In this document: positions 1 through 64,000 of the stretch, piece after piece
Layout of the letters: every line of letters starts with the position of its first letter
How positions within the stretch are numbered: the stretch's first letter is position 1
Source of the DNA: Gloeocapsopsis dulcis
GTDB taxonomy: Bacteria > Cyanobacteriota > Cyanobacteriia > Cyanobacteriales > Chroococcidiopsidaceae
Assembly: GCF_032163395.1 (NCBI RefSeq)
Contig: NZ_CP119968.1
Span: 3,188,001-3,252,000, forward strand
Direction: 5' to 3'
DNA length: 64,000 nucleotides
The notes under the pieces: generated by a model
What the model was told of the DNA's origin: nothing
The model's database searches: none
What the model saw: the letters and a program-made list of their open reading frames with translations, nothing else
Program-made: the position numbers and the translations under genes

Positions 1-177
1 ATAGGTTCTCTATCATAGTTAGTGATGAGTAGCTGGTGACTAGCAACTTAAGATGATCTAGTTATCAATATCAATCACGACAATTTCTAGGCGATCTTCA
101 ATTTGTCCCCCTTGCTGCCACTTCACCACCGAGTTAGTCTTCTATTTTCAAAGCAGCTCTCATTGAGTTGCGATCTA

Positions 178-525
178 TTGACACTCCCACAGCTGAAAGC
201 CGATGGGATTCTTGCTTCAACCGTCCTCCTAGAAACCTAAATCCAAGCATTCAAGTCTCCCCGTTTGGATACGTCCACAAGCGCACACGGACGGCCCGAC
301 CGCGTTTGAAACGATTTATTCAATTGCTTACACCTCTTTCCTACACTATGTCGCACGTAGCTGAGCATTGTAGTTGGGGAGAACCCAATCTTGGCTATCT
401 AGGCGTATTACCGCAGTGCCATGAGTATAATCCCACACCTCGGTTGCGCTGTCAAGTATTATTTGACGGCGCTGTTATTAGTGAATTCCGCTACATCCCA
501 CCCTTAAAAGTGGTGGGCTTTGCTC
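178..525 (-). mobile_element. Decayed IS200/IS605-derived (TnpB-end, MITE-like) element
   Basis: A stretch of about 350 bases has a hairpin at each edge. One is at 186-207 (CCCA...TGGG, an imperfect stem) inside a minus-strand end reading GGGAGTGTCAA. The other is at 497-517 (CCCACC/GGTGGG). Hairpin ends of this kind, with a terminal GGGAGTGTCAA, are what I associate with the right end of cyanobacterial IS200/IS605 elements after the tnpB gene. No intact tnpA or tnpB remains, and only a short arginine/glycine-rich tail can be read on the minus strand. It could be a non-autonomous palindrome-associated element or a deletion remnant that may still hold the 3' guide-RNA-like part. The 497-517 stem lies just past the kinase stop codon and could also act as its terminator. 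The family assignment is from memory of such ends. Confidence 0.5.
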
Positions 526-3500
526 AAATCTTCTGTAAGTTTGCAATCGCTCTCACTAACTCCTCTGGCTCTACAGGTTTTGTAATGTGAGTTTGAAATC
601 CTACCTGAAGTGCTCTTTGTTGGTCAATTTCTGCGGCATAAGCAGTCAGTGCGATCGCTGGAATCGTTCCTCCTTGATTTGGCGATCGCGACCGAATCTG
701 TTGTATCAGCATATAGCCATCCATCTTTGCCATGCCTATGTCACTCACTAGCACGTCGGGAATAAACTGCTCTAGAGCTTGCAAAGCTTCTAAGCCAGAA
801 GCGACGGCTGTTACATTTGCTCCGCTTTGTTCCAGTAGAAATGCCTGAAACTCACGGGTATCCGTCTCGTCATCCACGAGTAAAATTTGAACGCCGTCTA
901 AAAGCACTTCTGCAGCTGCCTGTGTGTGGATTGGCTCGGATGCGATCAATGTTGCCTGTTGCATGACAGGCAATTGCACGATGAAGGTTGCACCTTGATT
1001 CTCCCCTTGGCTTTCTGCCCGAACAGTTCCCCCGTGCATCTCTACAATTTGCCGCACGATCGCTAATCCCAATCCCAACCCGCCAAATTTGCGCGTCGTT
1101 GAGCCATCTTCTTGCCGAAAATACTCAAATACATGGGGCAAAAACTGCGGATTGATGCCCTTGCCAGTATCGATTACCCGAATCTGAGCTACTTGATCGA
1201 GTTGCCGCAGTTCAACGGTCACTTGTCTGCTATTAGGTGTGAACTTAACCGCATTGGCAAGCAAATTCCACATCACCTGCTGCAAGCGGGCTGCGTCGCC
1301 ATAAATCAGAGCGATCTCAGAGTCAAGATCAAGAGCGATCTGAATATTTTTTGCTTCTGCTGCTAAACGCACCGTTTCAACGGCGGCAGAAATTACAAAG
1401 GACAAACTGACTGGAGCCGCTGTTAAGCTCAGTTTGCCTTGCATGATACAGGAGATGTCGAGCAAGTCTTCGATGAGTTGTGTCTGTAGCTTGGCATTGC
1501 GCTCGATCGTCTTCAAGGCTTCTGCTTGACGGGCTGCGTCGAGTTTGCCGTTTTGCAGTAGCCGCGTCCAGCCCAAGATCGGGTTGAGAGGCGATCGCAG
1601 TTCATGCGACAGCACGGCTAGAAATTCGTCTTTAATTTGGTTGGCTCGTTGTAATTGCTCTGCCTGTTGCTGAATTGAATTGATCAAATTCGTTCGCTCT
1701 AGAGCGAACGCCATCTGGTCACAGACCGATTGCAGCAGGTCAATTTCTTCAGGAGTAAAGCCAGTGCGGGTGCGACTGGCAAATGACAGCGTTCCCAGTA
1801 ACCGTCCCTGTACGATTAATGGTTGTCCCGCGTAAGCCGTCACGCCGGTTGAGCAGATTAACTGTGCATTCGGATGGTTGGAGATTTGCGCTTGATTAAG
1901 GACGATTTGCTGTCGCCGTTGTGCCACGAGTCCACACAGATATTGACCGACTTCAATCCACTCGATCGATTGCGCCACTTCGTCAGAAATTTCCCCATAA
2001 TTCCTCAGATGCAGCATTGGGCGGTTATCTTTTTCCTCCATCATGTAGTTGTAGTAGTAATCTAGCCCTAGCTGAGTTGCGAGTCCGTTGAACAGGTTGT
2101 GCATCAACGTTAGGGGTTGCTCGGTCGCGAGTAAATTGCTAGTAGTGTCGTAGAGCAACTGAAAGCGAGCTTCGCTTTGGTGTAAGGCTTCTTCGGCAGA
2201 TTTGCGCTCGGTGATATCGATAACCATGCCTAATAACCGAGTTGGCACATCACTGGAGTCAGAGTAAACACTGCTGCGTACCCAAATCCAATGAATACTT
2301 CGATCAGGGTGAATGATTCGACATTCAAAGTTCCAATTAGTGCTGGTGGAGAGGGTTTGTTGAAACTTCTCATTCACAGCGGCACGATCATCGGGATGAA
2401 CGTGACCTAGGAAGATTTCATAGCTCCATTCCGGCAGCAGCGATTCATAGCCAAAGATTTGATCGTGTCTGAGCGATCGATGAGCGGTATGAGGTTCTGT
2501 TGTGAGGTCGAGATCCCAATCGCCAATTTGGGAGGCATCTAACATAAAGCGCAGTCGTGCCTCACTTTCGCGTAGAGCAACTTCGGCTTGAATTTGATCG
2601 GTAACATTTCTGAAATAAATTGTGATACCACTCGCGGCTGGGTAGGTGCGAACTTCATACCAGCGATCGTGATCGGGGTAAAACGCCGTCAGTGAGTCAG
2701 CTACGCGATCGCGCATCACGCGGCGGTGCATCTGCTCAAACTCGCTATTATTCACGCCCAGAAATTCTTCCCAAAAGATTTTCCCAATTAAGTCGCCTGG
2801 AGTGCGATTGACCAACCTATAAGCGGTTTGATTCACATAGCTAAACCGCCAATTCTCATCTACAGCAAAGAATGCGTCAGCAATGCTCTCCAGAATATTG
2901 CGGCTCTGCTCCTCGCTTCGGCGTAGAGCTTCTTCGGCAGATTTGCGATCGCTGATGTTGCGGGATGAACCAACGACAGATTCTATTGTGCCGTCGGCGG
3001 CAAACACTGGGCTTAAAATATATTCAAAATAGCCATCGACTCCGGCGGGATTGGTGTAGGCAGTTTCGTCTTTAATGGTTTCTCCTGTCTCGAATACCCG
3101 TCGCGTATTGTTCATTAATTGCTGCTCGACCGCTTCAGGATAATTCAGTTCGGCAAGAGTTTTCCCAATCGCCTCTGCTGCTGTCCGTCCCCACAAGTCG
3201 AGCAACACCTGATTGGCGTAAAGAAACTGCCCGTCGCGGTCAAAGCTAAACACAGAATCGGTAATAGTTGACAGCGTCGCATCAAACTTTTGCACTTGCC
3301 GTTCCAGTTCGGCGCGGCTCTCGCTTAAGGCGGCTTCAGCATGGGCGCGTTCTAGTTTTGCCCAAAGCCGGCTTGCCAATTCCTGCAACAACTCGATCTC
3401 GTCGTCGCGCCAATCGTAAGGCTGTTGATGAATCATCGTCAGCGAAAACTGCCATTCGCCGTTTCTGATTAATGGAATGTTGATTTCTGCACCGATGTTG

Positions 3501-5608
3501 AGCGCGGCATAGCGCGACGGGTCAGTAATGCGGGGGTCAACCGCATAATCCCGAATCACAACTGGGTGTCCGGCTTTGGCGACTTGCAGAAGTTCGTCAG
3601 TGACAAATTCTGGTAAAGAGTAAACCCCAATTAAGCTAGGTCGATCGCCCTGGTGCCAATCGTACTTGACCACCGCTTCGTCTGCCCGCTGGTTAATTTC
3701 GACAAAGGCACATACCGAAACATGGAAATAGCGGTGCAAACCTGCGCCCACCGTTGCCACAATCTCGCCTATGCTGGCTGCTTTAATCAAGTCTTGGCTG
3801 ATGGTGGCAAGAAATTCTCTGTTTAACTCCATCCATTTGCGAGCGCTGATGTTAGTAAACAAAATGGCGAACTGGTGGCTTTGCGGCTCGCCAATCCGAA
3901 AAGCGTTAACATCAAACCAACGGTTCATGGCAATGGATTGATTCTCAAACCGAACGGATTCACCTGTCTGCACGACGCTGCCATACATCTCAAACCAAAA
4001 GGCTTCTAGATCGGGAATCAGTTGCCGCGCCGTTTTGCCTACCGCTTGTTTCAGTCCTGTTTGCCTTTCAAAAACCGAATTAACTTTAAGGAAACGGTAA
4101 TCAGTCGGATCGCCGTTCTCGTCAAACAGCATTTCGCAGATGCAAAAGCCTTCGTCGATCGACTCAAACAACGTGCGGTATTCTGCCTCCGATTCACGCA
4201 GAGCAAGACTAGAGCGTTCGCGCTCAAACACGATGTTGGCAATGCGGGTGCCAAACTCAGCCAGTTGATATTCCCAATCGGTCGGCATCCGTGCCTCAGA
4301 AAAGCACAGCATTAGCAATCCGAAAGGCAGACCGTCGATGCCGATTACAGGTTTGAAATGGCACGCTAGGATGCCGTGAGCAATACATATATCTCGCCAT
4401 TCCTGCGACCAGCGATCATCATTGGCAATGTCCGCACAGGTAATTGGCTCGTTCCGATAGACTGCCTCACCGCACGTTCCAAAGCATAGGTCATTAATGG
4501 GTGCATCCTTCAGTGCTTGCCCAAACGACGGCGGAAAGTCTGGGGTAATGAAGTGGGGAGTCAGTCGTTGAGCATTAGTTAACAGGAGGCAAGCGCGGGC
4601 AGAATTCAGCCTGGTCACGGAGGCGCACACAGCGGCGAGGCATTCGTCTAATGGTTGCCCCGACGCAATTAACTCCAGCAGTTGTTTTTGCTCGATTAGC
4701 ATCCGTTCTGCTTGTTCGCGGTCGGTAATATCAAGGGCAGTTCCCAGAAACTCAACTGCTTGCCGCAATCCCTCACCCGTAAAGGTTGCTTGCCCGTTGG
4801 CGGATACCCACCGCTGAGTTCCATCATCCCACACAATTCGGTAATCAACCTCGTAAACTCCTGACGACCCTGGATCAAGGGCAGCCTTTACTGTACTCGC
4901 TACCTGTTCCCGATCGTCTGCATGAATCCGCTCTATCACTTGCGAAAGCGGCAGTACTACAATATTCTCTGACTCACCCCAAATTTCGCGCATTCGCTCG
5001 TCTAACTCAACAAGATTTGTGTTTGGGTTATAGATCCATGTCCCTAGTTGAGCAATCTGAATGGCAAGCTGCGATCGCTCCTCGCTACGTTGAATGGCTG
5101 CGTTAACAGCTTGCTGGATTGGCGATTTCTGTTTGTTGAGTACCCGCTGTGTGGTCTCAATGACTGTAACGAGAACGCCTCCCACCTGATTGCCCTCGTC
5201 GGGAATAGGGCTGTAAGAAAAAGTAAAGTAGCATTCTTCTACAGAACCATTACGATCGAGGAGGAATTGCTGATTTTCAAGGGCAGCCGCTTTGCCCTCC
5301 ACCATCACCTGCTCAAATATGGAACCAATCGAATCCCACATTTGTGAGAAGCACTCTGATGCACTCTGTCCTAAAGCGGTAGGATGTTTTGTCGAGCCAA
5401 GAAAGGGACAGTAGGCATCGTTATAAAACTGAATCAAGTTCTTTCCCCAAGCAAGGTACATGGGGCAGCTACTTACCAGCAGAATGCTCAAGGAAGCCCG
5501 CAAACTCTGTGACCAATTTTCGACAGCACCTAATGGCGTTTGCGACCAATCATGCGATCGCATTAACGCCCCCATCTCACCGTCGCTCACAAATAGGTTC
5601 TCGAACAT
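524..5608 (-). CDS. Multi-sensor hybrid histidine kinase (PAS/GAF repeats, HisKA, HATPase, receiver)
   Basis: This 1694-residue protein has no obvious membrane segment and so is probably cytoplasmic. In order it has an N-terminal PAS-like segment (about 20-150), PAS (185-300), GAF (310-465), PAS (475-595), GAF (600-770), three PAS domains (780-1155), GAF (1160-1315), HisKA, HATPase_c and a C-terminal receiver. The kinase H-box reads LSHELRSPLNP with the phospho-accepting histidine at about 1335. The ATPase domain has the G-box FGGLGLGLAI. The receiver has LLVDDETD, the phospho-acceptor Asp at about 1623 (SDIGM) and ITKP. It would sense several cytoplasmic signals and relay phosphate internally. 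No partner regulator or output gene adjoins it. The GAF domains show no recognisable bilin cysteine motif on reading, so a photoreceptor role is unsupported. The ATG at 5608 opens directly into the PAS-like segment. Confidence 0.93.
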   Translation of the reverse strand: MFENLFVSDGEMGALMRSHDWSQTPLGAVENWSQSLRASLSILLVSSCPMYLAWGKNLIQFYNDAYCPFLGSTKHPTALGQSASECFSQMWDSIGSIFEQVMVEGKAAALENQQFLLDRNGSVEECYFTFSYSPIPDEGNQVGGVLVTVIETTQRVLNKQKSPIQQAVNAAIQRSEERSQLAIQIAQLGTWIYNPNTNLVELDERMREIWGESENIVVLPLSQVIERIHADDREQVASTVKAALDPGSSGVYEVDYRIVWDDGTQRWVSANGQATFTGEGLRQAVEFLGTALDITDREQAERMLIEQKQLLELIASGQPLDECLAAVCASVTRLNSARACLLLTNAQRLTPHFITPDFPPSFGQALKDAPINDLCFGTCGEAVYRNEPITCADIANDDRWSQEWRDICIAHGILACHFKPVIGIDGLPFGLLMLCFSEARMPTDWEYQLAEFGTRIANIVFERERSSLALRESEAEYRTLFESIDEGFCICEMLFDENGDPTDYRFLKVNSVFERQTGLKQAVGKTARQLIPDLEAFWFEMYGSVVQTGESVRFENQSIAMNRWFDVNAFRIGEPQSHQFAILFTNISARKWMELNREFLATISQDLIKAASIGEIVATVGAGLHRYFHVSVCAFVEINQRADEAVVKYDWHQGDRPSLIGVYSLPEFVTDELLQVAKAGHPVVIRDYAVDPRITDPSRYAALNIGAEINIPLIRNGEWQFSLTMIHQQPYDWRDDEIELLQELASRLWAKLERAHAEAALSESRAELERQVQKFDATLSTITDSVFSFDRDGQFLYANQVLLDLWGRTAAEAIGKTLAELNYPEAVEQQLMNNTRRVFETGETIKDETAYTNPAGVDGYFEYILSPVFAADGTIESVVGSSRNISDRKSAEEALRRSEEQSRNILESIADAFFAVDENWRFSYVNQTAYRLVNRTPGDLIGKIFWEEFLGVNNSEFEQMHRRVMRDRVADSLTAFYPDHDRWYEVRTYPAASGITIYFRNVTDQIQAEVALRESEARLRFMLDASQIGDWDLDLTTEPHTAHRSLRHDQIFGYESLLPEWSYEIFLGHVHPDDRAAVNEKFQQTLSTSTNWNFECRIIHPDRSIHWIWVRSSVYSDSSDVPTRLLGMVIDITERKSAEEALHQSEARFQLLYDTTSNLLATEQPLTLMHNLFNGLATQLGLDYYYNYMMEEKDNRPMLHLRNYGEISDEVAQSIEWIEVGQYLCGLVAQRRQQIVLNQAQISNHPNAQLICSTGVTAYAGQPLIVQGRLLGTLSFASRTRTGFTPEEIDLLQSVCDQMAFALERTNLINSIQQQAEQLQRANQIKDEFLAVLSHELRSPLNPILGWTRLLQNGKLDAARQAEALKTIERNAKLQTQLIEDLLDISCIMQGKLSLTAAPVSLSFVISAAVETVRLAAEAKNIQIALDLDSEIALIYGDAARLQQVMWNLLANAVKFTPNSRQVTVELRQLDQVAQIRVIDTGKGINPQFLPHVFEYFRQEDGSTTRKFGGLGLGLAIVRQIVEMHGGTVRAESQGENQGATFIVQLPVMQQATLIASEPIHTQAAAEVLLDGVQILLVDDETDTREFQAFLLEQSGANVTAVASGLEALQALEQFIPDVLVSDIGMAKMDGYMLIQQIRSRSPNQGGTIPAIALTAYAAEIDQQRALQVGFQTHITKPVEPEELVRAIANLQKI

Positions 5609-5786
5609 TGCCCTGTATTCCTCTGCCCTTACGCTTTTAGCTCCCTTGAGGGAAAATCTTTCCTTCGCATTGCCCGACCCTGTTCACCTACAGTTGCATC
5701 AGGTGACTCAGACAACTGGTCGAGTAAGATGTCAATTTGCTTGACTGCAGTACCATTTATGTAATAAATACTTGCATTAGGTTTGC

Positions 5787-6095
5787 TTAGCAATGCTTAA
5801 CGCTAGTAACAAATGTTATTCCTATTAATGCGATCGCCAATATCAATGATAAAGTAGCTAAGAACAACTTTTGGAGCTGAGTTACTTTTTGCTCTTGCAG
5901 TAACCGTGCTTCTATTTCTTTAATTCGTTCTGATTTGAGTTGTGCTTCGACTTCACGGCGATCGCATTCTTGACTGGCAGCGAGAAATTGATAGTCTAAT
6001 TCACTTAAGCTTTTATACACGGGGATTAAAATCCCCTGCCGCTTACCCTCATAAATGAATTTAGGGGCGCGACTACCAGCGACGAATCTGGGTCA
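5787..6095 (-). pseudogene. C-terminal-half stub of a WD40/STAND-type signalling protein
   Basis: The frame is open from a stop at 6093-6095 to the stop at 5787. The possible start at 6020 is only a GTG. The readable part begins SLSELDYQFLAASQECDRRE, continues as a charged coiled segment (EAQLKSERIKEIEARLLQEQ), and ends with one hydrophobic helix (LFLATLSLILAIALIGITFV). In large cyanobacterial STAND ATPases this linker joins the nucleotide-binding part to the WD40 repeats through a transmembrane helix. Here everything on both sides is missing. I read it as a relic rather than a functional 77-residue membrane protein, although the latter cannot be excluded. The family call rests on remembered linker sequences. 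Confidence 0.5.
6021..6036. repeat. 16-base palindrome GGGGATTAAAATCCCC
   Basis: A perfect inverted repeat (GGGGAT/ATCCCC around TAAA) sits exactly upstream of the GTG that opens the STAND-protein stub. It may be the end of an inserted or deleted repeat that truncated the gene, or a simple hairpin. Confidence 0.4.
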
Positions 6096-6485
6096 TAAGA
6101 CTTACATATAGTTGCGTTGCACATGTGTAATACAAATTATTCATTTTTTGCATTCACAACTCAGACTTGCGTTGAGTATTGCAACATTGAGTGACTAAAA
6201 TTAACATTAGGTAAGGCTTTAGTTATCTAAAATATTAAATAGTAGTCTTTACAAAGCTCCGACACATATTCTTCATATGACTGTCATATGCAGTTGGTAG
6301 CCTAATATTGTTCGGTAGTAGCGCCTGTAGTTACCTATTATCTGATTTTTAAAATAAAAATTTAAATTTTAGTTGCAATTATTTCATTAATAAATCATGA
6401 CTTTTGCTCAATGACTTAAAGTTTTAATTTTTTCAACATTAGATTGTTGTTTGAATTAACTTTATTGTATTCTCAGGAGGATAGT
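6096..6485. other. AT-rich spacer without a gene
   Basis: This is low-complexity AT-rich sequence with short T and A runs. I see no open frame with a ribosome binding site, no tRNA fold and no clear terminator. The last part (about 6380-6480) probably holds the promoter of the small gene that starts at 6486. Confidence 0.6.
6475..6480 (+). promoter_or_regulatory. Ribosome binding site AGGAGG fixing the start of the small protein
   Basis: A full AGGAGG lies five bases before the ATG at 6486. It decides for this start over the upstream in-frame codon at 6444, which has none. Confidence 0.75.
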
Positions 6486-6677
6486 ATGTTTTTTACTCAA
6501 AGCTTTAAATACCGCTTTCCTTTAATGATAGGATCTATGACAATATCTTCCTTGCATCGTAGCCTAAAAAATTGGATTCGCCGAGAGATTGTGGATGACG
6601 ATCCCTACGATGTAGAAAGTTTGTTTCCTGAGGTCAATCAGTTTAGGAATTGCACAGCAAAAGCTCTGGAAAATTAA
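6486..6677 (+). CDS. Small hypothetical protein, 63 residues
   Basis: The protein begins MFFTQSFKYRF and ends CTAKALEN. It has a basic first half with a short amphipathic stretch (SSLHRSLKNWIRRE), then an acidic DDDPYDVESLFPE segment. No known domain is recognised, and there is no signal peptide or convincing membrane helix. The strong Shine-Dalgarno sequence argues that it is really translated. It stands alone between spacers, so context gives no function. An upstream start at 6444 would add 14 residues but lacks a ribosome binding site. Confidence 0.6.
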   Translation: MFFTQSFKYRFPLMIGSMTISSLHRSLKNWIRREIVDDDPYDVESLFPEVNQFRNCTAKALEN

Positions 6678-7033
6678 CTCTGCCCTAGTATAACTAAGCA
6701 CAAGGTTAGATCAGAGTAGGCAAGATGCCTGCCTTATCATATTTAATTTGGACTATTCAATAGAATACCAATAAGTGTCTTAACACACTTGTTGCTTGGG
6801 CAATTCAAGCAATGAATAGATTATTAGTGAGGAAAACAACTAGACTTTTTAGCCATGTAATTGAGCGATGAATTTTGAAGCTCAAAATAGGTAGTTTTTT
6901 AGTTATGTATCATGTGTTTTTTGCATTCTTTTTAGTGAGTTTAGTCACTATGTTCGCTTTTACAGCGATCGCCTACTTATTTCCTCAAGATTAGGATAAT
7001 TACAGTTATTGTGTCCATAACGCATAAAAGAGA
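6678..7033. other. Spacer without a gene, containing a GGCAAGATGCC palindrome
   Basis: AT-rich DNA between the small protein and the protease terminator. Apart from the palindromic repeat at 6717-6733 I see no coding or RNA feature. Confidence 0.6.
6717..6733. repeat. Dispersed palindromic repeat TAGGCAAGATGCCTGCC
   Basis: The core AGGCAAGATGCCTGC occurs again at 35640-35656 behind the third chemoreceptor gene. In both places it follows a gene end. It is a short imperfect palindrome of the type found many times in cyanobacterial intergenic DNA. Confidence 0.6.
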
Positions 7034-7062
7034 TAAAACAGGGACGAGCGTTTTCGTCCCTG
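7034..7062 (-). terminator. Rho-independent terminator of the HtrA-family gene
   Basis: On the minus strand a 9-base-pair stem (CAGGGACGA/TCGTCCCTG, 7039-7062) with a short loop is followed by TTTTATC. It lies about 45 bases past the protease stop codon. Confidence 0.8.
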
Positions 7063-7107
7063 TCAATTTTTGATCTGTAAGATTTATATTCCAGCCAGAT
7101 GACAACT

Positions 7108-8340
7108 TTAATTTTGAGACTGTATCTGACTAGGAAAAGCACCAGTATTCAAAGCGAGGTTGACATTTCGACCACCACGATTTACTTCTAGTTGTAGTTG
7201 TCCGCCAACTCTGGTATTTTCTACTGCTCTTTGAACGACCTCAGCCGTTGCTGCTTCTTGACCATTAACTCGACGAATCACGTCACCAGCACGAAGTCCG
7301 GCGCGGGCTGCGGGGGAACCAGGAAGAACTCTGACGATTAAAACGCCACGATCTTCAGTAATTCTTAAACCATTATTAGGGTTACTGTTGATTTCTTGCC
7401 GTAATTCAGGTGATATTGCTACCATCTGAACCCCAACATATGGATGTTCAACTCTACCATTCGCAATCAATTGGTTGGAAATATTTTGTGCAGTGTTAAT
7501 TGGAATTGCAAAGCCCAAGCCTTGAGCGCCGCGAAGAATTGCGGTATTCATGCCAATGACTTCACCACGCGCATTGAGCAAGGGTCCACCAGAGTTACCT
7601 GGATTAATTGCTGCGTCAGTTTGAATAAACTGTACGCGCTTATCAGCAACACCGACTTGATTGCTAGTACGACCTGTTGCACTAATAATACCAGTTGTTA
7701 CTGTATTATCTAATCCTAGAGGGTTGCCGATCGCGATCGCAAATTCTCCTGGACGCAGTTGATCTGAGTTACCCATTGTCAATGTTGGTAGTCGATCTGC
7801 GTCAATTTTGATCACGGCAACATCTGTTACCGGATCTGTTCCTAGTACTTGACCTGTAAAGCGGCGTCCATCGTTGAGGACTACGCTGACACTACGAGCA
7901 CCGTCTACAACGTGGGCATTCGTTAAAATGCGTCCATCCGCACTAATAATAAAACCTGAGCCTGTTCCTTGTTGTACCCTTTGTTGCGTTCTAGGAATTT
8001 GCGAACCAAAGAACCGCCGGAAAAACGGATCGTCAAAGATATCGGGAACACGCGTAGTTACGGTTCGTGACGATTCAATGCGCACAACGGCAGGTCCAAC
8101 TCTTTCGACGACATTAGCGACGAAGTTGGGGTCTGTTGTTGGTATAGGTGCTGCGATCGCGGGGCTGATCGGTGAGCTTGAAATGCTCGATGATGGCTGA
8201 ACTCGCGTTGCTAGATTACTTCCTGAAAAGGCAACACCCGCTCCCAATAACATCATTGATACGTAACTCGCTGTTTTCCGCCAGGGAGCAGCTGAGGAGT
8301 TGTTATGTAACTGTCTTGTTTCTTGTGGTTTGTTGTGCAT
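7108..8340 (-). CDS. HtrA/Deg-family serine endoprotease (HhoA/HhoB/HtrA type) with one PDZ domain
   Basis: This is an ATP-independent periplasmic or thylakoid-lumenal protease for damaged proteins. Numbered from a possible GTG at 8349 (413 residues), a basic N-terminus precedes a single hydrophobic signal anchor (about 29-46). The trypsin-like domain has catalytic His146 (ILTNAHVVD), Asp176 (TDVAVIKID) and Ser253 (NPGNSGGPL), and one PDZ domain fills about 300-400. Cyanobacteria usually carry three paralogues (HtrA, HhoA, HhoB), and I cannot tell which this is. The ATG at 8340 (residue 4) is preferred over the GTG at 8349, though neither has a good ribosome binding site. It is monocistronic, with its own terminator at 7034-7062. 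Confidence 0.95.
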   Translation of the reverse strand: MHNKPQETRQLHNNSSAAPWRKTASYVSMMLLGAGVAFSGSNLATRVQPSSSISSSPISPAIAAPIPTTDPNFVANVVERVGPAVVRIESSRTVTTRVPDIFDDPFFRRFFGSQIPRTQQRVQQGTGSGFIISADGRILTNAHVVDGARSVSVVLNDGRRFTGQVLGTDPVTDVAVIKIDADRLPTLTMGNSDQLRPGEFAIAIGNPLGLDNTVTTGIISATGRTSNQVGVADKRVQFIQTDAAINPGNSGGPLLNARGEVIGMNTAILRGAQGLGFAIPINTAQNISNQLIANGRVEHPYVGVQMVAISPELRQEINSNPNNGLRITEDRGVLIVRVLPGSPAARAGLRAGDVIRRVNGQEAATAEVVQRAVENTRVGGQLQLEVNRGGRNVNLALNTGAFPSQIQSQN

Positions 8341-8885
8341 ATGTCTCACTTACAGCAAATCAATGATGACTAAATACAAAAATACAAATACTGTTTTAGC
8401 AAGGCTCTTTATAGATTGTTGACTGACTCGTTACCTTGATAGTTTCCTATCTAACTTAGTTTTAGTTTAAACAGCTACTATGTCATTTTTGTGACAGCTT
8501 GATTGCATGTTAATGAAATTATTATAAGGAGTGATTTTCGCATCCATGTTGAAATGTTTTGCTAATTCAATCAACACCTATTCACTTACCCAATCACGGG
8601 AAATATAGGACATCCTGATCTCTTCCATATTTACTCTAGTTTATCAGGCATTTACTATCCTTTTTTGTAGGTATCCCTACTTGCTTATTCACAATTTTTA
8701 TCGTAACCGAAACATTGATTTTGTAGTTGCAAAAAGCCGAAACAGGAGTAGTAGTTGAGTATAGACAATATTCAAAACTCAAAACTATAAATGCGCCTTA
8801 AAGATACGTTGCTTTTCACCCACTTACTTACAGTCCACAATGAATCGAGGATTGCTGAATGTCACAGCAACTTATTCTGATACCC
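8341..8885. other. Intergenic region, probable protease promoter
   Basis: No gene is seen in these 545 bases. They contain a TGTCA-N6-TGACA inverted repeat near 8480, a possible operator-like site at the promoter side of the protease, and the STRR-like copy TTCAAAACTCAAAACT at 8771-8786. Confidence 0.5.
8771..8786. repeat. Short repeat TTCAAAACTCAAAACT, copy 1
   Basis: The identical 16-mer recurs at 12718-12733, and related CAAAACTCAAAA units lie around the second copy. It resembles the short tandem repetitive sequences common in cyanobacterial spacers. Confidence 0.55.
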
Positions 8886-9728
8886 TCACTCTTTAAGAAA
8901 GCGAGGTCGGGCAGCGTGTGTAGACTTTAATTGTTGTTCTAAAGCTTCCCAGTTTTCTTGCTCGATCATCGCCATCAAGCCGTCTAAGTGTTGACGATAC
9001 TGCTGTAGCGATCGCAGTAATTCCTGACGATTGTAGCGTGCCATCATTACACCCAACTCTGAATTACCACCACCGACTCGGCTCGTATCGCGAAATCCAG
9101 AACTGGCTAAATTTTGCGCTAAGGTCAAAACTTCAGGGTTACTTTCACTCATACACGCTGCAATTAAATTAGAACTCACCATAACTGGTAAGTGCGAAAT
9201 CCAACTCACTGCACGGTCGTGATCTTCTGGGGGGCAGTAGTAAATTTTCGCTTGGAGCGATCGCGCAACTTCCTCAACAATTTGCACTGCGCTGGCTGGT
9301 GTTGACGCAATCGGAGTTAATACATAAGGTTTGTTGACAAATAACTCTTTTTGTGAAGCCTCAAGACCACTTTCCGTTTTTCCCGCCATCGGGTGTCCGC
9401 CCACAAAATTTTCCCACAACGGCGCGATCGCTTCTACGACAGGGACTTTTACCGAACCAACATCAGTTAAAACCGTAGCAGGAGCTAAATGTGGAATTAG
9501 TTGTTGTACTGTAGGTAAAATTGCCGCGATGTGGGTACAGATAATGACAACATCAGCACCTTTGAGCGTTGCCAAATCAACACTTGCGGTATCAACTGCA
9601 CCACAGGCGATCGCTTGCTCACAGGTTTGTTCTCGACGACTGACGCCCAAAACGCGGTATCCTTGCAATCTTAAATCTAAACCTAAAGAGCCACCAATTA
9701 AACCGAGTCCGACAATGCCAATATTCAT
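8886..9728 (-). CDS. tyrA: Arogenate/prephenate dehydrogenase (TyrA family)
   Basis: This NAD(P)-dependent dehydrogenase catalyses the oxidative decarboxylation step of tyrosine synthesis. In cyanobacteria it usually converts arogenate to tyrosine with NADP. At 280 residues it has the usual length of the monofunctional enzyme. The Rossmann motif GLGLIGGSLG is at residues 6-15, the conserved GHPMAGKTESG lies near 111-121, and the helical dimerisation half includes SWISHLPVM. No chorismate mutase or ACT domain is attached. A DAHP synthase, the first enzyme of the same pathway, lies 1.7 kb away on the same strand, with two plus-strand genes between them. Confidence 0.93.
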   Translation of the reverse strand: MNIGIVGLGLIGGSLGLDLRLQGYRVLGVSRREQTCEQAIACGAVDTASVDLATLKGADVVIICTHIAAILPTVQQLIPHLAPATVLTDVGSVKVPVVEAIAPLWENFVGGHPMAGKTESGLEASQKELFVNKPYVLTPIASTPASAVQIVEEVARSLQAKIYYCPPEDHDRAVSWISHLPVMVSSNLIAACMSESNPEVLTLAQNLASSGFRDTSRVGGGNSELGVMMARYNRQELLRSLQQYRQHLDGLMAMIEQENWEALEQQLKSTHAARPRFLKE

Positions 9729-9791
9729 AATGAATGCTTTGCTAACTTAGTAGGCATTAAATCATTTTTGTAAATAGTGAGGATATGATAA

Positions 9792-10397
9792 ATGAACGCA
9801 TGGCGCGATCGCTTAAATCGGATGACGGGTCGCACCCGCTTTGTTGTCTGTCGTCTTTTTGTCCATCTTGCGGGTTCTGACGTAGCACCACTCCTCGGAA
9901 TATTAAATCGTACAGCACGCGAGGCAATTGATGCAGAGGGTGACTTAGAGGTTTTAGGAGAAGGACTAGTAGAAGTTTGCCAAAGCCTACTACAATACGA
10001 CGAATACTGGCTTTCTGCGGCTAACGAGGGTGATGTTTTCTGGGATGAAGGTGAAGCCGGCGACTACTTCAACGAATTGTTTACTGACTCAGCGCAGCGT
10101 TACTTGAGTGAAGTAGACTTAGATAGTGGCGATGCTGACTTTAATGAACCGCTGTCGCTACCAGCAACTCGTAACGTCGTTGTTATGGTGACTGCGGCTT
10201 TTGAAGGTGAAGTTCCTGAATTAGAAACAAATTTAGCCGATGTTAGCGTCCTGAAAGCTGGGTTGAAAGCTTTGATTAATTTGCACTATCAGGAAAAGCT
10301 GCGAGGAATTCAAGTGCATTTTTCTCCGGCGCAATTTGGCGATGAATTGACTAATGACCAATTGCTGCAATATTTTCCTGAGTTGGTTCCTTTGTAA
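9792..10397 (+). CDS. DUF1517-like conserved cyanobacterial protein
   Basis: A soluble acidic protein of 201 residues. It begins with a basic helix (MNAWRDRLNRMTGRTRFVV) and ends QYFPELVPL. The C-terminal half (VVMVTAAFEGEVPEL to the LVPL end) matches what I remember of the DUF1517 region, where a beta-strand pattern is followed by a short segment naming the polymer-end residues DELTNDQLLQYFPEL. It lacks the membrane helix and glycine-rich part of the longer DUF1517 proteins. It is transcribed divergently from tyrA, with 63 bases between them. Its function is unknown, and the family call is tentative. Confidence 0.8.
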   Translation: MNAWRDRLNRMTGRTRFVVCRLFVHLAGSDVAPLLGILNRTAREAIDAEGDLEVLGEGLVEVCQSLLQYDEYWLSAANEGDVFWDEGEAGDYFNELFTDSAQRYLSEVDLDSGDADFNEPLSLPATRNVVVMVTAAFEGEVPELETNLADVSVLKAGLKALINLHYQEKLRGIQVHFSPAQFGDELTNDQLLQYFPELVPL

Positions 10398-10477
10398 CCG
10401 ATTGCAGTCCTGACAATAGCCAGATGTCAGAAGAGTTGAGATCTTGTTAATCTCGAAATAAGCTGATTTTTGAAAAT

Positions 10478-11401
10478 ATGATGACAATCTTGCGGCGAGT
10501 TACACTGGTTTTTTTAACGATAACTTTGTGCTGGACAACGATCGCCTGTGGTGGTAGACCAGAATCTAATGCTTCACAGGTGAGAAATGTTGCGTCTCCA
10601 GTAACAACGAATACTCGGCTGAGTGATGGACAATACCCTGTCCAGCAAGCTACTTACGATGATGCGACAGGAGAGTATAATTTATTTTTACTGAATACTT
10701 CCCCTGGTACACCGCCAACGTTTACTACAGCTAACTTGCAGATGGCGCGGCTAACGGATGAACAAATCAAAGCTGGTCAAAAAAGCTATCTCCAAGTCGA
10801 AAATGGTCAGCCAGTCCTGTACCTAACGGAAGACTTCAAGATTGAATACGTTCATAATGTCGCAGAAACTCAGACAAATCCTCAAACTGGACAGCAAGAA
10901 ACTGTGATTGTTCGTCGCGAGACTGGTTTTTGGTCGCCGTTTGCTGGTGCTTTAGCTGGTCAAGCAATTGGTAGTCTGTTGTTTAGACCACACTACTATG
11001 TACCACCACTGTATCGACCAGGAGCATCTGTGATTACAGGTTATGGTGGTTATGGTAGCTCTTATGGTCAAGCTGTTGATCGCTATCAATCGCGATATAA
11101 CGCACCGCCACTTGCAGAAAGAAATCGACGGTCTAATTTCCGCACAACAGGGCGCATCAGAACACCAAGTTCAAGTTATCGCCAACCATCTACAACTACG
11201 CGACGGACTATTCCACGCACGACTACAACTAACCGTAACCGTCCCAGTGGTTCAGGATTTGGTGCAAGTAACTTGCGTTCTGGCAATTCTAATTACAATC
11301 GACGTCCTTCTTCTGGAAGTTTTGGTAGCAGCCGTTCGTTTGGTTCAAGCCGCAGCCGTAGTAGCGGTGGTTTCCGTAGTAGTGGTGGACGCCGCCGTTA
11401 G
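10478..11401 (+). CDS. Putative lipoprotein with Ser/Arg/Gly-rich tail
   Basis: A protein of 307 residues. The N-terminus MMTILRRVTLVFLTITLCWT is a signal peptide, followed by TIACGG, so Cys24 is the likely lipidated residue, although the -3 position is Thr instead of Leu. Residues 45-150 form a soluble region, then a short hydrophobic GALAGQAIGSLLF segment. From about 180 on it is dominated by S, R, G, T and Y (for example SSGSFGSSRSFGSSRSRSSG), which looks disordered, basic and possibly nucleic-acid- or wall-binding. It lies 80 bases after the DUF1517-like gene, so they may be cotranscribed. Its function is unknown. An ATG one codon downstream (10481) is an equally good start. Confidence 0.85.
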   Translation: MMTILRRVTLVFLTITLCWTTIACGGRPESNASQVRNVASPVTTNTRLSDGQYPVQQATYDDATGEYNLFLLNTSPGTPPTFTTANLQMARLTDEQIKAGQKSYLQVENGQPVLYLTEDFKIEYVHNVAETQTNPQTGQQETVIVRRETGFWSPFAGALAGQAIGSLLFRPHYYVPPLYRPGASVITGYGGYGSSYGQAVDRYQSRYNAPPLAERNRRSNFRTTGRIRTPSSSYRQPSTTTRRTIPRTTTTNRNRPSGSGFGASNLRSGNSNYNRRPSSGSFGSSRSFGSSRSRSSGGFRSSGGRRR

Positions 11402-11415
11402 GTATAGCAGAGGTC

Positions 11416-11459
11416 AGAGGTTAGGGACGCAGATCAGGGATCGAAACTCCCTAACCTCT
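11416..11459. terminator. Hairpin between convergent genes (12-bp stem)
   Basis: AGAGGTTAGGGA (11416-11427) pairs perfectly with TCCCTAACCTCT (11448-11459) across a 20-base loop. It lies between the convergent lipoprotein and DAHP synthase genes. There is no U-run directly after it, so it could be a bidirectional stop signal or a dispersed repeat. Confidence 0.5.
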
Positions 11460-11481
11460 AATCGCTAGCTTCTGACTCCTC

Positions 11482-12540
11482 TTAATGTGACAATGCGATC
11501 GCTGGTTGCCAACGCGATACAGCTTTACCAATAACGCTGAGTTCTTGCATCAAGCGGTCAAAACGTTCTGGTGTTAAAGATTGTGGACCATCTGATAGAG
11601 CTTTTGCTGGATTAGGATGAACTTCAATCATCAAAGAATCGGTACCTGCTGCAACTGCTGCTAGTGACATTGCTGGCACGTATTCGGCTTTACCTGTACC
11701 GTGGCTGGGATCGATCATAATTGGTAAATGCGTTAGCGATCGCAATACCGGAATGACTGCTAAATCAAGTGTATTGCGTGCATACTGGCGATCAAAGGTC
11801 CGAATGCCGCGTTCGCATAAAATGACATTAGGATTTCCCGCAGCTAAGATATATTCAGCCGCCATTAACCACTCTTCAATGGTTGCAGACATTCCCCGCT
11901 TGAGGAGTACGGGCTTAGGTTGCGCTCCTACTTTTTTCAACAGCGAGAAGTTTTGCATATTCCGCGCACCAACTTGAATCACATCTGCAATCTCAGCAAT
12001 TTTGTCCAAGTCAGCCGCATCCATGACTTCTGTGATAATTCCTAGACCACTTGCTTGGCGTGCAGCTGCTAATAGTTCTAAAGCACTCTCACCATGACCT
12101 TGGAATGCATAAGGTGAAGTTCTTGGTTTATACGCACCACCACGTAGGAATGTTGCTCCTGCTGCTTGAACGCGCTGCGCTGTTTCAACAATCATTGCTT
12201 CATTTTCTACCGAGCAAGGTCCAGCAACGACTACTACGGGATGATGTTGTCCAAAATAAACCGTACCGTTAGGAGTTTCAACTGCTACCTCGCTAGCTTC
12301 GCCATGACGAAACTCGCGACTAACTCTTTTAAATGGCTGCTCTACCCGCAACACTTGTTCAATCCAAGGACTAATCTCTTGTAGCTGTAATGGATCTAGG
12401 CTGGCAGTGTCTCCCACTAATCCTATGACAACTTTGTGCTTGCCAACAATTTTTTCTGGTGTTAAGCCCCACGTAGTAAGTTCTTCGCTTATACGTGTAA
12501 TTTCAACTTCGGGAGAGCCGACCTTCATGACTACAATCAT
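11482..12540 (-). CDS. aroF: 3-deoxy-7-phosphoheptulonate (DAHP) synthase, AroF/KdsA-like subtype
   Basis: This enzyme condenses phosphoenolpyruvate and erythrose 4-phosphate, the entry step of the shikimate pathway. At 352 residues it has an N-terminal ferredoxin-like regulatory domain ([17 protein letters not shown]..., about 1-75), followed by the TIM barrel. Recognisable motifs are [47 protein letters not shown] and IDPSHGTGK, which carry the phosphate- and metal-binding residues of the type I-beta class. The N-terminal domain is the part that mediates feedback control in relatives. The ATG at 12540 gives the full domain. It stands alone between a convergent lipoprotein gene and a 208-base spacer. 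Confidence 0.95.
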
Positions 12541-12717
12541 GTTAAATTCCTTGCTCAGTTCGTTGCTACTGCTCTATAGTTAAACCTTACCTAGTTAAAA
12601 TATAACGCTCACTCAGGGTATTAAGTTTTACCGCCCATAGGACGGAGTCATAAGTAATAATTGTTGAGTTTATAAAGAGTTATGAGTAAAACACTCAAAA
12701 TTCATAACTCTTGAGGA

Positions 12718-12733
12718 TTCAAAACTCAAAACT
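12718..12733. repeat. Short repeat TTCAAAACTCAAAACT, copy 2
   Basis: Identical to 8771-8786. Degenerate neighbours (AAAACACTCAAAATTCATAACTC) precede it between 12689 and 12711, giving a small cluster in the spacer before the PAM68 gene end. Confidence 0.55.
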
Positions 12734-12748
12734 TTATCAAGAAAGGTG

Positions 12749-13216
12749 TTAAACGTTTTTTTGCCGCCTTGAGCGCCAAGCTGACAACATCCGACCCCAA
12801 TTTCTGGTGAATTCTTGCCAGCCTAGCAAACTTCCGACAGTTTCTTCATCCCAGGAAGCAGAAATAACGCCGTAGGATAAACCCAACACACCTAAACCAA
12901 AAAAGCCCATGCTAACCAGCAACACTGCTACAGTTGGTAATTTAAACCAGCCATTGCTCACAATTAAGTAGCTGACAATAAACGTGGACATACCTAATGC
13001 TGTTGGTACGCCACAAAATGCCGCCATGCGTCGCGCCATGCGATCACTCACCACTTTTGGTACTGCCATTTGCTCTCGAGTTACCTGTGGTTCTTGCTTG
13101 TTCTTAGTTTCTACTTCTTTACTTTTAACAACTGGAGCTTTTTTTGTTTTTGCCGGTTTTTGCCGTTTTTTACTAGGTTCAAAAGGCAAACGCTTATTTT
13201 CAGGTTCAGGTGTCAT
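12749..13216 (-). CDS. PAM68-family photosystem II assembly protein
   Basis: A 155-residue membrane protein. It has a long, highly charged lysine-rich N-terminal part (about 1-60) and two hydrophobic helices (about 66-88 and 94-118), followed by SASWDEETVGSLLGWQEFTRNW. This DUF3464/PAM68 layout belongs to a thylakoid factor that helps early photosystem II assembly (CP47 insertion) in plants and cyanobacteria. It lies 15 bases downstream of rpsO in the same direction, an arrangement I know from other cyanobacteria, so the two are probably cotranscribed. The ATG at 13216 is well placed just after the rpsO stop. Confidence 0.9.
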   Translation of the reverse strand: MTPEPENKRLPFEPSKKRQKPAKTKKAPVVKSKEVETKNKQEPQVTREQMAVPKVVSDRMARRMAAFCGVPTALGMSTFIVSYLIVSNGWFKLPTVAVLLVSMGFFGLGVLGLSYGVISASWDEETVGSLLGWQEFTRNWGRMLSAWRSRRQKNV

Positions 13217-13231
13217 GAACTCAACTACTCC

Positions 13232-13501
13232 CTAACCGCGAATACCGAGGCGACCAATAAGACTTTGATACTGTTCTCGATCTTCTGTCTGCAAATAGGA
13301 TAACAGACGCTTGCGCTGACCAATGATTTTTAATAATCCTCGTCGAGAAGAATGATCTTTCTTATTACTTCTGAGGTGTTCGCTCAAACGGTTAATCCGC
13401 TCAGTCAGCATCGCGATTTGAACAGCTGCTGAGCCTGTATCAGTTTCGTGAACTTGGTAGCTAGAAATTAGCTCTTGTTTACGCTCTTGCGTCAAAGCCA
13501 T
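13232..13501 (-). CDS. rpsO: 30S ribosomal protein S15
   Basis: At 89 residues this is the normal length for S15. It opens [20 protein letters not shown] and contains the signature [20 protein letters not shown] and [19 protein letters not shown]. It is a primary 16S rRNA binding protein of the small-subunit platform. It is the first gene of a likely two-gene transcript with the PAM68-family gene. Autoregulation of rpsO mRNA is known in other bacteria, but I did not find a clear regulatory fold here. Confidence 0.98.
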
Positions 13502-13597
13502 AATTTACTCGATTAGATATAATGCAGCAATCTCCCATGTTACCACAGCCTTACCTGATTTGATTAAGCTGCGAACGCCAGCAATCCGAAAATGAGA

Positions 13598-15253
13598 CTA
13601 ATTCGTGACGAATACTTTAGCTGCATACGCTGGCAAGTCTATGCACAACGTATTTCCTGAGACTTGAGCTACTGTATCACTTATCCAGTCGTACCAAGTT
13701 CCATCAGCAGGTAAGGCGCTTATGCAGTAGTTTGCGAGATGGCGATCGCCCAAATTTACCACAACAACAACACGAGAACCTGAGTCGTTCCAACGTTGGT
13801 AAGCTAGCAACTTAGCTTCTGGATCTTCGTAGAAAAACTCAGTATTTTCTGTGTGCAAGGCAGGATTTTGGTGACGTAATGCAATTAATTTCTGGTAATG
13901 TTCCCACAAATCGCGATTCGCTGCGTTCTCTAGCAGTGACCATTTTAGCGGATTTGGCTGATTTGGAGTTTGGCGTGTATTTTGACCAAATTCTTCTCCC
14001 ATACTAATCATTGGGATTCCAACTGCGGTCATTTGTAGAACTACAGCTAATTTTGCTCGTTGGAATGCAGTAGCGTCGAATATACCGCGATCGGCGAGTT
14101 CTACCATCAAGTGATTGCGATCGTGACTAGCTAAATAGTGAACAACATTTGTTGCGTAAGAAAATCCTTGGCGTTTTGCATCGAGGACTTCTTTCAGTTG
14201 CTCTAGATCAAACGTTTTACCACTCACGTGATCCACAACAAAAATCCGAAAACTTTCGCGCCAGCAACCATCCATTGGTCCAGAATCAACAGTTAGTTCC
14301 GGTGTTTCTGGAATATGTTCTCCCACATTGTAAAAAGACTTTTTACCAGCTACTTGTTTCGCCTGCTGTGCAATCCAATAAAGAAAGTCATAATTTCCTA
14401 ACTGCTTCAAAGCATCAAAGCGAATTCCATCAATGTGATATTCTTCAATCCAGAAACGCACGACATCACCAATAAATTGCCAAGCAGGTTTGATGTCTAG
14501 TTTTTCATCGTAGTACTCATAATTAAATTCAGGTCCCCAGTAGTTATCTGGATCGTCAGGATTTTTGGCTGAATGATAATACCAGTAGTCACGATCAATT
14601 AATATTAAAGGACATTCTTCATCAGAATGATTATAAATCCCATCAATAATTACCCGAATTCCTCTAGCATGGCATTCATCGATCAGTTGCTTTAAATCTG
14701 TAGTTGAACCGTAACTTGATTCTGTAGCGAAGAAGTGTTGTACTTTATACCCCCAACTATAATCTCCACAAAATTCATTTACTGGCATTAACTGAATGGT
14801 GTTAATTCCTAATTCATCGAGATAATCTAATTTTTCTTTTACATCAATATATTTACTAGTCTTATGATCGCTACTTGTAAAGTCAGTAACATGCATCTCA
14901 TATAAGACTATCTCCTGGTTTTTGTGCAACGGTACGTCATCGTGTTGCCAAGCGTAATTATCAACAGTCTTTTTACCATCTTTGACTCGTAATATACTAA
15001 AGCCTTCTTCCTCGTTAATGTCTGTAGCATAAGGGTCAATAACATCTACCCATTGCTCTGCTTCAAAATTTGAGTTTAGTGATTGAACCCGAAATTTATA
15101 TTGATAAATGCCATCCTCCAACTCAATAACAGTTCGGAAAAAACCTTGCTCATTCTTCTTCATGAAGATTTGCTCCCAGTTAGCAAAAGAACCTATTAAT
15201 GCTGCTTGTTTGTTACGGGGTGCAAAGAGCTTGAATTCTATTTTACTTGCCAT
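13598..15253 (-). CDS. GH13 alpha-amylase-family enzyme with N-terminal CBM48 domain (paralogue 1)
   Basis: A 551-residue protein without signal peptide, so cytoplasmic. The N-terminal CBM48-like beta-sandwich (about 1-95, FKLFAPRNKQAALIGSFANW) resembles branching and debranching enzymes. The (beta/alpha)8 barrel has region I DGIYNHS, region II DGIRFDA with nucleophile Asp280, region III GEHIPE with acid/base Glu312, and region IV LASHDRNHL with Asp378. A small C-terminal beta domain follows. The substrate is uncertain. It is short for GlgB (usually 630-760 residues) and could be a malto-oligosaccharide hydrolase or transferase. A second 551-residue copy lies at 19332-20987, on the other side of the cyanophycin genes. 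Confidence 0.9.
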   Translation of the reverse strand: MASKIEFKLFAPRNKQAALIGSFANWEQIFMKKNEQGFFRTVIELEDGIYQYKFRVQSLNSNFEAEQWVDVIDPYATDINEEEGFSILRVKDGKKTVDNYAWQHDDVPLHKNQEIVLYEMHVTDFTSSDHKTSKYIDVKEKLDYLDELGINTIQLMPVNEFCGDYSWGYKVQHFFATESSYGSTTDLKQLIDECHARGIRVIIDGIYNHSDEECPLILIDRDYWYYHSAKNPDDPDNYWGPEFNYEYYDEKLDIKPAWQFIGDVVRFWIEEYHIDGIRFDALKQLGNYDFLYWIAQQAKQVAGKKSFYNVGEHIPETPELTVDSGPMDGCWRESFRIFVVDHVSGKTFDLEQLKEVLDAKRQGFSYATNVVHYLASHDRNHLMVELADRGIFDATAFQRAKLAVVLQMTAVGIPMISMGEEFGQNTRQTPNQPNPLKWSLLENAANRDLWEHYQKLIALRHQNPALHTENTEFFYEDPEAKLLAYQRWNDSGSRVVVVVNLGDRHLANYCISALPADGTWYDWISDTVAQVSGNTLCIDLPAYAAKVFVTN

Positions 15254-15315
15254 AACTTTCTAATAGATAACTTAGAATTGATGAAAAGGAATAAAATCTT
15301 ATGCTTTTGGGAGGC

Positions 15316-15345
15316 ATAAAAAAGAAGTAGTTTACACTACTTCTT
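15316..15345 (-). terminator. Rho-independent terminator of cphB
   Basis: On the minus strand a 10-base-pair stem (AAGAAGTAGT/ACTACTTCTT with a four-base loop, 15322-15345) runs into TTTTTTAT. It starts about 40 bases after the cyanophycinase stop codon. Confidence 0.82.
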
Positions 15346-15385
15346 GAATTCGTTTTACGAAGCGATTAATCTAATAAAATTTCTC

Positions 15386-16291
15386 TTATGTAGCTAATTG
15401 CTTTAATAGTTGTTCTTCAGTTGATTCTGGGGTTTGATCAGCCTTTGGGTGATTATTTTGTGACTGGCTAGTAGCTGCGGAGACATTATCTAGAATGGGC
15501 TTTCTAGTTTTAAGATTGAATTTGTATCCATGTGGTAGGATATGCAACCTAGCACCACAAACTGCCAAAGCTTCATCTTTTAATATTTCATCTACATTAC
15601 TGTGAGTGATATTTGAATCATCAACAACTGTAACAGAACCTTCCCCTATAACTTCAAATTGATCATCACTCACAACCATAGCGGTGTTTTCATCAATACC
15701 AAATCCCAAAACAGCAGGCTGCTGTGCTAAAGCAGCAATCAAACGTCCTAAACGTCCCCGTTGAGAAAAATGCTGATCGATGACAACTCCTGGAAGAAAA
15801 CCCATACCAGGACCAAGATCTACAATTTCCATCCGAGGATTTGTCTCTGAGTCCCCTTCTATAATCATGACATCTGGCATTACGGCCGCCCCAGCACTCG
15901 TTCCTCCAATAACAAGTCCTGCTTGGAAGCGCTCGTGAATTTTAGTATCAATCTCTGTATCTTTTAAGATGTCTGTAATGCGGGCTTGATCGCCTCCAGT
16001 AAAAAATACACCAGTCGCCTTCTCAATAGCTTCTAACGCTGTTGAAGAACTACCATCTTCGCGTGATTCAGTATCTAATATGCGGACATCCTCCGCACCC
16101 AAGCGTTCAAAGACTCTTATGTAGTTTTCTCCTACTTCTCTTGGTAATTCTGTTGCTGCTGTCATAATAACAACTCGTGCTTTGGTTCCTCCCGCACGAC
16201 GCACGAATTCCCGCAGAATGGTGCATTCTCCCTCTTTATCTTCTGCTCCACCGATAATAACCAACTGACCTTTGGTTTGGCTCTGCGCCAT
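15386..16291 (-). CDS. cphB: Cyanophycinase
   Basis: This serine-type exopeptidase of the peptidase S51 family hydrolyses cyanophycin to beta-Asp-Arg dipeptides. It has 301 residues. Family landmarks are QLVIIGGAEDK at the start, VFFTGGDQ (98-102), the nucleophile elbow GGTSAGAAVM with Ser132, and DQHFSQRGRLGRL. The last 30 residues (TSQSQNNHPKADQTPESTEE) are a hydrophilic tail beyond the fold. It is divergent from the cphA2-type synthetase, with a 72-residue unknown protein in between on its own strand. A strong terminator follows. The ATG at 16291 fits the known N-terminus. Confidence 0.96.
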   Translation of the reverse strand: MAQSQTKGQLVIIGGAEDKEGECTILREFVRRAGGTKARVVIMTAATELPREVGENYIRVFERLGAEDVRILDTESREDGSSSTALEAIEKATGVFFTGGDQARITDILKDTEIDTKIHERFQAGLVIGGTSAGAAVMPDVMIIEGDSETNPRMEIVDLGPGMGFLPGVVIDQHFSQRGRLGRLIAALAQQPAVLGFGIDENTAMVVSDDQFEVIGEGSVTVVDDSNITHSNVDEILKDEALAVCGARLHILPHGYKFNLKTRKPILDNVSAATSQSQNNHPKADQTPESTEEQLLKQLAT

Positions 16292-16314
16292 ATTCCCTCC
16301 GAGTTTTTTAGAGT

Positions 16315-16434
16315 TAGGACTTAAGTGCCATTGGTGGAAGTGTAATTTTCAACCTTTGTTATTTCCCTGCCGACCTACCTCTGATTGCTACAAAAGTTAG
16401 ATAGAGGATGATGGAAATGTGCATAAGTCCTACT
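16315..16434. mobile_element. Possible MITE with TAGGACTTA-type terminal inverted repeats
   Basis: TAGGACTTAAGTGC at the left end and GCATAAGTCCTA at the right end form inverted repeats about 95 bases apart. Termini beginning TAGGACTTA(C)GC are, as I remember, common in cyanobacterial miniature elements. The inside has no open frame. It sits directly upstream of cphB and may carry part of that gene's promoter region. Confidence 0.45.
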
Positions 16435-16553
16435 TATACACTAAATAACTCACAATAACATTGCTATTACCCGTTTGGTAGATTTCTATACAGAATTTTT
16501 AGCCTTTATGAATAATTCAGAATGATAAGAAATGTATAAATTACTACTCTAAT

Positions 16554-16580
16554 AAAAAAGATCCTAAGTTAGGATCTTTT
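16554..16580 (-). terminator. Rho-independent terminator after the 72-residue protein gene
   Basis: AAAAGATCCTAA/TTAGGATCTTTT is a near-perfect palindrome flanked by an A-run and T-run. Read on the minus strand it ends in TTTTTTATT and lies 60 bases past the stop of the small gene. It could also stop transcription from the other side. Confidence 0.75.
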
Positions 16581-16639
16581 GGAAAATAATGTGTAATTAT
16601 GGATAATAATTGTACTGCAAAGTAATTGGTATACTAGCT

Positions 16640-16858
16640 CTAGACAGATGAAGCTTTTCTAACACGACTCCTCAGAATTAAGTTGTCTAAAAAAGCACGG
16701 GCTCGCTTGAGAGGGAGATGTCTTGGTTTTCCCTTAAAGACGATCTGATACTCATTTTTGGTTGGACCGTCACCGTATCCAGAAATCAGTCTTCTATGAA
16801 AAGCTTCTTCTGCTAGTTGCCGAATTTCTTCTCGAAGAGCAGCTTCCATATCGTGCAT
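16640..16858 (-). CDS. Small conserved-looking hypothetical protein (72 residues) between cphB and cphA2
   Basis: The protein opens MHDMEAALREEIRQLAEEAF with an amphipathic helix. The middle is HRRLISGYGDGPTKNEYQIVFKGKPRHLPL, and the end KRARAFLDNLILRSRVRKASSV is a basic helix. It has no signal peptide or membrane helix, and I recognise no named family. Regular secondary structure and its own terminator (16554-16580) support a real gene. It is divergent from cphA2 and upstream of cphB on the same strand, but the terminator and 350-base gap suggest a separate transcript. A role in cyanophycin metabolism is only a guess from position. An alternative start is the ATG at 16849. Confidence 0.65.
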   Translation of the reverse strand: MHDMEAALREEIRQLAEEAFHRRLISGYGDGPTKNEYQIVFKGKPRHLPLKRARAFLDNLILRSRVRKASSV

Positions 16859-17239
16859 AATACTGCTGTCTCCTAATTTTCTTAATTATATTTATATTTA
16901 CTCATAGAAGAAATCAAATCGTACCTTTCGCAGGTTATATATCTTAGTCAGAGGATGATTAACAAGAATAAACCTTTAGTCGGGAAATCGGAGTATACAC
17001 AACTATACCTTGGGATAGCTGCAAACTCGCTGTATTAAAGGTAATCTTTGTCGAAGAAGCAAGGCAGAAGTTAGGTCAGTATTTCAAGATGCTTACGCAC
17101 GAAAGTAAAGGCGTTAGCTAGGCGAGAAAATTGTGCAGCGATCGCATACCTCTAGCCTTCGGCTTATTAGTAGTTATCAACAAGCAGTAAAGAAAAGACG
17201 CAACTGAGCGTCCACATGATATTTTTTGGGAGAGACTCA
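16859..17239. other. Divergent promoter region of cphA2 and the small gene
   Basis: No gene is seen. The region should hold the promoter of cphA2. An inverted repeat GTATA-N6-TATAC lies at 16993-17008, which does not fit the NtcA spacing (GTA-N8-TAC). No consensus NtcA site was found by eye. Confidence 0.5.
17228..17235 (+). promoter_or_regulatory. Ribosome binding site GGGAGAGA for cphA2
   Basis: GGGAGAGA ends four bases before the ATG at 17240. It lies inside the longer frame that opens at 17216, so it favours the later start. Confidence 0.6.
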
Positions 17240-19150
17240 ATGGTACAAAGCGCAAGTACAGATGTAGTGAGAGTGAATGCTAGAGCAACTGATGTATTCG
17301 ATGTCTTCAATCTTAAACATTACGAAGGTCCCAATCGATATTTAGAGACAGGTGCGATTGTCTTTGATTTTGCACTAACAGACTACCAAAAGCCTCTGTC
17401 TGTAGAAGACTATGTTGCTGTGATTGGCGATCGCTACCCGCAATTGCGCACAGAAAAGTATCAATCTCATGCACACTTATTTGCCCGTACAGTTTCCGAA
17501 GTAGGAAAACTTGATATGGGTTTGCATTTGGAACACTGGGATATTCAGTACTATTCCGAGTATGCCAGAATCGCAATACAGTCGTTGCATGGTAAAACAG
17601 CCCACGCAGTTGTTTATTTTGTTTGGGACTGGTTTGAAGCAATTACCCAAAACCGCGAAATAGTCTACGAAGAACAGATCAGAATCCTTCAAAATAAATT
17701 CCGCCAATCAGTATATGGTGGTCCTACAGTTTATGCTTTATTACGCACAGCTGATAAAAAGCGCATCCCCACATTCTATCTTTGGGATGAAGGGTTAATG
17801 CAATATGGCTATGGCAGCAAACAAGTACGTGGAGTAGCCACAACGTTTGATTGTGATAGTCACCTCGATTCAGACTTTACAACACGTAAAGATGATTGTA
17901 AGGCTTTTTTAAGTATGCTCGGTTTTCCAGTTCCAAGTGGCGACCTTGTGACTTCCCTCAAAGAAGCTTTAGCTGTAGCAGCAGATATTGGTTATCCCGT
18001 TGCAGTTAAGCCGGTAGTAGGACATAAAGGAATTGGAGTCACCGCAGATGTGCAAAGTTCTGAGGAACTCAAATCGGCTTACAATAGGGCAGTCAATGCG
18101 ATTCCAGAAGAGCAACCGATTCGGATCATTGTAGAGAGAAGTATCTCAGGATCAGATTTTCGGTTACTTTGTGTTGATGGGAGATTTGTCGCAGCAACTG
18201 AACGGCGTCCTGCCTCTATTATAGGTGATGGTGAATCTACAATTACCGAGTTAATTGAGCGTGAAAATCGTCAACCAGCACGTCTGGATACGCCAACCTC
18301 TGCAATGAGTAAAATTCAGTGCGATGAGGCTATGGAACTTTATTTAGAAGAACAAGGCTTATCGCTAGATAGCGTACTAGAGAAAGACCGCACTGTATAT
18401 CTGCGCAAAGTTGCCAACCTTTCTGCTGGTGGATTCAGTATTGATGCAACTCGCGATGTTCACCATGACAATATCATTTTGGCACAAGACATTGCTCAGC
18501 ACTTTCGCTTAACTTGTCTTGGTATTGATGTCATTAGTCGTAGCCTTTCTCAATCCTGGAAATCAGGCAATTTTGGCATCATAGAAATTAATGCAGCGCC
18601 AGGTATTTTTATGCATCTTAATCCTGCCGTTGGTGAAAGCATTGATGTGCCATCACATATTCTGGAAACCTTTTTTGAGTCTGGCAGTCATGCAAGAATA
18701 CCAATTATCACATTTAATCGTGTTTCTGTAGGAGAACTCCAAGAAACAATCGACCACATTCTTTTACAGCATCCTGACTGGACAATTGGGGCGGTATGTC
18801 AAGATTGTGTTTTTGTTAATCGTTCGCCAAAAGTCTTGAATAAAGAATACAACAACAATGTTCAAAACTTACTACGCAATCCTCGGCTCGATCTCCTAAT
18901 TGTCGAGTATAACGAGGAAGTTTTAGAAAAAGAAGGGATGTTCTACTACGGTAGCAACATGGTTGTGCTTAATGATCCCACAGAAGCAGAAATGACATTG
19001 ACGCGGGATGTTTTTGAAGATTCAACTATAGTTGTTAAAGAAAGAGACAACATTTCTATCCGTCGTCGGGGATTGATCGAAGATTACACATTAGGTGCAG
19101 GCGAACCATTTACACGAGTGTACCTTAAGGAAATTGGCACAATTTTGTAA
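17240..19150 (+). CDS. cphA2: Short cyanophycin synthetase, CphA2 type
   Basis: A protein of 636 residues from the ATG at 17240 (644 from 17216), against about 870-900 for normal CphA. It keeps the N-terminal domain and the ATP-grasp domain (about 215-480: AVKPVVGHKGIGVTADV, IRIIVERSISGSDFRLLCVDG, GIIEINAAPGIFMHLNPA). After that, where CphA has the Mur-ligase P-loop (GTNGKTTT following RIPII), this protein reads RIPIITFNRVSVGELQETI and ends about 150 residues later. That is the hallmark of CphA2. Known members use ATP at one site only and join beta-Asp-Arg dipeptides into cyanophycin instead of adding Asp and Arg separately. It pairs divergently with cphB, which makes that dipeptide. A full-length CphA1 would have to be elsewhere in the genome. 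Confidence 0.88.
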   Translation: MVQSASTDVVRVNARATDVFDVFNLKHYEGPNRYLETGAIVFDFALTDYQKPLSVEDYVAVIGDRYPQLRTEKYQSHAHLFARTVSEVGKLDMGLHLEHWDIQYYSEYARIAIQSLHGKTAHAVVYFVWDWFEAITQNREIVYEEQIRILQNKFRQSVYGGPTVYALLRTADKKRIPTFYLWDEGLMQYGYGSKQVRGVATTFDCDSHLDSDFTTRKDDCKAFLSMLGFPVPSGDLVTSLKEALAVAADIGYPVAVKPVVGHKGIGVTADVQSSEELKSAYNRAVNAIPEEQPIRIIVERSISGSDFRLLCVDGRFVAATERRPASIIGDGESTITELIERENRQPARLDTPTSAMSKIQCDEAMELYLEEQGLSLDSVLEKDRTVYLRKVANLSAGGFSIDATRDVHHDNIILAQDIAQHFRLTCLGIDVISRSLSQSWKSGNFGIIEINAAPGIFMHLNPAVGESIDVPSHILETFFESGSHARIPIITFNRVSVGELQETIDHILLQHPDWTIGAVCQDCVFVNRSPKVLNKEYNNNVQNLLRNPRLDLLIVEYNEEVLEKEGMFYYGSNMVVLNDPTEAEMTLTRDVFEDSTIVVKERDNISIRRRGLIEDYTLGAGEPFTRVYLKEIGTIL

Positions 19151-19268
19151 AAATTAAGCGCTGTTATGCGTTAGTTGCGAGTTAATTGTCAACTTTGTTT
19201 GAGTAGCCCTGACTTCAGTCGCAAGGCATCTGTTATTCATGTAATGAGGTATAATAATCTTCTTCAAA

Positions 19269-19304
19269 CCAAAAGTGAGCTTCATTCATATAGCTCACTT
19301 TTGG
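19269..19304. terminator. Bidirectional terminator between cphA2 and GH13 paralogue 2
   Basis: A perfect 13-base-pair stem (CCAAAAGTGAGCT/AGCTCACTTTTGG) with a ten-base loop lies between the convergent genes, 118 bases past the cphA2 stop and 28 before the GH13 stop. Its TTTT and AAAA flanks are inside the stem. Confidence 0.75.
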
Positions 19305-19331
19305 AACGATTGAGGCTTTTAGCTAATGCGT

Positions 19332-20987
19332 TTACTGTTGCCAAACAAAGACTTTGGCTTCGTAACCTCCGATGTCAAGCATCAAGCCATCTTCTCCAGA
19401 CTCTACATCGTAGTCACCTGTCCACTCGTGCCACTTGCCAGCAGCAGGGAAGTTAGACACATGATAACCACCGAGGAAGTTTTCTGAGAAGTTGGTAATA
19501 ACAACAATGCGGGAACCTTCGTCATTCCAGCGCGTGTAAGCGAGAACTTTAGCTTCTGGATTTTCGTGGAAAAAGTCGATGTTTTCTGTGTAAAGTGCAT
19601 GATTTTGCTTGCGCAGCGCAATCATCCCTTTGTAATACTCAAATAAAACACGATTAAGGTCGTTCCCGAGCAATTTCCAATCGATTTTGGCAGAATCAGG
19701 AGTTTTAGGCTTGTATTCGCCAAACTCTTCGCCCATCCATACCAATGGAACGCCGATCGCTGTCATTAAAATGGCAACGCCTAGTTTAATCCGCTTGAAT
19801 GCTTCTGCATCAAAGATTTCGCGATCGCCTAACTCCACCATCAGGTGATTGTGATCGTGGTTCGTTAAGTAATTCACGACGTTAACTGTCCCCATGAAGC
19901 CTTGACGCTTACAATCAATCACATCTTTGAGGCGCTCTAAATCAAACGTGTCACCACAGATATGTTCTAAAACACAGTGATAAAAGCTATCATGCCAGCA
20001 ACCATCCATTGGTCCATCGGCATTGGTAATGCTAGTTGTCTCAGGAATATGTTCGGCAACAGTATAAAACGGCTTCATGCTAGCTGTCTTTTTAGCTTCC
20101 TGCACAATCCAGTGCATAAAATCATAGTTAGCAATTTGTCGTGCAGCATCGAAGCGAATACCATCCGTATGATATTCCTGAATCCAAAAACGGATATTAT
20201 CACCAATAAACCGCCGCGCTGGATATGTTTCTAGCTTTTCGTCGTACAATTCATAATTAAATTCTGGTCCCCAATTATTATCAGGATCGCGGGGAGCATG
20301 ATGATACCAGTAGTCATGATCAATTTGTGTTAATGGACTTTCTGCTTCTGAATGATTATAAATTCCATCCATGATGACGCGAATTCCCCGCGCATGACAT
20401 TCATCGATGAGACGTTTCAAGCCCTCAGTTGGACCATAACTCGATTCTGTAGCAAAAAAATGCCGAGGGTTGTATCCCCAGCTATGATCTCCAGGATATT
20501 CTTTAACAGGCATCAGTTCAATCGCGTTGATACCTAATTCACACAAATAGTCCAGTTTCTCAACAACGTGCTTGTATTTGCCACGGGCGTAAGGATCGTC
20601 TTCACCGCCGGAGAAATCACCTACGTGTAATTCATAAATGACTAGCTCACGATCTGCTGGTAAGGGCTTGTCGTCGTGTTGCCAAACATAGGTATCAACG
20701 ATACGTTCCCCGTCTTTGATCCGCACAACTCCATTTTGAGTAGGGTTATCAATGTCAACAGCATAGGGATCGATAACTTCTACCCATTGATCCGGTTCAA
20801 AAAACCAAGATTTGGATTGAACGCGGAATTTATATTGATAATCGCCATCTTCGAGTTCTACTTGCGTGCGGAAATATCCATCTTCACCTTTTTGCATGGG
20901 GATATCTTTCCAATTCGAGAAATCCCCGATTAAGGCTGCTCCTTTGATGTATGGAGCAAACAAGTTAAATTCAATCGGAGCTGCCAT
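19332..20987 (-). CDS. GH13 alpha-amylase-family enzyme with N-terminal CBM48 domain (paralogue 2)
   Basis: Also 551 residues and collinear with the protein at 13598-15253. It has CBM48 (1-95, FNLFAPYIKGAALIGDFSNW), then the catalytic barrel with DGIYNHS, nucleophile Asp280 in DGIRFDA, Glu312 in AEHIPE and NHDHNHL. The active-site residues keep identical numbers in the two proteins, so they come from one duplication. No signal peptide is seen. Differences lie mainly in loops after the catalytic strands (ARQIAN versus LKQLGN), which suggests altered acceptor or chain-length preference. It is likely to work on glycogen or malto-oligosaccharides. The exact reaction is not readable from sequence. 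Its 3' end faces cphA2 across a terminator. Confidence 0.9.
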   Translation of the reverse strand: MAAPIEFNLFAPYIKGAALIGDFSNWKDIPMQKGEDGYFRTQVELEDGDYQYKFRVQSKSWFFEPDQWVEVIDPYAVDIDNPTQNGVVRIKDGERIVDTYVWQHDDKPLPADRELVIYELHVGDFSGGEDDPYARGKYKHVVEKLDYLCELGINAIELMPVKEYPGDHSWGYNPRHFFATESSYGPTEGLKRLIDECHARGIRVIMDGIYNHSEAESPLTQIDHDYWYHHAPRDPDNNWGPEFNYELYDEKLETYPARRFIGDNIRFWIQEYHTDGIRFDAARQIANYDFMHWIVQEAKKTASMKPFYTVAEHIPETTSITNADGPMDGCWHDSFYHCVLEHICGDTFDLERLKDVIDCKRQGFMGTVNVVNYLTNHDHNHLMVELGDREIFDAEAFKRIKLGVAILMTAIGVPLVWMGEEFGEYKPKTPDSAKIDWKLLGNDLNRVLFEYYKGMIALRKQNHALYTENIDFFHENPEAKVLAYTRWNDEGSRIVVITNFSENFLGGYHVSNFPAAGKWHEWTGDYDVESGEDGLMLDIGGYEAKVFVWQQ

Positions 20988-21492
20988 AGAAGTGATTAGA
21001 CTAGCAATATAGATACCCGTATTATCTTGTTTTCAATTACGCTAGTCTATAAGTCCCAGGAAGTATGTTTAGCTATCTAGCTAACTGTCCCTGTAAACAA
21101 GCGCTAATTAGCTTTTAAGAGAGTCTAAGGCGAATTTTCCCTAATAATCCTTATAAATCAAATTCTATCAAGTTTCGTCTTATTATAGTTATTTAAAGCG
21201 ATTATTTTTTAAGTCGTTATTGATACATTTAAAAGCTCATTTTTAAGTAAAAACTCTTCTCCCATAACTGACGTTCAGGCTAAATCTACTGATACTGAAT
21301 TTTTTAGTCAAAAAGCCATTTTTCTGCAAAAATTCCGTCTACATCATCAACAATACGAGCGCAGCTAGCTCAGTTAATCCCAACTTATGTCTCATGAATA
21401 TAATCTATAGTATGGTGGTCGGGATACGTTGCTTTATATACAATCAGTTCTGCTAAAATTGGCTGAATAATAAGTACTTTAATTGCAGCTAG
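20988..21492. other. AT-rich divergent intergenic region
   Basis: No open frame or RNA fold is supported in these 505 bases. They should contain the promoters of the GH13 gene (minus) and of the GGCT-like gene (plus). A GCTAGCTCAGTT string at about 21364 only imitates a tRNA D-arm. Confidence 0.55.
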
Positions 21493-22014
21493 ATGAGCTT
21501 TCCAGCATCACAAGCAACACAGCAACATGAAGAAGCAATGTTTTACTACTTTGCCTATGGTTCTTGTATGTGTCCGGTAGATCTTAAGCGATCGCTTGGT
21601 GAAAAAACTCATATTTATGTTATTGGACCTGCTCAGCTTCCAGGATATCGTCTGGGATTTCATTCTTATTCAGCGCTGCGTCACTCTGGGGTTTTAGATA
21701 TTATCAAAGATCAAAGTGGTGTTGTAGAAGGCGTATTGTATCAATTACCTTGGCGACTAAGTGCTCATTTAGACGAACGCGAAGGCGTGGTTCAAAATTG
21801 GTATCGTCAAGAAACTATCAATGTCTCCAGCGGCGATCGCTTGTATCAGAACGTACGTACTTATGTAGTAGTCGATAAGTTAACTGAAGAACTAGCCCCA
21901 AACGATTGGTACTTTAACGTTGTTCTCCGTGGTGCTGTCACTTGTGGGCTAACCGAGCAATACTGCTGGAACTTATTCAATCATATGCATCAACTGCAAC
22001 AGCGCTACTCCTAA
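21493..22014 (+). CDS. Gamma-glutamylcyclotransferase-like protein (GGCT/AIG2 fold)
   Basis: A soluble protein of 173 residues. The substrate-binding motif of the family appears as YFAYGSCM (usually YGSN) near residue 18-25. The conserved acidic residue that acts as general base is present in LDEREGV. The beta-barrel pattern PGYRLGFHSYS...GVVEGVLYQLP fits. Family members release 5-oxoproline from gamma-glutamyl amino acids or trim similar isopeptide bonds, and the true substrate here is unknown. The first 15 residues (MSFPASQATQQHEEA) are not part of the fold, so the ATG at 21538 (MFYYFAYGS) is an alternative start with a weak GAAG upstream. Confidence 0.85.
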   Translation: MSFPASQATQQHEEAMFYYFAYGSCMCPVDLKRSLGEKTHIYVIGPAQLPGYRLGFHSYSALRHSGVLDIIKDQSGVVEGVLYQLPWRLSAHLDEREGVVQNWYRQETINVSSGDRLYQNVRTYVVVDKLTEELAPNDWYFNVVLRGAVTCGLTEQYCWNLFNHMHQLQQRYS

Positions 22015-22138
22015 CATCAACAGATATTGCGATCGGCATAACCACAACTGAAGGGATCGGGGATGATGATTGTCTGACCTCTAAATCTAAGGATTATGAC
22101 AGCCTCCCCTGATCTCGACCCCTTTTTAATTGACTGTG

Positions 22139-23110
<972 letters not shown>

Positions 23111-23285
23111 TTAACTGCCACTATTTCTTCAGGATCTCACACCACTGATGCGACTCATGTGTAGAAATGAAAACCTAAGTGAGTTAAAATCAACGTAACT
23201 TGAAGGCGCACTAAAAGTTTTGAGTCTTGAATCCTAAAGAATTTTCTGAACTTATAACTCCCCATGACCTATTATCTAACAGCAG

Positions 23286-23828
23286 CTAACTACTAATTTG
23301 TAAATTTTCGATTGTTTGGTCGTGTTCAGTTGCTTCTGGATGAGTGCTGACACGATGTTGTACGGTGAGTACTGAGCAGGGCGCATGATGCAAAACGTAG
23401 TTACTCACACTACCTAAAAGTAGTTCGCTTAAACCCGAAAGACCTCGGCGTCCAATGACAATCAAATCAGCCTTCCAATCGCGAGCAGTACGACATATTG
23501 TACGACCTGGACTTCCGGCACACTGATGAAATTCTGTCGTAATTCCTGCCGCAGTTGCTTGTTGAGTATACGATCGCAGTAGCTCTAAGCCGTATCTTTC
23601 CATTTCTTGCCACTGCTGTTGATAAAGTTCCAACGTGCGCTCGCTCACCCCAGGATAGTAACCCATTGTAGGAAACATCGGTACACTCGAACTGCCTTCG
23701 ACTTCTCCTGACAGAACGTGCAACAGCATTAATCGTGAATTACTTGCTTTGGCAAGACATAGCGCTTCTTCAAAAACATCTTTGCCAATTGCAGAGGTAT
23801 CCATTGCAACGAGAATTCTGTCGAACAT
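23286..23828 (-). CDS. Universal stress protein (UspA family)
   Basis: A single Usp domain of 180 residues from the ATG at 23828. It opens MFDRILVAMDTSAIGKDVFE and ends with the ATP-binding signature GRRGLSGLSELLLGSVS followed by HHAPCSVLTV, i.e. G-2X-G-9X-G-S/T. ATP-binding type Usp proteins form dimers and respond to starvation or stress. The insert VPMFPTMGYYPGVSERTLELY is usual for cyanobacterial members. The frame is open upstream to 23891, but the GGAGGC at 23836-23841 fixes the later start. The gene stands alone. Its last 20 residues (STHPEATEHDQTIENLQISS) are a hydrophilic tail. Confidence 0.93.
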   Translation of the reverse strand: MFDRILVAMDTSAIGKDVFEEALCLAKASNSRLMLLHVLSGEVEGSSSVPMFPTMGYYPGVSERTLELYQQQWQEMERYGLELLRSYTQQATAAGITTEFHQCAGSPGRTICRTARDWKADLIVIGRRGLSGLSELLLGSVSNYVLHHAPCSVLTVQHRVSTHPEATEHDQTIENLQISS

Positions 23829-23835
23829 ATAGACT

Positions 23836-23841
23836 GCCTCC
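23836..23841 (-). promoter_or_regulatory. Ribosome binding site GGAGGC deciding the Usp start
   Basis: On the minus strand GGAGGC lies seven bases before the ATG at 23828, whereas the upstream in-frame start at 23891 has no such site. Confidence 0.7.
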
Positions 23842-24390
23842 AATGTATCTTCACTTTGTAGTGACCTACTTACTATATATCCTGCAGGCATCGCTACTAA
23901 AGTGCTGTGTATTCCTTATCTACATTTATAAAAAAAGAATTTGAGGAAATTGTGGGGAAAACTTAATTACTTGTCTTTTGAGCATTCTAACTTAAAAACT
24001 AGAGATTTTTAGAAGTTATTGCTATCATTTCATGCCAATAGCTTGTTTTATCTCTCTAAAATCCCGCGATAACACTTATACATAGTCCTCTTTCCTCGAC
24101 AAATTCAGTATTGATACGGTTACTGAGTCAATCATGCCAATGTCATGATCGACTCAAATTAACACAACGTAGTACTTATTGTAATTAATGTGGTTTACAA
24201 ATCGCGATCTCTTTCACGATCTAAGCTGTAGGCATTGAAACTATATTTTAATGCTAATCGCACTATTAATACTAATTGTTAATTTGCCCCAAACAAGATT
24301 TTCATGATTAGTTTTTGATAACCTATGCTGTTCAACTATTTTAATTGTTTTTTTTAGTATACAAAAATATAATGAGAAGAGCTTAATGTT
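23842..24390. other. AT-rich intergenic region upstream of the taxis operon
   Basis: No gene is visible in these 549 bases. They should contain the promoters of the usp gene (minus) and of the long taxis operon (plus). No regulator binding site could be identified by eye. Confidence 0.55.
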
Positions 24391-25545
24391 ATGCTTGCTG
24401 AAACAATCAATAACACCAATTTTGTTAGTAGATTAGCAATATTAAAGCAAGAAAGATTTAGTGGCAAATTATTACTTAAAGATCAAACTCAAGAGTGGAA
24501 TCTTTATCTTTTTCTTGGACGAATCTTATATGCAACGGGAGGGCATCATCCTGTAAAGCGCTGGCGAAGACATCTACTTGCTTACTGTCCTCAAGTTGAT
24601 GTCAATACACTTAAAATTACAGAAAATAACGTGAGCCTCACTGGAGATATTTCTTGGGAATATCTCTTGCTATATTCTGCAGTTGAACAACAACACATCT
24701 CTCGCGATCAGGCAGCAAAAATTATTGCTTCAATTGTTGCCGAAGTGTTATTTGACGTAACTCAAGTAATATCTATTACCTGTGAAGTTAAGCCAGAAAG
24801 TCTCTCTGTACCGCAACTTGTCTTGCTCGATCCAGGACAAGCGATCGCTGAAGCTCAGCACGCATGGCAAAACTGGCAAAAAGCTAAACTAGCAAACTGT
24901 TCGCCAAATCGCGCACCAGTCATCCGCGAACCTGAACAATTACGACAGCAAGTATCCCCTGCAGTTTTTCAGAATCTTTCAAAACTCTTAGATGGACAGC
25001 GATCGCTACGGGATATTGCAGCAGGAATGAAGCGGGATGTTGTGGAAGTAACAGCATCACTACTACCTTATATTCAATCAGGATTAATTGAATTTGTTGA
25101 TATTTCCGATACTGCACCACCAATTGCACCGCCAGCAGTAGTCTCACAACCTGCAATAACTACATCAAAAACTTTAATTGCTTGCGTTGATGATAGTCCG
25201 CTAGTGTGTCAAAGTTTAGAAAAGATTTTAACGACGGCAGGCTACCAATTTGTAGCGATTCAAGACTCGTTACGCGCGATCGCGACATTACTTACCCGCA
25301 AGCCAGATTTGATCTTTTTAGATCTAGTCATGCCAAACACGAATGGATATGAAATTTGTAGTCAGCTACGCAAGGTTTCTGTCTTTCGTGACACTCCAAT
25401 TATTATTCTCACTGGTAATGATGGCATCATCGATCGGGTCCGAGCCAAACTTGTTGGTGCCACAGATTTTCTCAGCAAGCCAGTAGATGCTCAAACGTTG
25501 CTAGAGGTAACACAAACACACCTCAATAAAACCCCACAGGTGTAA
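24391..25545 (+). CDS. pixG: PatA/PixG-type response regulator (PATAN domain plus receiver)
   Basis: A protein of 384 residues. The N-terminal PATAN/DUF4388 domain (about 1-110, FSGKLLLKDQTQEWNLYLFLGRILYATGG) is followed by a helical middle, a proline-rich linker (APPIAPPAVV, about 240-252) and a C-terminal receiver (260-380). The receiver has the acidic pair in CVDDSPLVC, phospho-acceptor Asp311 (FLDLVMPN) and LSKP. PatA-family regulators are the first genes of cyanobacterial phototaxis operons and act on type IV pilus motors. It is the first of nine same-strand genes and is presumably phosphorylated by the CheA encoded at 35710. The name follows gene order (PatA, CheY, CheW, MCP, CheA). Confidence 0.88.
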   Translation: MLAETINNTNFVSRLAILKQERFSGKLLLKDQTQEWNLYLFLGRILYATGGHHPVKRWRRHLLAYCPQVDVNTLKITENNVSLTGDISWEYLLLYSAVEQQHISRDQAAKIIASIVAEVLFDVTQVISITCEVKPESLSVPQLVLLDPGQAIAEAQHAWQNWQKAKLANCSPNRAPVIREPEQLRQQVSPAVFQNLSKLLDGQRSLRDIAAGMKRDVVEVTASLLPYIQSGLIEFVDISDTAPPIAPPAVVSQPAITTSKTLIACVDDSPLVCQSLEKILTTAGYQFVAIQDSLRAIATLLTRKPDLIFLDLVMPNTNGYEICSQLRKVSVFRDTPIIILTGNDGIIDRVRAKLVGATDFLSKPVDAQTLLEVTQTHLNKTPQV

Positions 25546-25609
25546 TTGAGTTTTTCTCACTCTTCAGTACAACAAACACAACTAGTTACTATCTTTTTGA
25601 GGTTAAACA

Positions 25610-25975
25610 ATGAATACAGTTTTAGTCGTTGATGACTCCATTACCGAAATCGAAATTATTAGCAGTTGTTTGCGTCGTAGCGGATTAAATGTGATCACCG
25701 CGTGTGATGGTGGTGATGCCATGAACAAACTTAGTGGTCAAAAACCAGATGCAATCATTTTAGATGTTGTCCTACCAGACAAAAGTGGCTTTGAACTTTG
25801 CCGCGATCTCAAAGCAGAAGCAAGTACCAGTAAAATTCCCGTCGTAATTTGCTCAACTAAGGGCAGTGATATGGATAAATTCTGGGGTAAAAAGCAGGGA
25901 GCCGACGCTTATCTCGCGAAACCTGTTGATCAAGAAGAACTGGTACGCACTGTTAAGCAACTAATTCAAGGTTAA
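25610..25975 (+). CDS. pixH: CheY-like single-domain response regulator
   Basis: A lone receiver domain of 121 residues. Acidic residues Asp8/Asp9 (LVVDDSITE), phospho-acceptor Asp52 (ILDVVLPDKSG), the conserved Ser/Thr in ICSTKG and Lys104 (LAKPVD) are all present. It would take phosphate from the operon's CheA and act as output or as phosphate sink next to the PatA-type regulator. It is preceded by GAGG eight bases before the ATG, 64 bases after pixG and 33 before the CheW gene. Confidence 0.92.
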   Translation: MNTVLVVDDSITEIEIISSCLRRSGLNVITACDGGDAMNKLSGQKPDAIILDVVLPDKSGFELCRDLKAEASTSKIPVVICSTKGSDMDKFWGKKQGADAYLAKPVDQEELVRTVKQLIQG

Positions 25976-26008
25976 GGCAATGATATTAGCCTCGCCAGGA
26001 GACGAACC

Positions 26009-26572
26009 ATGATGTCTGATTTGACTAGAGGCACTACACCTAGCATTTCCTCTGCACAAACCGTTGGTGTGACTCAACAGTTCTTGCGGTTACACCTTAT
26101 GCCTGATACAACAGCTATGCTGGCAGTGAATCAGATCAGCGAAGTGCTTACTATCCCGATGACTCAAGTTATACCGATTCCCCATATGCCAGCTTGGGTA
26201 TTGGGTGTCTATAACTGGCGGGGTAATATTTTATGGATTATAGATCTGGGGCATTTATTAGGACTAACTCCCTTATCTCAACATACAACTACCTCTTCTA
26301 CTTATACTGCTGTAGTCATTCGTGATGCTCAGCAACGTAGAGCTACTTTAGGAAATCAAAATACTAGTGACAAAGCACTAGGGTTGTTCGTTAACCGAGT
26401 AGAAGACCTCGAATTGTGCAATCCAGATGCCATTCAATCACCGCCTGAATCTGCAGTGAGATCTGAATTAGTACCTTATTTACGTGGTTATTGGCTGAAG
26501 CACACTGGTGAAATTTTCGTGGTTCTTGATGGCAACTCAATTATTGCTGGAATGACTCAATCCAATTTTTAG
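26009..26572 (+). CDS. pixI: CheW-like adaptor protein
   Basis: One CheW domain in 187 residues (about 24-180). The recognisable stretch is AVNQISEVLTIPMTQVIPIP, then VLGVYNWRGNILWIIDLGHLLGL, matching the receptor- and kinase-binding barrel. The first 23 residues are a disordered leader. An AGGAG seven bases upstream supports the ATG at 26009 over the next ATG at 26012. It would couple the three chemoreceptors to CheA. A second, shorter CheW-like protein is encoded after cheA, so receptor-specific adaptors are possible. Confidence 0.9.
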   Translation: MMSDLTRGTTPSISSAQTVGVTQQFLRLHLMPDTTAMLAVNQISEVLTIPMTQVIPIPHMPAWVLGVYNWRGNILWIIDLGHLLGLTPLSQHTTTSSTYTAVVIRDAQQRRATLGNQNTSDKALGLFVNRVEDLELCNPDAIQSPPESAVRSELVPYLRGYWLKHTGEIFVVLDGNSIIAGMTQSNF

Positions 26573-26764
26573 CGAGGGATATTTCATCTCAAACTAGCTT
26601 AAGTCGTTCATATTTCGGTTCTCGCTAATTGTTACTTGCCAAGCGCAGTCAGCAATTAGCATTAGTGTGCTTGCAATCTCAGTAAGCCTTTAACTCATAC
26701 ACGATATCAAACCTTTGTTTGAAGGTTTTGATGTAAATAACTATATTTTTATTAGTTTTTACCT

Positions 26765-29605
26765 ATGGTTCCCTCTTCTGAACCCAATACAAAGACCTCT
26801 ATAAGTGATGTGCCTGATCAATCCTCGCACACAGTTACTATTCACAACCAGCCACCGCAAACGGAATCGCCAAGCCATGAGTCAGCTACTCCAGATTTAA
26901 ATACAAGCGAATTGCCACAGCAAGTAGCAAGTAGTCCATTTTTGGCAAAACAACACAAAGCTAAACAGCGTAAGTTTAGAGGTATTGGCTTACGACATAA
27001 AGCAACAGTACTTGCGATCGCACTTAGTACACTTCCTGTATTAGCAATTGGTGCTACAGCTTATCACTTTGCGCAACAAGCATTTGTCAAACAGGTTATT
27101 CAAGGGCAAGTCGAAAAAACGTCTCTGATCGCGAATAAAGCTAATGGCTTTATGTTTGAGCGCTATGGAGATCTGCAAACGCTATCAAGTTTGGCAATTT
27201 TTACAGATACTCAGTTGCGATCGCAAACAACTTTGCAACAAAAGCAAGAACTCCTCGATTCCTATATCAAAAATTACAGAATCTACAACAGTATCGCTGT
27301 ATTTGATCTTGATGGTAATGTACTATTTCAATCGCAAGGTAAACCCTTAGCTAACCATCGAGATCGAGTGTATTTTCAACTAGTTAAGAAAAATGCCAAA
27401 CCATACATTGGCTTTCCTGAGAAATCACAATCATCAGGCGAACTAGTCATTCATTTTGCGGCACCGATTCGCGATCGCAATACAGGCGAAACGATTGCTA
27501 TCCTTCGTACGCGTATGCCGGTCAAGCAACTTGAAAATTTTCTGCTGACTGAAGGTGTAAAAGATGAATATCGTATCCTTGATGCGGCTGGAGAAGTTTT
27601 TATTGCCACTGGCGAAGAACATCATCTCAGCGGAGAATTTTTTGAGCATTTTCCTGAACTTGCAAAACCCTTAATCACAAGAAAATCTGGCTCGCAAATT
27701 ATTACTGATCTCGAAAACAAAAAGGAAGCCATAGCCGCATACACCCCAACACAAACGTGGGAAGGACTACCAGATTTGTACTGGCAAGTCGTGCTCCTCA
27801 AAGATAAGGCTGTAGCATTTGCCCCCTTAGAACGTTTAGAAGCAACCCTCATATTAGGAACAGGACTTACAGCGCTTCTTGTCGGTTTACTTGCTGCATA
27901 CCTAGCTAACCGTGCTACTAAACCGATCTTGATAGCAGCCGATACTGTAGAGCAACTCGGACAAGGACAACTTGACAGCCGGATTCCTATCAAAGGTAAT
28001 GACGAACTTGCCGCTCTCAGCGCTAATATTAACCACATGGCGGATCAGTTGCAGCAGCGGGAGCAAGCGTTGATTAAGAACCAAGAAGCCCAAGCTGAAC
28101 AGACGCGGTTCTTTGCTAACATTGGCTTCCTCCGCACCCATGGCGCTCAAGATATTGAGCCTATTTTCCAAAAGGCACTTAAAGGTGCTCGCAAAATTCT
28201 GAATGTTGACAGAGTCGTTATTTATCGCTTCAACTCTGACTGGAGTGGATATATTGCAGCCGAATCTGTTGCACCAGGTTTACCACAGTTTCTATCAGAT
28301 CAAATCAACGCGTGGATTCCTGAGGATCACTTACAAGCATATCGCAAAGGACGTATTGTTTCGACAGACAACATCTTGGAGGCAGATTTGCATCCCGACC
28401 ATTTGCAGTTGATGGAACGACTGCAAACCAAGGCTAGTTTAGGAACACCAATTCTCAAAGACGGTCAGTTGTTCGGCTTGCTCATTACACATCACTGTTT
28501 GGCTCCTCATACTTGGCAGCAGGATGAAATCAATTTCTTGCGGCAATTAGCATCCCAGCTAGGATTTATCTTAGACCGAGTGACTTTCGTGGAACAGCAA
28601 AAAACTGCCAAAGAACAATTGCAACAACGTGCTTTAGAGCTATTGCAAGAAGTTGATCCTGTCAGCCGTGGCGATTTGACTATTCGCGCTAAAGTTACTG
28701 CTGATGAAATCGGAACTGTTGCTGACTCTTACAACGCTACAATCAACAGCTTACGACGGATTGTAGGTACAGTGCAGAATGCAGCAGCGCAGGTAGCTAG
28801 TACGACCTCGAGTAATGAAATGGCTGTTGCAGAACTATCGACTGAAGCGTTACGTCAAGCCGAAGAAATTTCCGGTGCCCTAGACAAAATTCGCCAGATG
28901 TCACTTTCAATTCAAGCTGTTGCAGAAAGTGCAGCACAAGCAGAAGTCGCCGTACAACAAGCAAACGAAACGGTAGACGCAGGCGATCAAGCCATGAACC
29001 GTACCGTTGATGGGATCGAGGCAATTCGGGAAACTGTGGCAGCAACAGCAGCCAAAGTGAGACAACTAGGTGAGTCTTCACAAAAAATTTCTAAGGTGGT
29101 GAGTCTGATTAGTTCCTTTGCAGAGCAAACCAACTTGTTGTCACTAAATGCAGCAATTGAAGCAGCACGCGCTGGAGAAGAAGGACGAGGATTTGCAGTA
29201 GTTGCGGATGAAGTAGGTTCTCTCGCACGGCAATCGGCAGAAGCTACAGCAGAAATTGAAAACCTCGTTGCAGAAATTCAAGCAGAAACCAATGCCGTAG
29301 TAGCTGCAATGGAAGCCGGAACTGAACAAGTTGTGAACGGAACTCGTTTAGTGGATGAAACACGTCAAAGTTTGAACAAGATCACTGTGGTGAGTGCTCA
29401 GATTAGCTCTTTGGTACAAGCAATTAGTGAAGCTTCTGCTACACAATCACAAGCCTCTGAGGAGGTGACTCAAACGATGAGTGATGTAGCAGCGATCGCC
29501 GATCGGACTTCTAATGAAGCGACTCAAGTATCTGCCGCGTTTAAGCAACTACTGGCAGTAGCGGACGAAATGCAAACGAGTGTTGGTCAGTTCAAAGTTA
29601 ATTAG
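26765..29605 (+). CDS. Methyl-accepting chemoreceptor 1 with GAF domain lacking bilin cysteines
   Basis: A protein of 946 residues. A disordered cytoplasmic leader (1-75) is followed by TM1 (79-101), an extracytoplasmic Cache-like sensor (102-358), TM2 (about 362-383), HAMP, a GAF domain (about 452-612), a second HAMP (628-676) and the MCP signalling hairpin with the tip [20 protein letters not shown]. The GAF domain is of the cyanobacteriochrome/PixJ lineage ([25 protein letters not shown]). The bilin-binding CH site reads Asp545-His546 (HPDHLQL), and the DXCF position reads AWIP, so neither cysteine is present and a covalent chromophore is unlikely. It probably senses small molecules through the Cache domain. 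There is no clear ribosome binding site before the ATG. Confidence 0.9.
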
Positions 29606-29695
29606 GGATTAGGGGCTAGTGGCTAATTGTTTTTTTATCTTCTCTTTAGTCATTCCCCAATTCCCAATTTCTAACTCTTATATTTAATAATCACT

Positions 29696-32600
29696 ATGTT
29701 AGATCGCCACCTTCAAGAATCTGGAAATGATAGTAAAATTAGTGATTCGACGTCTAGCAACATTGAATCCGACTCACTAGAAGCCTATTCCCTGAGTTCA
29801 AAACCAGCCTCTATCCAACCGTTACAATCCACATCTCAGCCTAAGTCTAAAAATGCCTTTGCTCAATTGCGTCGCGCATGGAACAACTTAACCTTTAGAA
29901 CTAAACTGACTCTCATTTTAGTTGGTAGTGCTGCTCTACCTGTAGTTATTGTCACACAAGGCTTAATTACTCTAAATAAAGAGCGCGCTTTCGACGAATT
30001 GAAACACACTTTGCAACAGCAAGGACAAAGTTTTACGAACGAGTATGTTCTTCGGACACAGGTAGATACTGAAACCCAAGCAGAAAATATAGCTAACATC
30101 CTGCAAGCAACTGAAATTGATCTCAGTAACCCTGCTCAAGTAGCAGCGCGTCGCGAACTTATTGAAAATTACTTAGTCATTAACGAAAATCAAGAAAGTC
30201 CTGAGCTTACTAAAAATTTTAAAATTATTACTGATGCTCAAGGTAAAACAGTTGCACAAAACATTTTTGTTGGAGATGATAATTTCTCTAATCAGCCACT
30301 TTTACCTGTACTAAATCAGGAATTAAGCTTACAAAAATATCAACGCGTATCTCTACCTACAGGAATTTCTCTTACTGATATTCCAATTGTCCAAAATGCT
30401 CTCAAAACAGGACAACCTCTCTCTGGTATCGAGTTAGTTAAAAATCAATCTTTACAAAAAATAGGTTTAGCAAAGCAGGCCGATATTGGTTTACGGCAAC
30501 AACCCAACCAAAACCTTGCTGAAGCAAAAAGACCTTTTCCAGAAGGAACGTACGACATTGATGGTGGAAAAGCGGGCTTACTTAGCATGGCAGTTCATCC
30601 CGTCAAAATTAATAATAAATTAGTTGGCACTGTTGTCATCGGTACTCTATTTAACCGTAATTACGGTTTAGTAGATAAGTTTACGCAAATTTATAACGGA
30701 CCTGTAGCTACTATATTTGCTAAAGACTGGAGAGTAGTCACCAACGTTCCTTACACTGACGGCAAAACGCGAGCTATTGGCACGCGAGTTGCGCGTGAAG
30801 TAGCAGAAAAAGTGCTCAATCAAGGAAACGAATTTGTTGGAGCAACTAGTATTATTGGTCAACAATATCTCACCTTCTATACTCCCCTTTATGACCATCA
30901 AAAAGTACTTAACCCTGGACAAGCGAAGCCTGTAGGAATTGCCTTTGTTGGGAAATCTTTCTTAGAAGCTGATAATCACCTCGCCTATCAACAGTTCATT
31001 GCCTACAGCATTGGGGGTGGTATTCTGCTCATCGTAGGTTTGATTTCGATTCCTTTAGCTAGTTCTTTCTCGCGTCCGCTACGTCGTTTATCTGGTTTTG
31101 CAAAGCAAGTTGCAGACGGAAAGCAAGGGGTACGCTTAGAAATCAGCGACGATCGCCAAGACGAAATTGGGATACTCTCCCGCGAAATGAATACGATGGC
31201 GTCAAACATTGAAGCTAACTTAGAAGCACGTCGTCAAGAAGCGGAACGAGTCAAACTCTTTGCAGAAATTGCTGCTTCACGGGCACGTGAAGCTCAAGAC
31301 TTGAATGCAGTTTTTGACAAAGCAGTTTCAGGTGCAAGACAAATTATCGGTGCTGATCGAGTTGTTATTTATCGTTTCAACTCTGATTGGAGTGGGTATA
31401 TTGCCGCCGAATCAGTTTTGCCTGGATGGACTGTCGCTTTATCCCAGGAAATTAGCGATCCTTGTATTCCCAATCATCTGATTGAAGCTTATAAAAAAGG
31501 TCGGGTCGTTGCCACTAACAATGTTTTGGAGACAAATTACCATCCTAAACACAAAAAGTTATTTGAACGACTACAAATTAAAGCAAATTTAGTCGTACCT
31601 ATTCTGCAAAACGACCAACTGTTCGGCTTACTCGTAGCGCATCACTGCTTAGCAACGCATGAATGGCAGCAATCAGAAATTGACTTCTTATCCCAAGTAT
31701 CTACTCAAGTAAGATTAGCACTCGACCGTGTAGGGACTCTCGAACAAATCATTCAAGAGAAAGCCAAACTTCAAAGACGAGCATTAGAACTCTTGATGGA
31801 GGTTGATCCTCTAACGCAGGGCGATCTCACAATTCGTGCCAGCGTAACCGAAGATGAAATCGGGACAATCGCCGACTCCTACAACGCCACGATCGCCAGC
31901 TTACGCCAAATCGTTTCCCAAGTACAAGAGGCAGCTCAACAAGTCGCCATAACTACTAGTAACAAAGAAAGTTCAGTTTCTGAACTTTCGCAAGAAGCAT
32001 CGCGCCAAGCTGAAGAGATTACTAGTGCTTTAGCTCGAATTCAACAAATGGCAACCTCGATTCGCGCAGTTGCTACTAACGCTGAACAGGCAGAAGCTGC
32101 AGTACAACAGGCAAGCCAAACCGTAGCTGAAGGTGATACGGCGATGAACCGCACAGTCGATGGAATTCTAGCAATTCGAGAGACTGTAGCACAAACATCA
32201 AAAAAAGTCAAGCGATTGGGTGAGTCTACGCAAAAGATTTCTAAAGTAGTCAACTTGATTAGTACGTTTGCCGATCAAACAAACTTACTCGCCCTCAATG
32301 CCGCAATCGAAGCAGCGAATGCTGGCGAACAAGGACGTGGTTTCGCAGTCGTAGCCGAACGCGTACGAGGACTAGCACGGCAATCAACCGAAGCAACCGC
32401 AGAAATTGAAAAGCTAGTCACTGACATTCAAACCGAAACGAATGAAGTTGTGGCAGCCATGGAAGCTGGTACAGAACAAGTCGTAGCAGGTACGCAGCTT
32501 GTCGATGAAACTCGTCAAAGCCTGAACAAAATTTCTGACGTCAGTGCCCAAATTAATGAGTTAGTGAGAGCGATCGCTACGGTTACAGTGGAGCAAAGTC

Positions 32601-32755
32601 AAGCTTCCGAGGAAGTGACACAAACAATGTCTGATGTAGCTGCGATCGCTAACAAAACCCTCACCGAGGCAACGCAAGTCGCCGCATCCTTTAAGGAACT
32701 GTTGGCAGTTGCTCAAAAACTCCAAGCTAACGCCAGTCAATTCAAAGTCAATTAA
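29696..32755 (+). CDS. Methyl-accepting chemoreceptor 2 with half-degenerate DXCF-type GAF domain
   Basis: A protein of 1019 residues with the same plan: leader (1-65), TM1 (71-93), a long periplasmic sensor (94-435), TM2 (436-458), HAMP, GAF (about 525-680), second HAMP and signalling hairpin. The GAF reads [17 protein letters not shown], so Cys590 sits at the DXCF position (DPCI). The canonical chromophore cysteine is replaced by Lys618 in HPKHKKL. It is therefore unlikely to bind bilin in the normal way. The hairpin tip also differs from consensus ([19 protein letters not shown]). It lies 90 bases after receptor 1 and 12 before receptor 3. It could be a chemical sensor or a former photoreceptor. 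Confidence 0.9.
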
Positions 32756-32767
32756 TCAGAGATAGCC

Positions 32768-35632
32768 ATGTTAGATTATCGCTTCAATGAATCTCCCCCA
32801 GAGCAGCAAACAGAATTAGCATCAGTACAGCCACAGCAGAAAAATAGTCCTGCTCGTTCCCAAGCGCGTAAATCCTTTGCACTTCAATGGTTTTATGACT
32901 TACCCATTAGTCGTAAACAGCTAATCATTGCGGCAACTTCATTAACCTCAATTGTCAGCATCGTCGGTGTCGGAGCTTGGCTCAATATCAAGGGTTTACG
33001 AACTCAATTAGTTCACCAAGCAAAATCAGAAGTAGCGGTTACGGAAATTAGCTACAACATTAAAGTTAACCAAATGAGCTTTGGTTTTCGCGGACAAGCT
33101 GATAATGCTGCAATTGTTGCTGCTGCCAAAACCCCAACCTTAACGCCAGACCTCCAAAATCAAGTCAAGCAGATCTTACGCAATGAAATCAAAGCGCGGA
33201 ATATTGAATATGCCACATTGGTAGGACAAGATCTGCGCATCATTGTCAATGCTAATGCTGATCGGACAGGAGAAGTTTTTAATCCTAACAATTTAGTAAA
33301 AGAAGTTTTTAGCGATCCTAGGCAGATTAAAGCTAGTGCAGTCGTCAACTGGACTGAACTAGCAAAAGAATCTCCACCTCTACCCGCTGGGTTTAAGAAT
33401 GAAGATGCCCTAATCCGCTATACTGTAACACCTGTTAGAGATCCAGCCACAAAGTCAGTTATTGGAGCTTTAGTTTCTGGAGATATTGTTAATCATAAAT
33501 TACCGATTGTTCAAGGAACCTTAAAAGCGCTCCAAGATGGCTACAGTGCTGTTTATTTTCGTAAACCTACAGGAGAATTTGTTCTAGCTACCTCTCTAAA
33601 TCAAGGCTCAGAGAAATCAGAAAATTTAGACAATGCTCAATCTAATGTAGATTTGTCAAATCTATCTTTACTAAAAGCAGCAGTAGATACGCAAGGTGAG
33701 CCAGTCGCAGAACGAACAAAAGTAGCTGGAGTAACATATACTTTAGCAGCTAAGACACTACCTAATATCTTTAAAGAAGAAGCAAGTGGTTCGGTTCCTG
33801 TTTCTACCACCGAGCCAGTAGCAATCTTAGTACGAGGAACTCCAAATACAGAGGCTGATAGGGTCATTGCAGGAAGTTTATCAGCACAACTACTGCTGGG
33901 TTTACTAGCTTTGTTAGCCAATTTGGGCTTAGTAGTAATTATTTCGCGAGCACTTTCTAAACCTGTTCAAGAACTACGGCGGACTGCCCAGCAATTCACG
34001 ACAGGCAATAGCTACGCACGAGCAGAAGTATTTGCCGCAGATGAGGTTGGTCAACTGGCTCTAAGTTTTAACCAAATGGCTGACAGTATTGAGGTCAACT
34101 TAGCCAATCGTCGTCAAGAAGCGGAGCGAGCACGATTCCTTAAGGATATTACCTTACGCCTAGGGCAATACACTCAAGTACAAGATATCTTTAATACTGC
34201 TGTCAGCGAAATCCGCCAAGTTCTACAAAGCGATCGCGTAGTTGTCTATACTTTCAATGAGCAATGGCAAGGTACTGTGATTGCAGAATCGGTAGCTGAA
34301 GGTTTTCCGGTAGCCTTTGGTGCAAATATCAACGATCCTTGTTTTGCTGACAAATATGTGGAACGCTATCGCCAAGGACGGGTGCAAGCAACAGAAGATA
34401 TTTATGCTGTAGGTTTAACCGAATGCCACATTAAGCAACTTGAGCAGTTTGCTGTCAAAGCTAACTTAGTTGCCCCAATTCTTCAATATGGTCAGTTGCT
34501 CGGTTTATTAATTGCGCACCAGTGTTCTGCACCTAGGGCTTGGCAACAAGGTGAGATTGATATGTTTGCTCAGTTAACAACGCAAGTTGGCTTTGCATTA
34601 GACCGCGCCAACCTTTTGGCACAGCAAACACAAGCGAAAGAAAAACTACAACGACGTGCGCTTGAACTTTTAATCGAAGTTGATCCGCTTAACAAGGGTG
34701 ACTTAACGATTCGTGCGAATGTTACCGAAGATGAAATTGGCACGATCGCAGACTCTTACAACGCGACGATTTCCAGTCTCCGGCAAATTGTCAATAAAGT
34801 AAAAACTGCGGCTACACAAGTTGCAGCAACTACCAATGACAGTGAAGTATCGGTACAAGCTCTATCACAAGAAGCCTTACGTCAAGCCGAAGAAATTAGT
34901 GCTGCACTAAATCAGTTGCAAGCCATGGATAACTCGATTCGTGCTGTTGCTCAAAGTGCCAAGCAGGCTGAAGTTGCAGTACAAAAAGCGAACGACACTG
35001 TCGCAGCAGGAGATGCGGCGATGAACCGCACAGTCAATGGTATTGAAGCAATTCGGGACACAGTATCAGCAACGGCTCAAAAAGTCAGGCAACTTGGAGA
35101 ATCGTCGCAAAAGATTTCCAAGGTTGTGAACTTGATTGGTAGGTTTGCCGCACAAACAAATTTGCTAGCGCTGAAAGCTTCCATCGAAGCTGCGCGTGCG
35201 GGTGAAGAAGGACGTGGATTTGCAGTCCTTGCAGACGAAGTACGAGTCTTAGCAAGTCAGTCTGCTCAAGCTACTGTAGAAATTGAAAAACTTGTCTTAG
35301 ATATTCAAGCAGAAACTAACGCCGTAGTTGCCGCGATGGAAGCTGGAACTGAACAAGTTGTCGCTGGTACTGTCTTAGTCGATGACACGCGCCAACGTCT
35401 CAACCAAATCACTGCGATTAGTGAAGAACTCAGTAACCTGGTACAAGCAATTGGTGAAGCATCAGTAGTTCAGTCACAAGCTTCTGAGGCAGTTACGCAA
35501 CGGATGAACGATGTGGCAACGATCGCTAGTCAAACTTCAGATGAAGCGACTCAAGTATCAACTGCTTTTAAGCAATTAATGACCGTAGCTGATGAACTGC
35601 AAACGAGCGTTGGTCAATTCAAAGTGAATTAG
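32768..35632 (+). CDS. pixJ: Phototaxis receptor PixJ-like: chemoreceptor with DXCF-type cyanobacteriochrome GAF
   Basis: A protein of 954 residues: TM1 (50-72), a periplasmic sensor (73-365), TM2 (about 370-396), HAMP (396-450), GAF (465-620), second HAMP (637-690) and MCP hairpin. Unlike its two neighbours the GAF carries both cysteines of the blue/green cyanobacteriochromes. These are the DXCF motif Asp-Pro-Cys525-Phe in [17 protein letters not shown], and the canonical bilin-anchoring Cys553-His554 in [19 protein letters not shown]. From the known PixJ family I expect covalent phycocyanobilin or phycoviolobilin and blue/green photoswitching. The start is 12 bases after receptor 2. The hairpin tip reads [16 protein letters not shown] where [12 protein letters not shown] is usual. 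Confidence 0.88.
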
Positions 35633-35639
35633 GGCTTTT

Positions 35640-35656
35640 GCAGGCAAGATGCCTGC
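35640..35656. repeat. Palindromic repeat GCAGGCAAGATGCCTGC
   Basis: A perfect 17-base palindrome around AGA, and the second copy of the element at 6717-6733. It lies 8 bases after the third receptor's stop codon and could attenuate transcription into cheA. Confidence 0.55.
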
Positions 35657-35709
35657 GCCCACACTATCACTACTTATTTCTGTCTCTTTATATTTAAAGC
35701 TTTATAAAT

Positions 35710-38700
35710 ATGGCAATCGATTCTGATATCCGCGACCAAGCTTATCAGTTTTTTATCCAAGAAGCTCCTGAATTACTTCAAGTAATTGAAACAGACTTAT
35801 TAGCCCTAAGAGAAGAGCGTAGTACTGCTAAAATTCACAACATGATGCGCGCCGCACACTCAATTAAAGGTGGAGCTGCAAGTGTTGGGTTAGAAATCAT
35901 CAAAACCTTAGCTCATAGCTTAGAAGATATTTTTAAAGGTCTACATAATCCAGAATTAGAAATTGATGCCGATGTCGAAAACTTGTTACTTCAGGCATAC
36001 GACTGTCTTCGCTTGCCACTAATCGAGCAACTTAATACAGGGCAGTTTGATGCAGAACAAGCTATGGCAGATGCTGAGCCGGTCTTTGCCCAAATTGAAG
36101 CTCAAATAGGAGAATACCTTAAAGGCTCTAACGACATTCCTAGCTCGGTTGAGTTAGGTGTAGATATCGCAGCATCAATCTTTGAAGTAGACGTAGCACA
36201 AGGCATCGATCGTCTCACGCAAGTTTTAGCCCAGTCACAAGACAAAGAAACAATCGAAGGAGAAGTACGGGCGCAGGCAGAGGTTTTTGCTGGTCTCGCC
36301 GAACTTCTTAATTTACCTGGATTTGGAGCGATCGCATCAACAACGCTCGCTGCACTTGATGCGCATCCTAACGCAGCGATCGCAATTGCTCAAACGGCAT
36401 TAGCTGATTTTCAAGCAGCACGCTTAGCAGTACTGGCAGGCGAGCGCACACAAGGTGGTACTCCTTCCGATGCTTTGACAAGTCTCGTCAACCAGGCGGC
36501 ACCTGCTACCTTAGAGATTTCAACTTTAAAACAAAGCCAGCAACAATTACCACTGGAACAAATCAGCGATGGCTCTCCTACTGAAGCCGTGACATTATCT
36601 TTAGATGATCTCTTTAGTGATGGCAATAATGTAGAGCCTCTTTTAGACTTAGAACCTGCAGGAGTACTTACTTCAATAAATCAACTCGCAGGAGAAGTCG
36701 TCGCATTAGAAGCAGTTTCGCTTGATGATGTTTTTGGCAGCTTTGGAGCAGAATCTACCCCCGATACCAACTTAGCTGCGGTTTTTACACCTGAAAGCAC
36801 AGTACCGCAACCAGCTGTAGAACTAGCAACTTCTTCTCAAGAAAACATTACCGAACTCGTACAATCAGTCGAGCAGATATTTGCAACCACAAACTCATCG
36901 ACATCATCGAAACCGGATGTTACCACAAATTCTAGTCCTACGACTCAGCTCTCCGTGCGAGTTGACTTAGATCGGCTAGAACGAATGAACAACTTAATCG
37001 GCGAATTAGCTATTAACCGTAACAGTCTTTCACTACAAAACGAACAACTGCAAGCTACGATTCAAGAACTACTACGTCGCTTTACTAATTTCCAATCAAT
37101 GGCTCGGCAACTACGCGATCTATCTGACTTAATGGTAGTTGCACCTGAGCATCATGCGAGAGGTCGCTCCTCAATTGACCCAGGTATCTTGCCTATAAAA
37201 TCTCAGGGATTAGGAATGCAACGGGTAAATTCAGTGTCCTCAATCGCAGCTACTTCTACGCTGCTTCCCTCTTTGGCATCTTTTGATTCGTTGGAGATGG
37301 ATAGCTATAGCGAAGTTTACTCGTTGTTGCAAGCTACTTTAGAAGACGTGGTGCAACTCGAAGAGACAGTAGGTGACGTAGTTCTGCTCGCTGGACAGTC
37401 GAGTGACACGATCGAAAGACAGCGCCAAATGCTAGCACACTTGCGGGATGACCTGATGTGGGCAAGAATGTTGCCTTTAGGTGAGGTGCTTAACCGCTTT
37501 CCTCGAATGTTACGCGACTTGTCGCGATCGTATGACAAGGCAGTTGATTTAAAGCTGAGTGGTACTGGAGTTTTAGTTGATAAAGCAGTTTTAGAGAAGC
37601 TTTACGATCCTTTGTTGCACTTAGTACGTAATGCTTTTGATCATGGTATTGAACCCTCTAATGTACGTTTAGAGCAAGGTAAACTTGCGCAGGGCAAAAT
37701 TGAAATTCGAGCTTACCACCAGGGTAATCAAACGATTATCGAAGTAAGAGATGATGGCAGAGGATTAAACTTAGAACGGATTCGTGCTAAAGCTTCAGAA
37801 ACAGGTTTGTTATCTCCAGAACAAGTTACTACAGCTTCTACTGCACGTTTGTTAGATCTAATCTTTGAACCAGGGTTTTCTACCGCCAAGCAAGTGAGTG
37901 AACTGTCTGGTAGAGGTGTTGGACTCGATATCGTACGCGCTCAATTGCGATCGCTTAAGGGTAACGTTACGGTCAGTTCTGAACCAGGGAAAGGTAGCAT
38001 ATTTAGTTTACGGATTCCTCTAACACTAACAATTGCCAAGTTGTTAGTTTGTTTTGTAGGCACGAATGCTTATGCTTTACCTTCAGACAGTATTGCAGAG
38101 ATCTTGATTCCAGAAGTCAATCAAGTTAAATACTCTGGTGGTTATCGCTTCTTACACTGGCAAGACCATATTATTCCGATATATCGTCTATCTGAAGTTA
38201 TTAGATACAGTTGTCCGCTACCTGAGACAGTTCCTAATCTTAACTTAGAAGTATTCCCTACTCCAGAAGATTGGGCTTCTCCGATGTTGCTGTTGGAGCA
38301 AGAAAATAACATTGTTGCTGTCGAAGTTGACCGCTTAGTTACCGAGCAAGAATTAGTCATTAAGCCCTTTGGTAAAGCGATCGCACCACCAAACTATATC
38401 TACGGTTGTACGATTTTGGGTAATGGCAGTCTGATTCCAGTGATTGATGGAGCACAAATGCTGGCATCTTTTGCTGGCAGTCAAACCAACACCACGCATA
38501 CTGAGTTACCATCTGATTCGCCTGTAATTTCTAGTAGTGATAGTACTCCAACTATTGTTAAAAGGGATAGTACCCTAACCGTTTTAGTTGTTGATGATTC
38601 AATTACCCTACGCCAAACGTTGGTTCTCACACTGCAAAAAGCTGGTTATCGTGTTTTGCAAGCACGCGATGGACGTGAGGCGATTGAGCAATTGCAACAG

Positions 38701-38961
38701 TCAGTAATTCAACTTGTTGTCTGTGATGTGGAAATGCCAAACATGAATGGCTTTGAGTTTCTGAGCCATCGTCGCCAAGATCCGCAGATGAGCAAGATTC
38801 CAGTCGTGATGTTGACATCCCGTAGCAGTGATAAACATCGGCAGTTAGCAAAGCATTTAGGTGCAACTAATTACTTTACTAAACCTTATATCGAGCAAGA
38901 ATTTGTGGCTGCAATTAAAGACACGATTCAGCAAAATTCATCAATGATAGCTACCGTTTAG
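35710..38961 (+). CDS. pixL: CheA-type hybrid histidine kinase with receiver domain (PixL-like)
   Basis: A protein of 1083 residues. It has an N-terminal Hpt domain (5-110) with phospho-accepting His50 in AAHSIKGGAAS, then a long low-complexity linker (about 150-410) in place of a clear P2 domain. A dimerisation helix begins near 413 (VRVDLDRLERMNNLIGELA). The ATPase domain (about 600-770) has LVRNAFDHGIEP, DDGRG and GRGVGLDIVRAQ, the regulatory CheW-like domain covers about 770-920, and a receiver (955-1075) has phospho-acceptor Asp1006 (CDVEMPN) and TKPY. It is the kinase of the operon, taking input from the three receptors and passing phosphate to the PatA- and CheY-type regulators. The attached receiver may be a phosphate sink. 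Confidence 0.94.
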   Translation: MAIDSDIRDQAYQFFIQEAPELLQVIETDLLALREERSTAKIHNMMRAAHSIKGGAASVGLEIIKTLAHSLEDIFKGLHNPELEIDADVENLLLQAYDCLRLPLIEQLNTGQFDAEQAMADAEPVFAQIEAQIGEYLKGSNDIPSSVELGVDIAASIFEVDVAQGIDRLTQVLAQSQDKETIEGEVRAQAEVFAGLAELLNLPGFGAIASTTLAALDAHPNAAIAIAQTALADFQAARLAVLAGERTQGGTPSDALTSLVNQAAPATLEISTLKQSQQQLPLEQISDGSPTEAVTLSLDDLFSDGNNVEPLLDLEPAGVLTSINQLAGEVVALEAVSLDDVFGSFGAESTPDTNLAAVFTPESTVPQPAVELATSSQENITELVQSVEQIFATTNSSTSSKPDVTTNSSPTTQLSVRVDLDRLERMNNLIGELAINRNSLSLQNEQLQATIQELLRRFTNFQSMARQLRDLSDLMVVAPEHHARGRSSIDPGILPIKSQGLGMQRVNSVSSIAATSTLLPSLASFDSLEMDSYSEVYSLLQATLEDVVQLEETVGDVVLLAGQSSDTIERQRQMLAHLRDDLMWARMLPLGEVLNRFPRMLRDLSRSYDKAVDLKLSGTGVLVDKAVLEKLYDPLLHLVRNAFDHGIEPSNVRLEQGKLAQGKIEIRAYHQGNQTIIEVRDDGRGLNLERIRAKASETGLLSPEQVTTASTARLLDLIFEPGFSTAKQVSELSGRGVGLDIVRAQLRSLKGNVTVSSEPGKGSIFSLRIPLTLTIAKLLVCFVGTNAYALPSDSIAEILIPEVNQVKYSGGYRFLHWQDHIIPIYRLSEVIRYSCPLPETVPNLNLEVFPTPEDWASPMLLLEQENNIVAVEVDRLVTEQELVIKPFGKAIAPPNYIYGCTILGNGSLIPVIDGAQMLASFAGSQTNTTHTELPSDSPVISSSDSTPTIVKRDSTLTVLVVDDSITLRQTLVLTLQKAGYRVLQARDGREAIEQLQQSVIQLVVCDVEMPNMNGFEFLSHRRQDPQMSKIPVVMLTSRSSDKHRQLAKHLGATNYFTKPYIEQEFVAAIKDTIQQNSSMIATV

Positions 38962-39011
38962 TGGGTATTCAGCAATCAATTTTTCCTGAAGTATAAAGTA
39001 AGTAATTTGAG

Positions 39012-39491
39012 ATGAAAAACGCTGCCAATTCAAATCTTCATAACCTGAAACATTCTCGCAGTCAAAATGCTGTAAAGTCCCAAAAACTAGTTGTCTTTGG
39101 CATGGGTAATATTACCTTAGCATTACCTAGCGACGCCGTATTTAAAGTAACGAACCAAGTGCCAGTCTATGGTTCTGGATTTAATGGTGTAGGGCTGGCA
39201 CATTTTGGCGATCGCCAGATGACCATTGTTGAGCTACATCGGCGCTTCTTTACAGTTAAAGGCAAATACTTAATCATTGCTGAGAATAAAGCAGAAAAAC
39301 TTTATGGCATTCCTGTTGCTGCTGTTCCGACTTTGATGGATGTCCCGTTATCGAGAATTCAAGTTTTATCAGACTCTTATCGTCATGCTGATCTATTAGC
39401 GATCGCAACTCATGTTTGTCACATTCCTCAAGCCGAAACACCCTTAACAGTCTTCTTGCTGGATGTCGATCAACTACTGCCATCTTCCTGA
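39012..39491 (+). CDS. Second CheW-like protein
   Basis: A protein of 159 residues with a single CheW-like domain from about residue 25 (KLVVFGMGNITLALPSDAVFKVTNQVPVYGSG). The pattern LAHFGDRQMTIVELHRRFF corresponds to the usual RG-x-hydrophobic core, but the Arg-Gly of typical CheW is missing, so kinase coupling may differ. It is 50 bases downstream of the CheA gene and 41 upstream of the GAF-PAS gene, hence in the same operon. It could be the adaptor of one particular receptor, or a modulator of the array. The ATG at 39012 is the only sensible start. Confidence 0.8.
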   Translation: MKNAANSNLHNLKHSRSQNAVKSQKLVVFGMGNITLALPSDAVFKVTNQVPVYGSGFNGVGLAHFGDRQMTIVELHRRFFTVKGKYLIIAENKAEKLYGIPVAAVPTLMDVPLSRIQVLSDSYRHADLLAIATHVCHIPQAETPLTVFLLDVDQLLPSS

Positions 39492-39532
39492 ATTGAACTC
39501 TAAGTATAATCTAATAACAAAGGAACACAACA

Positions 39533-40534
39533 GTGAAAGCTCCATTACCTAGTAACGAGGAAGCTAGACTCAAAGCCCTGCGCGAGTATGAAATTCTCGA
39601 CACCGATCCTGAACAAGCATTCGATGACTTAACACGTTTGGCTTCGCAAATTTGTGAAACTCCAATTGCGGTAGTTAGTCTGATCGATTCTGATCGACAA
39701 TGGTTCAAGTCGAAAGTAGGTTTAGATGCTTCAGAAACCTCTCGTGACGTTGCTTTTTGTGCGCATACGATCCTACAGCCTGATTTGTTTATTGTTCCAG
39801 ATGCTCAGCAAGATATGCGCTTCTCTGACAATCCCTTAGTAACATCAGGTCCCCAAATTCGATTCTATGCTGGCGCACCGCTAAAAACTTCAGAAGACGT
39901 TGCTGTTGGTAGCTTATGTGCAATTGACTATGTACCTCGCAGTTTGTCCCCAGAACAACAAGAAGCACTAGAAATTTTAGGTCGTCAGGTTGTTACACAG
40001 CTCAAGTTACGCCGCAATATAGCTGAATTAGAAGAAGCACTCCGACAACGTCAAGAAACCGAACAAGCCCTGAGAGCCAGCGAAGAACAATACCGCAGCT
40101 TGCTGGATCTTTCCTCAGAAACAATTGCTGTCCACATTGAAGGAAAACTTGAGTATATCAATGCTGCGGGAGCAAGACTTCTTGGTGCAGTTACTCCAGA
40201 ACAACTTATTGGCAAGCAACTTTTAGATTTCGTCCATCCAGATTCTAGAGCAGCGGTAGCAGCGCGACAAAATCAAGTGCAGGTCAACCAAGCAGTCGCT
40301 ATTAACCAAGAAAAGTTAATTCGGCTCAATGGTCAAACCATTGATATTGAGATAACAGAAGTACCGATTATTCACTTGGGTAAACCAGCAACGCAGGTGA
40401 TGATCAGGGATATTACCACCCTCAAACAGATGAAAGAGGCAATGCTACGTGCGACGGTGGCTGAACTTGCCAAACAAGAACTAGAAAAAGAAATTACTGA
40501 GCGCAGACAGCTAGAGGAAAGCGTGAAAGAGTAA
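39533..40534 (+). CDS. GAF-PAS sensory protein without output domain (GTG start)
   Basis: A protein of 333 residues. A GAF domain (about 18-165, REYEILDTDPEQAFDDLTRLASQ, DVAFCAHTILQP) is followed by a PAS domain (188-305, YRSLLDLSSETIAVHIEGKLEYINAAG) and a charged coiled coil (ELAKQELEKEITERRQLEES) at which the protein stops. In relatives that coiled coil leads to a histidine kinase, GGDEF or PP2C domain. Here none follows before the next gene. It may have lost its output domain, or act in trans on the taxis complex. The start is a GTG with AAGGA nine bases upstream. It is the last gene of the taxis operon. Confidence 0.82.
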   Translation: MKAPLPSNEEARLKALREYEILDTDPEQAFDDLTRLASQICETPIAVVSLIDSDRQWFKSKVGLDASETSRDVAFCAHTILQPDLFIVPDAQQDMRFSDNPLVTSGPQIRFYAGAPLKTSEDVAVGSLCAIDYVPRSLSPEQQEALEILGRQVVTQLKLRRNIAELEEALRQRQETEQALRASEEQYRSLLDLSSETIAVHIEGKLEYINAAGARLLGAVTPEQLIGKQLLDFVHPDSRAAVAARQNQVQVNQAVAINQEKLIRLNGQTIDIEITEVPIIHLGKPATQVMIRDITTLKQMKEAMLRATVAELAKQELEKEITERRQLEESVKE

Positions 40535-40638
40535 TTAACATTTCCATGCGATCGCCCAAAAGTGGGTTACGGTCTTCTGCACTCGGCAATGGTTGCAAAT
40601 GTTCATGATAATTAAGATACAGCGACCTAAAACAAGTT

Positions 40639-42756
40639 ATGAGTGCAACCACAATTACTGACAATCCATTACTAATCGGTAAAGGTCTTCCTCCCTTTGA
40701 GCAAATTAAGTCTGAGCACGTTGTGCCAGCAATGACACAGCTATTAGGAGAGTTGGAAACTGAACTTGCTACATTAGAAACAAATGTCAGTCCCACTTGG
40801 AGTGGTTTAGTCGAGCCACTAGACCGCATTACAGAGCGTTTGCGATGGAGTTGGGGTATTGTTGGGCATTTGATGGGGGTTAAAAATAGCCCAGAACTGC
40901 GCGAAGCGTACGAAACTGTCCAGCCCAAAGTTGTAGAATTTTACAACAAGCTCAACCAAAGTAAACCACTATATGATGCCTTTAAAGCTTTACAGGAAAG
41001 CGATTGCTGGGATAGTTTAGATACTGCACAACAGCGGATTGTGGAAGCTGCAATTCGAGATGCTGAGCTTTCTGGTATAGGCTTAGCAGGAGAAAAGCGC
41101 GATCGCTTTAATGAGATTCAACTCGAACTTGCAGAACTTTCAACCAAGTTTTCTAATCATGTTTTAGACGCGACGAAAGCTTTTAGTTTGACCCTGACAG
41201 AGCAAGATGAAGTGGATGGTTTACCACCGAGTCTCAAAAGTTTAGCAGCACAAGCTGCTCGTGCTGCTGGAGAAGAAAAGGCGACACCCGAAGCAGGTCC
41301 TTGGCGGATTACTTTGGACTTTCCCAGTTTTGGTCCTTTCATGCAGCATAGTACTCGCCGCGATTTACGCGAGAAACTGTATAAAGCTTTTATTAGTCGA
41401 GCATCGTCAGGCGATTTAGATAACTCGCCACTAATTGAACGCATTCTGCAATTACGTCAGGAAGAGGCTAAATTACTCGGCTTTGATAGTTATGCAGAGT
41501 TAAGCTTAGCGAGTAAAATGGCTCCTAGCTATGAGGCAGTAGAAAACCTTTTAGAGGAGCTACGTAGCGTCAGCTATGATGCGGCGATGCAAGAATTTGA
41601 AGAGTTAAAAGCATTTGCGGCAGCTAAAGGTGCTGATAGGGAGTTAAAACACTGGGATATTAGCTATTGGGCAGAACGCCAGCGCGAAGAAAAGTTTGAC
41701 TTTACAGCGGAAGAACTGCGTCCTTATTTCCCGTTACCACAAGTTTTAGATGGGCTATTTGGCTTAGTTGAGCGTGTTTTTGGCATAACTGTGACTGCTG
41801 CGGATGGTCAAGCACCAGTATGGCATCCAGATGTGAGATATTTCCAGATTGCGGATGAAAGCGGAGCGATTGGGCGAAGCCCAGCGCCAAAGGCGATCGC
41901 ATATTTCTATCTTGATCCCTACAGCCGCCCTGCAGAAAAGCGTGGTGGTGCTTGGATGGATGATTGCATTGGTCGTGCCAAAATGACTGAAGCAGGGATA
42001 ACTTCAACCCGTAAACCTGTAGCTTATCTCGTATGCAATCAAACTCCTCCTGTAGATGACAAGCCGAGTCTGATGACTTTCAATGAAGTAGAAACTCTAT
42101 TCCATGAATTTGGTCACGGTTTGCAGCATATGTTGACAAAGGTAGACTATGCTGGGGCAGCAGGAATCAATAATGTTGAGTGGGATGCAGTCGAACTACC
42201 TAGCCAGTTCATGGAAAACTGGTGCTATCACCGCGAGACTTTGCTAGGAATGGCGAAGCATTATGAAACTGGTGAGACTTTGCCTGAGCATTATTATCAA
42301 AAATTAGTCGCTGCGCGTAACTACATGAGTGGTAGTGCAATGTTACGGCAATTACACTTTAGCTTAATTGATCTAGAATTACACAATCGCTATCAGCCTG
42401 GTGGTAAAGAAACTGCCAACGATGTACGTAATCGGATCGCCAAGAATACCACTGTTTTGCCACCACTACCCGAAGATGCCTTTTTGTGTGCATTTGGTCA
42501 CATCTTTGCTGGTGGATATGCTGCAGGCTATTACAGCTACAAGTGGGCAGAGGTGCTAAGTGCTGATGCTTTCGCCGCTTTTGAGGAGTCAGGGTTGGAA
42601 CCTGAGAAGATTGCTGCTACAGGTAAACGCTTCCGCGACACTGTGCTGGCTTTAGGCGGTAGTAAACACCCGATGGAAGTCTTTCAATCATTCCGAGGAC
42701 GCGAACCTAGTACTGAACCTCTGCTAAGACACAGCGGCTTAACTAAAGCAGCTTAG
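40639..42756 (+). CDS. prlC: Oligopeptidase A-like M3 family metallopeptidase
   Basis: This 705-residue cytoplasmic zinc endopeptidase degrades short peptides such as cleaved signal peptides. The M3 signature is FHEFGHGLQHML with zinc ligands His489 and His493 and catalytic Glu490. The third ligand Glu lies in NNVEWDAVELPSQFMENW. The substrate-binding segment YYSYKWAEVLSADAF and the tail RFRDTVLALGGSKHPMEVFQSFRGREP are as in OpdA/PrlC and not as in thimet oligopeptidase of animals. Its length is usual. It is 104 bases downstream of the taxis operon on the same strand and probably has its own promoter. A strong terminator follows at 42781. Confidence 0.94.
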   Translation: MSATTITDNPLLIGKGLPPFEQIKSEHVVPAMTQLLGELETELATLETNVSPTWSGLVEPLDRITERLRWSWGIVGHLMGVKNSPELREAYETVQPKVVEFYNKLNQSKPLYDAFKALQESDCWDSLDTAQQRIVEAAIRDAELSGIGLAGEKRDRFNEIQLELAELSTKFSNHVLDATKAFSLTLTEQDEVDGLPPSLKSLAAQAARAAGEEKATPEAGPWRITLDFPSFGPFMQHSTRRDLREKLYKAFISRASSGDLDNSPLIERILQLRQEEAKLLGFDSYAELSLASKMAPSYEAVENLLEELRSVSYDAAMQEFEELKAFAAAKGADRELKHWDISYWAERQREEKFDFTAEELRPYFPLPQVLDGLFGLVERVFGITVTAADGQAPVWHPDVRYFQIADESGAIGRSPAPKAIAYFYLDPYSRPAEKRGGAWMDDCIGRAKMTEAGITSTRKPVAYLVCNQTPPVDDKPSLMTFNEVETLFHEFGHGLQHMLTKVDYAGAAGINNVEWDAVELPSQFMENWCYHRETLLGMAKHYETGETLPEHYYQKLVAARNYMSGSAMLRQLHFSLIDLELHNRYQPGGKETANDVRNRIAKNTTVLPPLPEDAFLCAFGHIFAGGYAAGYYSYKWAEVLSADAFAAFEESGLEPEKIAATGKRFRDTVLALGGSKHPMEVFQSFRGREPSTEPLLRHSGLTKAA

Positions 42757-42780
42757 TATTTAAATTATTGATTGTAACCA

Positions 42781-42811
42781 AGCGGAACACTTCAGTGTCA
42801 CCGCTTTTTTT
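42781..42811 (+). terminator. Rho-independent terminator of the M3 peptidase gene
   Basis: AGCGG...CCGCT enclosing ACAC/GTGT gives a two-part stem directly followed by seven T residues, 25 bases past the stop codon. Confidence 0.85.
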
Positions 42812-42863
42812 AGTTGCGAACGATATCACAATAAAAATCAAGTAGTCGATAGGCAACCAAGTT

Positions 42864-43283
42864 ATGTTTAACCCACACCAGCAATCTCATCTCACTGTCG
42901 AAGCAGCACAGACACTTTTGCAAGACTTTAATTGTACTGATGGTAAGTTAGTTACTTCTGAATCGGAAAAAACATTGATTCGTCAGGCTGTATTAGTTGT
43001 CAGTCGTTTTTCTGATTACCAAATTTTGGGAATTTGTGCTGATACAGCAACCCAAGGTATAGCAGCCTTGGCAAGTTATGCAAAAGCTTTGGGCTATCAA
43101 CCTAATCTTGATTTAACTTTGATTAATAATTCTGTTTACATTAAATTTAATCCAGTTACTGGTTTGTGCTATCTCAACCCTTATTCTGGAGAACATCGGG
43201 GTGTACTTGTCTCTTGTCAATCCCCAGAATCAGGAGGAATCAACGAAATGTATGGTCATCTACCGTTGGATTTATTTGAGTAG
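42864..43283 (+). CDS. DUF1824-family conserved cyanobacterial protein
   Basis: A soluble protein of 139 residues, usual for the family. The first half is helical (LTVEAAQTLLQDFNC, SESEKTLIRQAVLVVSRFSDY). Then comes the conserved LGICADTATQGIAALASYAKALGY, followed by beta-rich VYIKFNPVTGLCYLNPYSGEHRGVLVSCQS. The end EMYGHLPLDLFE is a family landmark. DUF1824 proteins are widespread in cyanobacteria and plant plastids, but their function is not known to me. The gene has its own short transcript between the peptidase terminator and the pentapeptide gene. Confidence 0.88.
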   Translation: MFNPHQQSHLTVEAAQTLLQDFNCTDGKLVTSESEKTLIRQAVLVVSRFSDYQILGICADTATQGIAALASYAKALGYQPNLDLTLINNSVYIKFNPVTGLCYLNPYSGEHRGVLVSCQSPESGGINEMYGHLPLDLFE

Positions 43284-43441
43284 TTATGTAGTTTCCATTT
43301 GAGTAAACTACCGCGCCTTCTGATTATCTCTATTGTGAATGTAATTAGGTTACTGTACTAGCAGCAGGCTTTAAATGTATTTTCCTGCTAATCCAAATTA
43401 TTTACCGCATTAGTGGATCTTGTAGTTCTTCTTAAAGGATG

Positions 43442-43939
43442 ATGAAGCGTTTCTATCGACTTGCAGTAGTGGTTTTTGTGTTCGTACTCTTGATACTCTT
43501 CCCTGTGTCTGCACAAGCAGCTAGTTCCTCTTCTATTTCTCGTGGTGCGGCTACGGGAGAAGTTGTGGGCAAAGACTATTCAGGGCAAAACTTGCAAACA
43601 TCTGAGTTTGCTAATGCAGATTTAGAAGCAGCTAATTTTAGTAATGCTGACTTACGCGGTGTGGTCTTTAATGGCGCAAAGCTAACAAAAGCAAATTTGC
43701 ATGGAGCCGATTTTACAAACGGGATTGCCTATATAGTTGACTTTACTGGGGCTGATTTAAGTGATGCTGTGATGGAAGAGGCTATGATGCTGCGTTCTAT
43801 ATTCAACGATGTCGAGATTACTGGTGCTGATTTTACTAATGCAGTTCTTGACAGAACCGTGGTTAAAAAACTTTGTGCGCAAGCAAGTGGGGTCAATTCA
43901 AAAACAGGAGTGGCAACACGCGATTCGTTGGGTTGCTAA
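43442..43939 (+). CDS. Secreted/lumenal pentapeptide-repeat protein
   Basis: A protein of 165 residues from the ATG at 43442. A signal peptide (KRFYRLAVVVFVFVLLILFPVSAQAA) has a clear AQA-like cleavage site near residue 30. Then A(D/N)LXX pentapeptide repeats run from about 50 to 140 (SEFANADLEAANFSNADLRG, ANLHGADF, ADLSDAVM, ADFTNAV), about 16 coils of a right-handed beta-helix. The C-terminal TVVKKLCAQASG...DSLGC has two cysteines that could form a disulphide. It resembles lumenal pentapeptide proteins of thylakoids, and its role is unknown. AAAGGA before the tandem ATGs fits the second ATG better in spacing than that at 43439. Confidence 0.87.
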   Translation: MKRFYRLAVVVFVFVLLILFPVSAQAASSSSISRGAATGEVVGKDYSGQNLQTSEFANADLEAANFSNADLRGVVFNGAKLTKANLHGADFTNGIAYIVDFTGADLSDAVMEEAMMLRSIFNDVEITGADFTNAVLDRTVVKKLCAQASGVNSKTGVATRDSLGC

Positions 43940-44433
43940 GAGTAGTGGAGTGTTTTGTGATCGCTTTCTCGTTGAGTTGGGAGGCGATCGCATCTATTAA
44001 TACATGAATTCTTAATTTCAACTACCGAAGTAAATTAATTATAGTAGCTCTCTTTCCATTAAACATATTAGCTTAATTAAGGCTATAGAAGAACTTCTAA
44101 AATACATTATTATTTGTTGTTTATTTTTATCCTATCAGCCTAATTATGTATATAAGTTGAAATGCAAAATACTGAACTTACCTGTATCGACAAGCAATAA
44201 GATGTTTTCTATAAGTTTATATATGATGTTAGTTAGCATTTTATAACTGTCTTTAATAATTAACTTCAGTCATTCTCGTCAAAGACAAAAGAAAAAATAA
44301 GTTTACTGCTTCAAGCCTTTATTCTAAAAAGTAACCCTATATCAATTTATCAAAAAACGAGAGTAAGTTTTTGTAAAAGAAACAAATAGTAACTTCAAGT
44401 TAAACTACCTACCTTGCTATCTTAAGAAAAATA
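43940..44433. other. AT-rich intergenic region
   Basis: No gene or RNA is seen in these 494 bases, which are unusually AT-rich. They mark the border between conserved genes on the left and the polysaccharide region on the right, and should contain the promoter of the first GT4 gene. Confidence 0.55.
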
Positions 44434-45858
44434 ATGAAAACCATTCAAGCTGTTGCTCGTTACTTACCAGAAAAATGTGGAGGAATTCAAATTCGTCTTA
44501 GCGAACTTTTACCAGTCCTCCAAGCGTATGGAGTTGAAAGTAAAATAGCAGCAGCTCAAGACAGCAAATATGAGAATACGTATACACATAACGGAATAGA
44601 AGTGTATCGCTACCCTGTGTTTCCTCGACCAAAAGCAGAGCCAAATCATGGGGAATCACCGCATGGTAGATTTGAGTATTTTGCACATTGGTTAAAAGAG
44701 CAGAAAGCAGATATTTATCATCAGCATCAATGGACTCCGAAATGTGGTTTACCTCATTTACGCCTTGCCAAAGAATTAGGTATGGCAACAGTCGTTTCTA
44801 TTCGCTTACCTAATCCTGTTTGCCAGCGAGAAACTCTAATGCTAAATGGGCAAGAAGTTTGTGATGGAAAAATTGATAGAGTAAGATGTAGTCATTGTTG
44901 TGGTGTTTCTAGAGAAATTTCAGATACAGTAATTAAAAGATTAGCTCATACACCTTTATCTATTAGTAATCTAGCAAGCGGGCTGCTGTATCAACTCAAG
45001 AAAGCACCTGCACCACTTAATACAACTGCAACAGCATTGCTAACTCCAGTTTCTGTACCAGCTTATGTAGTTGCTCGTAGACGTGGTTTATTAGAAATGG
45101 CAGAATTTGCCGATCGCATTGTGACCCTGAGTGAGCGACTTTATGAAACACTATTACTGAATGGAGTTCCTCAAGAGAAGCTGATAATTTGTAAAACAGG
45201 CGTACCTGACGTCTTTCTAACATCAGCTCAAAATGTAAAAAAAATACCAAATAAAAATTTACGAGTTATATTTTTAGGGCGATGGAATCGCAATAAGGGA
45301 CTTCATATTCTGGTAGAAGCAGTTAAATCTCTGCCTCCTGATTTACCAATTGAATTAACGATTTATGGTAGTGCAGTTGATGACGAGAGATATCGACAGA
45401 AGATTATACAAAGTATAAAAAATGAACCACGTATTCGTATTGCTGAAACCTTAACACGTGAAGAGTTACCTTCTGTCTTAGCAACGTATGATATTTTAGC
45501 TTTGCCGGCACAATGGTTTGATGTAAGACCGATGTCTATTTTAGAAGCTCATACTGCGAAATTACCTGTTTTAGGTTCGGATGTAGGAGGAGTTAATGAA
45601 CTGATTAAACATAATGTTGACGGTTTATTACTACCACCTACTGATGTTCAAGCATGGGCTGAAGCTTTTGCGCGGCTATCTGAAGATCCAAATCTATTGG
45701 ATAAACTTCGTCAAGGAATTCAACCTGTTCGGACTATGAGTATGGAAGCTGCAGATACAGTCACGCTTTATAAGAGTATTTTGAAGGAGAAAGCAGCACA
45801 AACTGAGAGTAATTTCAGCAATCCATTAAACTTTAAACAAGTAATTAGTAGCAGGTAG
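44434..45858 (+). CDS. GT4-family glycosyltransferase with cysteine-rich insert
   Basis: A protein of 474 residues with a GT-B fold. The N-terminal half starts ARYLPEKCGGIQIRLSELLP. The C-terminal nucleotide-sugar domain (about 275-440) has VIFLGRWNRNKGLHILVEAV and the EX7E-type region SILEAHTAKLPVLGSDVGGVNE. An insert near residues 128-160 holds five cysteines (NPVCQRETLMLNGQEVC, VRCSHCCG), unusual in cytoplasmic GT4 enzymes and possibly metal-binding. It is expected to add one sugar to a lipid-linked precursor at the inner face of the plasma membrane. Sugar and acceptor cannot be read. It opens the polysaccharide region. Confidence 0.9.
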   Translation: MKTIQAVARYLPEKCGGIQIRLSELLPVLQAYGVESKIAAAQDSKYENTYTHNGIEVYRYPVFPRPKAEPNHGESPHGRFEYFAHWLKEQKADIYHQHQWTPKCGLPHLRLAKELGMATVVSIRLPNPVCQRETLMLNGQEVCDGKIDRVRCSHCCGVSREISDTVIKRLAHTPLSISNLASGLLYQLKKAPAPLNTTATALLTPVSVPAYVVARRRGLLEMAEFADRIVTLSERLYETLLLNGVPQEKLIICKTGVPDVFLTSAQNVKKIPNKNLRVIFLGRWNRNKGLHILVEAVKSLPPDLPIELTIYGSAVDDERYRQKIIQSIKNEPRIRIAETLTREELPSVLATYDILALPAQWFDVRPMSILEAHTAKLPVLGSDVGGVNELIKHNVDGLLLPPTDVQAWAEAFARLSEDPNLLDKLRQGIQPVRTMSMEAADTVTLYKSILKEKAAQTESNFSNPLNFKQVISSR

Positions 45859-46015
45859 TTTTTTAAAATTATTTAAATTGGCTGAAATCAGTCTGGAAGA
45901 ACAACTTGAGATAAATTCATCAAATTTGCTGCGTCAAAAAAATGAGATTGCTCTGATATAACTTGCGTTGAAAAGTATGAATACTTAATAGTGACAAACT
46001 CAATTAGCTATAAAT

Positions 46016-47389
46016 ATGAACGCCGTAAAAGCTCTATCTACTTCACAGTGGTTTCACTGGAGAGAAGTTGTAGTTACTACCTTAGTAGGATGGGTACCAT
46101 TATCACTAGGGAAATCTTTACGTGGGCTAGTATATCATTCTATTTTTGCGCAATTTGGAAACGCAGTACAAATCAAATCTGGGGTTGAATTAATTCACAC
46201 TAGTAGAATTGCTATTGGCAATAAAGTCAGAATTGACCGTGGGGTTTCCTTGAGAAATGAGGGACAAAATAGTAGAATTTGGCTAGGAAATTCTGTCAAA
46301 CTTGATCTTGGAGTTATCATCAAAACTCACAGTGATAGTGAAATAGAAATTGGCGATTGTACATATATTGGTCCTTATACCTGCCTGTCTGGCAAATATA
46401 TTAAAATCGGTAAAGACTGTCGGATTGCTTCACATTTAGGTATTTATGCAAATAATCATACCTTTACAGATCCTAACTGCAAAATTAAAGAACAAGGCAA
46501 CAGTTATCAGGGAATTGTGATTGAAGATGATTGTTGGTTAGGTAGTGGAGTCAGGATTGTAGACGGCGTAACTGTTGGTCAAGGTAGTGTAATTGGCGCA
46601 GGAGCGGTTGTAACTAAAGATATTCCGCCTTATTCCATTGCTGTTGGCGTACCCGCCAAGGTGATCAAAAGCCGAAAGTTAGGTGAACAAGTAACAACAC
46701 CAAGCACAGAGGATATTGCTACAGATAATAGTCAGTTGTCTACGTCCCTTAGTGCTATTTTGGCTGAAGTAGAGAAGACTACCAAGTTGAAATCTCAACA
46801 TCTAGCGTCTAAAGATATCAGGATAACTGGTTTGACGCTACAAAACTTACTGCACCAGGTACTGGAGTCCACTTGCAAAGCCATGAATGTAAACACAGTG
46901 ACGGTTCTACTCCGGACTGAGGATCTGCAGCACTTGCAAGTATACGCCTCTGTTGGACTTGAAGATGAGATCGCCGCAGGAATTAAAATTCCGTTTGGGC
47001 AAGGTTTTGCTGGTCGCATCGCAGCTGATGGCAAACCAGTAGTAGTAGAAGATTTATCAACAATAGAGATTTTTAGTCCAATTCTCCGCAATAAGGGATT
47101 ACAATCAATGCTTGGTGTTCCCTTACAGGTAAATGGACAAGTAGTTGGGGTATTCCATGTTGGTATAACTCTTCCTCGCCACTTCACTAGCGATGAAGTT
47201 AAGCTAATGAAACTTGTGGCTGACTGTATAGCGTTGGTGGTTATTCGCGCTGAGATACGGCTAACTCATGTATCTCAAGCTTCAGGAAATTGCTGGTCGT
47301 CTACTTTGACTTCATTATGGCAGCAGCTAGCTTGGCAAACGAATTCGCTGCTAGACAAACAAAGTCCACTATGGGCTTACTATCAATAA
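46016..47389 (+). CDS. Hexapeptide-repeat acyltransferase fused to a C-terminal GAF domain
   Basis: A protein of 457 residues. The N-terminal part (about 50-220) is a left-handed beta-helix acyltransferase of the WbbJ/maltose-acetyltransferase type. It has repeats such as IAIGNKVRIDRGVSL and IEIGDCTYIGPYTCL, then the loop NNHTFTD with the catalytic His and the typical end GAGAVVTKDIPPYSIAVGVP. After a linker (225-285) a GAF domain follows (about 285-425, TVTVLLRTEDLQHLQVYASV, GFAGRIAADGKPVVVEDL). Such a fusion is new to me. It suggests sugar acetylation gated by a small ligand. The last 25 residues (SSTLTSLWQQLAWQTN...WAYYQ) look like non-native sequence, and a transposase remnant begins 14 bases later, so the C-terminus may be truncated. 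Confidence 0.88.
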   Translation: MNAVKALSTSQWFHWREVVVTTLVGWVPLSLGKSLRGLVYHSIFAQFGNAVQIKSGVELIHTSRIAIGNKVRIDRGVSLRNEGQNSRIWLGNSVKLDLGVIIKTHSDSEIEIGDCTYIGPYTCLSGKYIKIGKDCRIASHLGIYANNHTFTDPNCKIKEQGNSYQGIVIEDDCWLGSGVRIVDGVTVGQGSVIGAGAVVTKDIPPYSIAVGVPAKVIKSRKLGEQVTTPSTEDIATDNSQLSTSLSAILAEVEKTTKLKSQHLASKDIRITGLTLQNLLHQVLESTCKAMNVNTVTVLLRTEDLQHLQVYASVGLEDEIAAGIKIPFGQGFAGRIAADGKPVVVEDLSTIEIFSPILRNKGLQSMLGVPLQVNGQVVGVFHVGITLPRHFTSDEVKLMKLVADCIALVVIRAEIRLTHVSQASGNCWSSTLTSLWQQLAWQTNSLLDKQSPLWAYYQ

Positions 47390-47402
47390 AACTCTTATTG
47401 AA

Positions 47403-47732
47403 ATGTTGATGACTTACGAGCAAGTTTAACATCTCAAACCGGAAGCGTTCAAGTGTTTGTGTGGAGTGCGTCGAGAGACGAATGAATCCACTGCACACGT
47501 ATCATTCAAAGTATGGAAGACAGGCTGATTGAGTCGGGATGCTTTGCTTTGGTTGGTAAGAAACAACTTCAGGCTAGCAAGCTTGAGGTGTTGGTGTTGA
47601 TGTAACGACGGGTGGTCAACTAAGCCACTGGTGCGATTGTTTGCACTGCTTACGCCATCTGAAGCTGACCAACGCTACAACCGTTTAGCCGAACGCTACC
47701 GCAATCGTCATTTTGGTTGCTGTACAGAGTAG
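47403..47732 (+). pseudogene. IS5-family transposase remnant
   Basis: Pieces of a DDE transposase are readable in two plus-strand frames. They are MLMTYEQV-stop-HLKPEAFKCLCGVRRET at 47403, NESTAH then (after a one-base shift) RIIQSMEDRLIESGCFALVGKKQL ending at 47605, and ADQRYNRLAERYRNRHFG near 47670-47720. These match the remembered N-terminus (TYEQVK-LKPEEFKRLCGV), helix-turn-helix and C-terminal RYRNR-FGLRFN of cyanobacterial IS5 elements. It has an in-frame stop, at least one frameshift and large internal deletions including the DDE core. The ends are not defined. It separates the acyltransferase-GAF gene from the convergent PP-loop gene. Confidence 0.65.
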
Positions 47733-47747
47733 ATAATAGCGCTTTGG

Positions 47748-48995
47748 TTACACTCCAGCTTTGTTGCTGAGTTGCCCAGGTTTAAACTGCTTTTGCTTAA
47801 AGTCAGGCGACAACCTTACTGCATTCAACAGTTTTAGTAAACTTTGCTTAATAGGACTTAATACCCGAATTCTCAATCGCGTGATCCAGATACAAATTTT
47901 AAGAGCTAAAACCCACGAATCAGAAATAGATGCCTTTTGTGCGTCTGAGAGTATCAGTTCCAGCTCATTAAGCATAGCCTGATTCATATTCTCTAAACTT
48001 AAACGTAAGATCTGGAGGTCACTAGCGTCTTGCTCAAAGCATGTAGGTAGAGCAGCTTTTACTGTGCGGAAGTTTAAGATTGTACGAATACATTTTGAAC
48101 ACTTGCCACAGTTCTTTTCGCCGCGATCTTTCCACCAACATACCTGTAGCACCGATAAAGCCTCTGGGAAGTTTGCCAAGTAGCCAACCTTTTGAGTTCG
48201 ATTAAACTCTGCACCGTCATGAATGAGCTTAAAGGAGTTGCTTGACAACAAGGGATCTGTTAAAGGATGCGTAACCCAAGGCGTTACTAGAGCATCATAA
48301 GGTTCCGTACTAGCTAATAACCCAGCTCTATACGTTCCTTGAAATAGCATCAGACAGGAGATTGCTACAGGAGTAAAGTGATCGCGTAAGCGATTCGATC
48401 TCAAATCCTTATAAGCATTAGTCGTCATTGGTATAAGATTGACACCAAAGTTGGCTAACATTACTGCCAAGTTGTTGTAGGGATGTTTAAATAAATCATT
48501 TGAAGCAAAAGGTGGAACAGAACTCTGAATGAGCACTCCTGCTTTAATATTTCGATTGAGACGACCACGGAGCTTGTGAATATGGCTGAAAGCAGTAAAA
48601 GAAGAATCAACTCCACCGGAGAAAGCCATAACGTCTCCAGCTACATCTTTAGCTATTAGTTGCTCTCGTTCAATATCAGCAATTATTTGAATTTTATTGG
48701 TATATATTTTGGGTCGCCAGCACTTCCAGATTGTTTGAAACTCCTCTAGGTTTTGTATCAGTGATGGCGAAACTTCACCATGAATGCGTAGGTCAGCTCC
48801 TGTGGTCATTCCAACATAAATAGCCGCGACAACAAATGGATCCATGCTGCTTGTAATTTGAGAAGCATACTCAGCTGGCATACGATACCATATGCTTTTT
48901 CTTGTCTGATTAGGAAGCTCTATTATTACGCTAGCAGTAACTGTATTGTCGGTTATAACTGTATCTTCTCTCCAGATATGAATTTGATGTCTCAT
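47748..48995 (-). CDS. PP-loop ATPase superfamily protein with QueC-like cysteine cluster
   Basis: A soluble protein of 415 residues. The pyrophosphatase loop AFSGGVDSSFTAF (Ser126-Ser131) marks an adenylating enzyme of the N-type ATP-pyrophosphatase superfamily. A cluster Cys286, Cys296, Cys299 and Cys302 (VCWWKDRGEKNCGKCSKC) has the same spacing style as the zinc site of QueC. The N-terminal 110 residues are an unassigned domain, and the C-terminal 90 are helical. It is too long for QueC, and no queuosine genes are near. Its place in a polysaccharide region suggests adenylation of a sugar or carboxylate for amidation or thiolation, which is only inference. It is transcribed alone, convergent with the acyltransferase-GAF gene. 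Confidence 0.85.
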   Translation of the reverse strand: MRHQIHIWREDTVITDNTVTASVIIELPNQTRKSIWYRMPAEYASQITSSMDPFVVAAIYVGMTTGADLRIHGEVSPSLIQNLEEFQTIWKCWRPKIYTNKIQIIADIEREQLIAKDVAGDVMAFSGGVDSSFTAFSHIHKLRGRLNRNIKAGVLIQSSVPPFASNDLFKHPYNNLAVMLANFGVNLIPMTTNAYKDLRSNRLRDHFTPVAISCLMLFQGTYRAGLLASTEPYDALVTPWVTHPLTDPLLSSNSFKLIHDGAEFNRTQKVGYLANFPEALSVLQVCWWKDRGEKNCGKCSKCIRTILNFRTVKAALPTCFEQDASDLQILRLSLENMNQAMLNELELILSDAQKASISDSWVLALKICIWITRLRIRVLSPIKQSLLKLLNAVRLSPDFKQKQFKPGQLSNKAGV

Positions 48996-49423
48996 AAGTA
49001 AAACGCGCTATAGTATATGACTTTAGTTAATGTTGTATCGAAATTATGTTTTCAAATACCAAAGCTCGTCAATACAGTAAAGTTCAGAAAGAATATTTTT
49101 TATCATTAATTCTGTTAAAACTAACATCATTTAAAACAAGTGTCTTTCTACTTAATGAAGACATTATTAGAAAAATTTGGCTAAACTTAAGAATTACTAC
49201 GGTTGTTCGAGGTTAAGCTTGATGTACCCATAGTCAGAACAAGCATTTTCATAACAAAACTGACTAGAAGTTCATAGAGATTATGAACTTTTCTATATCG
49301 AGGATTTTTTAATTTAGGGGCATAGTAATAATATTTTATTCCCTAAAGTCATACTTTACTTTTTATCATTTCCCAGAAACAGCCGGTTGAATAGACTATT
49401 TCAAGCGTTTTAGGAAAATTATT
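48996..49423. other. AT-rich intergenic region with a terminator-like hairpin
   Basis: No convincing gene. A 9-base-pair stem (AAGTTCATA/TATGAACTT) at 49268-49290 is followed by TTC and may be a weak terminator or repeat. A 56-codon frame at 49046-49216 has no ribosome binding site and no recognisable content. Confidence 0.5.
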
Positions 49424-50707
49424 ATGAGAATTGCCTTTGTTGTTGGTATTTTTCCACTTTTATCAGAAACTTTTGTTTTGAATCAAATTACTGGCTTAAT
49501 TGATCGGGGACACGAGGTAGATATTTATGCTTTGCGACATCCACCCTCTAATCGCAAGATGCATCCGCATGTGGAGAAATACAATCTTCTCCGTCGTACC
49601 TACTATGTTCCTGTCATACCAGAAAACTTTTTTTGGCGTCAATTGAAAGGTTTTGCATTACTCCTTGCTAATTTTCATAAGGCACCTCTAATTTGTTTGC
49701 GATCGCTCAATTTTTTCAAATACGGTCGAGAAGCAATTTCCTTAAAAATTCTTTATAACGCAATACCAACGCTTGAGAAAAAGCCTTATGATATTGTTCA
49801 CTGCCAGTTTGCCTGCTACGCGCTCGAAGTATTAACGTTGCATGAAATTGGAGCTTTACAGGGAAAACTCGTAACGTCTTTTCGCGGTTGGGATATTAGC
49901 CGATACGTAAAGCAGTATGGCGATCGCGTTTACGATCAACTTTTAGCTACTGGAGACTTATTTCTTCCTGTTTGCGATTTTTTTCGTTCCTGGTTAATCA
50001 AGCGTGGTTACGATGGGAGAAAGATTGTTACCCACAGATCAGGCATTGACTGCAGCAAGTTCTACTTTACACCCCGCTATCTGCCTTACGATGGCTCTAT
50101 TCAGATTGTCACTGTAGGTCGTTTAGTTGAAAAAAAAGGGATAGAATACAGTATTGAAGCCGTTGCTAAACTATCTAAAATATATCAAAAAATTCATTAC
50201 TATATTATTGGTGATGGAGAGTTAAAAGAATACTTTCAGCAACGCATTCAGGATCTCGGCGTTAGTCACATTGTTAAGTTATTAGGTCGAAAAAACCAAC
50301 AGGAAATTATTGAAATCCTCAATAGTTCACATATTTTTGTTGCTTCCAGTGTAACAGCGAAGGATGGGAATCAAGAGGGCATACCTAACACTTTAAAAGA
50401 AGCAATGGCAATGGGTTTACCAGTAGTTGCAACTGAGCACAGTGGGATTCCTGAGTTAATAGAAGATGGTATTTCTGGATTTTTAGTTTCTGAGCGTGAT
50501 GCAGGTGCGATCGCCGATAAGTTACAGTATCTCGTCGAGCATCCAGAAACCTGGTTAGAAATCGCTATAGCTGCAAGAAGGTCTATAGAAGATCAATATG
50601 AAATACAAAAACTTAATGATGAATTAGTCGAGATTTATCAAAAAGTGCTTACCAAAAAATTGGTTACTTATCTTCCTTCACATACATCCAATTACAAAGC
50701 TGCTTAA
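49424..50707 (+). CDS. GT4-family glycosyltransferase (colanic-acid WcaL-like)
   Basis: A GT-B enzyme of 427 residues. The N-terminal signature FPLLSETFVLNQITGLIDRGHEV is typical of the WcaL/AmsK group, which acts on exopolysaccharide repeat units. The C-terminal half has IQIVTVGRLVEKKGIEYSIEA, FVASSVTAKDGNQEGIPNTL and the EX7E region KEAMAMGLPVVATEHSGIPELI. No membrane segment is seen, so it would work at the cytoplasmic face on an undecaprenyl-linked glycan. The gene stands alone between two long AT-rich spacers, but faces the minus-strand polysaccharide cluster at 51438. Confidence 0.93.
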   Translation: MRIAFVVGIFPLLSETFVLNQITGLIDRGHEVDIYALRHPPSNRKMHPHVEKYNLLRRTYYVPVIPENFFWRQLKGFALLLANFHKAPLICLRSLNFFKYGREAISLKILYNAIPTLEKKPYDIVHCQFACYALEVLTLHEIGALQGKLVTSFRGWDISRYVKQYGDRVYDQLLATGDLFLPVCDFFRSWLIKRGYDGRKIVTHRSGIDCSKFYFTPRYLPYDGSIQIVTVGRLVEKKGIEYSIEAVAKLSKIYQKIHYYIIGDGELKEYFQQRIQDLGVSHIVKLLGRKNQQEIIEILNSSHIFVASSVTAKDGNQEGIPNTLKEAMAMGLPVVATEHSGIPELIEDGISGFLVSERDAGAIADKLQYLVEHPETWLEIAIAARRSIEDQYEIQKLNDELVEIYQKVLTKKLVTYLPSHTSNYKAA

Positions 50708-51437
50708 TTTTCAGCTAGTTTTAGCTTTAATGTATAAATCTGCAATTATACGTAATTGATGTAGTTTATATAAGTGCAGTTTAACAATAGTTATTTAGAA
50801 TACTAAAAAGTTACTCTGTTTTCGGTGTATGTTTCGTAATTCAGGGGAGATAATGCTTCTTCAGAAAAGACCATGTTTAGATTCAGTAGTTTTAATTTAG
50901 TTACCTATCTATTCTGAATCACCGCTTAAATTCGTAACAAATGGTTTAGTTAATAAATCGTATTCAAACCATTAGAGTAATAGCTTGGGTTGTCTAGTGA
51001 ACCAGCATATCGCTAGTAAGAAAAACTTAGTGATGCAGAAATTGCAATCTTTGAAAAAGCAGGCTATACAAAGAAGCTAGTTCATATTCTAGGTATTCTA
51101 ATTCTTTGGTTATGGATAATCCCTTTTGCTGGACTACGCGCCTTGTTAGCTAACACGAATAGAATTAGTAATGTACCTAACTATTGGTAGTAATTATGCT
51201 TAGTAATTGGCTAAGTTTGAGTAATACCTCTTTCACTTCAATTCAGGAAAAGACAAACCCCCAATATTTAGTTGAGGTTAATTTGTTTAGCTCTTAACTT
51301 AGAGTAGACTTATTTATCGTATAGTCACAGTTTCTAAAGCTTCATAAGATAGTGTTTTGTATTTTTTTGTTAACTTCTTCAACATCGTGATGTACTTAGT
51401 ATTTTCTGTAGCAGCTATGACTTCTTACTGAGTCGTA
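50708..51437. other. Long AT-rich spacer (730 bases)
   Basis: The only structured element seen is the open stretch at 51020-51190, described separately. Otherwise the sequence has frequent stops in all frames and no RNA fold that I could support. Its length suggests decayed coding DNA. Confidence 0.5.
51020..51190 (+). pseudogene. Possible relic of a membrane-protein gene
   Basis: A frame of 56 codons runs between stops, without a usual start codon. It reads EKLSDAEIAIFEKAGYTKKL followed by a hydrophobic segment (VHILGILILWLWIIPFAGL) and ends RISNVPNYW. The helix followed by a polar tail looks protein-like, and I cannot name a family. It could be the end of a lost membrane protein or chance. 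Confidence 0.25.
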
Positions 51438-52178
51438 CTAATTTGATGAATCTACGCTAATTGATGATTCACCACACATTATAAAAGACTTTGTTAAACA
51501 AAAAAACTTTTCTTCAAAAACGTTCGCTCCTGGAAACAAAGTTAATAATTGTTTTTTTCTAAGTAGTTTAATTGAGTTAATCAATCTAACGGCTTTTTTT
51601 TGATTAGCCGTTTTCTTTATCCATCCCAAATCAAAATTAGTAATTAGCCAAACTTGAATCTTTTGTGGAAGAAACTGGAAACAAGGAAAGAGAAAGTGAG
51701 GTTCTATAAGGAAATAGAAATTTGGCGTTTGTACAAAATAATTTTTGCCTATTCGTAAGACTTCTTTAGCCATTGCCTCTTGATCTTCATAATTTCCAAC
51801 ATGTTCAATTACAGAGTTTGAAAAGACAATATCAAATTCTTTATCTTTAAATTGCTTCATGTTTCTTGCATCAGCAACAATGCATCTAATATTTTCACAC
51901 TTCGATACATATTGTTGAATATTTGCAACTGTAATCTCAAAGTTTGCTTTTGGATATATTTGTTGTAGCTCAGGTAATTTCTGCTCCCAAATAGTAGGTC
52001 TTCCTCCTACATCAATAATTTTCAAACTACCATTTATCTGGTTGTAATGTTTTGTTAAAAACATTTTAAACAAGACAAATCTTTTCTGCCTTAACTTAGT
52101 TGACAAAGAATTATTATTTTTTTCATCAGCAAATTTTGTCAAGAATTTGGCAGGTTTAACCTTAGCTATGAAAAACAT
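51438..52178 (-). CDS. SAM-dependent methyltransferase (class I)
   Basis: A protein of 246 residues. The SAM-binding motif I is LKIIDVGGRPTIWEQKLP. The acidic motif II region is degenerate, then CIVADARNMKQF and the motif DIVFSNSVIEHVGNYEDQEAMAKE, which is typical of class I small-molecule methyltransferases. The later part VQTPNFYFLIEPHFLFPCFQ is hydrophobic, and the end is basic, perhaps for peripheral membrane binding. In this context it probably methylates a sugar or a lipid-linked intermediate. It is the most downstream gene of the minus-strand block, 114 bases after the polymerase gene. It has high AT content like its neighbours. Confidence 0.88.
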   Translation of the reverse strand: MFFIAKVKPAKFLTKFADEKNNNSLSTKLRQKRFVLFKMFLTKHYNQINGSLKIIDVGGRPTIWEQKLPELQQIYPKANFEITVANIQQYVSKCENIRCIVADARNMKQFKDKEFDIVFSNSVIEHVGNYEDQEAMAKEVLRIGKNYFVQTPNFYFLIEPHFLFPCFQFLPQKIQVWLITNFDLGWIKKTANQKKAVRLINSIKLLRKKQLLTLFPGANVFEEKFFCLTKSFIMCGESSISVDSSN

Positions 52179-52292
52179 ATTAAAACCTCTATATAAAGAA
52201 CTATTACACTATCTTTTATTTTTCAGAATAATACTTGCAATCAGTTTTATAAACATCAGTTATAGAAGAACTGTATTCATGTAACAGAGATG

Positions 52293-53561
52293 TCAAGTAG
52301 AACTTGGCACAAATAATCTTCTTTCCTGTTTTCCTAAAGGCTCCCGAAAGGCAGTACCAAGAAAAACTAAACCAGGAGCTACCAGATATGCAGTCATGTT
52401 GAGGCTATCAACAAACGTATTGCAAAATATAATTAAGAGAATATGAAGAGCACTTTTAGCAATTTGGCTTTCCTGTGCTCGTATAACTAAGCTTATAAAG
52501 CTACATGTTAAAGATACACCAAGAGCTAAAACACCAATAATGCCATTGATAAATAACAAACCAGTCCAATTATTATGAGTACCAATATTGACACCTACGA
52601 TCCTACTAGGACCTGAATCGGTAACACCATGACCGGTAATTGGTGCTTCTGCCCAACGTCGAATAGCAATTCTGTCTAGAGCTTCTCGCTCACTATTAGA
52701 ATTTTTGCGCAAGCTCCGCATCCAATTTTGAAATGATCTCATAGCATTGATTAAGTTGGGAGCAAATAGTCCAGTAATTAAACTAGAAAAACCAGCAGTA
52801 AGCCAAAGAAATGGGCGTTGAGAATTGGCAAGTATTTGGGTGGCTATCCAAGCAGTAGGAAGAGCCAGCATATTAGCTCGTGAACCAGAAAACCAGCACA
52901 TTAGAAGTGAGGTAATAATTCCAATCCATCGAAGCCGTTGTTTTGTTTCTAAAAGAGATAAGGGTAAAAACACATTTCCAACAAAACCAATAATAGTAGC
53001 CCATGGTGCAAATAAAGCAATGCGAAGCCAGCTATCTTGAACAGTGTATAGAGTTATGGAAAAAGCTAATTTTGGACCACCAAAAAAATTAAGAGGAGCT
53101 GTATACGAAATATTTAGACGTAATAATGATGCTACATAGCAAAAAGAAAGAATAATTAGGGATTGCAGGCATAAAAGGCAAACTGCGCGGCACAATAACT
53201 TTGGTCTGATATTTAGGCAACCAATTAGAGGAAATAGAGCGAAAAGTGCCCATCCTTTAGCCCAACCAATTGTAGCTTTGATGAGACTTGCTGTTCCTAA
53301 GTTGAAGTCGGCATGACCAAAGATTGTCGCAAATTCTATAGCTGCCATCGAGACTATCCATACCCAAACTTCCCAGGGGATGGTGATTCTGTTGTTTATA
53401 GAAGAATTATCTTTTTGCAGCCACAGCTTTCTAATTAGATAAATAGTTAGTATCCAGGCGATCGCGGGTGGAATATAGTAAAGTAAGCCAGTAAAATAGA
53501 ACCCGTAAGTACCCAGAATAGAATACCAAATTACTTTCTCTTCAAAATTACAAGGTTTCAT
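52293..53561 (-). CDS. O-antigen ligase/polymerase-like membrane protein (Wzy/WaaL family)
   Basis: A polytopic protein of 422 residues from the ATG at 53561, with about ten hydrophobic helices. A large loop before the last helices (FQNWMRSLRKNSNSEREALD...WAEAPITGHGVTDSG...GTHNNWTGLLFINGIIG) matches the ligase domain, with the conserved Arg and the THN motif of the Wzy_C/WaaL family. It would polymerise repeat units or ligate the glycan at the outer face of the plasma membrane. The frame extends to a TTG at 53639, but the ATG gives the first helix directly after a short leader. It is 30-110 bases downstream of the Wzz-like gene, so probably cotranscribed. Confidence 0.9.
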   Translation of the reverse strand: MKPCNFEEKVIWYSILGTYGFYFTGLLYYIPPAIAWILTIYLIRKLWLQKDNSSINNRITIPWEVWVWIVSMAAIEFATIFGHADFNLGTASLIKATIGWAKGWALFALFPLIGCLNIRPKLLCRAVCLLCLQSLIILSFCYVASLLRLNISYTAPLNFFGGPKLAFSITLYTVQDSWLRIALFAPWATIIGFVGNVFLPLSLLETKQRLRWIGIITSLLMCWFSGSRANMLALPTAWIATQILANSQRPFLWLTAGFSSLITGLFAPNLINAMRSFQNWMRSLRKNSNSEREALDRIAIRRWAEAPITGHGVTDSGPSRIVGVNIGTHNNWTGLLFINGIIGVLALGVSLTCSFISLVIRAQESQIAKSALHILLIIFCNTFVDSLNMTAYLVAPGLVFLGTAFREPLGKQERRLFVPSST

Positions 53562-53669
53562 TGGCACTAGTGATTGTTTGAAATCATTTACAAAACTTAC
53601 TTTCGTGTCACCTAACTTGCCTGGAAAATGAAGTCGCAAGTCAGCGATCGCACTTAGACTGTTTGCTAC

Positions 53670-55058
53670 TTAAGCAGGCTTAACTCGTCTGGATAGTATT
53701 GATGGGCGTTGACTCAGCCCCAAGAGTACGAGTCCAGTAGTCAAAAATAGAGAGGCAAAGCTAGCGCCTGCGAAAACATAGAGTGATTTAGGCGAAGTCG
53801 GTGATGTTGGTAAGCTTGGCTCTTCAATAAGTTGAATCTGAGGATAAGAACCGAAGACATCGGAACTGCGAAGATCGAGTTGGGTAATTGTCGAGGAAAA
53901 GATTGCTTCCGCAATTTGTACATCCCGCCGGAGGTTATTTTCTACGATCTGCTGTTGCGTCAAAGCCTTGAGCCTATTCTCAAGTGTTCCCATCTGTCTA
54001 TCTAATTCCAGTGCCTGCGACTGTAGTCCTTGTTTATCTGCTTGCACTGAAACCAGCGTGTGCAGCAACTGCTGTCGTGATGGGCTGTTATTGAGATTGA
54101 GTTGCTCTAAGTATTCCAGAGTCACTGGTTTATTAAGCAGTGCCTTACTGCGGACTAACATTGCTGTTTGAGAAGCTTGTTGTCTCGCTTGCTCACTAAT
54201 CACTGACGGATTATTGGGTGTCAATCGAGAGTTTAGATCGACTAAAGTAGCACTAGACTTACCATTGTCACTTAAAATTTGTTGGAAGTAGGGATCGGTT
54301 TGCAGGTTAAAAGCCTCTGCAGCTTGTTGAGGTGATACATCTAAAGTAGTTGATAGTTCCTGTAAACGCGCGTCTGATAGCTGTTGTTGCGCGATTACTT
54401 GTACTTGCTCTTTGCGTAATGTTTCTATATTAGAAGAAAGCTGAGCAATTTGATTGTCAGAGTTTAAGTCAGACCGAGCTTGATAAGCAGAAAGTCGCTG
54501 CTGAGCAGCTTTCAGCTTTTGCTCTGCTTGGGAAAGCGTCGAATGCAGTCTTACATCTTTTTGAGCCGCTTCTTGAGTTCTTAGCTCATTTAGTCGTGCT
54601 TCTAAAGCTTCATGCAGTGCTAGGGACTTCAACTGTGCTTCCTGAGGATTGGTACCCTCAAACTCGAATTGGATGAGCATGGTATCATCCATAAGCTTGG
54701 TTCGAGGTTCACCAAATTCATCCATTTCCATATTGAGCCTAGTAGCTGCGGCTTGCAATACGGGCTTAGTGCTCACAATGTACTGGTAGTTTGCTCGGGG
54801 GTCGTCGTATTTACTACTGTATGGAGACTGGGCAGATGAGGAAGCCGTTCCGATACCAGGTAGGTTAACATTAGCTTGCTCGCCACCTTTAGGTAAGGCA
54901 ACTGTCCAAGAACTTGTGTAAGTACGTGGTGCAGTTTGCAAATAGAGGAAAGCTATGCCCCAAATAGCTGCATTGACGATACCCAAACCCAGATAATTCA
55001 AACCCTTCCGATTCGATTTTGTAGGTACAAAATGAGGAATTCTTAAAGTTTCTGCCAT
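53670..55058 (-). CDS. Wzz/GumC-like polysaccharide co-polymerase (no kinase domain)
   Basis: A protein of 462 residues with TM1 near 18-40, a long extracytoplasmic alpha-helical region (coiled coil about 140-360: SQAEQKLKAAQQRLSAYQAR, QLSSNIETLRKEQVQ) and TM2 near 425-448, preceded by the proline-rich motif EEPSLPTSPTSPKSLY. That is the Wzz/PCP fold, which sets chain length with the polymerase. The cytoplasmic tyrosine kinase part of Wzc is absent. The gene order Wzz-like followed by Wzy-like is typical of exopolysaccharide synthesis. An associated kinase or outer-membrane exporter is not in the window. Confidence 0.92.
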   Translation of the reverse strand: MAETLRIPHFVPTKSNRKGLNYLGLGIVNAAIWGIAFLYLQTAPRTYTSSWTVALPKGGEQANVNLPGIGTASSSAQSPYSSKYDDPRANYQYIVSTKPVLQAAATRLNMEMDEFGEPRTKLMDDTMLIQFEFEGTNPQEAQLKSLALHEALEARLNELRTQEAAQKDVRLHSTLSQAEQKLKAAQQRLSAYQARSDLNSDNQIAQLSSNIETLRKEQVQVIAQQQLSDARLQELSTTLDVSPQQAAEAFNLQTDPYFQQILSDNGKSSATLVDLNSRLTPNNPSVISEQARQQASQTAMLVRSKALLNKPVTLEYLEQLNLNNSPSRQQLLHTLVSVQADKQGLQSQALELDRQMGTLENRLKALTQQQIVENNLRRDVQIAEAIFSSTITQLDLRSSDVFGSYPQIQLIEEPSLPTSPTSPKSLYVFAGASFASLFLTTGLVLLGLSQRPSILSRRVKPA

Positions 55059-55146
55059 CTTGATTTCTATTTATTAACAAGTAGTGAACAAAAGTAGGTT
55101 TTAGAACCTGATGAGTCATCCTCGGTGCAAGGTTTTTATCGTGTTT

Positions 55147-56808
55147 TTAGCTAACTAAGGTAGGAGTTGTTGCCAACATTGATTTACCTTCGCAATATTC
55201 AGGAATTGCAGCACCCATAAGGTTGAGGATTGTCGGTGCTAAATCGAGTGCATGACCTATGGGTAAACTGGAACCAGGAACAATACCTGGACCTTTTGCT
55301 AAGAAAAAGCCTCTGGAACGATGGCTACCTGTGCGAAAATAGGGAACAGGACCAATACGTCCAAAAGTAGGGCTAGCTACGACATCAGTAGCATGGTCTT
55401 CTTGCCAAATCACAACCAAGTCAGCATCAGGTAACTTGGGATCGCAATCAGTAGCATCTTGGCGCGTACGAATCACCTGTTTAACCATTGGCTTACCTGT
55501 GCGAGCATCGGTGAGCCGATACAGGTGTTGGCTCAGTTCATTGCATAGTGCTTCATATTCAGCCGTAGTAACAACTCCTGCTGGCTCTCTTCCTTGAAGA
55601 TTAATCCGGATATACCCTTCAGAAAAGCTCGGGAGCGCAAACGCTTTCATTTGCGACCAGCAAGGTTTATACCAAAGTGCTGGTTGATAATATAGAGGCT
55701 CGGATTGTTGTTGCAATTGGAATGGAGAAACTAAGTTTTGTTGTTGAAAATAGTTAAGATATGGCTCCAAGCGACCAAAAATTTTACCTGGGGTGTTTTT
55801 TCGCAAGAAGCGGCGCAGCGGATTTGGATCGTGCTTTAGACTCCAAAGCGCTCCAAGAGAACCTCGCTTGGCACGTCCTGTTATTAGGGGTGATGTAGGA
55901 GGTGTTCCCAATTGACCTGCTGCTATTCCCACTTGACCTGGAAAATTAAATCGATACAACAGTTCTGGTAGAAATACCATACTGGGAAGATCCATGACGT
56001 TAGCACCCATACCGTGTCCAGAAAACACTAAAACATAAGCATTTTCCGGTGCTTGAGCTAAGATTTTACCGATCGCCTGGTCTACAGCTTTGAAGACTGC
56101 AAGTAGGGGATCGTCATTGGTGTTAGCTAACAGTGCGTGCAAGGGATGGTCAGGTTGGCTGAGATGCCATAGATAGTGTGCGGCAGAATGCGTTTCACCA
56201 AAAGCTGTCAAGAATAAGTCCCATGGTTCGCGTTGTAGCAAGTCTTGACAAATAGCAGCGCGCCCCAAGATCCCTGCTTCTAGTCCTTGACGCAGACGGT
56301 GCAAAGCAGCTAGATCTAAACAGCTAGCAAAATCTTTGTGTAGTGTCGGATGTTTACCATACTGACGCTCTAACTCGTGCAACAATTGCGGGGGGTGAGA
56401 CTCGGTCGGTGCTAAAGGAGAGTGCGCCCCCCAAGCATAAACCTGGATACCGTTGACCTGTTTGCAGGGTCGGGAGTGAGGTACATCAAAGATTGCAACT
56501 CGGTGACGATCTTCGAGGGCATAGAATGGTGGATATTCTCCAAAATCATATGCACCAATTTCTGTGATATCATAACTGCCTTGACGCAATTTTACAGGTG
56601 CCCAATAACCTGTTTTCTGTGGAGAACAACCCGTCAAAAAAGTTGTCCATGGTGTTTCGGCTCTGTAGCAGTCAAAGTTACGTAAATGGGTATAAGTTCC
56701 CTGCTGGCGAATGCGAGCAAGATTGTTGAGATGACCTTGAGACATCCATGCCTCAATTAGTGAATTATCTGCTGCATCCAAGCCAATGGCAATCACAGGA
56801 TTCTTCAT
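55147..56808 (-). CDS. Alkaline phosphatase superfamily enzyme (nucleotide pyrophosphatase/phosphodiesterase type)
   Basis: A protein of 553 residues from the ATG at 56808. The metal ligand Asp is in IAIGLDAADNSLIEAW near the N-terminus, and the nucleophile region YRAETPWTTFLTGCSPQKTG places a Thr at the position used by NPP-type enzymes. Further ligands lie in VLVFSGHGMGANVMDLP (His) and FRTGSHRSRGFFLAKGPG. The end DLAPTILNLMGAAIPEYCEGK is typical of the superfamily. There is no signal peptide, so it is probably cytoplasmic. Its place between the Wzz-like gene and the ABC exporter suggests transfer or removal of phosphate-linked groups on the glycan. A TTG start at 56868 would add 20 residues but lacks support. 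Confidence 0.88.
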   Translation of the reverse strand: MKNPVIAIGLDAADNSLIEAWMSQGHLNNLARIRQQGTYTHLRNFDCYRAETPWTTFLTGCSPQKTGYWAPVKLRQGSYDITEIGAYDFGEYPPFYALEDRHRVAIFDVPHSRPCKQVNGIQVYAWGAHSPLAPTESHPPQLLHELERQYGKHPTLHKDFASCLDLAALHRLRQGLEAGILGRAAICQDLLQREPWDLFLTAFGETHSAAHYLWHLSQPDHPLHALLANTNDDPLLAVFKAVDQAIGKILAQAPENAYVLVFSGHGMGANVMDLPSMVFLPELLYRFNFPGQVGIAAGQLGTPPTSPLITGRAKRGSLGALWSLKHDPNPLRRFLRKNTPGKIFGRLEPYLNYFQQQNLVSPFQLQQQSEPLYYQPALWYKPCWSQMKAFALPSFSEGYIRINLQGREPAGVVTTAEYEALCNELSQHLYRLTDARTGKPMVKQVIRTRQDATDCDPKLPDADLVVIWQEDHATDVVASPTFGRIGPVPYFRTGSHRSRGFFLAKGPGIVPGSSLPIGHALDLAPTILNLMGAAIPEYCEGKSMLATTPTLVS

Positions 56809-57261
56809 AAAGCTTTTGATTGAATAGACCAAGATTTTTTGAATAAAGCTGACGCTAAAACTTGACAAACTAACACAACTGATTCGTGCTGCTGCTGGAG
56901 GTTATCTAGTGGCGATCGCTGTTAATGCTAGTATCAAAATTTCAATCAACACGAAGCACTACAAAAGAGAAAATTGTAATTTGATTTGTGATTGATTTAA
57001 GTTTTTAATTAAGGATGATGGTAGAGATTGCTAGCTCAAACATGGAACTTGTTTGAGACTATCAATATGGTCTGTGAAAAGCCCACGGTCTTCAATCCGG
57101 ATAAGTTCAGGAAATATATAGAGGTTTCAGGAAGTTTACTTGAGCGTAAAGTGTGGAAGGTTCCCAAGTAGAAAAATTGACAATAGAAGCTATATAGATT
57201 GGCAGCCAATCACGAGACCATTGAATAATTACTGATATTATTTTCAGTATTGTCATTAATA
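56809..57261. other. Intergenic region
   Basis: No gene is supported in this spacer. It probably carries the promoter for the phosphatase-Wzz-Wzy-methyltransferase genes on the minus strand. A 34-codon frame at 57067-57171 (plus) has no ribosome binding site. Confidence 0.5.
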
Positions 57262-59133
57262 TTAATCAACTTGTGCCTTATTAAACTCGTGCTGGATCTG
57301 GTGATATTTCCACAACTTACCTCTCTTTTCTAAAAGTTCTTGGTAGCTTCCTTGTTCGACAATCCTTCCTTGCTCAAGTACTACTACAGTATCTGCTTTG
57401 ACAATAGTAGAGAGACGATGGGCGATCGCAATTACAGTACGACCAACGGAGAGTTTCTCTAGTGACTCCTGAATTAATCTTTCTGAAACCGAATCTAACG
57501 CACTTGTTGCTTCGTCAAGAATAAGAATTTCTGGGTTACGCAACAAAGCACGCGCGATCGCAATTCGTTGTCGCTGACCTCCAGATAGTAGTATTCCGCG
57601 ATCGCCTAACTGAGTGTCAAAACCTTCAGGTAGCTTGAGAATAAATTCTAAGGCATTTGCAAGTCGTGCTACTTCCCAAACAGCTGCTTCATCTACGTTT
57701 TCTGTACCGTACGTAATATTTTCCCGTACAGAAGTATTAAAAATAAATGTATCTTGACTCACTATGGCCATCTTGTGGCGCAGTGAATTCATGTTAAATT
57801 TCCGCAAATCAATACCATCGATCAAAACTTTACCGCGTGTCGGATCGTAAAAGCGAGGAATTAGATCTGCTAACGTGCTTTTACCTGCACCGGAAGCACC
57901 AATGAGCGCAGTTGTTTGTCCTTTTTTGATTACTAGTGTAATGTTATGTAAAACCAAATTCTGAGTACTATAACCAAAATCAACTGCCCTAAATTCAATA
58001 GCTTGCTTGATTCCAGAAAACTGAATATGACCGTCTTTTTGGTAGATTTTATTATCAGTTCGCAGAAGATCTTTAACACTGGTTAGAGAACCCTGAAAAC
58101 TTGCAAGTTTTGCCCAAGCTCCGTTTAAATAAGAGACAATTGGTGCTAAGCGCAATAAGATAAAAATAAAGGTTAATATTGATGCAAATTGAAGATTTTT
58201 ATTTGACAAAGAAAACGTAACTGCTACAGCTAAGATAATCAATAATATAGTAGTGGAAACTCCCTCCGTTAAAGGTTGCACTAATGAGGCAGCAGCTTTG
58301 GCTTTATTGTTTGCTTTAAATAATTCATCAACAGCATTATAAAATCGCTTACGCTCATAATTTTGTGATGAAAATGCTTTAACAGTGCGTATTCCACTGA
58401 TAAATTCGGCTGAGACTGACGTAAATTTTTGCGATGCTCTGACACTCTCAAAACTAGCTTCTCTTACCTGTTTTCGCAGTGTTGCTAAACCTATAGCTAA
58501 TAAAATAAACATTAATAGTGAAGCGGTGGTTAGTTGCCAAGACAACCAAAACATAGATACTATATAGACAATTAAAGTAAATCCTTTAGAAATAAAGATA
58601 GAGGCTATATTAAATGCTGACCGAATCTGGTTGATCTCATTATGAAGACTATTTAGTAATTCTCCAAAGCGCTTTTTAGCAAAAAAACTCAGACTAAGAC
58701 TTTGTAACTGTTCAAATACTTGTTTACGTAAGCGGTAGGTTAAGTTGATCTCAGAAAGACTAGTGTAATAATTTCCTAAATAAACAAAGCTAGAACGCAA
58801 CCATACAGCAAGGAAAATTAAAGCAGTTACTCGATATAGTCTACTTAATGGTGATAAAGTTTCGCCTAAAAACAAAGTATCGAACCAAAAAATTCTTGTT
58901 TGAATATTAGTAAGATTATCTGGATCGGCAAAATTTGAGAGAAAGAGTGAAATGAGACCAATTGTGATTCCTTCAAAGACTGCTGCAAGCAAAGAAAATA
59001 AAATTGCAGCGATCGCGATAGCAGGAAAGTGTTTAAATTCTCGGAGAATTAGATAATTATTTTTCCAAAAACTCGTAGCTTGCAGGAGCCTGTAGCTCAA
59101 CAATGTTGGTTTAAAGTGTAGAGATTTAATCAA
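57262..59133 (-). CDS. MsbA-like ABC exporter (fused permease-ATPase half transporter)
   Basis: A protein of 623 residues. The N-terminal membrane domain has six helices (about 30-340). The nucleotide-binding domain (370-600) has Walker A LIGASGAGKSTLAD near 412-425, the Q-loop IVSQDTFIFN, the signature LLSGGQRQRIAIARAL, Walker B ILILDEATSALD and the H-loop IAIAHRLSTI. It works as a homodimer. In exopolysaccharide loci such half transporters flip lipid-linked oligosaccharides (PglK-like) or lipids. No Wzx-type flippase occurs in the window, so this protein is the best candidate for that step. It is a single gene, with spacers on both sides of 390 and 155 bases. Confidence 0.95.
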   Translation of the reverse strand: MIKSLHFKPTLLSYRLLQATSFWKNNYLILREFKHFPAIAIAAILFSLLAAVFEGITIGLISLFLSNFADPDNLTNIQTRIFWFDTLFLGETLSPLSRLYRVTALIFLAVWLRSSFVYLGNYYTSLSEINLTYRLRKQVFEQLQSLSLSFFAKKRFGELLNSLHNEINQIRSAFNIASIFISKGFTLIVYIVSMFWLSWQLTTASLLMFILLAIGLATLRKQVREASFESVRASQKFTSVSAEFISGIRTVKAFSSQNYERKRFYNAVDELFKANNKAKAAASLVQPLTEGVSTTILLIILAVAVTFSLSNKNLQFASILTFIFILLRLAPIVSYLNGAWAKLASFQGSLTSVKDLLRTDNKIYQKDGHIQFSGIKQAIEFRAVDFGYSTQNLVLHNITLVIKKGQTTALIGASGAGKSTLADLIPRFYDPTRGKVLIDGIDLRKFNMNSLRHKMAIVSQDTFIFNTSVRENITYGTENVDEAAVWEVARLANALEFILKLPEGFDTQLGDRGILLSGGQRQRIAIARALLRNPEILILDEATSALDSVSERLIQESLEKLSVGRTVIAIAHRLSTIVKADTVVVLEQGRIVEQGSYQELLEKRGKLWKYHQIQHEFNKAQVD

Positions 59134-59288
59134 TGTTTTTACTCAGGTTCTTGATAAAATTTACAAAATTGAGTGGTAACAAAAAGAATAGGGTTGGTTG
59201 AATAACTAGCTCAAACTCAGGGGATCGCGTAAGGAAATTCTAGATTTGCTTCTCTTAAAAGAGAATAGATAAATCTTCAGTAATTGGG

Positions 59289-60452
59289 CTATGCAAATAG
59301 CGCCTGTAAGGTATCTAAATCAGGAATCAACTCCCCTTTAACTCGCTTCATCACCCCAAAGCCGTGATTGTAATCCCACATAGACCAACCAATGTTGTAT
59401 TTTTCGAGAAGCGATCGCACATCATTAATCCATACATTACGATCATCTGGAGGGGCAACTCGGCGATAAACACCAAACTCATTACAGGTTAAGCGTACTT
59501 GATGTTTCTGCGCCCAAGTAGCAGCACGTTTAATAAGTTCTTCCAGCTTCTGTGCATCCCATCTTTCTTTACCATAGATTTGTAAGTGCTTTCTAGCCGC
59601 TTCATTTTTGATTTTTGGCAAAACTGATTTAACTGAGGCTGGGTTTGAAGGATAAGGAACACTACGGAAATATCGCAACATATCCCATCCCCAAGTCGCA
59701 CCTTGACTCACAAATGGGTTTGGTTTGTAGAAATGAAAGTTGTATACTACATTAGAATCTTGGACCGGAGACAGGAGTTGTAAGGCTTCAATGTCACTCC
59801 AATTTTTTCCTACTCGAATGTTAGCACTAGCAATTAGAGTATGTGAGGGTGCGCCAGCTCGCATTGCGGTAAGTAGTTTGGGTTGAATCTTATACCAAAC
59901 TTTGGGATCTTTGGCATCTGGTTCATTAAGTACTTCTAGAAACACAAGTTCTGGATCTGTTGTACTCAGATGCTGCGCCAGCGATTTCCAAAACTTCGCT
60001 ACAGTATTTACAAAAACCATATCCTTATAAAGGCGTTGCTTAAACTGGGGTTTTGGATGAATATCTACAATTACACCAAGATTTTCTGCCAAAATCATAT
60101 CCAACGCCATGTCAAAATATTTTAAATTCTCTTGATTGAGTTTTTCGGGCTGAGTTTCATTCAATAAAACGTCGGGATCTATCGGTAAACGTACATGTCT
60201 AAATCCCAGTTTTTTGATGCGCTGAATGTCTTTAGCAGTTACACGAGTTTGAAAATTTTTATGTGTTAAGGGAGCTTGGGAAAACCAATGCGAAAGATTA
60301 ATACCTTGGGTGAGATGAATAAAGCGTTCTTCTTTCACACCTAAAGTAGGTGATGAACTGAACGTTAATATTCCTACGATTAACAAGCCTATACAAAAAG
60401 AAACCCAAATTTTTTTACTTCTTCTCCAGGGTGACCAACTTGTAATGAGCAT
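59289..60452 (-). CDS. Glycoside hydrolase family 5 (endoglucanase-like), membrane-anchored or secreted
   Basis: A protein of 387 residues. A basic start and one hydrophobic helix (residues 15-33) act as signal anchor, followed by a TIM barrel. The acid/base is Glu177 in FLEVLNEPDAKD and the nucleophile Glu325 in LTCNEFGVYR. LTQGINLSHWF and RHVRLPID are also family marks, and the Trp-containing IGWSMWDYNHGFG lines the substrate cleft. It would cut beta-glucan-like chains outside the plasma membrane. In a polymer-export cluster it may trim or release the product, as cellulase-type enzymes do in cellulose operons. It has its own ATG without a strong ribosome binding site. Confidence 0.93.
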   Translation of the reverse strand: MLITSWSPWRRSKKIWVSFCIGLLIVGILTFSSSPTLGVKEERFIHLTQGINLSHWFSQAPLTHKNFQTRVTAKDIQRIKKLGFRHVRLPIDPDVLLNETQPEKLNQENLKYFDMALDMILAENLGVIVDIHPKPQFKQRLYKDMVFVNTVAKFWKSLAQHLSTTDPELVFLEVLNEPDAKDPKVWYKIQPKLLTAMRAGAPSHTLIASANIRVGKNWSDIEALQLLSPVQDSNVVYNFHFYKPNPFVSQGATWGWDMLRYFRSVPYPSNPASVKSVLPKIKNEAARKHLQIYGKERWDAQKLEELIKRAATWAQKHQVRLTCNEFGVYRRVAPPDDRNVWINDVRSLLEKYNIGWSMWDYNHGFGVMKRVKGELIPDLDTLQALFA

Positions 60453-60489
60453 GATTATGCCTCCTGTTCTAATTACTTTTTAGATATTT

Positions 60490-60740
60490 TCAGGATTTTG
60501 TTAACCAAATATGCTGCATATCCCCAGGATATTGATCAAATACTTCTTTCCAAAAATCGCAATCATGAAACCTAGCACCACATCCACATCGGAAATTTTT
60601 TATTAAATTTTCCTCCTAGATACACCGTAGTTCTCCAGAGGAAAAAAACCTTCAATCTCTCCTAAAACATTAGCAAGAATTGTGCTGCCGCTAAATGAAT
60701 AACCTGCAATATAAAGCACTTTGATTTTATTACTTTGCAT
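60490..60740 (-). pseudogene. Broken sulfotransferase gene, N-terminal fragment
   Basis: The minus strand from the ATG at 60740 reads MQSNKIKVLYIAGYSFSGST and ILANVLGEIEGFFPLENYG, and stops at 60603. That is the sulfotransferase N-terminus with the PAPS-binding loop (GYSFSGST). In another frame, up to a stop at 60490, it continues KNFRCGCGARFHDCDFWKEV and FDQYPGD. The CGCG-x5-DC-x2-W motif normally follows about 20-30 residues after the first part in these proteins. So the gene suffered a frameshift and small deletion, and the remaining C-terminal two thirds are gone. In a polysaccharide cluster it would once have sulfated a sugar. Confidence 0.7.
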
Positions 60741-60786
60741 AATTAACGCTAACTCATACAGAAACTATAAATTGAGTTATAACTTG

Positions 60787-61809
60787 CTAATTACCTGGAT
60801 ATTCCTGAAATCTACGGCATTGAGGAACGCCGATCATTTGCTGTGCCAGCTTTTCAATTAAGCGATTTAATGGTAAAGGTAGCAGCCAAAGTGAATATGC
60901 AGCTATACAGGTTAAGAGGGTACGTTGCGGCTCTTCAATTAGTATGCGCCAGTAAGTTAACAAGGATTTGTTTAATAGTTTCACAGCTACAGCACCTGAT
61001 TGCATACGTACTGCAGTACGTGCGGTTATTCTTAGTTGATACGCTTTGGATTTGTCTTCCCATTTAGCGATTATTTCTGGCGCTAGACAGCGCGATCGCG
61101 CCAGAACTTCATCCCAAACCTCAATGGTTCTGAAAAAATTAGCAGAAATTCCCCCAGGTTTCACTCGATAGAGGGTAAGCACTTCAGGTATTCCTTCAAT
61201 TTTCCAAGAGGTTAAAAGTCCAATCCTCAGTATAATTTCATTATCTTGCGATGCGCGGTTACGCTCCTCGAAATAATAGTTTTCTGAGGAATTAGAGACA
61301 TTATCTTGAAATTTAATTGCTTCTAGGGTTTCGCGGCGGAACACTGCGGATGAGCCATTGCCAAGGGGATTACTGCACAGTAAGTCAGATATCGTAATAT
61401 CCTTGAGTTTTGGCATTTGATAGCTACCTAAAAGTTGCCCAGTTTCATTAATGAAAGCTGAACGACTGAAGCTTACTCCAACATCTAAAGAGCTTTCTAA
61501 GTGAGCAATGTGCTTAGCAAGTTTTTCTGGTAGCCACAGATCATCGCCGTCTAGAAAAGCTAGATACTCTCCTTGGGCATAACAAATACCAGTATTGAGT
61601 GCTTTAGATGGTCCGCCATTTTCTTGACAAAGGATTTTAACTCGTGCATCTGCGAACTGCTGACAAATCTCTCGACTGCGATCGCGCGATCCATCATCAA
61701 CAACGAGAATTTCAAAATTTTGATAAGTTTGTGTGAGAACAGACTCTATTGTTTTTGCTATATATTTTTCTACTTGATAAATTGGAATAACTACTGATAC
61801 TTTTTTCAT
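60787..61809 (-). CDS. GT2-family glycosyltransferase (copy 1)
   Basis: A protein of 340 residues from the ATG at 61809. A TTG two codons earlier is less likely, and GAGAG upstream fits the ATG. The GT-A domain has VSVVIPIYQVEKYIAKTIES, VVDDGSRDRS, the DXD-type FLDGDDLWLPEKL and a later REXQD-like ERNRASQDNE. The last 80 residues end with a hydrophobic segment (LLTCIAAYSLWLLPLPLNRL) that may bind the membrane. Over most of its length it matches the protein at 62954-63982 closely in motif order and in the C-terminal YWRILIEEPQRTLL block, so the two are duplicates. It adds one sugar to the glycan; sugar and linkage are unknown. Confidence 0.92.
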   Translation of the reverse strand: MKKVSVVIPIYQVEKYIAKTIESVLTQTYQNFEILVVDDGSRDRSREICQQFADARVKILCQENGGPSKALNTGICYAQGEYLAFLDGDDLWLPEKLAKHIAHLESSLDVGVSFSRSAFINETGQLLGSYQMPKLKDITISDLLCSNPLGNGSSAVFRRETLEAIKFQDNVSNSSENYYFEERNRASQDNEIILRIGLLTSWKIEGIPEVLTLYRVKPGGISANFFRTIEVWDEVLARSRCLAPEIIAKWEDKSKAYQLRITARTAVRMQSGAVAVKLLNKSLLTYWRILIEEPQRTLLTCIAAYSLWLLPLPLNRLIEKLAQQMIGVPQCRRFQEYPGN

Positions 61810-61879
61810 TTTCAACTCTCTATTAAGTAGTCATCTTCATATATTTTTTTGAACGAATTTAAGTGACTTTCATTTGTAA

Positions 61880-62845
61880 CTATGTGTTGATGGACTCAAC
61901 TTTTTTAGCTCGAAGTATTTTGATCTTCTGCAAAATGTTTTCAGAAATTGGAGAAAGTAATAATAAACCAGTTTTTGTTAAAAGTACTTGCGTTCTCTTT
62001 GATAGCAATACTAATGGATATAAAATAATTGCTTGACGAAGTTTTTGATATGCTTGCTTAGCTCCAGTATTACCAGGAATATAACTCAAGCATAAGTGAG
62101 CTAAAAACTCATATATATTAGCTAAACTCTGATTCTTCAGAAACTGAAGTTCTGGAGAAGCCAGGCGAAATCCACGCTCGTGAACAATCAAAAGATGTTT
62201 CTCCATGACTTCAACTTTAGATGACATAGCTGTAGTAGATTGGCGGTAGATAATTTGATATTTAGGTACGACAGCGAAAGCACATTTAGCAGCTAAACGC
62301 AGCCAATAATCCCAATCTTCGCAAGAGCGTAATGTTGGATCGAAGTATCCTACCGATGCGATCGCCTGTTTACGAATCATTACATTAGAGCCACTTGCAA
62401 TAAAATTCTTTAACAACAATTGAGGTAGAATGTTACCTTGAAAATAAATCGGCTCACTTTGATGAAAAGATGTACCTGCTTCGTTTAAAAATAACGTCCA
62501 ACTATACACCACGTCAGCTTCTGGATGTTGCTGTAAAGCAGCTAACTGCAACTCTAATTTGTCAGAAGTCCACAAATCGTCAGCATCAATAAATGTAATA
62601 AATTCTCCTATTGCATTGGCTATTCCACGATTTCTGGCTACAGGTAAGCCACCATTTTCATAGGAAATCACTTTCATCCGTGGTTCGCAGATTTGTGCGA
62701 GCAGTTCTAATGTACAGTCGGTTGAACCATCATCAATAACAATCAACTCAAAATGAAAAAAGGTTTGTTTCTGAATTGATTCAATTGTTGCTAATATAGT
62801 TTTTTCACCATTGTACACAGGAACAATTATAGATATTTTAGGCAT
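61880..62845 (-). CDS. GT2-family glycosyltransferase (copy 2, divergent)
   Basis: A protein of 321 residues. The GT-A signature is ISIIVPVYNGEKTILATIES, VIDDGSTDCTLELL and ITFIDADDLWTSDKLELQL. LRSCEDWDYWLRLAAKC forms the acceptor-side motif. The C-terminal 80 residues are helical with a hydrophobic stretch (LLTKTGLLLLSPI). It lacks the YWRIL..EEPQRTLL block shared by its two flanking neighbours and so has a separate origin inside the family. It lies 70 bases after the upstream copy 1 start and 108 from copy 3, all on the minus strand and probably in one transcript. Confidence 0.92.
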   Translation of the reverse strand: MPKISIIVPVYNGEKTILATIESIQKQTFFHFELIVIDDGSTDCTLELLAQICEPRMKVISYENGGLPVARNRGIANAIGEFITFIDADDLWTSDKLELQLAALQQHPEADVVYSWTLFLNEAGTSFHQSEPIYFQGNILPQLLLKNFIASGSNVMIRKQAIASVGYFDPTLRSCEDWDYWLRLAAKCAFAVVPKYQIIYRQSTTAMSSKVEVMEKHLLIVHERGFRLASPELQFLKNQSLANIYEFLAHLCLSYIPGNTGAKQAYQKLRQAIILYPLVLLSKRTQVLLTKTGLLLLSPISENILQKIKILRAKKVESINT

Positions 62846-62953
62846 AAAATTAGTTTTTTAGAGTTCAGACTTATTCATAATAGTTAAGGATTTGCGTATA
62901 AACATAGATGGATACAGAGTCTGCAATATCAAATGGTATTAAAATCATCTAAA

Positions 62954-63982
62954 CTAAAGACTTGCTTGCTTAATCAAGTAACGCTTCTGGCTAATCTCTG
63001 TCACTTTTAAAGCTATAGCTTCTATTTGGTTATAAAAAACTTGTGGGAGCAGTAAAAGAAAATAAGCAGCTATCCATGTCAGCAGTGTCCGACGTGGCTC
63101 CTCAAGTAAAATACGCCAGTAGGTAGTTACAGAGCGGTTTATTAGCTCTACTGCCATAGAAGGTGTTCGTAGTGTAACTGCTCTACGCGCCAAATAGCGT
63201 AATTGGTAAGCTTTAGCTGGTTTTTCCCACTGAGAAATTAGTTCTGGAGCAAAGGCACGTATCTTTTCAATCACTCTTTGCCAAGACTCAAACTGTTCTA
63301 CCCAATTTGCTGACAGTCCGTGGGAATTAATTCTGTATAATGTCAAAGCTTCTGAAATGCCTTCAAACTGCCAAGAGGTTTGAATTGCAATACGTACCCA
63401 ACACTCAATATCTTCTGAACGTCGGCAGTGAGGATCAAAATAACAACTTTCTACTAGAGCACCTTGCTGCTTAAAAAACTTGATTGCTTCAAACACTTGT
63501 TTTCGGATTACAGGCGCAGAACCATTTCCGATGGGATTACGACAAATAATATACGATGGCGTAATTCCTTGAAGCTTCTTAGGCATTTGATAAATACCTA
63601 TATTCTGCCCTTCTTCATCTATAAAGGCAGAGCAACTGAAGCTAACTCCAACCGAAGGAGAATGATCTAAATGGGTAACGTGTTTTTCTAACTTTTCTGG
63701 AAGCCACAAGTCATCTCCATCTAAAAAAGCAAGATATTCTCCTTGTGCATAACGAATACCAGTATTTCTTGCCCCAGCTAATCCGCGATTTTTTTGATGG
63801 ATAATCTTAATTCTAGAATCTGTAAACTGCTGGCAAATTTGTATACTCCGATCCAGAGATTCATCATCAATGATTAGGAGTTCAAAGTCTGAGTAAGTTT
63901 GTGCTAGCACTGAGCTTACTGTAGCAGTAATATACTTTTCAACATTGTAAACTGGAATAATAACTGAGACTTTCGGCGGCAT
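62954..63982 (-). CDS. GT2-family glycosyltransferase (copy 3)
   Basis: A protein of 342 residues, complete, with the start 18 bases from the window edge. Motifs are VSVIIPVYNVEKYITATVSS, IIDDESLDRS, FLDGDDLWLPEKLEKHV and the acceptor-side CRRSEDIECWVRIA. The end YWRILLEEPRRTLLTWIAAY and a hydrophobic tail are shared with copy 1, which also shares the sentence-like order of conserved blocks (SFSCSAFIDEEGQNIGIYQMP versus SFSRSAFINETGQLLGSYQM). Copy 1 and copy 3 are thus recent duplicates on either side of copy 2. Upstream genes lie beyond the window. Confidence 0.93.
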   Translation of the reverse strand: MPPKVSVIIPVYNVEKYITATVSSVLAQTYSDFELLIIDDESLDRSIQICQQFTDSRIKIIHQKNRGLAGARNTGIRYAQGEYLAFLDGDDLWLPEKLEKHVTHLDHSPSVGVSFSCSAFIDEEGQNIGIYQMPKKLQGITPSYIICRNPIGNGSAPVIRKQVFEAIKFFKQQGALVESCYFDPHCRRSEDIECWVRIAIQTSWQFEGISEALTLYRINSHGLSANWVEQFESWQRVIEKIRAFAPELISQWEKPAKAYQLRYLARRAVTLRTPSMAVELINRSVTTYWRILLEEPRRTLLTWIAAYFLLLLPQVFYNQIEAIALKVTEISQKRYLIKQASL

Positions 63983-64000
63983 AAAGATTGCTGAGGTGGT

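Follow-up and report, generated by a model that had tools for sequence, protein, structure and literature searches.

A predicted pix operon of Gloeocapsopsis dulcis encodes an intact DXCF-type receptor beside two cysteine-poor receptors

The third of three receptors encoded by a predicted pix operon of Gloeocapsopsis dulcis contains a cyanobacteriochrome-type GAF domain with both bilin-linking cysteines, whereas the GAF domains of the first two lack this cysteine pair. We analyzed a 64,000-nucleotide stretch of the genome (the window; contig NZ_CP119968.1, positions 3,188,001 to 3,252,000) and read receptor 3 (R3), with high confidence, as a photoactive PixJ-type receptor that is the only probable photoreceptor of its operon and is accompanied by two blind receptors, R1 and R2. 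On its own, R3 as a blue/green PixJ-type sensor is ordinary and not new; it is the contrast with R1 and R2 that is less ordinary. PixJ proteins with one to five GAF domains have already been described, according to the accessible part of PMC13383048. Our literature searches, which were aimed more broadly and were confined to papers available without subscription, yielded no title or beginning of an abstract that described pix operons mixing blind and photoactive receptors.

Close comparisons were made with five genomes of the same family, comprising the congeners G001 (inferred to be Gloeocapsopsis crepidinum) and G002 as well as G004, G010 and G014, which belong to a second genus. The features discussed are collected in the table.

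Features of the predicted pix operon (positions are those of the window)
Feature	Position	Strand	Basis or detail
DUF4388 (PATAN-like) response regulator, PixG-like	24391..25545	+	Pfam
CheY-like response regulator, PixH-like	25610..25975	+	Pfam
CheW-like adaptor, PixI-like	26009..26572	+	Pfam
Receptor 1 (R1), dCache-HAMP-GAF-MCP, GAF with neither cysteine	26765..29605	+	ORF, Pfam
R1 GAF, cysteine-poor GAF1 type, closest to GAF1 of the G006 two-GAF receptor (72%)	28130..28600	+	
Receptor 2 (R2), sCache-HAMP-GAF-MCP; DPCI Cys kept, canonical Cys absent (PKH)	29696..32755	+	ORF, Pfam
R2 GAF, GAF1 type, closest among the tree rows to G005 receptor 2 (62%)	31289..31765	+	
Receptor 3 (R3), PixJ-type MCP, 954 aa	32768..35632	+	ORF; Pfam GAF, HAMP, MCPsignal
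R3 N-terminal extracytoplasmic double-Cache-like sensor region between two long helices	32768..33844	+	AlphaFold2 + Foldseek
R3 HAMP, residues 392-442	33941..34093	+	Pfam PF00672, E 3e-17
R3 cyanobacteriochrome GAF, residues 454-620	34127..34627	+	PDB 3vv4, E 6.7e-49; predicted model
R3 Cys525, second Cys of the DXCF motif (TePixJ Cys494)	34340..34342	+	in D523-P524-C525-F526 (DPCF)
R3 Cys553-His554, canonical bilin-binding Cys-His (TePixJ Cys522-His523)	34424..34429	+	Cys553 codon 34424-34426
R3 MCP signalling domain, residues 765-919	35060..35524	+	Pfam PF00015, E 1.2e-38
CheA hybrid kinase (Hpt, HATPase, CheW, receiver), PixL-like	35710..38961	+	Pfam

Receptor 3 has both cysteines of a DXCF cyanobacteriochrome

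Pfam assigned a GAF domain to residues 471-611 of R3 (E = 1.6e-17), with a HAMP domain before it and an MCP signalling domain after it, as is characteristic of PixJ receptors. An earlier note on this DNA had placed Cys525 in a DPCF motif and Cys553 next to His554 in receptor 3; both cysteines are indeed present, lie inside the Pfam GAF domain and align with the cysteines of TePixJ. The domain combines the GAF fold of the cyanobacteriochrome type, the canonical Cys followed by His, and the second Cys within Asp-Xaa-Cys-Phe, the features of a DXCF cyanobacteriochrome. Similarity across the whole GAF domain, seen in the Pfam and PDB matches, ruled out a chance occurrence of the cysteine motif.

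The N-terminal part of R3 gave no match in Pfam. Its AlphaFold2 model (mean pLDDT 81.8) contains a sensor region flanked on both sides by long helices, which by eye look hydrophobic and presumably lie in the membrane. The 50 Foldseek matches listed for this region were mostly ligand-binding domains of chemoreceptors and kinases (TlpA, Tlp3, DctB), with E-values between 1.6e-8 and 1.3e-5 and TM-scores to the query of only 0.27-0.43. The sensor region is exchangeable. It is present in G002 at 82%, a search of G001 with it returned no match at E 0.001, and the corresponding region of R3 in G001 is 21-28% identical to that of the window in 60-residue blocks. Matches to the region were found in 29 of 60 genomes (own genome included), several of them in open frames of 877-903 aa.

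The receptor 3 GAF domain resembles that of TePixJ

The GAF domain of Thermosynechococcus TePixJ (3vv4) was the best PDB sequence match of R3, ranking ahead of all others among the 53 distinct PDB sequences that matched with E-values of 0.001 or lower. The comparison with TePixJ (PDB 3vv4, 4fof, 4glq) concerns the GAF domain, over which 81 of 157 aligned residues are identical (52%), and the DPCF motif and the Cys-His pair are separated by an identical spacing of 28 residues. The predicted model of the R3 GAF domain (pLDDT 89.7) had as its first structural match 4fof, the blue-absorbing TePixJ crystal, with an rmsd of 1.1 over 149 columns. Eight of ten TePixJ positions looked at are kept in R3 (Asp492, Pro493, Cys494, Phe495, Arg507, Cys522, His523 and Gln526). 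TePixJ His498 and Trp499, which touch the B-ring propionate according to the portion of PMC6955287 available to us, correspond to Lys529 and Tyr530 in R3; these replacements, like the unusual Val548 discussed below, count against our reading of R3.

We fetched 67 dual-Cys GAF domains, for which the presence of both cysteines was the sole selection criterion. Tyr at the position of residue 530 is usual in this set (58 of 67), and the position of residue 554 is occupied by His in 55 domains and by Tyr in the other 12. In an alignment of 29 GAF domains, whose rows were chosen by motif, D523, C525, F526, C553 and H554 are invariant. The R3 orthologues of G010 and G014 (L064 6099-8834 and L065 6274-9009) have Tyr instead of His after the canonical Cys. 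Compared with the G002 orthologue, two 80-codon blocks covering most of the R3 GAF domain (480-640) gave dN values of 0.04 and 0.06 and dS values of 0.48 and 0.64; the domain is under purifying selection, with dN/dS of about 0.08 and 0.09.

For R3, as a DXCF dual-Cys domain of the TePixJ/PixJ type, our best guess is that it isomerizes phycocyanobilin (PCB) to phycoviolobilin (PVB) and undergoes a blue/green photocycle. This reading draws on family chemistry as presented in the accessible sections of PMC11284453 and PMC6955287. R3 is most likely a blue/green DXCF cyanobacteriochrome with phycoviolobilin, a designation well supported by homology. The same class and chromophore had been put forward in the earlier note, and at the level of homology (TePixJ sequence, predicted fold and family literature) they hold. 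The GAF domain would bind phycocyanobilin via Cys553 and isomerize it to phycoviolobilin; Cys525 would form a second, photolabile thioether to C10, so that the dark state absorbs blue light and the photoproduct green light. Through the MCP signalling domain of R3, the change brought about by light would reach CheW, CheA and the CheY/PATAN-CheY pair encoded alongside it, and would ultimately act on type IV pilus motility, with R3 working in a mixed array with the two blind, Cache-bearing receptors.

Receptors 1 and 2 contain cysteine-poor GAF domains

Neither R1, with NAWI and PDH at the two sites, nor R2, with DPCI at the first but PKH at the second, has the DXCF cysteine pair. In the GAF tree, both domains cluster with the first, cysteine-poor GAF domain of two-GAF PixJ proteins: R1 groups with that of the G006 two-GAF PixJ (98, starred) and R2 with the single GAF domain of G005 receptor 2 (94, not starred). 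The R3 GAF domain falls among the dual-Cys domains, where its group includes the R3 domains of G001 and G002 (97, starred). All trees were of a quick type without bootstraps; the long branches of the GAF tree include the GAF domains of G024, G042 and G036, and loci L047 and L048 were omitted from it as duplicates of L061 and L075. The accessible text of PMC5812497 places the chromophore of Synechocystis PixJ1 on the second GAF domain only, and domains of the first type are thus expected to be blind. By this reasoning R1 and R2 would be blind, and R3 is probably the only photoactive receptor of the operon; the R1 and R2 domains might still bind bilin non-covalently.

The congeners G001 and G002 have a three-receptor pix operon with the same gene set and orthologous R1, R2 and R3, in which all three receptors are dual-Cys, as opposed to one of three in the window. 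Counted over G001, G002, G004, G010 and G014, 15 of 15 receptors have both cysteines. Orthology is reflected in the MCP-domain tree by six-member clades for R1 (99), R2 (100) and R3 (100). Outside the GAF domain, R1 and R2 are mostly 68-98% identical to their orthologues in 60-residue blocks; lower values were obtained for the first block of R2 and, against the second genus, the first block of R1 (46-55%), and for the R2 block directly before the GAF domain (53-58%). In the GAF blocks identity is only 35-53%. Between R1 and its G002 orthologue, dS is 0.26-0.77 in eight of nine non-GAF blocks and 1.49 in the remaining one, and is saturated in two of the three blocks holding the GAF domain; the values for R2 are noisier, exceeding 1 in some non-GAF blocks as well.

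Survey of pix loci

Our survey took in the locus of the window and a single locus each from 20 further genomes, out of 59. The sample (15 of 18 genomes of the family and five of the 41 others) was taken from better-scoring places and is not random, some loci end near contig ends, and a domain was counted as dual-Cys when Cys occupied both positions, whatever the remaining motif. In 20 of the 21 loci at least one GAF domain has both cysteines; the exception, G042, has a second candidate contig outside the survey. Two-GAF receptors occur in nine loci (among them G013, with broken genes), and six contain only dual-Cys single-GAF receptors. A mixture of cysteine-poor and dual-Cys single-GAF receptors was found in five loci (the window, G005, G059, G024 and G036), and one locus has a single cysteine-poor receptor. 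In G013 (L073) the pix receptor genes are split up over separate frames, at least one of which has an internal stop. The second GAF domain of one two-GAF receptor of G015 (L071 6480-10007) has Ser in place of both cysteines (DPSF, ESY), a further way in which a receptor can become blind.

Alternative explanations

Within the DXCF class, R3 might follow a different photocycle (blue/teal, blue/orange or with PCB retained), tuned for example by Val548, Lys529 and Tyr530. The subfamily is known to include teal, yellow and orange photoproducts besides green, as stated in the accessible part of PMC5240096, and Val548, which lies five residues N-terminal of Cys553 and replaces an Ala of TePixJ, is nearly private to R3: of the 67 dual-Cys domains, 61 have Ala at this position and one other has Val. 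However, R3 retains His554, and the blue/green TePixJ is its nearest solved relative both in sequence and in fold; we regard a deviating photocycle as unlikely. Less probable still is that the operon no longer serves as a light system here, R3 being a relic and chemicals being sensed via the Cache domains. Although the cysteine pair is missing from R1 and R2 and all three receptors have kept extracytoplasmic sensor regions, the low dN/dS of the R3 GAF domain, its two conserved bilin-linking cysteines and the retention of at least one dual-Cys domain in nearly all surveyed loci speak against decay of light sensing.

How R1 and R2 came to differ from their orthologues can be explained in two ways. 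A GAF1-type segment may have replaced a dual-Cys GAF domain by recombination in the lineage of the window, blinding both receptors; alternatively, a two-GAF ancestor may have undergone reciprocal loss, of GAF2 in the window and of GAF1 in the relatives. Replacement is suggested by the dual-Cys domains in all three receptors of the congeners and the three second-genus genomes, by the orthologous flanks of R1 and R2, and by the placement of the window with G001 and G002, seen in the genus label as well as in the R3 GAF domain. On the other hand, no near donor emerged from 243 genomes of the order, for each of which up to 13 candidates were scored: the best match of the R1 GAF domain is at 72% (G006) and the next at 57%. 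Moreover, R1 of the window falls outside the congeners and the second genus in the MCP tree (82, not starred), which fits reciprocal loss. The window R1 and the two-GAF protein of G006 share four extra residues near the HAMP-GAF joint that are absent in G002 and G004. The two-GAF R1 of G012 lacks these residues too and has the same short joint as G002 and G004, which is thus not diagnostic. We hold replacement by recombination tentatively, at slightly less than even confidence.

Implications of a possible GAF exchange

It is conceivable, though in our view doubtful, that switching of the GAF type in orthologous receptors adjusts the number of light-sensitive receptors per phototaxis operon. 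On this view, two of the three receptors were turned blind here and light enters via R3 alone, its signal being weighed in mixed MCP arrays against chemical signals from the Cache-type domains of all three; the mixed composition, which five of the 21 loci show, would be an evolved gain control and not decay. The close relatives offer natural swaps of the sensing GAF domain in orthologous receptors with conserved signalling parts. These swaps amount to an experiment already set up by nature, one that addresses the number of photoactive receptors needed per MCP array and whether light and chemical inputs are summed.

Operon context, movement and genomic surroundings

According to Pfam, the region 24391-38961 encodes a DUF4388 response regulator, CheY, CheW, three MCPs and a hybrid CheA, the gene set of a PixJ operon. 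The DUF4388 domain of the first gene product we take to be PATAN-like. The PATAN name for the PixG-like regulator appears in the accessible text of PMC5812497. By the same source, the PixJ1/tax1 operon of Synechocystis likewise combines an MCP bearing a blue/green GAF domain with PATAN-CheY, CheY, CheW and CheA, but PixJ1 has two GAF domains, with bilin on the second, whereas the window encodes three receptors with one each.

The earlier note had further predicted blue-light-directed movement, which as stated is not supported. In Synechocystis, the sign of phototaxis depends on PixJ1 under light of several colours, the wild type has no motility response in blue light, and phototaxis of pixJ1 mutants is reversed to negative; only a cph2 mutant moves towards blue, so that PixJ1 can support such movement (PMC5812497, accessible text). 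PixJ1 is said to set direction via the blue/green ratio in the available part of PMC7690835, and the part of PMC13383048 at hand reports that photophobotaxis of Phormidium lacuna is dampened by PixJ, an effect notable in yellow light.

In support of our reading of R3, the genome (5.6 Mb, three contigs) contains one match to heme oxygenase (PF01126), one to PF05996, the ferredoxin-dependent bilin reductases, a family wider than PcyA, and five to the T2SSE motor ATPases, whose family extends beyond type IV pili. Besides R3, nine further places in the genome matched the GAF domain with E-values no higher than 3.1e-27, two of which are R1 and R2. A second pix-type operon (L056 6395-14474; G000:C1 about 3481394-3489473) encodes a DUF4388 regulator, CheY, CheW, an MCP and a CheA hybrid. 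Its MCP, of the organization dCache-HAMP-GAF-MCP with DPCF and DCH, is dual-Cys, which ruled out R3 as the sole photoreceptor of the genome. Downstream of CheA in the window, a 159-aa ORF (39012-39491) that gave no match in Pfam looks CheW-like by eye and is also present in G001 and G002.
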